Virus record (IMG/VR): IMGVR_UViG_3300031758_000533
Location: 1 to 25,191 of that record
Source: a virus
Reading direction: 5' to 3' (one strand)
Length of the DNA: 25,191 nt
Shown here piece after piece: positions 1 through 25,191 of this stretch (its first letter is position 1; each line of letters begins with the position of its first letter). Made by a program: the position numbers and the translations under genes. The notes below the pieces were generated by a model. The model was not told where the DNA came from and did not search any database. It saw only the letters and a program-made list of their open reading frames with translations.

Positions 1-1232
1 ACGGCAGGCTGAATGATTGCGTTGGATTGGCGTACTGCCCAATCTGCTGCTTTTGCGCGGCCTTTGCCGCCCATTGATTCTGGGCTAAATAATTTCTTTG
101 TTAAATCTCCAGCAGTCGCGGCCCGTCCTGCTCGCTCAAACATTCCACGCCTACCCGGTCCTGCTTGTCCAGCAACATCTGCAATTGTTGTTGCGATGCC
201 TCTAGTCATCTTTGCTGGCAGTTTTGCTGGCAAAGCAATAAATGTATTAGCGGCAGACCTAACAAAAGTATCAGGATCACCAACTGTGTACTCGCCGATT
301 TTGCGAGATGCGGTTTGAATTGCCTCAATGCCAGTTTCAACGCCACCAGCAGTTTTAGCCACTCCTTTTGCAAGCGGAGCAACAACACCTTTCAAGGCTA
401 ATTCGCCTGCTTTTTGAGTAACCTTGCCAGTAGCTTTCCCGAATGCTTTTGTGACTGTATTTGTACCCGGCAATGAAAGCGGATTAGCTACATCAAAAAG
501 CAAAGCAACATTTTCATTAATTTCTTCCTTCTTTAAACCAGATTCTTTTACTAGGTCTTCGTATGCCTTTTTAGCAAGTTCAGCTTCTTCTGGAGTCGCG
601 CCTTGAGCTAATGCGGCAGCAGAAGCAAGTTTTTGTAATAATGGATTTTCTGCCAATAAACGAGCGGCATGATCGGGATTGTCTTCGTATACTTTTTGAG
701 AGAACTGACGCATTCCCTCACGAAGCATATATTTTTCAAATCTTTCGTCTTTAGACCTGCCTAATAGTTTGTCAGTAATATCACTACCAAACATTGCAAA
801 CCTTACAGCAGCATCTGCTGCTTCTTGTGATCCCTCGGCAACTCCAACTGCTCCCGATCTCCAAGTATTGCCTGCTACCTTTAATGTTTTCTCCGCTTCT
901 TCGGGAGATTGCGACATTGCATCAATCGGCTTTAAGATACCATTGTAAATAAATTCACCAGCACCAGTTCCAAGTTGTTTTGCAATATTTATTCCAGTAG
1001 GAATAAAAGTAGAGATTGCTTCAGATGCTTTTTGCGTAAATGGCTTTTCTTCTTCAGCATCAAATAAAATGCGTTCTTGATCACGGGACAGTTCTTGACC
1101 CGATTGCTTCATTTGTTGAAGCGTTCCTACATCTTTAATTTTTGCAGGACTATTATCTAACTCATCTTCAGGAGGTCGCCATTGTTGATTTAGATTTTTA
1201 TCTAACTCATCTTCAGGAGGTTGCCAAGCCAT
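1..1232 (-). CDS. Large probable internal virion/DNA-ejection protein, partial
   Basis: The frame is open from an ATG at 1232 to the left edge of the window (410 complete codons), so the C-terminus is missing. It begins MAWQPPEDELD and repeats that motif 15 residues later. The rest is Ala/Gly/Lys-rich and largely helical in character, with segments such as GINIAKQLGTGAGEF and TKAFGKATGKVTQKAGELALKG that could form amphipathic helices. No catalytic motif is visible in the part present. The start lies one base after the stop of the preceding gene (TAA-T-ATG), which indicates coupled translation. Being the last gene of a tail/internal-protein operon in a podovirus-like layout fits a T7 gp16-type or P22 gp16/gp20-type ejection protein. 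That role is inferred from position and composition only; I do not recognise a named family. Confidence 0.7.
   Translation of the reverse strand, partial: MAWQPPEDELDKNLNQQWRPPEDELDNSPAKIKDVGTLQQMKQSGQELSRDQERILFDAEEEKPFTQKASEAISTFIPTGINIAKQLGTGAGEFIYNGILKPIDAMSQSPEEAEKTLKVAGNTWRSGAVGVAEGSQEAADAAVRFAMFGSDITDKLLGRSKDERFEKYMLREGMRQFSQKVYEDNPDHAARLLAENPLLQKLASAAALAQGATPEEAELAKKAYEDLVKESGLKKEEINENVALLFDVANPLSLPGTNTVTKAFGKATGKVTQKAGELALKGVVAPLAKGVAKTAGGVETGIEAIQTASRKIGEYTVGDPDTFVRSAANTFIALPAKLPAKMTRGIATTIADVAGQAGPGRRGMFERAGRAATAGDLTKKLFSPESMGGKGRAKAADWAVRQSNAIIQPA
1153..1226 (-). repeat. 45-bp tandem repeat encoding W-[QR]-PPEDELD
   Basis: Two 29-bp blocks (1153-1181 and 1198-1226) differ at one base and are offset by 45 bp, an exact multiple of three. 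They encode two copies of W-[QR]-P-P-E-D-E-L-D at the extreme N-terminus of the large partial protein. This could be a short binding motif or a recent slippage duplication. Confidence 0.85.
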
Positions 1233-1233
1233 A

Positions 1234-3165
1234 TTATTTTTTAGTCCCAAAATCTCCGTTAAAATTATATCTTTGTCCAGATTTTAATTTTGACCACTCT
1301 TCTTGTGATTTAATTAAAATCGGTGCATTTTCTTGAATTGGTTGAAAATTAGTTTGTTTTTCAGTTTTTAACAAATTTTTTTCATGTGCTTCTAATTTAC
1401 TTTGCACATCTGTTGCCCTTTTTTCTATATCTTCAAGAACTTTTAAATATTTTTCTTTGTGTAAATTCTTAACATCAAGACTGCCTTGAAGCGAAGTTAA
1501 CATTTTAAGTTCAGCATCTGATAATGCACCAAGACTTCCTCCTGCCGCTTTTAAATCTACCAATTCTTGAAAACCAATAATTCCTTTTATAGTTTCGTTA
1601 AGTGATTCAACTGTACTAGCGTCAGTTGGAAATGGAAGTTTTGACAATAAATTTGCCATGCCTCCAACGCCGGGACTTACACCTCCAATAATTCCACGAA
1701 TTTCAGAAATTGCTTTCTTTAATGTTTTTGCTCTATCAATTCCAACTTCAACTGTTTTAACTTGCTGCTCAACAGGCACAGCAGGAACATATGTATTAGT
1801 AAGAGTACCATCTTTATCAGTCACTTGTTTCATTACCATTCCTTTAGGAACTTGTTCCATTGGAGATGGTTCATCTTCTGTAATTCTTACATAATGCAAG
1901 CGTGTTCCCTTTTCGCCTTTTTCAATATCAATTGTAGCCTTAACGCCTAGTTGTTGCTCTAAAATCTTCTTTGCCATTCGCGCATCGGCAGCACTTTTAA
2001 ATGGTCTTCCAGTTAATGAACTTTCAGCCCGATATCTATATTCTTCTTCAGTTTCCTGAATTGGTTCAGCAATCAATGTTTCTGAAGGCACGGCTTCAGG
2101 CAATGGTACTTCAACAGGTATTGCCTTTCTGATTGGTATTCCTTCCGCTCCAGATACAGGTACTGTTTCTAAAGTTTCTCCACCTACTACTGCTTTCCCA
2201 AGGCTTTCTGGATATGCATACTGTTCTTGTTCTGGAACTTTTACTGGAGCCAAGGAATATCCTTCTTCTTGTGTAGGAATAGGAGTAATGGCACTTATAT
2301 TAGAAAAAATTCCTTGTTCTGAATCGGGTTTAGGAGCAATTACAGGTGGATTGCTTAACCCAGCTAAAGCACCTTCAATTCTTTTAACAGAACCTGAAAG
2401 CCTCTTGTAATTCATTAAAGCCTCTTCAGGAATCGCGCCAAGACTTGCAAGTCGCTCAAGTTCTTGAATATTGTTTTCCTTTAAGGCTTTTTCTGCTTCC
2501 CATTTTACTGATGTCGGGAATGAACTAACAAGTTTTTGTTTTGCTTCATCAAGAGATTTTTGCCTGTCTTGTAAAGCAACTTCAACTTTTTGTTCTTTTG
2601 ATTGAGTAGCAGAAGATACATCGGTAGATGGAGTGATTTGTTCAGAAACAGATGTATTTTCAGAAGGAATTTCTTCTGGTTTTTTATTAAGATTTGGCCT
2701 ATAATAATCACCCCAGTTTATTTCACCAGACTCAACAGCATCGGTATCTTCTTTATCTTTTATATCTTCATTTTTTGCTGTTGCTGCTTGGACTTGTTGA
2801 CCAAGCAAATTTAACCTTGCTTGCTTTATAAGTTTTTCTTCTTCTGTTGGAGTGGCTTTAATTTGAGCAAGATGAACATCTCGTAAATATTTAAGTGCTT
2901 CATCATCTTTTTTCTCTTCGCGTTCACGCTTACTTACATAAGCAGTAGTAATCCCTTGAAGTGCAGCACCTACACCCTTATTTACTCCTTCAATCGCGCC
3001 AAGACCTACCAATTCTTCTCCTGATGAACGAATCTGAAATGGCTTATCTTCTTTGAACGATAGTGCCGTGTGCTGAATGCTCGCAACGGGACGCATCCCA
3101 GCAAGCGGAGATTCGCTGCGGATTGTCGCAAATTGCGGTGAAAAAGAGTAGGATTCTGATGCCAT
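1234..3165 (-). CDS. 643-aa probable internal virion protein
   Basis: I do not recognise the family. The N-terminus (about residues 1-75) is compact and contains PFQIRSSGE at 42-50, a motif shared with the 136-aa MGG protein of this operon. Residues 85-240 are charged and probably coiled-coil. About 280-440 is a Pro/Glu-rich linker containing a more structured stretch (TGRPFKSAADARMAKKILEQ). About 470-610 is again helical. The C-terminus (SQEEWSKLKSGQRY...GDFGTKK) resembles the short S/E-E-x-x-x-L-x-x-G-x-x-Y tail often seen at the ends of phage internal or DNA-transfer proteins. The ATG is preceded by GGAGGA at good spacing, and that site lies inside the last codons of the upstream gene. Position suggests a virion-internal or ejection protein. 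Confidence 0.75.
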   Translation of the reverse strand: MASESYSFSPQFATIRSESPLAGMRPVASIQHTALSFKEDKPFQIRSSGEELVGLGAIEGVNKGVGAALQGITTAYVSKREREEKKDDEALKYLRDVHLAQIKATPTEEEKLIKQARLNLLGQQVQAATAKNEDIKDKEDTDAVESGEINWGDYYRPNLNKKPEEIPSENTSVSEQITPSTDVSSATQSKEQKVEVALQDRQKSLDEAKQKLVSSFPTSVKWEAEKALKENNIQELERLASLGAIPEEALMNYKRLSGSVKRIEGALAGLSNPPVIAPKPDSEQGIFSNISAITPIPTQEEGYSLAPVKVPEQEQYAYPESLGKAVVGGETLETVPVSGAEGIPIRKAIPVEVPLPEAVPSETLIAEPIQETEEEYRYRAESSLTGRPFKSAADARMAKKILEQQLGVKATIDIEKGEKGTRLHYVRITEDEPSPMEQVPKGMVMKQVTDKDGTLTNTYVPAVPVEQQVKTVEVGIDRAKTLKKAISEIRGIIGGVSPGVGGMANLLSKLPFPTDASTVESLNETIKGIIGFQELVDLKAAGGSLGALSDAELKMLTSLQGSLDVKNLHKEKYLKVLEDIEKRATDVQSKLEAHEKNLLKTEKQTNFQPIQENAPILIKSQEEWSKLKSGQRYNFNGDFGTKK

Positions 3166-3166
3166 A

Positions 3167-3712
3167 TTACATTCCTCCGAATTGTAGCCCGGATGCGGTT
3201 GGTAAAGCGAAACGATTAGTTGATTGTTGAGTGCCTCCGGTTCCTACATTGGATGCCATTGCTTGAGGAATACCCATCTGTCCTGCGGCGGGTGCATTCG
3301 TCGCAGCGGGACCAGCAACGCCAGCAGTACCTCCTGCTGCGGCGATCTTTTGTTGTTGTGCGGTTTCCATGCTGTAACCAGAACCACCGACAGAAGTCTG
3401 TCTAGAATTTTGTGCAGCTTGCTGATCAAGTCGTTGTTGATTCTCTGCCATAGATTGAAAGTTCTTTTGAAGGTTGCTTTCTGAAGAGCGACGAAAATCT
3501 GCGGCTTTTTGGTTTTCAGATTGAATAGCTTGCTGACGCTCACGCTCGGCTTTCTCTGCGGCAAGACGCTTCTGCTCTGACTCTGCGGATTTTCGAGCGG
3601 CATCCATTTGCGCTTGCATTTTTGCTTGTTGTTTGGCTTGAAAATCATTTTTAGATGAGCTTGCTCCGCTATCATAACTAGATTTTCTTTCTCCCCCACC
3701 TCGTCCACCCAT
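3167..3712 (-). CDS. MGG...FGGM protein, third of three related Q-rich proteins
   Basis: This 181-aa protein begins MGGRGGGER, has a highly charged coiled-coil core (about 24-105, rich in Q, A, K, E, R), a Gly/Ala-rich linker, and ends NRFALPTASGLQFGGM. The 166-aa neighbour has the same plan: MGG start, KRLxxE-type coiled coil, GGxGYxM followed by a lysine, then N-x-FALP...GLQFGG. The two are clearly paralogous. There is no signal peptide, membrane helix or catalytic motif. The ATG is preceded by GGAGGT 8 bases upstream, which is itself the Gly-Gly codon pair of the upstream gene. Its place just before the large internal proteins suggests a small virion component, scaffold or ejected protein. 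The function is unknown. Confidence 0.75.
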   Translation of the reverse strand: MGGRGGGERKSSYDSGASSSKNDFQAKQQAKMQAQMDAARKSAESEQKRLAAEKAERERQQAIQSENQKAADFRRSSESNLQKNFQSMAENQQRLDQQAAQNSRQTSVGGSGYSMETAQQQKIAAAGGTAGVAGPAATNAPAAGQMGIPQAMASNVGTGGTQQSTNRFALPTASGLQFGGM

Positions 3713-3714
3713 AA

Positions 3715-4215
3715 TTATGTACCTCCAAATTGAAGTCCAGTTGTTTTAGGTAACGCAAACGCATTGCTTGCTGTTGGTTTATTAGCTTCCGTAGTTGGAA
3801 TGTTTGGAGCAGCACCAAGATCAACAAGTGCTTTTTTTCGTGCAGATGCCATATCGTAACCCCCTCCAGTTGCAGCAGTACCTGCCGCCATTTGAGCTTG
3901 CCGCTCTTGCTCTAATTTGTTCTGATCAGAAATTTGTTGAATATTAGAAAGAGCAGATAATTCTTGTTGAGCCTTTGATTCTTGCTCGCGACGAAGTTGC
4001 TGTGCGGCAGCATTTTGAGATTCAATCGCTGCGCTCCTCTGTTGTTCCTCTAATCGCTTTTGCTCGGCGGCATATGCAGCTTGTTGCTCTTGATACATTT
4101 GCATTTGTTGCGCCATCTGCTGATTAAACATGGCTTGTTGCATTTTCATTTCTTGCTCTCGCAATGCTTGATCTGCTTTTATTTGACTTTTACTGGGTCC
4201 GCCTGATCCTCCCAT
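3715..4215 (-). CDS. MGG...FGGT protein, second of three related Q-rich proteins
   Basis: This 166-aa protein starts MGGSGGPSK and continues with an extremely Gln/Met/Glu/Ala-rich coiled coil (about 10-105). GGGYDMASARKK follows at about 117-128, then a Pro/Thr linker, and the protein ends NAFALPKTTGLQFGGT. It is a paralogue of the 181-aa gene that follows. The final codons TTT GGA GGT ACA TAA place a strong Shine-Dalgarno sequence in front of that next gene. Its own ribosome-binding site, AAAGGAAT, lies in the 26-base gap upstream. No known domain is recognised. A structural or ejected internal role is inferred from the operon position and low-complexity helical make-up. Confidence 0.75.
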   Translation of the reverse strand: MGGSGGPSKSQIKADQALREQEMKMQQAMFNQQMAQQMQMYQEQQAAYAAEQKRLEEQQRSAAIESQNAAAQQLRREQESKAQQELSALSNIQQISDQNKLEQERQAQMAAGTAATGGGYDMASARKKALVDLGAAPNIPTTEANKPTASNAFALPKTTGLQFGGT

Positions 4216-4241
4216 ATGATTATTCCTTTCGTTTTGTTATT
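4216..4241 (-). promoter_or_regulatory. Ribosome-binding site cassette before the 166-aa gene
   Basis: The minus strand reads AAACGAAAGGAATAAT, then CATATGGGAGG. The same 16-base stretch sits before the 290-aa gene at 7221, where it also encodes the upstream C-terminus KRKE. AAAGGAAT is the Shine-Dalgarno core. Confidence 0.6.
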
Positions 4242-4802
4242 TTATACCCCGCCAAATTTAATGCTTGACATATCGGGCATTTGAAAAGTATTTGCCGCAA
4301 CATTTTTTGCTGTTGTAGTTGCTGGTTTATAAATATATTCAGTTGGCATATCAGAAGGTGCAGTTGTATCATCAACTGGTTTTTGTGCAAGTGCAGTTGT
4401 TGCTGGTGATACTGCTGTAGATTGAGTAACTTGAGCGGGAGCAGAAGTCGCAGTCGAATAAATATCTTTTTGAGTACGCAAGTTTGCCAATTTAGCTTGT
4501 TGTTGCTGACGCATATTTGCCAACATTTGTTGTTGTTGTGCAAAATATTGAGGATCACGGCTCAACCCTTTTGTCATTGGAGTATATGAACTTTGTTTTG
4601 GATTCAACCAATTCATTAATGGACCACCAAAGTTTTTATCCCATGTCCCAACTGGTTTTCCGCTCCCCGGCAAAACATTTAATGGGTCCATTATATTTAA
4701 TGGATCAATTACTTTTCTTGCACTTTTAACAAATTTAGAATTCCCAAGGTTAAAGGGATCAACAACTTTAGTTACAACTTTTCCAAATGATGAGCCACCC
4801 AT
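4242..4802 (-). CDS. MGG...FGGV protein, first and most divergent of the trio
   Basis: This 186-aa protein begins MGGSSFGKVV. Its N-terminal 65 residues contain a repeated VxDPxN pattern (VVDPFNLGN, VIDPLNIMD, DPLNVLP). A Gln-rich helical stretch follows at about 89-110 (QQQQMLANMRQQQQAKLANL), then a Thr/Ala/Pro linker, and it ends NTFQMPDMSSIKFGGV. The ending matches the 166- and 181-aa genes: N-x-F-x-[LM]-P, then [LI]-[QK]-F-G-G-x. Here the Gly-Gly pair is GGC GGG and is not the ribosome-binding site of the next gene, so the protein motif itself seems to be kept. Its ATG follows TAGGAT 7 bases upstream, inside the end of the cysteine-cluster gene. The function is unknown; a small virion protein is plausible. 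Confidence 0.7.
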   Translation of the reverse strand: MGGSSFGKVVTKVVDPFNLGNSKFVKSARKVIDPLNIMDPLNVLPGSGKPVGTWDKNFGGPLMNWLNPKQSSYTPMTKGLSRDPQYFAQQQQMLANMRQQQQAKLANLRTQKDIYSTATSAPAQVTQSTAVSPATTALAQKPVDDTTAPSDMPTEYIYKPATTTAKNVAANTFQMPDMSSIKFGGV

Positions 4803-4804
4803 AA

Positions 4805-5086
4805 TTATAATCCTATATTTGATCTAGCCTCCAAGCAAAGCTCCGATCCGGGTTCAAACAATCTACACGCCTGTGGACGGCAATTATAAACAGAACACTT
4901 AACATTAGTGCCTACTTCTCCTTCCAAAGCAACGCATCTGTTATTTTCTGTCTTCATTAGCGGGTAATCAGTTCGTTGCATTTCAATAGGAATGCCAGTT
5001 GCGTCTGATCGATCTTTTTTGAAGATCGGCCATGACCACTTGAAACTGCAACACGCTCCACATTTTTCGCAATCATAGTTTGTCAC
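4805..5086 (-). CDS. YkgJ-type CxxCxxCC cysteine-cluster protein
   Basis: This 93-aa protein has C6-x2-C9-x2-C12-C13 (CEKCGACC), C51 in RCVAL, C64, C69, and C74 and C84 in RPQACRLFEPGSELC. That is the pattern of the YkgJ/UPF0153 zinc- or iron-chelating family, at near-minimal length. Family members are thought to bind a metal ion or Fe-S cluster, and their biochemical role is mostly unknown. The start is GTG at 5086, overlapping the upstream stop as ATGTGA, which is the only in-frame start that retains CxxCGACC. It sits two genes after a PP-loop PAPS-reductase-like enzyme, so a joint redox or sulfur role is possible but unproven. Confidence 0.85.
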   Translation of the reverse strand: MTNYDCEKCGACCSFKWSWPIFKKDRSDATGIPIEMQRTDYPLMKTENNRCVALEGEVGTNVKCSVYNCRPQACRLFEPGSELCLEARSNIGL

Positions 5087-5493
5087 ATTCCGTACATTTT
5101 ACCAACGCCACCAATTGCGCTACTAGCTAAAGTTTTTCCAGCATTTGCCCAAGCATCGTAGACTGCATTCTCTCCAGAACTGCGAAGCTGAAATGGCATA
5201 TTCGGCATGAAATTCAATCCTTCTTTTTGATTTTTCTGAAGCATTTCAAGCATCTTCAAATATTTTTCTGCCTGATCCTGACTTTGCATTGCATTCGACT
5301 CGGAAGTATTTAAATTAATGCCTTTAATTCCCTCCGCAAATGCTCCAAGACCTTGCGCTATCCTTTGGTTTTGCGCTTGAGTGCGATCAAATGCCTGCAA
5401 GTCTGCGGCGGTTGCTTGCGTTGCTTTAGGGACTGTCCCTGCGGCAAATTGCGATTCGCCAATTTTATTTGTGGCTGGTGCTGATCCTCCCAT
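5083..5493 (-). CDS. 136-aa MGG protein with PFQLRSSGE motif
   Basis: I do not recognise the family. The protein starts MGGSAPATNK, is Ala/Gln-rich with a helical segment at about 65-92 (QDQAEKYLKMLEMLQKNQKE), carries PFQLRSSGE at 100-108, and ends in an Ala/Gly-rich tail (SSAIGGVGKMYGM). PFQ-[IL]-RSSGE recurs near the N-terminus of the 643-aa protein and in both cases is followed by a small-residue-rich helix. The two may therefore share a binding or membrane-interacting element. The Shine-Dalgarno AAGGAG lies within the last codons of the upstream PP-loop gene. Its stop overlaps the GTG of the cysteine-cluster gene. It is probably a minor internal virion protein, by context. Confidence 0.65.
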   Translation of the reverse strand: MGGSAPATNKIGESQFAAGTVPKATQATAADLQAFDRTQAQNQRIAQGLGAFAEGIKGINLNTSESNAMQSQDQAEKYLKMLEMLQKNQKEGLNFMPNMPFQLRSSGENAVYDAWANAGKTLASSAIGGVGKMYGM

Positions 5494-5494
5494 A

Positions 5495-6352
5495 TTATTT
5501 GTTCTCCTTCCATTCTACTGGTCGAAATCCCAAGTCTGGGATTACGATGTCCTCGTAGGGTGCTAAATGTGAAATGTTGCTAATCGTAGCTTTTAACTTC
5601 GGGCAATGCACATGACTTCCTTGATGCCGATCTACGCAATTCAAGCAGGTCGGATAGAAGTCGGCATTCTGTGATTTATCTGGGTTGTTTCCCCAATGCT
5701 TTGCGATTGTGTGGATGTTGATCCGTTCCACATATCGTGTTGGATCAGGCTCGACATTGTTATCGATCAAATACTGAAAGATGTCGCGATCAGTCCATCC
5801 ATGCATGGGGTATAATGACACAGGACTGCCCTCTGCGTAGCGAATTTCTTGCGACAATGGTACATGACCCTTGATCAAATCTGTGTCGCTATTTTTGGTT
5901 CCAATCCACACCGATTCCCAAGGCCAATTGAAAGTTCCAGTCGGGCGTTTCAAGAAATCATCCACGCCACACATGAACTTCTCTCCTTCTCTCGGACGCT
6001 CGGTTCCTAACGAAAGCACAACTGCTTTGGTTCCCCATTGAAAGTAGTGAAGGAGATCAAATCGAACCTCGCCAGTCTCGGTGTCAGGCCCGTCTGCAAG
6101 TGCATATCGACTAGCCGGGTACTCGTAAACAGTCAAATCCCACTCCTTAATCAATCGATCAGAATAAGCATATCGTTCACGAAATTTCGGTTGGCGGAAC
6201 TGGATGACAGGAATGTCAATTCCAGCTTTAAAACGAAGCAAATGAAGCATTGCGGTTGAGTCTTTGCCGCCACTCCACAAAACAACAGAATTGGGCCAAT
6301 TTTTAGCCCACAATTTTGCTTTCTCAATCGTGTTTTCGACAAGTTTCGTCAT
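5495..6352 (-). CDS. PP-loop PAPS-reductase-like enzyme
   Basis: This 285-aa protein belongs to the adenine-nucleotide alpha-hydrolase fold of PAPS reductases, ATP sulfurylases and DndC-like proteins. The PP-loop SGGKDST is at 27-33, after a hydrophobic beta-strand. Further family features are SLGTERPREGEKFMCG (about 114-129) and YPMHGWTDRDIFQYL (181-195), equivalent to the Y-P-[IL]-x-D/G-W-T-D-x-D-V motif. A cysteine set C236-x2-C239-x10-C250 plus C128 could bind metal or Fe-S; the ECGLH ending of true PAPS reductases is absent. A classic assimilatory sulfate-reducing role is therefore doubtful, while sulfur insertion or nucleotidyl transfer onto another substrate is possible. The gene overlaps its upstream neighbour by ATGA and lies among virion genes. 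Related genes are frequent in phage genomes, but their substrates are largely unknown. Confidence 0.88.
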   Translation of the reverse strand: MTKLVENTIEKAKLWAKNWPNSVVLWSGGKDSTAMLHLLRFKAGIDIPVIQFRQPKFRERYAYSDRLIKEWDLTVYEYPASRYALADGPDTETGEVRFDLLHYFQWGTKAVVLSLGTERPREGEKFMCGVDDFLKRPTGTFNWPWESVWIGTKNSDTDLIKGHVPLSQEIRYAEGSPVSLYPMHGWTDRDIFQYLIDNNVEPDPTRYVERINIHTIAKHWGNNPDKSQNADFYPTCLNCVDRHQGSHVHCPKLKATISNISHLAPYEDIVIPDLGFRPVEWKENK

Positions 6353-7221
6353 ATGATAATTGCCGCCGCACCAATCGCCGCGCCACCAATTCCTGCGCCT
6401 GCGCCTATTAATGCGCCTGTCCTTTGGTTTTGACCTTGCGCTTTCTGCGATGCGGCATCGTAAAGAGATTGTTCGTATGCCTGACGATTAGCCCTAGAGG
6501 TCTGTTGCAGGTTTAAAATCTCACCCATGTTTTTCGAGAGGTAGTCAAAAGCATTCTGTTTGGCTTGACCAAGACCTTCGCCCATTGATTGCGCCCCAGC
6601 AAAAATGTTTTTTTGCCAGTCTTGCATTGCGCCAAGGTTTGCTGCTTCTGATGCCATCCTGCCACCGATCAATGCGCCGGGGTCTAAACCTCCAGATGGT
6701 GCTTGTTGTGAATTTACAAATCCTTGACGAAGCGAAATATTTTCGAGCAAGCGTTTTCTTCCTTCTTCGGTAGAAATATCTGCAAGAGCAGAACGACCAA
6801 AAGTGCTGGATGGATCGACGCCTGTGGCGTAAGATGCAGCAATGCCCTTGCTTTGCAACCATTCATCCATTAAATTTTTAAAAGCAGGAGCAGAGGTCGC
6901 TTGCTCAATCTGCTCTGGCAACTGGTAACGCATACGAGCAGTAGCTGGGGATGTAATTTGCTCATATTGACGAGAACGAGCAAGGTTAGACATTCCAAGT
7001 TCTCCTGCTTGCCGAGATGTCTGCTCGGCATCAAAAGACTGCATTAAAGGCTGGGTCTTTGAATAAAGGTCAAATAGTTGTCCACGGGTCTGGATATCAG
7101 CAATTTGACCTTCTAAAGCACCACGCCCCATTTCTTGTTTTTGAGATAATAAAGCACCTTCCTGACTCATGTCAGGTCTGCTCATATATCTTCCTGCGTC
7201 AACTGATGCTACACCTCCCAT
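6349..7221 (-). CDS. 290-aa MGG protein with C-terminal glycine zipper
   Basis: The family is not recognised. The protein begins MGGVASVDAG, is mainly helical and rich in Gln/Ala/Ser, and ends in a hydrophobic glycine-zipper stretch at about 268-290 (GALIGAGAGIGGAAIGAAAI). Such G-x3-G segments often insert into membranes or oligomerise. With the gene next to internal-protein genes, an ejected, pore- or channel-forming protein comparable in role to P22 gp7 is a reasonable inference. The start follows AAAGGAAT at good spacing, and that site also encodes the last residues of the upstream gene. The stop overlaps the PP-loop gene start (ATGA), so the two are translationally coupled. Another possible reading is a tail-associated chaperone or minor head protein. 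Confidence 0.7.
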   Translation of the reverse strand: MGGVASVDAGRYMSRPDMSQEGALLSQKQEMGRGALEGQIADIQTRGQLFDLYSKTQPLMQSFDAEQTSRQAGELGMSNLARSRQYEQITSPATARMRYQLPEQIEQATSAPAFKNLMDEWLQSKGIAASYATGVDPSSTFGRSALADISTEEGRKRLLENISLRQGFVNSQQAPSGGLDPGALIGGRMASEAANLGAMQDWQKNIFAGAQSMGEGLGQAKQNAFDYLSKNMGEILNLQQTSRANRQAYEQSLYDAASQKAQGQNQRTGALIGAGAGIGGAAIGAAAIII

Positions 7222-7224
7222 AAA

Positions 7225-7614
7225 TTATTCCTTTCGTTTGATGTAATAAACTTCTCTATGCAATCTTTCCATTCCAAGTTTTTCCATAATTTCATTAGTA
7301 AATGTTATTCTTTTATCTTGCAATGGCACTCCGACATAGCCCGGACCACCAGTTAATTGATTGTAAACTCTCCAGTCGTGCATCACTTGTACTACATCTC
7401 TTGGAGATGTAAAGTCAGGATGGAAAGCTGGATAGATTGTCGGAATAAACACATGGTCACTATATCCAACCAGTTTATTTTCTTTATAATGACCATAAAC
7501 ATTAATCTGTGGATGATCTACGACTTTATGATCAAATGTTTCTGCAAAATCAACTAGTTCAAGAAACTCTCCTGAATCTTTTGGAATTAATTTATATTCG
7601 ATTGGTGATCTCAT
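7225..7614 (-). CDS. Small GNAT-like protein
   Basis: This 129-aa protein resembles the second half of a GNAT acetyltransferase. INVYGHYKENKLVGYSDHV looks like the beta2-beta3 hairpin, and EIMEKLGMERLHREVYYI looks like the final alpha4-beta5 'LGF' segment. The canonical acetyl-CoA loop [RQ]-x-x-G-x-[GA] is not evident; GGPGYVGVPLQDKR occupies that region. It may therefore be a degenerate or divergent acetyltransferase, or a different alpha/beta protein. Its ATG directly abuts the protease stop (TAA-ATG) with no clear Shine-Dalgarno, so re-initiation is expected. GNAT-like genes are occasionally found in phage structural operons. The assignment is from pattern recognition only. Confidence 0.5.
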   Translation of the reverse strand: MRSPIEYKLIPKDSGEFLELVDFAETFDHKVVDHPQINVYGHYKENKLVGYSDHVFIPTIYPAFHPDFTSPRDVVQVMHDWRVYNQLTGGPGYVGVPLQDKRITFTNEIMEKLGMERLHREVYYIKRKE

Positions 7615-8886
7615 TTAATAGATATTTTTAGTCAAGCCTGCTTGATAATACAATTTACCATTTATCACAATAGATTTTGAAATTCCATAATCTTCAAGAG
7701 ATGCAGAAAATAATTTTGGAGTTGGGATGAAAGTATTTATTGGCAATGTGAACGGAGATATATTTACCTCTGATGCTACCCGATCAATACGATTAAATAC
7801 ACTAATACTTCCAGCACCAGTATTCCCGGCAAACATCAATCCAATAATTTTTCTTACCCCACCAATATCTGCCATAACGCACGATCCAGAGTCTCCTCCC
7901 GCCATTGGTGATGTATTTAAAGGAGTTTGCATTATGATTTGATCTGAAAATGAAAATACTCCTTCAGAGTATGAAACATTAACAGTAGCACCAATGCCAG
8001 TTATATTTATTTTACATTCACCAGTTCCCCAACCAATTGGTCCAGATGTTCTGCCCGTGCAATATACAGTTGGATTAGTTGAAAGCAAATTATTCAATTC
8101 TGCTGTTGTCGCAAAAGGCATTGATGATGGATATGTTGTTTGGTTTATTGGTTGCCAAACCTGATATGAGTTATCATCAATATATTCTGGTCTTGGAATA
8201 ATTAATGAACAATCAACATAATTTGTTCCATTTTTGTACAAAGGAATATATTTTTTAATTTTATCAAACGGCAAAGCAATATTAAACATCATTCCAGTAT
8301 TACTAGAATTAATAGATGCAGATGGGAAATAAGAGTTATTATCAACCCATGTTCGTTTTTCTGAAATATTGTATGGGTCATTTATTTCAGACTCAATATT
8401 ACGCTCACTAGCTATTGTTAATTTATTTATAATAACATGGGCATTTGTAACACCAACAACCCTATCATCTGTATTATCTTTAGCAAAAAATCCAAGAGTT
8501 CCAACAGTATAGCCAGATAGAGTCCACGCAGTAGGGAATTCAGATATTTGCATTCCTCCTTTAAATGCAACAGGAAGACTTGGAAACAATCTTAATCTTT
8601 CTACATTTTGATCTCCTGCTGGATAACAACTTAATGCTTTTAAATCAAAAATTTTAATAACATCAGTTGCAATTGTTGCTCCATCAATTTCTATGTTTTT
8701 TGGCAAGATTTTGTCTTTTGGTATATCAGATTCTGATTTTTTTTCATCAACACCAAAAACAAGCGATATTTCATCAGTTCTAATTCCATTGCGTGTTTTA
8801 TATCCAATAAAAACACTATTAACACCAGATTCAATATTGGATTTGTAAATCTCCTGAATTTGTTCTTTTATTGATTGATTCAGCAT
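7615..8886 (-). CDS. Trypsin-like (chymotrypsin-fold) serine protease
   Basis: This 423-aa protein (from ATG 8886) has the full chymotrypsin-type triad in order: His in VTNAHVI, Asp in NYVDCSLI, and Ser in AGGDSGSCV. The N-terminal region (IGYK..NG..TDEISLVFGVDEKK..SDIPKDKILPKNIE) matches the leader domain of a group of bacterial trypsin-like proteases that lack a classical secretion signal. No signal peptide or membrane helix is present. ATG 8886 is preferred over the in-frame TTG at 8901 because GGGAG lies 8 bases before it and the upstream gene stops inside that spacer. The gene sits between the nozzle gene and probable internal-protein genes. It may be a virion-borne protease, a maturation enzyme for neighbouring structural proteins, or an anti-host factor. 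The fold is secure; the role is inference. Confidence 0.9.
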   Translation of the reverse strand: MLNQSIKEQIQEIYKSNIESGVNSVFIGYKTRNGIRTDEISLVFGVDEKKSESDIPKDKILPKNIEIDGATIATDVIKIFDLKALSCYPAGDQNVERLRLFPSLPVAFKGGMQISEFPTAWTLSGYTVGTLGFFAKDNTDDRVVGVTNAHVIINKLTIASERNIESEINDPYNISEKRTWVDNNSYFPSASINSSNTGMMFNIALPFDKIKKYIPLYKNGTNYVDCSLIIPRPEYIDDNSYQVWQPINQTTYPSSMPFATTAELNNLLSTNPTVYCTGRTSGPIGWGTGECKINITGIGATVNVSYSEGVFSFSDQIIMQTPLNTSPMAGGDSGSCVMADIGGVRKIIGLMFAGNTGAGSISVFNRIDRVASEVNISPFTLPINTFIPTPKLFSASLEDYGISKSIVINGKLYYQAGLTKNIY

Positions 8887-8891
8887 AATAA

Positions 8892-9221
8892 TTACTCCCA
8901 ATTTACAAACAAAACATAAATACTTGCTGGAGGAGGAGGAGGAGGAGGAGGAGGAGGAGGAGGAATGTTTTCTGGCGCAAACCCAACTTCAATTTCAAAA
9001 TCGCTATATGAAGTAATATTTTTGAACTGTGACGCAACTTGATCCAAAACATCTTGACGATCATTGTATGTTCCACATAACGCACACGGCAAGCAATTAT
9101 TTTGATTTTTCTCAAAAGGAATTGACGAATATACAGGAACCAAAAATTCATCCGCAAACGGAGAAATAAACTTGTTCGGAAAATTCGTCAATTTAATTTT
9201 TGCTTTATCGATACTTGGCAT
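8892..9221 (-). CDS. 109-aa protein with a 12-proline run near its C-terminus
   Basis: No family is recognised. Starting at ATG 9221, one base after the nozzle stop (TAA-T-ATG), it begins MPSIDKAKIKLTNFP. It contains a cysteine pair region CLPCALC and ends with twelve consecutive prolines followed by ASIYVLFVNWE. An earlier in-frame ATG at 9260 overlaps the nozzle gene by 38 bases and has no ribosome-binding site. Eleven of the prolines are CCT, from a pure GGA/TCC microsatellite. Such a run should stall ribosomes without EF-P, and its length may vary between genomes. The stop falls inside the Shine-Dalgarno spacer of the protease gene, so stalling or termination here could affect protease expression. 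Confidence 0.7.
   Translation of the reverse strand: MPSIDKAKIKLTNFPNKFISPFADEFLVPVYSSIPFEKNQNNCLPCALCGTYNDRQDVLDQVASQFKNITSYSDFEIEVGFAPENIPPPPPPPPPPPPASIYVLFVNWE
8929..8964 (-). repeat. (GGA)12 trinucleotide microsatellite
   Basis: Twelve uninterrupted GGA units are present on the plus strand (TCC on the coding strand). They encode a polyproline stretch, so unit gain or loss would be in frame. Confidence 0.95.
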
Positions 9222-9222
9222 A

Positions 9223-11352
9223 TTAACAAGGATTGTTTGCCTTGAATTCTTGAGCGGCATTTGTTGCGGCTTGCTCGGCTAATTTGCCAGCTTCTTCTTT
9301 GGCGTGAGAATATGAAATAGTAGATATAAACGATGCGCCTGCTGTCGCAGAGACTGAATTTGTACTATTATTGCATTGAAGTGACACAGTTTTGTAAACT
9401 TTTGCACTCCATGTTTGTGGATTATACAAAACATTTTCATATGGACTAGGATCAAGATCGACAGTAAAATTCTGTCCATTTTGACCAACTACACATGATT
9501 TTGTTTCGCTTACTTGAGGTATTCCTGTTGCTTTCTCGCTCCAAGGATCAATAAATAAACGCACAATTTCAATGCCCATTTCCCCACACCATTCAATTAA
9601 AATTGAAAATGCTTTATCTACATCGTTTGTAAGAGAACTTTCGCAAGTTTCATAAGTTGAACTTCTATTTGCTGATTCAGTAATTAATCTCCGATATTGT
9701 GTATTTAAAAGAGAAACATTGTTAATTTGTTCCTCAAATGAAGTTCCTTTATATTGCCACTCATTCGTAACCGCTAAAATTCTTTGATTTAAAATTTGCA
9801 AATACCTTCCCTTGCTTCCTTTATAACTTACTTTTAAATCAACTGTCCCTCCGATTTCGCAAGCATCAATTTCTGAATAAATAAACTGCTTTAAATCCAT
9901 AGAATCACCAAGCAATGGAGTTTCTAATTGGCAGTAAATCCTATTATACAAATTAGTTGTTGATCCATCAGGATTGATTTTTAAATAAGTGTCGTATCGT
10001 TCAGGTTGGAATGATTCCCAAAGATGGTTATAAGAACCATCAGCAGTCGGAGCATAATCAATTGAAAATTGAAAACATCGATTTTGATTGTCAATTTTTC
10101 CAGTTGCCCATTGTACTGGACGAGTTCCTGTCCAGACTCCTGCCCATGCTGGTTGCCGTCCTCCACCCCATTCTGCCGCAGGAGCGTAGTCCATAACCAT
10201 TGTATCAGTATTTAACTTTGACAGGTATGGAACGGAATACATTAAATAGTTTTCAAAAGAAACAGCACAAATATTAGATGGATCGCCATCCATGAGTTGC
10301 TTGGTTCTTGCCATTTCAATGTCTTTAAAAAGAACTTGAGAAGACAAATAACTTGCGGAAGCAATATCTGCTGCAACTAAACCACCATCAGAATACCACC
10401 ATAATTGTCCAGCTTGAAATGCTATTGACCTACTTGAAACACACCCAATTGTTGGGTAAAGAGTGTTTTGGAAATTAGCAGTTGTAGCCCATTGTGTTCG
10501 ATCTAAAATGCCACTTGCAAGCGAGTATGTAGACCTATCTGTAAATATGATAAGCCTAGTTGAAGTATCTTGCCCAACATAAGAAACAAGACCTGTTATA
10601 GGTCGAATAAATGTAAAATCTCCTCGTCCAGTCCCTGTTTTTCTTTCGTCCCAAGATGTCGGATCGCCAAGGTCTGAAGCTAAAATAATATTTTTGCTTG
10701 CAATCCACATTCTGTTTCCAGAATATGACATATGTGTTCCGATAGGAATGATTGAATCTTGGGTTCCAGTTTTATTACTGCCATCCCACCAACTAGCAGA
10801 AGATAAACCATCTTGCATCATTACAATTGTATGAGCAGGAGTAACCAATTCATTTTCTGAAGTTGTTAAATTTGCTGTTTTTGTAGCTAAAGCAAAAGTG
10901 ATGTTTTCAACATCCTTGTCAAACTTGATACTTGTTAGCTTGAAATCATTCCAGTTTTTAGGTTGAACCAATGGGAATGGAGAATAATAAACAGAACCAT
11001 TGACCGCAAAAACAATGTAGCTTAATTCTTGAGCAATTACTCCTTCTCCATTCACATCAAAAATTTTAGCAGGAACTACAGTCGTGACTCCATTTTCTTC
11101 TCGGCTAAATGATGCTTCTTTTTGTTTGTTTGCCTGAAATATAATTCCTCCTTGAAGGTTTCCGGGCGGAAGGCTTAACTGCATTTTGTGTCCGGGTCTA
11201 GTCTGTGCAATGCCACCACGAATAGACAAATTAACACCCCATTTAAATTGATTCTCTGGCAAAGCCCAAGGATTCCGTACCGAATTGACTCCTTGCGTCC
11301 ACCCAGTAGAAACTTTTTGCAGTCTACCTGTTGTGATGTTATCGCTTTTCAT
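9223..11352 (-). CDS. Tail nozzle-like protein (T7 gp12 / tail tubular B-type)
   Basis: This 709-aa protein has the typical opening of podoviral nozzle or tail tubular B-like proteins: GVNSVRNPWALPENQFKWGVNLSIRGGIAQTRPGHK at about 21-56 (shown in parts: PWALPENQF, RGGIAQTRPGHK). A series of beta-rich, Trp/Tyr/Gly-containing blades consistent with a propeller follows to about residue 480. The last 200 residues or so (several Cys, QCNNSTNSV, and a helical tail KEEAGKLAEQAATNAAQEF) look like an added domain. Its ATG overlaps the stop of the adaptor-like gene (TAATG), and no Shine-Dalgarno is visible, so coupled translation is likely. Adaptor followed by nozzle is the conserved order in T7-like and related podoviruses. 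Confidence 0.68.
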   Translation of the reverse strand: MKSDNITTGRLQKVSTGWTQGVNSVRNPWALPENQFKWGVNLSIRGGIAQTRPGHKMQLSLPPGNLQGGIIFQANKQKEASFSREENGVTTVVPAKIFDVNGEGVIAQELSYIVFAVNGSVYYSPFPLVQPKNWNDFKLTSIKFDKDVENITFALATKTANLTTSENELVTPAHTIVMMQDGLSSASWWDGSNKTGTQDSIIPIGTHMSYSGNRMWIASKNIILASDLGDPTSWDERKTGTGRGDFTFIRPITGLVSYVGQDTSTRLIIFTDRSTYSLASGILDRTQWATTANFQNTLYPTIGCVSSRSIAFQAGQLWWYSDGGLVAADIASASYLSSQVLFKDIEMARTKQLMDGDPSNICAVSFENYLMYSVPYLSKLNTDTMVMDYAPAAEWGGGRQPAWAGVWTGTRPVQWATGKIDNQNRCFQFSIDYAPTADGSYNHLWESFQPERYDTYLKINPDGSTTNLYNRIYCQLETPLLGDSMDLKQFIYSEIDACEIGGTVDLKVSYKGSKGRYLQILNQRILAVTNEWQYKGTSFEEQINNVSLLNTQYRRLITESANRSSTYETCESSLTNDVDKAFSILIEWCGEMGIEIVRLFIDPWSEKATGIPQVSETKSCVVGQNGQNFTVDLDPSPYENVLYNPQTWSAKVYKTVSLQCNNSTNSVSATAGASFISTISYSHAKEEAGKLAEQAATNAAQEFKANNPC

Positions 11353-14300
11353 TAAAACATCACGGGTTCTTCGCCATCTGCATAAACTAAATTTTGGATT
11401 TGTGGAGGCTGAAATGCGTGACCATCAAGATGTTCTTGCTGATTTTTTAAATAGTTGAATGCAACACCCCAATATCGAACTGCTTGATCTGCAAAGTCTT
11501 TATCTTCCAAGTCACAAGCGTGAACAGCAGTAATAATTGATCTTTCATGCTCAATAGGAATATAATCTTGCATGGATGTGACTGTTGGAGGAGTTAATCG
11601 ATAAGCGATTCTTGCCCAAGCACATTTTTTGCCAATGCGAATCCTGCGGTAGCTGGGATTAATTTCGTCTGGGTGATACTGACCAATTAAAGTCATATCA
11701 TTGCTGCGTCCGTAATCAAATGCGTACAGAGAAACATATCCATCAGTTTTTGGTTTTTCAATATTTGAAATACTTTTGACTAAAACTGGACCTTGGATGC
11801 TATCAACAAAAAATTTAGAAGTGGTTTTATTACCGCTTGTCAAATATTTAACTCTTCCATTTGTAGAAGACAAATTTTTTGAATTTGCAAGCGTATCATA
11901 TAACTCAAATTCATCCGCATCAATTTTGCGAACATAATATAATGTCCCTGCAACTAGCCCATTTGGAAGCACATCGTTTTCTTCTGCTCGTACTGAAATT
12001 TTATCTCCAGTTTCATATAGGCAAGCAGGCGCATAAATACTTGTCGAAGGTTGAACAATCATCTCTCGCAGGATGTCCATTGTCAATCGACCTGTTCCCG
12101 GAGTTGTAATTGAAATAAGTGTTCCGCCTTGATAAACCTTTACTCGATTCCCAAACAATTTTACTGTGTAATTTGTTCCAGAAACAAGCGGGTTTGGCAA
12201 TGTTCCAGACGAGTTAAAATTAACAATTTCATCACCAGAAATAAATTCAATATTGTCTGGTTCGATTAAATTGTCATAGACAGTAGGAGTTACTGTAAAT
12301 CGAATTCCAAAATACGCTTGACCAGTTCCAAATGCAGTAGCGACAACTTGTCCGGTTGTTCCTGCATTAATTGCATCATTTTCAGTTAAATATACTTTTG
12401 CAGATTTATCTGTAAATTTTTTAAACCAAAATTTCGTTACTCCATTGTCAATTGTTGGAGAAGTTGTTGGTAATGAAAAATCTGTTCCAAAATAAAAGCC
12501 TTGTACATCTGGCAGAGAAGCATAATCTCCTATCCAGTTCCCAGTAAAACTCACTCCAAAAGTTCTGGAAAGAACAACATAAAGCGTTCCAGAACCAGAT
12601 GATTTTATATCTATATCAGAATAATCAGTTCCTTTAACTGTAAATGTATTAGAAGCTGGATTCTCTGCTCTATATGCGGTTCCTGCAATTAAAGGTTGTG
12701 GCAATGTGCCTGTAGATTGAAACTCAATAAACACACCAGTAGATGGAGTAATAGTAACATTAGGAGCAGAAGTATATCCGCTGCCTTGAGTGATAATATC
12801 AATTGATGTTACTTGACCTCCTGCAATATTTGCTTTTGCCGTTGCTCCGGTTCCGCCTCCACCTTCAATTTTAACTTGTGGAGCTATTGTGTATCCAGAA
12901 CCTCCAGAGTTTTTAGTAAATCGAGAAATAAATGATGTTGTAATTGATGCAGTTGCTGACGCTTGATTGCCAGCAGCAACTGCTGACGCAGTAATATTCC
13001 CAGTTGCATTAGGCAAATCAGAAGAAACAGAATAACGAAAATTTGTGCTATCTATCAGAGTTATTGTTTTTACACCATTGTAATCATTAGGAAATGCCCC
13101 GCTTATCAATACTTGCGAATTATTTGCAAACCCATGCGGAACAGCAGTAGTTACTGTTGCTTGAAGTGATCCAGATGGTGCGGTTGTAATATTTGTCACA
13201 GCATATCCAGCAGTTGTTGGAGGATCAATTATTACAGTTGGTGGAGATGAATATCCTGCTCCGGGGTCTGTAATAATTACTTCAGATATAGTATTAGTTA
13301 TTGTATTTCTAATAGCATATCCTTTTGCTGTTTCATATTGTTGTCCACTTGGAGCAACGGGAGGATCACTAAAAGTAACTTTTGGTTCTGTTGTATATCC
13401 AGAGCCAGATGCTGAAACGCGAACACCAGTAACGCTTCCAACTGGAACAGCAGTAAATTGCGCTCCTAAACCAGATGGGGTTGGGATAGAAAGACCGGGC
13501 GCAGTAATTTGATTTGAAGTGCCAACAACCGAAGTAGCTGGAATAAGTTTTACTAAAGAAACTAATCCTGTTGGTGGTGTCGTGCATACAATCGGATTTA
13601 CAAATGATGTTGTATTAGAATTTTCTGCATCATATTTATTTTCATGTAATGTTATTGTTTTGGAATCAATAACATTAACATAATAATTTTTATTCAAAAT
13701 TAATGGTTTCGGGAGGACTCCTCCTGAAGTAAATGCAACAACTTGATCTCCATCTAAAAATAAATGAGGAACTTCAAAGGTTAATTTTGTTTCAGGAGCA
13801 ATTTCTTTTCTTACATCTACATTAATAGGGGATAATATTCCTGTAATGTAGATTTCATCATAATTATTTTTTGCATTATCTTCTGTTTTGAAAATTTGCA
13901 GATTTGTAGAATCTAAAAGATTTCCAAAATAAGTTGTTTTAGACTTTAAAGGAACAGGCAATGTTTGATTTTCGGGAAATACAATTGGATTTGCATTTGA
14001 AATGCCAATCGTAGGAGCTTCAGAAAAACGAAGTGCAGTTACAACTCTGCTTGCTCTCTCATCAAGGAATTTTAATGGACCAGAATCAACTATAGATTGT
14101 AAAGAAATCGGATAATCTCCAGATTGTGCATTAAGCGAATCATTAAAAATTTTGATTGTCAAAGCATCAATCACTCCAATGTAATATATTTTCCCGTCCG
14201 AGAGAGGCACAGGAATTGTTCCTGTGATTGGAGTAATGCTCATCGCTTGCCCAGAATTTAATTGATGAGGACTTGCCGATTTAAATGACTGAATCGGCGT

Positions 14301-14858
14301 AATGCTAACTTCGCGAGTTGCAATATTTGAGTCAGATGGCGAGATTGTGCCAAAGGCAAAGTCGGAAGGAGAATTAATTGGGATTAACAATCCATCAACA
14401 CCAGTACCATCGGCCAATTGACTGCGGATCGGACGATTCGTGTCGTTAGTGCCAACAACTCGGATGACCTTGCCTACATCGTTGGAGGATTCAGCAATAG
14501 CTACCAACTCGGAAGGCTGAATGATCTCCATTAAAGTCGCCACATAGCCTCGATCATCCCATGCCCATTCGACGGGATTAAACATTCCGCCTTTGTTTAC
14601 ATGATACTGGAAAAGACGATTTCGGAAGTATGTAGGACTGCCATCTACATTGACCGCAAGCGGCACAGAAACGCCGCGAGGAAGCGCAATGGAGCAACCA
14701 TCCCACCCTGTGCAGACATCGACCTCGGCAGTCGATTGCATCCAATGCCCAGACTCCATTAGAGTTTGGACTGCCTGCGAAATTTTTCGGAAAACCTTTG
14801 GCTTATCAGTTGTTCCTAAAATCTCCGCACATTCCTCGAAAATCTGGGAAACAAACAT
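11352..14858 (-). CDS. Head-tail adaptor-like protein with a giant repeat insert
   Basis: In this 1168-aa protein, residues 1-150 (FEECAEILGTTDKPKVFRKISQAVQTL...GHW) and about 1020-1168 (SLYAFDYGRSNDMTLIGQYHPDEINPSYRRIRI...KDFADQAVRYW) resemble the two halves of a podoviral adaptor or tail tubular A-like protein, normally a few hundred residues or less. Between them, about 190-1010 is a beta-rich insert. It has six copies of an LPxPL...YYVxxID-type module (near 219, 300, 382, 719, 887 and 964). Four [GS]-x-GY-[TS]-x-x-P motifs occur near 485, 533, 653 and 692, and one PHGF...NDYNG...TNFRYSV module near 574-610. These resemble beta modules found in phage tail proteins. The insert probably decorates the tail exterior. 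No Shine-Dalgarno precedes the ATG. Confidence 0.65.
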   Translation of the reverse strand: MFVSQIFEECAEILGTTDKPKVFRKISQAVQTLMESGHWMQSTAEVDVCTGWDGCSIALPRGVSVPLAVNVDGSPTYFRNRLFQYHVNKGGMFNPVEWAWDDRGYVATLMEIIQPSELVAIAESSNDVGKVIRVVGTNDTNRPIRSQLADGTGVDGLLIPINSPSDFAFGTISPSDSNIATREVSITPIQSFKSASPHQLNSGQAMSITPITGTIPVPLSDGKIYYIGVIDALTIKIFNDSLNAQSGDYPISLQSIVDSGPLKFLDERASRVVTALRFSEAPTIGISNANPIVFPENQTLPVPLKSKTTYFGNLLDSTNLQIFKTEDNAKNNYDEIYITGILSPINVDVRKEIAPETKLTFEVPHLFLDGDQVVAFTSGGVLPKPLILNKNYYVNVIDSKTITLHENKYDAENSNTTSFVNPIVCTTPPTGLVSLVKLIPATSVVGTSNQITAPGLSIPTPSGLGAQFTAVPVGSVTGVRVSASGSGYTTEPKVTFSDPPVAPSGQQYETAKGYAIRNTITNTISEVIITDPGAGYSSPPTVIIDPPTTAGYAVTNITTAPSGSLQATVTTAVPHGFANNSQVLISGAFPNDYNGVKTITLIDSTNFRYSVSSDLPNATGNITASAVAAGNQASATASITTSFISRFTKNSGGSGYTIAPQVKIEGGGGTGATAKANIAGGQVTSIDIITQGSGYTSAPNVTITPSTGVFIEFQSTGTLPQPLIAGTAYRAENPASNTFTVKGTDYSDIDIKSSGSGTLYVVLSRTFGVSFTGNWIGDYASLPDVQGFYFGTDFSLPTTSPTIDNGVTKFWFKKFTDKSAKVYLTENDAINAGTTGQVVATAFGTGQAYFGIRFTVTPTVYDNLIEPDNIEFISGDEIVNFNSSGTLPNPLVSGTNYTVKLFGNRVKVYQGGTLISITTPGTGRLTMDILREMIVQPSTSIYAPACLYETGDKISVRAEENDVLPNGLVAGTLYYVRKIDADEFELYDTLANSKNLSSTNGRVKYLTSGNKTTSKFFVDSIQGPVLVKSISNIEKPKTDGYVSLYAFDYGRSNDMTLIGQYHPDEINPSYRRIRIGKKCAWARIAYRLTPPTVTSMQDYIPIEHERSIITAVHACDLEDKDFADQAVRYWGVAFNYLKNQQEHLDGHAFQPPQIQNLVYADGEEPVMF

Positions 14859-14860
14859 GA

Positions 14861-15151
14861 TTATACAGCACCACGGGAGAGTTCTTGAGCGAAAGCGGCA
14901 AGATCAGCATCTTCAGTCTCGCCGGGAGTTGCAGCAACAGGCATCTCGCCTTCCCCCGCGCCTGCGGCTTGCTGTTCCACTTGAACTGCTAGAGCATCGA
15001 TAGCCTCTGCCAATTGCACTACAATGCCGTGTAATTGGTCGAAAGTCGATTTAGGGATGGACATCATTACCTCACCGCCTTCGGGAGCGGCAGGCGGCAT
15101 TGGTGCATCGGTCATAGCCTCTACAGGCATTGGGTTGTCTTGTTTTTTCAT
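14861..15151 (-). CDS. 96-aa protein with a short coiled coil
   Basis: I do not recognise it. The protein is Ala/Glu/Pro/Met-rich. The first 25 residues or so are Pro/Met-rich and disordered in character. Residues about 30-62 (SIPKSTFDQLHGIVVQLAEA, continuing with IDALAVQVEQQ) form a likely helix or coiled coil, and the tail is acidic. A second Met at position 8 is an alternative start. A purine-rich stretch (GAAGAAGAAGA) precedes the ATG by about 8 bases and overlaps the end of the preceding gene. Its place before the adaptor gene suggests a small structural or scaffolding accessory. There is no direct evidence for function. Confidence 0.6.
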   Translation of the reverse strand: MKKQDNPMPVEAMTDAPMPPAAPEGGEVMMSIPKSTFDQLHGIVVQLAEAIDALAVQVEQQAAGAGEGEMPVAATPGETEDADLAAFAQELSRGAV

Positions 15152-15154
15152 AAA

Positions 15155-15571
15155 TTAGTCTTCTTCTTCTTCGCTTCCACCAATTTCAATTTCGATTTTG
15201 GTTTTTGGCTTTTCTTCAGCTTCCTCAAGTCCATTTTCAATGGCATCCTCGTCATCCATTTCTTCTTGCATCTCACCAGACTCTTCAGAATCTTCAGGTT
15301 TAATGCCACAAATACAAAGCTCCACGCAATGACGCTTTTCGGTTTTTCCATCACGCATCATGGTTTCTTCTTTCTCCATGATTTTTTTAAAGTAAATCAT
15401 GGCAGTTCCTTCTTTTGGCAAGCCCTTCAATGCTTCGGCATTCTCAAAATACAACGATGGATAATGATATTCATTTTTTGGCATTTCCATCTCCATAGAA
15501 ATTGGTTTTATTGGTTCACCAAGGTCTTCAAACCCGGATGGAAGATCGTATTTTTCTTTTGAGTATGGCAT
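15155..15571 (-). CDS. 138-aa acidic-tailed protein, possible capsid accessory
   Basis: The core (about 36-95) reads YPSLYFENAEALKGLPKEGT, then IYFKKIMEKEE, then RHCVELCICGI. It resembles small phage proteins with a 'YPSLYL..LPxxG.a.i.fk' beta core encoded near capsid genes and suspected to decorate or staple the shell. From about residue 96 the protein is strongly acidic (EDSEESGEMQEEMDDED and a final EEEED). The family resemblance is from memory and is weak evidence. The gene begins one base after the 591-aa fibre stop and ends three bases before the 96-aa gene. A 9-bp inverted repeat at 15376-15402 lies inside the coding region. Confidence 0.55.
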   Translation of the reverse strand: MPYSKEKYDLPSGFEDLGEPIKPISMEMEMPKNEYHYPSLYFENAEALKGLPKEGTAMIYFKKIMEKEETMMRDGKTEKRHCVELCICGIKPEDSEESGEMQEEMDDEDAIENGLEEAEEKPKTKIEIEIGGSEEEED

Positions 15572-15572
15572 T

Positions 15573-17348
15573 TTATTTTGCTTCTAGTTTTTCTACTTTT
15601 TCAGATAGTTCTTGAACTGCTTTTATTAGAGGAGCGATAAATTCATTATAGCCAATAGTCATTGCCTGATCGCCACCTTTTATTGTGTGATCTTGAAAAC
15701 CACCAAAGTCAATACCACTTTCTTCAATAACTGATTTTACTTGTTGAGCTAATACACCATGATGAAAACGGATTCTTTTTTTACTTCCATCTTTTACGAT
15801 GTTAGACAGTTTACTTGCTTCCCTCCATTCATCCATTTTTTTGTTGTAATCTTCAACATCTTGATTGAATTTTTCAAAATCTTTCAAGTATTGTTGATGC
15901 TCAATATTGTATTTGTTAATATCATTTTCAGCATCACTAGACTTAATAGGCTCAATTGGAGGATTAGGATACTTTAAATCAGGAGGAAGAACACGATAAT
16001 CTTCTCGGTAATCCCACCTGTAATCAACGGGACGAATTTTTTTAATAAAATCTAATCCTAAAATAGTATCACGAATGTCAGATTTATCTCGTTCATCGGA
16101 CCAAGCATTAGGTTGACAGGTAACAGTTGTAACATTAGAATCACCAATCCTAACTTGATTATTTGTAGTTGGTTGAGCGTTATATCCAATTGATGTAGTA
16201 TTGGTTGGATTTATTGCAATATTTGATGCTAAATATCCCAATGCGGTATTATTTGAACCAGTTGTAAAAGAATTTAAAGCAAAATCACCAATAGCAGTAT
16301 TCCCGCTTTGTGCAGCATTATTAAACAACGCAAATCTTCCAACTGAAACATTGTTGCTTCCTGTTAAATTATTATATTGAGAACCATATCCAACTGCTGT
16401 GTTAGATACTCCAGTTGTATTTTTGTTAAGAGAAAAACTCCCAAAAGCATTATTTTGAAACCCAGTTGTATTAGCATATAATGATTCATTACCAAAAGCA
16501 TTATTTTCTGATGCTGTTGTATTTAATCTTAAAGCAGAATAACCAACAGCAGTATTTAAACCACCAGTAGAATTATCCGCTAATGCAGCAAGTCCAACGG
16601 CTACATTGCTATGCCCTGTTGTGTTTGAAAATAATGCATTTCTACCTAATGTAGAATTAGAATATCCTGTTGTATTTAAAGCTAAAGAATTTGATCCAAC
16701 TGCTGTATTGTTTGGGCCAGTTGTATTCTTTAATAAAGCTACATGACCAACCGCAACATTATTATCACCAGTTGTGTTTTCATTTAATGACTGAACTCCA
16801 ATACATACATTATAAGATGATGTTTTATTTTTAAATAACGCCTGCGCTCCTATAGCAACATTTTGATTTCCAGTAACATTTTCAAGCATTGCCTCAAGCC
16901 CAAGTGCTGTGTTTGCTGATCCTTGAGTATTTTTAAACATTGATCCATGCCCAATACTTGTGTTTTGCGTTCCAGTTGTATTGTTTGGCAAAGACACATT
17001 TCCTACTGCGACATTGTATACTCCTGTTGTATTAAAATACATTGACTGAACTCCAACTGCAACATTACTTGATCCGCTTGTATTTGAAGCTAATGCAGAT
17101 GAGCCAACTGCCGTATTATTAGAATTGCTGCCTCCTCCTCTTGAAATAGGAATCAAATTAAAAGAAGATGCATTAATGTTTGCAGCAGAATCGCGAAGTG
17201 CAATAGTATTTGCTGTACTGCTGCTTGTTGCACTTGTTCGTGAATTTGACAAAGTTCCAGATGTAATATTAGAAGCATTTGTTGTATCAATAAGTGCTGA
17301 AGCGGAAAGCCCGGTAATTACATTTGGAGTTGCTTTTGTTAATGGCAT
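15573..17348 (-). CDS. Tail fibre with eighteen 17-residue repeats and S74 chaperone
   Basis: In this 591-aa protein, residues 1-77 form the head, including the fibre-typical ALRDSAANINA. Residues 78-383 are eighteen uninterrupted 17-residue units of form N-[TV]-A-[VI]-G-x2-[AS]-[LM]-x2-N-T-T-G-x2, expected to wind into a trimeric beta-roll-like shaft. A conserved [18 protein letters not shown] leads into a peptidase S74 domain (417-591) with SDERDK, the Ser-containing autocleavage motif of intramolecular chaperones. Release of this domain just before Ser417 is expected after trimer folding. The terminal helix (ELSEKVEKLEAK) is a coiled coil. Its C-terminal third closely matches the 1015-aa fibre upstream, so the two are paralogous tips or shafts. 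It is a host-recognition component by family. Confidence 0.85.
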   Translation of the reverse strand: MPLTKATPNVITGLSASALIDTTNASNITSGTLSNSRTSATSSSTANTIALRDSAANINASSFNLIPISRGGGSNSNNTAVGSSALASNTSGSSNVAVGVQSMYFNTTGVYNVAVGNVSLPNNTTGTQNTSIGHGSMFKNTQGSANTALGLEAMLENVTGNQNVAIGAQALFKNKTSSYNVCIGVQSLNENTTGDNNVAVGHVALLKNTTGPNNTAVGSNSLALNTTGYSNSTLGRNALFSNTTGHSNVAVGLAALADNSTGGLNTAVGYSALRLNTTASENNAFGNESLYANTTGFQNNAFGSFSLNKNTTGVSNTAVGYGSQYNNLTGSNNVSVGRFALFNNAAQSGNTAIGDFALNSFTTGSNNTALGYLASNIAINPTNTTSIGYNAQPTTNNQVRIGDSNVTTVTCQPNAWSDERDKSDIRDTILGLDFIKKIRPVDYRWDYREDYRVLPPDLKYPNPPIEPIKSSDAENDINKYNIEHQQYLKDFEKFNQDVEDYNKKMDEWREASKLSNIVKDGSKKRIRFHHGVLAQQVKSVIEESGIDFGGFQDHTIKGGDQAMTIGYNEFIAPLIKAVQELSEKVEKLEAK

Positions 17349-17358
17349 AATAGTTAAT

Positions 17359-20300
17359 TTAGTTTATTTTTCCTTCAAGAATAACAATTTTATTTTCTAG
17401 TTCTTGATTCTTTTTTGAAAGCTCTTGAATTGCTTTAATCATCGGCCCAATAAATTCATTATATCCAATAGTCATTGCTTCTTCCCATCCTTTAATAGAA
17501 TGATCTTGGAAACCACCAAAATCAATTCCTGTTTCTTGAATTACCTGCTGAAGTTGTTGAGCAAGAACTCCATGATGGTATCGAGTTCTTTTTTTGCTAC
17601 CATCTTTTATAATATTGCAAAGTTTATTTTGTTCTTTCCAATCACCTATGGCTTGATTAAATAAGTCATCATTTTCAAAGTCATTCCTATTAGGAATTTG
17701 TGTGCGATAATCTTCTCGGAAATCCCACTTATAGTCAACTGGGCGAATTTTATTTATGAAATCAAGTCCAAGAATTGTATCTCTAATATCTTCCTTGTCT
17801 CTTTGGTCTGACCAAGCATTAGGTTGACAAGTAACAGTTGTAACATTAGAGTCTCCAATTCTTACGGAGTTACTAACTGTTGCCGTTGTATTTGCTCCAA
17901 TATATGTTACATTTGATCCATTTGTAATAAGTGCGCCAGCTCTATATCCTAATGCAGAGTTATTTGTTCCAATATTATTGCTATTTAATGCTTGGTATCC
18001 AACTGCTGTATTGTTTGATGTTGTTTGATTTGAGTATCCACTTTCATCACCAATATATGTATTGTAATTGCCAGTGGTGTTTTGATTTCCAGCTACAACA
18101 CCGATTGCAGTATTGCTAACGCCAATTGTATTGTTATACATCGTTTGCGCTCCAACTGCGGCATTCCTATCTCCAGTTGTGTTTTCATGTAATACAGAAT
18201 CTCCAATAGCAGTATTAAATGAAGCTGTATTTTTAAACAATGTTTCAACACCTATTGCAGTATTGCTTCCTCCTGTTAAATTTGCTTTTAATGCACTATG
18301 TCCAATAGCAGTATTTGCACTGCCAGCAGTTGTAAGAGTTAATGCTTGAACTCCAATTGCTGTATTTTTGGTTCCAATAGAAGCATTAAGCAATGATTGC
18401 GCTCCAATTGCAATGTTTTGACTTGCAGCAGTAGCAAGACCCATTGCTTCAAGGCCAATAGCAATGTTTGCAGTTCCTGTTAGGTTTTCAGACATTGCAT
18501 TATAACCAATAGCTGTATTCTGAACTCCTCCAGTATTTTTAAGCAAAGAAGCATATCCAACTGCAAGATTTTGAGTTCCAGTTGTATTGTCTTTCAATGC
18601 ATCTGGTCCAATTCTTACATTCGATGATATATTCGATCCACCTTTGCCAATATCAACTCCATTAATTTCTGAATCGGCTCCTGCTAAAATATAAGTTCCA
18701 GCACGAATAAAACCAGTTGCACCAATGTTTCCAGAGGTTGTTATATCGCTTCCTGCTTGAATAAGACCACCGCAAACAATAAAGCCTGTAGCACCAATGC
18801 TTCCAGATGTTGTTATATCGCTTCCTGCTTGAATAAGACCACCGCAAACAATAAAGCCTGTAGCACCAATGTTTCCAGAGGTTGTTATATCACCTGCGGC
18901 AGTAACTATTCCAAGAGAAGATAATTGCGCTCCAGCTTGAATGATGCCACTTGCGCCAGTTACAATGTTTCCTTCAACAACAAGTTTTTGCGCTGGATTA
19001 GTTACTCCGATTCCAACATTTCCATCACTATAATAAATATTGGTTCCATTTGTAGACCATTGCGTCCCTGCGCCAGTTGCTCCGGTCAGTCCTGTTGCGC
19101 CTTGAGTTCCAGTCGCTCCAGTTAATCCTGTTACTCCAGTAGAACCACGAACTCCAGTTGCTCCTATCGTTCCAACTCCAGTTGCTCCTATCGTTCCAAC
19201 TCCAGTTGCTCCGGTCAATCCAGTTGCTCCTTGAACTCCAGTCGCTCCTGTCGAACCAACTCCAGTTGCTCCAATAGGTCCGGGCGATCCAGAAAGAGAT
19301 ACACTCCAACTACTAAATGTTCCAGAACCAGTAATAGATGTAATATTAACAACTAATGCGCCAGTTCCGCTATTGTAGCTTGTAATATTTCCTTCCATTT
19401 TATTAGAAGAAGTATTTGCAACAATTACACTTTGCCCAATGCTTAAAGCCAAAGATGTTCCAACAGTCAATGTTTTGCTACCAAGACCAATGGTTAGTGA
19501 TGTTGATGATGTAGTTGTATATTTATCTCCAGCAACACCAGTTGCCCCAGTTGCCCCAGTTGGTCCTCCAGAAGGTCCGGTAGCACCAACAAGACCAGTC
19601 GCTCCTGTCGATCCAACGCCAGTTGCTCCAGCAGGACCAGTTGCTCCATCAGGACCAGTAGAACCAGTAGAACCAGATGCGCCAGTAGCTCCAACAATTC
19701 CTAAACCAGTTGCTCCTTGTAAACCTGTGGACCCAATTAATCCAATTCCTGTTGCGCCTTGTAAACCTGTTGCGCCTTGTAAACCTGTTGCCCCTACTTG
19801 TCCTACAATTCCAGTTGCTCCAGTCAAACCAGTTGCTCCCGTTGCTCCAATTGGACCACCACTAGGACCAGTCGCTCCAGCAGGACCAGTCGCTCCTGTA
19901 GCACCCTCTGATTTTGATTCAAGTTGAACTATTGTAATAAAACTTCCAGATGGGACAGGAGAAGAAAGCGTCAGAGTTGCAGGAACGCTTGATCCCATTG
20001 TATAATTAATAGGGTCTTGAACAACACCATCAATATAAACTATGTATCCATTTGGATTTAATGCGGAAGCACCAGACAAAGGAAATGTGGTTTGACCACT
20101 ACCAGCAAATCCCCATCGCATAAATTCAGTATGGATATCTATAGTGTCATTAAAAACACGCAATAGATAGCAAAGCAATCCTTCCCCTTCTTCGCGTGGA
20201 ATATCATCAACTTCAGCACTATTATTAGGATCGCAAGGAATATCCCAAACAACTCGACCATTGGTTACAGTTTTGTTAATCGTGCCGTATAGAGCATAAA

Positions 20301-20406
20301 CAAGATTCCCAATCAGAGAAGGAACTGATTCAGGAGAGATTTGAGGATATGGAACTTCTGGTGAGCAAATATTGCTATAAGTGGAGTTGTTGCAATTGCA
20401 GGACAT
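17359..20406 (-). CDS. Collagen-like tail fibre with 17-residue repeats and S74 chaperone
   Basis: This 1015-aa protein is mosaic. The N-terminus has Cys at 3, 5 and 14. A beta module at 100-165 ([27 protein letters not shown]) is of a type common in phage fibres. Collagen-like GATGxx repeats cover about 168-293. A module at 300-373 (MEGNITSY...[14 protein letters not shown]) follows, then more collagen at 374-447. [14 protein letters not shown] at about 462-475 is a motif typical of S74 fibres. Three 24-residue tandem repeats cover about 505-575, and about fourteen 17-residue NTAIG units cover 597-845. The S74 domain has its predicted cleavage Ser at 866 (WSDQRDK). No Shine-Dalgarno precedes the ATG, but this is the only gene with a promoter-sized gap upstream. 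Role: adhesin or receptor-binding fibre. Confidence 0.85.
18721..18888 (-). repeat. 72-bp tandem repeat inside the 1015-aa fibre
   Basis: Units begin at 18721, 18793 and 18865 (exact 72-bp period) and are almost identical at the DNA level. They encode 24-residue blocks of the form DITTSG[NS][11 protein letters not shown]. The near-identity points to recent expansion or ongoing homogenisation. Each full unit adds one cysteine. Confidence 0.9.
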
Positions 20407-20415
20407 ATTTTTGTG

Positions 20416-20443
20416 ATGTTATATTGTGAAATTAAAATGTCAA
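20416..20443 (-). promoter_or_regulatory. Possible sigma70-type promoter for the 1015-aa fibre
   Basis: On the minus strand, a perfect TTGACA (20443-20438) is followed after 16 bases by TAACAT (20421-20416), 9 bases before the ATG at 20406. TATAAC at 20423-20418 is an alternative -10 at a short 14-base spacing. This is the one gap in the fibre operon between a stop and the next intact start. AT-rich sequence makes a chance match possible, and the start of transcription would lie very close to the start codon. Confidence 0.3.
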
Positions 20444-20450
20444 TTATTTG

Positions 20451-20555
20451 TTACTTCGCGCCATTGACGCTCGAAATGATTATCAAATTAAACAACACAG
20501 GCGCAGCAGAATATGTTTCACCTACAAATGTTGGGATTGGAAATGTAATTGGCAT
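20451..20555 (-). pseudogene. 34-aa stump of the 339-aa fibre gene
   Basis: The frame begins MPITFPIPTFVGETYSAA, identical to the first 18 residues of the 339-aa fibre. It then switches to unrelated sequence (PVLFNLIIISSVNGAK) and stops. It follows the second 60-aa gene with the same spacing as the intact copy. It is the broken right boundary of a segmental duplication and is unlikely to make a functional fibre. Confidence 0.85.
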
Positions 20556-20760
20556 ATTTTATTGAAAATCTATATTTAGATTTACTTCATTTGGATTTAC
20601 TGGCAGTTCTGAAAAATTAACTTCGTTAGCAGGAATAGCTATCGTTCCATCTGGAGGATTCCATTTGCTTGTGTCGCCATCCCAAACAACTGTATTAATC
20701 AACCATCCACCATCTTTGTCAAGTATTGCGTAATTATTCATTTTAGAAGTAGGTTGTAAT
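20503..20760 (-). repeat. 258-bp direct repeat, copy 2
   Basis: This matches 21710-21967 with about five differences by eye (offset 1207 bp). It spans the end of a polyglycine fibre gene, the entire 60-aa gene, and the start of the 339-aa gene or its stump. Confidence 0.9.
20559..20741 (-). CDS. 60-aa fibre-associated protein, copy 2
   Basis: This is nearly identical to the copy at 21766-21948 (differences: ELPV/ELPI and NLNIDF/NVNIDF). The opening NNYAILDKDGGWLINTVVWDGD, then WNPPDGTIAI (quoted in parts), resembles short phage proteins of the form 'YAI[IV]D..G.VxNxIVWDG...W.PPEG' that follow tail-fibre genes. These may be fibre-assembly helpers or tip modules. There is no signal peptide or membrane helix. 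It begins two bases after the 339-aa fibre stop (TAA-A-ATG) with no Shine-Dalgarno, so coupled translation is expected. Conservation of both copies without stops suggests either recent duplication or selection for both. Confidence 0.75.
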   Translation of the reverse strand: MNNYAILDKDGGWLINTVVWDGDTSKWNPPDGTIAIPANEVNFSELPVNPNEVNLNIDFQ

Positions 20761-21762
20761 AACTATTATTCCTTGCGCTCCATTTCCGCCAGAACCTGTA
20801 GTAAAATTTCCGCTTACTGATCCACCGCTACCGCCACCAGCACCATAAAGCCCTCCATTCCCTCCATTCCCTCCATTTCCAGTATTACTCGAAGCCCCTC
20901 CCCCTCCCCCAAATCCCCCTCTCGGCATTCCAACAGGATTGCTATATCCATTAGCTCCAGTTGTAGCAGCAAGTGCAGTTAAAGATGACCCAACACATAT
21001 CCCTCCCGGAATAGATTGGCCTACAATTGTTTGATTTACATTCGCACCCCTTCCCCCAAAGCCGGGAGCAATGCCAGAAATAAAAGCTAGTGAATTACCG
21101 CAAGTTCCAGAATATCCCGTTGTAGATTGACCACCATAATACATTCCCCGTTGATTGTAATTTTGAGCTTCAGAACAAGCACTAGCCTGCAAAACTCCTC
21201 CATTACCGCCACTCGCAAATACTATTGAACCAACACTTGATGTTCCTCCATTTGCACCAAGATTTACACTTCCACTAGTTATTCCCGCTCCTCCTAAACC
21301 ACCAGAACCTATTGTTATTGTTTCAGTATTCAAGAACAAATCAGCGGAAAGATTAATTTCACTTACTGCTCCACCAGTTCCACCCCAGTTGGCACTAATA
21401 GTTGTTGTGTCTGTAGTTTTGTTTCCAGCCGCACCACCCCCTCCACCACCTATACAAGTTACATGGACAACCTTAGCACCAGTTGGTTTTGTCCAAGTTC
21501 CAGATGTAAGAAATGTTTGGATGTCTACGCTCCCCGCCCCCAATCCAGTAGCTCCGATTGGTCCGGTCGCTCCAGTAGCTCCTTGTGTTCCAACTCCGGT
21601 TGCTCCAGTCGCCCCTAATCCAGTTGCTCCGGTTGCGCCAGTAGCTCCAATTGAAGCAGTATTTGCAATAGAATCCCAAGCATATCCATTCCATTGCCAA
21701 GTTTTCCCAGCAGCAGAATATGTTTCACCTACAAATGTTGGGATTGGAAATGTAATTGGCAT
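20743..21762 (-). CDS. Short collagen-like/polyglycine adhesin
   Basis: In this 339-aa protein, residues 1-35 (FVGETYSAAGKTWQWNGYAW) are a short fibre-type beta motif, 'G-x-T-Y-x-A-x-G-K-T-W-x-W-N-G-x-A-W'. Residues 38-76 are GATG collagen-like repeats. From about 78 (VDIQTFLTSGTWTKPTGAKV, then GGGGGG) to the end is a glycine-rich domain like those of many phage adhesins, with polyglycine runs reminiscent of the distal adhesin gp38 of S16/T2-type phages. The C-terminus IIVITTYF closely matches that of the 892-aa fibre (AIITTYF), so the genes share a homologous distal domain with diverged glycine loops. Variation in such loops usually sets receptor specificity. It lies between the two copies of the 60-aa gene and could be lost by recombination between them. 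Confidence 0.82.
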   Translation of the reverse strand: MPITFPIPTFVGETYSAAGKTWQWNGYAWDSIANTASIGATGATGATGLGATGATGVGTQGATGATGPIGATGLGAGSVDIQTFLTSGTWTKPTGAKVVHVTCIGGGGGGAAGNKTTDTTTISANWGGTGGAVSEINLSADLFLNTETITIGSGGLGGAGITSGSVNLGANGGTSSVGSIVFASGGNGGVLQASACSEAQNYNQRGMYYGGQSTTGYSGTCGNSLAFISGIAPGFGGRGANVNQTIVGQSIPGGICVGSSLTALAATTGANGYSNPVGMPRGGFGGGGGASSNTGNGGNGGNGGLYGAGGGSGGSVSGNFTTGSGGNGAQGIIVITTYF

Positions 21763-21967
21763 ATTTTATTGAAAATCTATATTTACATTTACTTCATTTG
21801 GATTTATTGGTAGTTCTGAAAAATTAACTTCGTTAGCAGGAATAGCTATCGTTCCATCTGGAGGATTCCATTTGCTTGTGTCACCATCCCAAACAACTGT
21901 ATTAATCAACCATCCACCATCTTTGTCAAGTATTGCGTAATTATTCATATTAGAAGTAGGTTGTAAT
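21710..21967 (-). repeat. 258-bp direct repeat, copy 1
   Basis: This is the partner of 20503-20760. Together they flank the body of the 339-aa adhesin gene in direct orientation. Confidence 0.9.
21766..21948 (-). CDS. 60-aa fibre-associated protein, copy 1
   Basis: This is the copy that follows the 892-aa fibre (TAA-T-ATG, one base apart). The sequence pattern is the same as in copy 2: NNYAILDKDGGWLI, then VVWDGD and WNPPDGT, with a C-terminal NVNIDFQ. Its stop is followed after three bases by the start of the 339-aa fibre. The repeated order polyglycine adhesin, then 60-aa gene, suggests the small protein belongs functionally with the preceding adhesin, as assembly chaperones often do. That role is inferred from order and from the loose resemblance to short proteins downstream of other phage fibres. 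Confidence 0.75.
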   Translation of the reverse strand: MNNYAILDKDGGWLINTVVWDGDTSKWNPPDGTIAIPANEVNFSELPINPNEVNVNIDFQ

Positions 21968-24628
21968 TATTGCCATTCCTGCTCCACCTCCACCACCTGC
22001 GCCACCTGCTGTAGTGCCATAACCTCCACCTCCACCACCTGCGGCAGGAACTCCACCTGCTCCACCTGCACCACCTGCGCCAGACAAGTTTCTACCACCA
22101 CCACCACCACCTGATCCAAATCCACCAGCTATAATACTTTGACCATTACCTCCCGCGCCTCCGCCATCTGCGCCTCCTGAGCCTCCAGTAAGAGGCGTAA
22201 CTGTTGAAGAGGAACCTGTAAACGCAGAAAAATTATTTGCTGCGCCTATACCGCCAATTGCAGATAGCCCATAGTTTAGGGTATTAGCGTTTGGTGCGCC
22301 GCCAGAAGTCGCAACTCCAGACCCAAATGGAATACCCCCGAATACAACAAAGCCACTAATTTGTCCAGCACCTCCTCCAGTTGCTTGATAATTGTTAAAA
22401 ATTGTTGTTCCTCCACTTGAATCACTTACTCCTCCAGAGCCAATTGTGACTCCTATCGGCGAAGATGAAAGCAATAAAGCATCTATTGTTATATTTAAAA
22501 ATCCTCCTCCTCCTCCTCCTCTATAAGAAGTACCAGTAACATTATCTCCACTTTTACCACCACCACCACCACCCCAAAGTTGGATGTTTACAGCTTTAGC
22601 CCCAGTTGGTTTTGTCCAACTTCCAGATGTAAGAAATTTTTGGATGTCTACACTTCCGCCACTAGCAGCAGGTCCAGTTGCGCCAACTGGTCCAGTAGCA
22701 CCAGTTGCACCAGTTAATCCTACCCCTGTAGCACCAGTCGCTCCAACGCCAGTAGCTCCTATTGGTCCTGTGCTTCCTTGAATTCCAATTCCTGTTGCCC
22801 CAGTCGCGCCAGCATTTGAGGCATTTACTTCAACCCAAGTGTTATTATACCATTGATACTCAATAAGTGTATCAGTATCAACCCACCTTTGCCCTTCAAG
22901 TGGAGAAAGAGGAGGATTTGGTTTATTTTCAGAATAAATAGTATTTATTCCTGAACTACCTTGAACTCCACTTGAACCTGTAGCTCCAGTTAATCCTTGA
23001 ATGCCTTGAATCCCAGTCGCGCCAGTTGCCCCTAATCCCGTTGCCCCCTGAATTCCTTGTGTTCCAGTTGCTCCGGTTACGCCAGCAACTCCGGTAGCTC
23101 CTGTAGCTCCTAATCCTGTAGCTCCTGTAGCTCCAGTAAGACCAGAAGTAACAATAGCAAAAATAAGTTGTTGGTTATTTGTAAATTGAGACACCCCACC
23201 AGAAGCAACAAGGGTTACAGGAATAGAGATATAACTGTTAACAACAACAGTAGGAGTAGATGAAATTTCCCAAGTCTGATAATTATTAGAATTTCCTTGA
23301 TCTTGAATTACAAAATTATCACCAGTTTTAAATAATGGGAAGAATACATCAATATCGTTGCCAAGTGCATCTATATGGGAAAGCGTAATAGTTGTAGCAG
23401 AAACTTGAGTTAGATTATTCCATATAATTCTACCACTTGCAGGAAATCCAGATATATTAACATCATCTGCTTTGTAATTGTAAAAAGATGCAGATTGCCC
23501 CGGAAGTCCAGTTGCACCTTGAGGACCAGTTGCTCCTGTTGCTCCTGCGCCTGTAGCTCCTTCTGGTCCTGTTGACCCTTGAATCCCAGTTGCTCCTTGG
23601 GGTCCAGTCGCGCCTGTTGCCCCTGCGCCAGTAGCTCCCACAGGTCCAGTTGCGCCAGTTGCGCCTTGATCTGCTGGTGCTAGTGCAATATTCCAAAAAT
23701 CAAATGCTCCAGTTCCTTCAAATTCATCAACATTTATAGTTACAGCAGTTGAGCTAATAGCTATAACAAAACCTTCAACCCAAAAATTAGATGCTCTGGT
23801 AGCCCTAACTCGACTTCCAAATGCCCAAGGAACATTTGCAGCAATGTAATTAAATGTTTTATTACCTGCGCCAATAATATTACTTGTATCACTAAATCTA
23901 GTATTTACTGAAGGTTCTCCAGTTATGCCAGTCGCACCTGTCGCGCCAATTCCTGTCGCGCCTGTTGATCCAACTAAACCAGTCGCCCCCGTTGCTCCAT
24001 TAGCTCCTGTCGCGCCAATTCCCCCATCTCCTGACAAAGCTATATCCCATTCAGAAAAAGACCCAGAACCTTGAATTTTATCTACATAAATTTTTACACT
24101 TGTATTTGAAACTTCCAATACATTTCCCTCAACCCAATCGAATGGATATGCAGAATTTGCAACTGCACGAAGTCTTGAACCAACAACCCATCCTATAACA
24201 GCAGAAGTATAAGTAAATGTTTTATTTCCAGTCCAAATTCCATGCGTTGAAAAACTCTGCCTAGTAATTACTGGAGATACTCCACTTGAACCTGTTGCTC
24301 CAAATCCTGTTGCTCCAGTCGCTCCTTGGATTCCAGTTGCTCCAATTAATCCAGTCGCTCCTGTTGCCCCTAATCCAGTTGCACCTATTGGTCCCGTGCT
24401 TCCTTGAATTCCAGTTGCCCCTTCTAAACCAGTTGCCCCTGTTGCGCCAAATCCCGTTGCTCCTGTTGCCCCTAATCCTGTTGCTCCAGTTAATCCCGTT
24501 GCCCCAGAAGCACCAATCCCAGTTGCGCCAGTCGCTCCAAAGTATGCCCAATTGCAATTAGAACTTGATCCACATCCGCAAGAACAACCAGAACTACTAC
24601 TAGGAATCCAATTATATTGCTTTGGCAT
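21950..24628 (-). CDS. Large collagen-like/polyglycine tail fibre
   Basis: In this 892-aa protein, the N-terminus has four Cys (15, 17, 19, 24; GCSCGCG). Collagen-like GATGxx blocks cover about 31-117, 203-238, 321-376, 498-556 and 607-655. Between them sit two copies of a beta module (about 120-200 and 239-318) of form GSRxRA...WVEGxV...SxTxVxIxVD...G[ST]G[SA]F. A different fibre module lies at 377-497 (FKTGDNFVIQDQG), and PLEGQRWVDTDTLIEYQWYN at about 577-595. Residues 659-892 form a glycine-rich domain opening SVDIQKFLTSGSWTKPTGAK, with long polyglycine loops and ending AIITTYF. It is probably a trimeric, extended receptor-binding fibre. No Shine-Dalgarno precedes the ATG, and it starts one base after the YkuD-type gene stop. 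Confidence 0.85.
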   Translation of the reverse strand: MPKQYNWIPSSSSGCSCGCGSSSNCNWAYFGATGATGIGASGATGLTGATGLGATGATGFGATGATGLEGATGIQGSTGPIGATGLGATGATGLIGATGIQGATGATGFGATGSSGVSPVITRQSFSTHGIWTGNKTFTYTSAVIGWVVGSRLRAVANSAYPFDWVEGNVLEVSNTSVKIYVDKIQGSGSFSEWDIALSGDGGIGATGANGATGATGLVGSTGATGIGATGATGITGEPSVNTRFSDTSNIIGAGNKTFNYIAANVPWAFGSRVRATRASNFWVEGFVIAISSTAVTINVDEFEGTGAFDFWNIALAPADQGATGATGPVGATGAGATGATGPQGATGIQGSTGPEGATGAGATGATGPQGATGLPGQSASFYNYKADDVNISGFPASGRIIWNNLTQVSATTITLSHIDALGNDIDVFFPLFKTGDNFVIQDQGNSNNYQTWEISSTPTVVVNSYISIPVTLVASGGVSQFTNNQQLIFAIVTSGLTGATGATGLGATGATGVAGVTGATGTQGIQGATGLGATGATGIQGIQGLTGATGSSGVQGSSGINTIYSENKPNPPLSPLEGQRWVDTDTLIEYQWYNNTWVEVNASNAGATGATGIGIQGSTGPIGATGVGATGATGVGLTGATGATGPVGATGPAASGGSVDIQKFLTSGSWTKPTGAKAVNIQLWGGGGGGKSGDNVTGTSYRGGGGGGFLNITIDALLLSSSPIGVTIGSGGVSDSSGGTTIFNNYQATGGGAGQISGFVVFGGIPFGSGVATSGGAPNANTLNYGLSAIGGIGAANNFSAFTGSSSTVTPLTGGSGGADGGGAGGNGQSIIAGGFGSGGGGGGRNLSGAGGAGGAGGVPAAGGGGGGYGTTAGGAGGGGGAGMAIITTYF

Positions 24629-24629
24629 A

Positions 24630-25166
24630 CTATGCTTCGATCAGTAAATAGGGAATTGTTGTTTGAGAATAGCGGTCCATTTGCTCGTAAACTAGCGTCT
24701 GAAATGCGCTCCATTGGTTGGGCGGGAGTGTTTGGCAACCTAAAGAACTCGTAGAATTGTTGGACCCGCGATGGATGTTGATATGGTAGCCTGTCGAGAT
24801 GCCTTTGCCATCGCGCATAACAGGCAATGCTTCGTCTTTTGTGGCTGGGCGAAGAGCAGGGTAGCCCGGGCCTTTAGAAATGCCGTGTTTGCCCTTCCTG
24901 TAGCGATAAAGACCGGGCAGCAAGACTGCCACACCTTCGCGATAATAAGAAGGATCGGTATTCGCATTAAAAGACACATAGGCAGAAGGCGAAATTACAA
25001 AAATCGCATCATCGTAGATGCCTCGATCATTTTTGCCAACTACACCCATCGTGTCTTTAAAATATCCACGAACCCCTAACAAAGCGAGTTGATCGGTAAC
25101 ACCCGCTTTCCGCAGGTATTTTTCCGAAAACTCTCGCTTTTGTTGGGGACGGGATTGGGGAATCAT
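24630..25166 (-). CDS. YkuD-type (L,D-transpeptidase fold) cell-wall enzyme
   Basis: This 178-aa protein has the YkuD active-site signature H132-x8-S141-L-G-C144 (NIHRGSNN...SSLGCQTLPPNQW), with GVAVLLPGLYRYRKGKHG and TGYHIN as flanking strands. Cys144 would be the nucleophile and His132 its base. The usual S-[HR]-G-C is S-L-G-C here, a variant I associate with a subgroup having GCQT[IL]-P. Fold members cross-link or cleave meso-diaminopimelate-containing peptides in peptidoglycan, which hints at a Gram-negative-type wall. There is no secretion signal, so a holin or virion delivery would be needed if it acts as a lysin. ATG 25166 is preceded by AAAGGA. Confidence 0.8.
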   Translation of the reverse strand: MIPQSRPQQKREFSEKYLRKAGVTDQLALLGVRGYFKDTMGVVGKNDRGIYDDAIFVISPSAYVSFNANTDPSYYREGVAVLLPGLYRYRKGKHGISKGPGYPALRPATKDEALPVMRDGKGISTGYHINIHRGSNNSTSSLGCQTLPPNQWSAFQTLVYEQMDRYSQTTIPYLLIEA

Positions 25167-25191
25167 TTTCCTTTGCGAAGCACATTAATTA
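25163..25191 (-). CDS. Possible 3' end of an upstream gene
   Basis: The frame from the right edge reads INVLRKGK and stops at a TGA overlapping the YkuD-type start (ATGA). Eight residues are too few to identify anything. It is listed because the ATGA overlap matches other junctions here. Confidence 0.25.

Follow-up and report, generated by a model that had tools for sequence, protein, structure and literature searches.

The window, the whole 25,191-nucleotide stretch of viral DNA analyzed here, carries three tandem genes on its minus strand whose products start with Met-Gly-Gly (MGG) and end in a common C-terminal tail of 16 residues. We refer to these as tagged genes:

3167 to 3712, minus strand: 181-aa tagged protein with MGG start and tail NRFALPTASGLQFGGM, a paralogue of the 166-aa protein
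3167 to 3214, minus strand: tail of the 181-aa protein plus stop codon (pattern match, 3167 to 3211)
3715 to 4215, minus strand: 166-aa tagged protein with MGG start and tail NAFALPKTTGLQFGGT
3715 to 3762, minus strand: tail of the 166-aa protein plus stop codon (pattern match, 3715 to 3759)
4242 to 4802, minus strand: 186-aa tagged protein with MGG start and tail NTFQMPDMSSIKFGGV
4242 to 4289, minus strand: tail of the 186-aa protein, 16 codons with the stop included (pattern match, 4242 to 4286)

In all three window proteins, the tail has the consensus N-x-F-x-[LM]-P-x4-[LI]-[QK]-F-G-G-x-stop, always with four residues between P and [LI]. The back-translated pattern matched the window exactly three times and had no match in 100 dinucleotide shuffles. 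A tail HMM matched only the three tagged frames in the window and only three frames in each of the two near-complete relatives, which are metagenomic and ~60 kb each (E values over all three sequences, 1e-10 to 3e-6; next best, 0.23). We then used a leave-lineage-out profile, trained on 112 tails that all came from outside the window's lineage. It recovered all three tagged proteins of the window (E values, 3e-9 to 4e-6; next window frame, 0.19) and, over the window and the two relatives together, exactly three proteins in each (E values, 1e-9 to 3e-5; next frame, 0.16). Reading of the frames, the pattern, and the tail HMM thus agree with an earlier note on this DNA as to the MGG starts, tails, lengths, and coordinates of the three proteins.

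That note had also described the middles of the three proteins as dissimilar. This held for the 186-aa protein, whose middle had no detectable similarity to the other two, but not for the 166- and 181-aa proteins; their middles are paralogous and aligned at 31 to 36% over 80 to 94 residues (E values, 1e-5 to 7e-8, to be read with the low complexity of the sequences in mind). In the predicted structure of the 166-aa protein, one helix (residues 9 to 115) and a short helix (residues 122 to 132) are followed by a low-confidence, unstructured end that bears the tail.

Distribution and conservation of the tail

Relatives of the window proteins found by homology searches, a selection independent of any tail pattern, retained both the gene order and the tail. 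IMG/VR, scanned twice by pattern, gave at least 217 sites; among those listed, 209 lay in closed reading frames, and 206 of these frames were of at least 100 codons. Distinguished by their last 60 residues, at least 164 different tail proteins are encoded on IMG/VR viral contigs. MGG was part of neither search pattern. Among the IMG/VR matches listed, 147 of 160 complete tail open reading frames (ORFs) had an MGG start, a count that may be inflated because, in choosing the start, preference was given to any MGG among the frame's first 70 residues.

As a control, 84,980 bacterial and archaeal genomes (257 Gb) were scanned with the broad pattern. There were 14 matches, 13 of which end frames of 11 to 49 codons and are chance matches. 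The fourteenth ends a 200-aa frame on a 4,333-base contig (L179) binned as Chitinophagaceae. This contig has a second tail-like frame, so that two tagged frames stand in tandem, and it is the only contig of the cellular collection with real ones; it is probably of viral origin and merely placed in a metagenome bin. The bin is a weak hint at the host. Chance and low complexity are ruled out as origins of the tail by the shuffles, by the scan of cellular genomes, and by the profile trained outside the lineage.

Since the search patterns themselves demanded F, P, and FGG, the constancy of these residues in the survey is a circular result. Sites not constrained by the broad pattern were nevertheless strongly biased, with G, N, or D four residues after P and a hydrophobic residue before P. 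Variant tails (GLTFGEGR, GIQLGG, and GLNF) adjoin standard ones in neighboring genes. Together with the relatives selected by homology, these variants show a genuine tail that is able to degenerate. Among close orthologues, the tail had a pN of 0.07 to 0.11 versus a pS of 0.39 to 0.53, and its pN/pS amounted to about half the body value in each of the three orthologue groups. Pooled over pairs and close to saturation, these counts serve only to compare one region with another. In the MGG starts, GGA, GGT, and GGC are all used as codon 2, and the third codon was GGA in 122 of 156 cases among the matches listed, with ATGGGAGGA common. The low pN/pS of the tail and the variation of the two glycine codons both indicate selection at the protein level.

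Across the family, 39 members aligned end to end, through the MGG, a Q-rich helix, a G-[YF]-[DN] block, and the tail. With the ends removed, 143 of 176 tagged proteins fell in one cluster (among the matches listed). About twenty small groups or singletons stayed outside it, some with clearly different starts, so the tail is also found on some bodies that show no detectable similarity to the cluster. A 242-aa protein (L042, 7745 to 8473) joins a start of the 186-aa type to a body and tail of the 166-aa type, suggesting that members of the family have fused or split.

Searches beyond these metagenomic relatives gave little. Pfam and PHROG comparisons had best E values of 0.045 to 0.25 for the three window proteins and of 0.006 at best for the outlier tagged proteins; the absence of a convincing match agrees with the earlier note, by which no described family is known to have this pair of termini. 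Structure searches with four profiles returned nothing meaningful among solved structures. By tblastn against 50,697 cultured-phage records, the terminase, portal, tail protein, and 290-aa protein had no relative. A 25-aa tail peptide likewise found nothing in the cultured phages, a weak test with so short a query. Neither the tail nor a convincing MGG protein was seen in T7 (partial), P-SSP7, Syn5, or phiKMV.

Gene neighborhood and comparison with T7

The genes around the tagged set include the following:

3 to 1250, minus strand: N-terminal 416 aa of a giant protein that runs past the window edge; gp16 position by synteny
1234 to 3165, minus strand: 643-aa protein, its gene immediately following the tagged set; gp15 position by synteny
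5083 to 5493, minus strand: 136-aa protein with MGG start and without tail
6349 to 7221, minus strand: 290-aa MGG protein with a hydrophobic Gly/Ala-rich end; gp14 position by synteny
7225 to 7614, minus strand: 129-aa protein; gp13 position by synteny
9223 to 11352, minus strand: 709-aa conserved tail protein; gp12 (nozzle) position by synteny

The 290- and 136-aa genes had been singled out earlier for their MGG starts; these are indeed present, and both proteins lack the tail. In the direction of transcription, the window reads as a 1168-aa protein, the 709-aa tail protein, a small protein, a protease-like gene, the 129-aa protein, the 290-aa MGG protein, a PAPS-reductase-like protein, the 136-aa MGG protein, a CxxCxxCC protein, the three tagged proteins, the 643-aa protein, and the giant protein. 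The general order in the lineage is a tail protein, small proteins, a hydrophobic-ended MGG protein, the tagged proteins, a protein of 500 to 740 aa, and the giant protein, which has 2835 aa in the relative G001 and up to ~3,470 aa in the lineage. Each of 26 nonredundant modules has one to three tagged genes, all at the same place; the partial contig L047 has four successive small proteins with tails or degenerate tails. In most loci the tagged set is followed by the gene for the 500- to 740-aa protein, commonly at a spacing of -1 to +6 bases.

Other features of the module vary or recur. The protease-like gene (7615 to 8901) encodes 428 aa, has a PHROG match to a protease, and is absent from this place in most relatives. 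The PAPS-reductase-like gene (5495 to 6352) and that of the CxxCxxCC metal-binding protein (4805 to 5086) recur inside the structural module in most relatives. A few lineages, among them one sub-lineage (L111, L147, L161, and L162; M..D..I.TVCLA.SP.RPEW...), have a gene for 228 to 243 aa that separates the tagged set from the long gene after it. PFQ[IL]RSSGE followed by a small-residue, helix-like stretch is seen, on reading, both at the end of the 136-aa protein and near the start of the 643-aa protein, and makes a second shared segment in the module. By eye, the 500- to 740-aa protein of several lineages has [LI]-x-P-[LI]-x-F-G-[GS] at its start, which might hint at a common binding site. 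Elsewhere in the window, two nearly identical 60-aa ORFs (MNNYAILDKDGGWLINTVVWDGDTSKWNPPDG...; 20559 to 20741 and 21766 to 21948) each lie just downstream of a collagen-like tail-fiber gene; by their sequences they would be a recent duplication or a recombination site.

The module matches in order and sizes the gene order gp11 to gp14 observed in T7, where gp15 and gp16 come after gp14 (PMC8954989). Placed on the T7 order from gp11 to gp16, the tagged genes would fall between the positions of gp14 and gp15. Profile comparisons of T7 gp12 and gp13 with module proteins (for gp13, the 129-aa protein) gave no similarity. The 709-aa protein has a weak PHROG match annotated as internal virion protein, and its predicted model was unusable for a fold search (mean pLDDT, 50). 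We concluded that the module resembles the T7 ejection module by synteny and size only, and that the lineage is, on the same grounds, probably podovirus-like.

Possible roles of the tail

We favor, with about even confidence, a reading by analogy in which the 16-residue tail would be a docking peptide on small, mostly helical proteins of the ejection apparatus. The body would be a variable helical rod, and the tail a flexible segment in which two short hydrophobic elements, FxLP and LxF, flank a turn and are followed by the Gly-Gly-x end. All copies in a genome would bind one repeated site near the portal, adaptor, or nozzle axis; different bodies would be held in the core or tail channel via this common site, and the tagged proteins would probably exit with the ejection proteins. 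We infer that the tagged proteins belong to the virion, that the tail binds, and that it does so at this location. The lower pN/pS of the tail relative to the body counts in favor of docking, as do the recovery of the tail by the leave-lineage-out profile, the many viral tail ORFs with MGG starts as opposed to the chance matches in cellular genomes, the predicted unstructured end, the fixed gene position, and the tails on bodies outside the main cluster. The lack of profile similarity of the tail to T7 gp7.3 and of module proteins to T7 gp12 and gp13 counts against it.

T7 gp7.3 is, by analogy, a mechanistic precedent. Only the C-terminal loop of this 99-residue protein is ordered and modelled, and six copies lie in the tail channel, each anchored to two adjacent nozzle subunits (PMC11784390). 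The tagged proteins, putative virion components, are like gp7.3 small and of low complexity, and it is the C-terminal loop of gp7.3 that docks to the nozzle. Distant relatives of gp7.3 found by tblastn match it only in the C-terminal part. Its end, by eye, has a hydrophobic-x-hydrophobic element, a glycine turn, and [LI]-N-[IY], and the endings of Syn5 gp36 and phiKMV ORF29 are similar. Homology of the tail to gp7.3 is not supported by profile comparison (hhalign probability, 0.06%, with no profile similarity). The two systems also differ in tail sequence, in gene number (a tandem set here, a single gene in T7), and in position, since the gp7.3 gene precedes the portal gene whereas the tagged genes sit between the gp14 and gp15 positions. 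A second small T7 protein, gp6.7, is an ejected core protein bridging the portal, gp14, and gp15 (PMC11784390); unlike what we propose for the tagged proteins, its contacts map to residues 2 to 15 and 34 to 50 and not to a C-terminal tail. Ejection or cargo proteins of crAss001 (PMC10172136) and phage DEV (PMC10925440) reside at the portal and tail, and their genes accompany those of giant proteins, according to the available portions of the two reports, which describe no shared terminal tag.

Plain paralogy is the strongest competitor, possible though less probable than docking. One gene would have been duplicated repeatedly, its low-complexity body diverging fast and the tail being the slowest-changing part, for example as a contact between copies. 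The homology of the 166- and 181-aa middles and the single cluster of 143 middles explain much of the tail sharing in this way; since most middles form one family, a docking tag is perhaps unneeded to account for the shared end. The additional conserved blocks of the end-to-end alignment and the composite 242-aa protein also fit duplication. Paralogy accounts less well for the groups outside the cluster, some with quite different starts, although low complexity could mask their kinship, and for a tail whose length and distance to the stop codon are constant despite changing body lengths.

A stronger form of docking is a transferable tag, by which one receptor site would recruit an open-ended set of unrelated small proteins. 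We regard this as doubtful. Such a tag is needed for the outlier bodies only, unless low complexity masks their kinship.

The earlier note had proposed a packing, docking, or processing signal for a family of small internal proteins beside ejection-type genes. The conserved termini and the ejection-like module bear this out in part; processing is the least likely of the three. For packing, the tail would bind scaffold or capsid during prohead assembly and so load the proteins into the head. T4 internal proteins bear short, shared N-terminal capsid targeting peptides, removed by a protease, on diverged bodies (PMC9026906), and the tagged proteins are like them in having a short terminal peptide common to several small proteins with diverged mature parts. 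In T4, however, head targeting was shown by experiment and the peptide is N-terminal, whereas the tag here is C-terminal and no protease was recognized in the scan of a near-complete relative described below; the tagged proteins also share their MGG start, but this is just three residues. The tagged genes adjoin that of the giant protein, which in G001 has a subthreshold match to ART-PolyVal (25.3 bits versus a cutoff of 31.2), a class of polyvalent proteins thought, in the available portion of the source, to be packaged and delivered (PMC5512222). They are nonetheless grouped with tail and ejection genes, away from the capsid and scaffold genes, and we consider head packing unlikely.

Cleavage by a phage protease in or beside the tail at maturation is very improbable. 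The conserved end is of regular length, and Gly-Gly-x resembles sites cut by some proteases, but a single residue follows the glycines. No maturation or prohead protease was recognized among 46 proteins encoded outside the tail genes of a near-complete relative, in the first 25 of 35 PHROG families. It is on this partial scan and on the proteins ending one residue past the glycines that processing ranks lowest of the three signals. Finally, a translation or packaging signal in the DNA or RNA, for which the mostly GGA third codon might speak, is disfavored by codon use to the point of being negligible, given the varied codons used at codon 2 and the synonymous change in the tail while its amino acids are held.

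If the docking reading is correct, the tail would be a sequence signature for particle-associated proteins in a large phage group that has no relative in the cultured collection searched. It would also help to locate the binding site of these proteins and might represent a C-terminal equivalent of the T4 targeting peptide. Were the tag transferable as well, a protein that gained these 16 residues would become a packaged, and possibly ejected, passenger.
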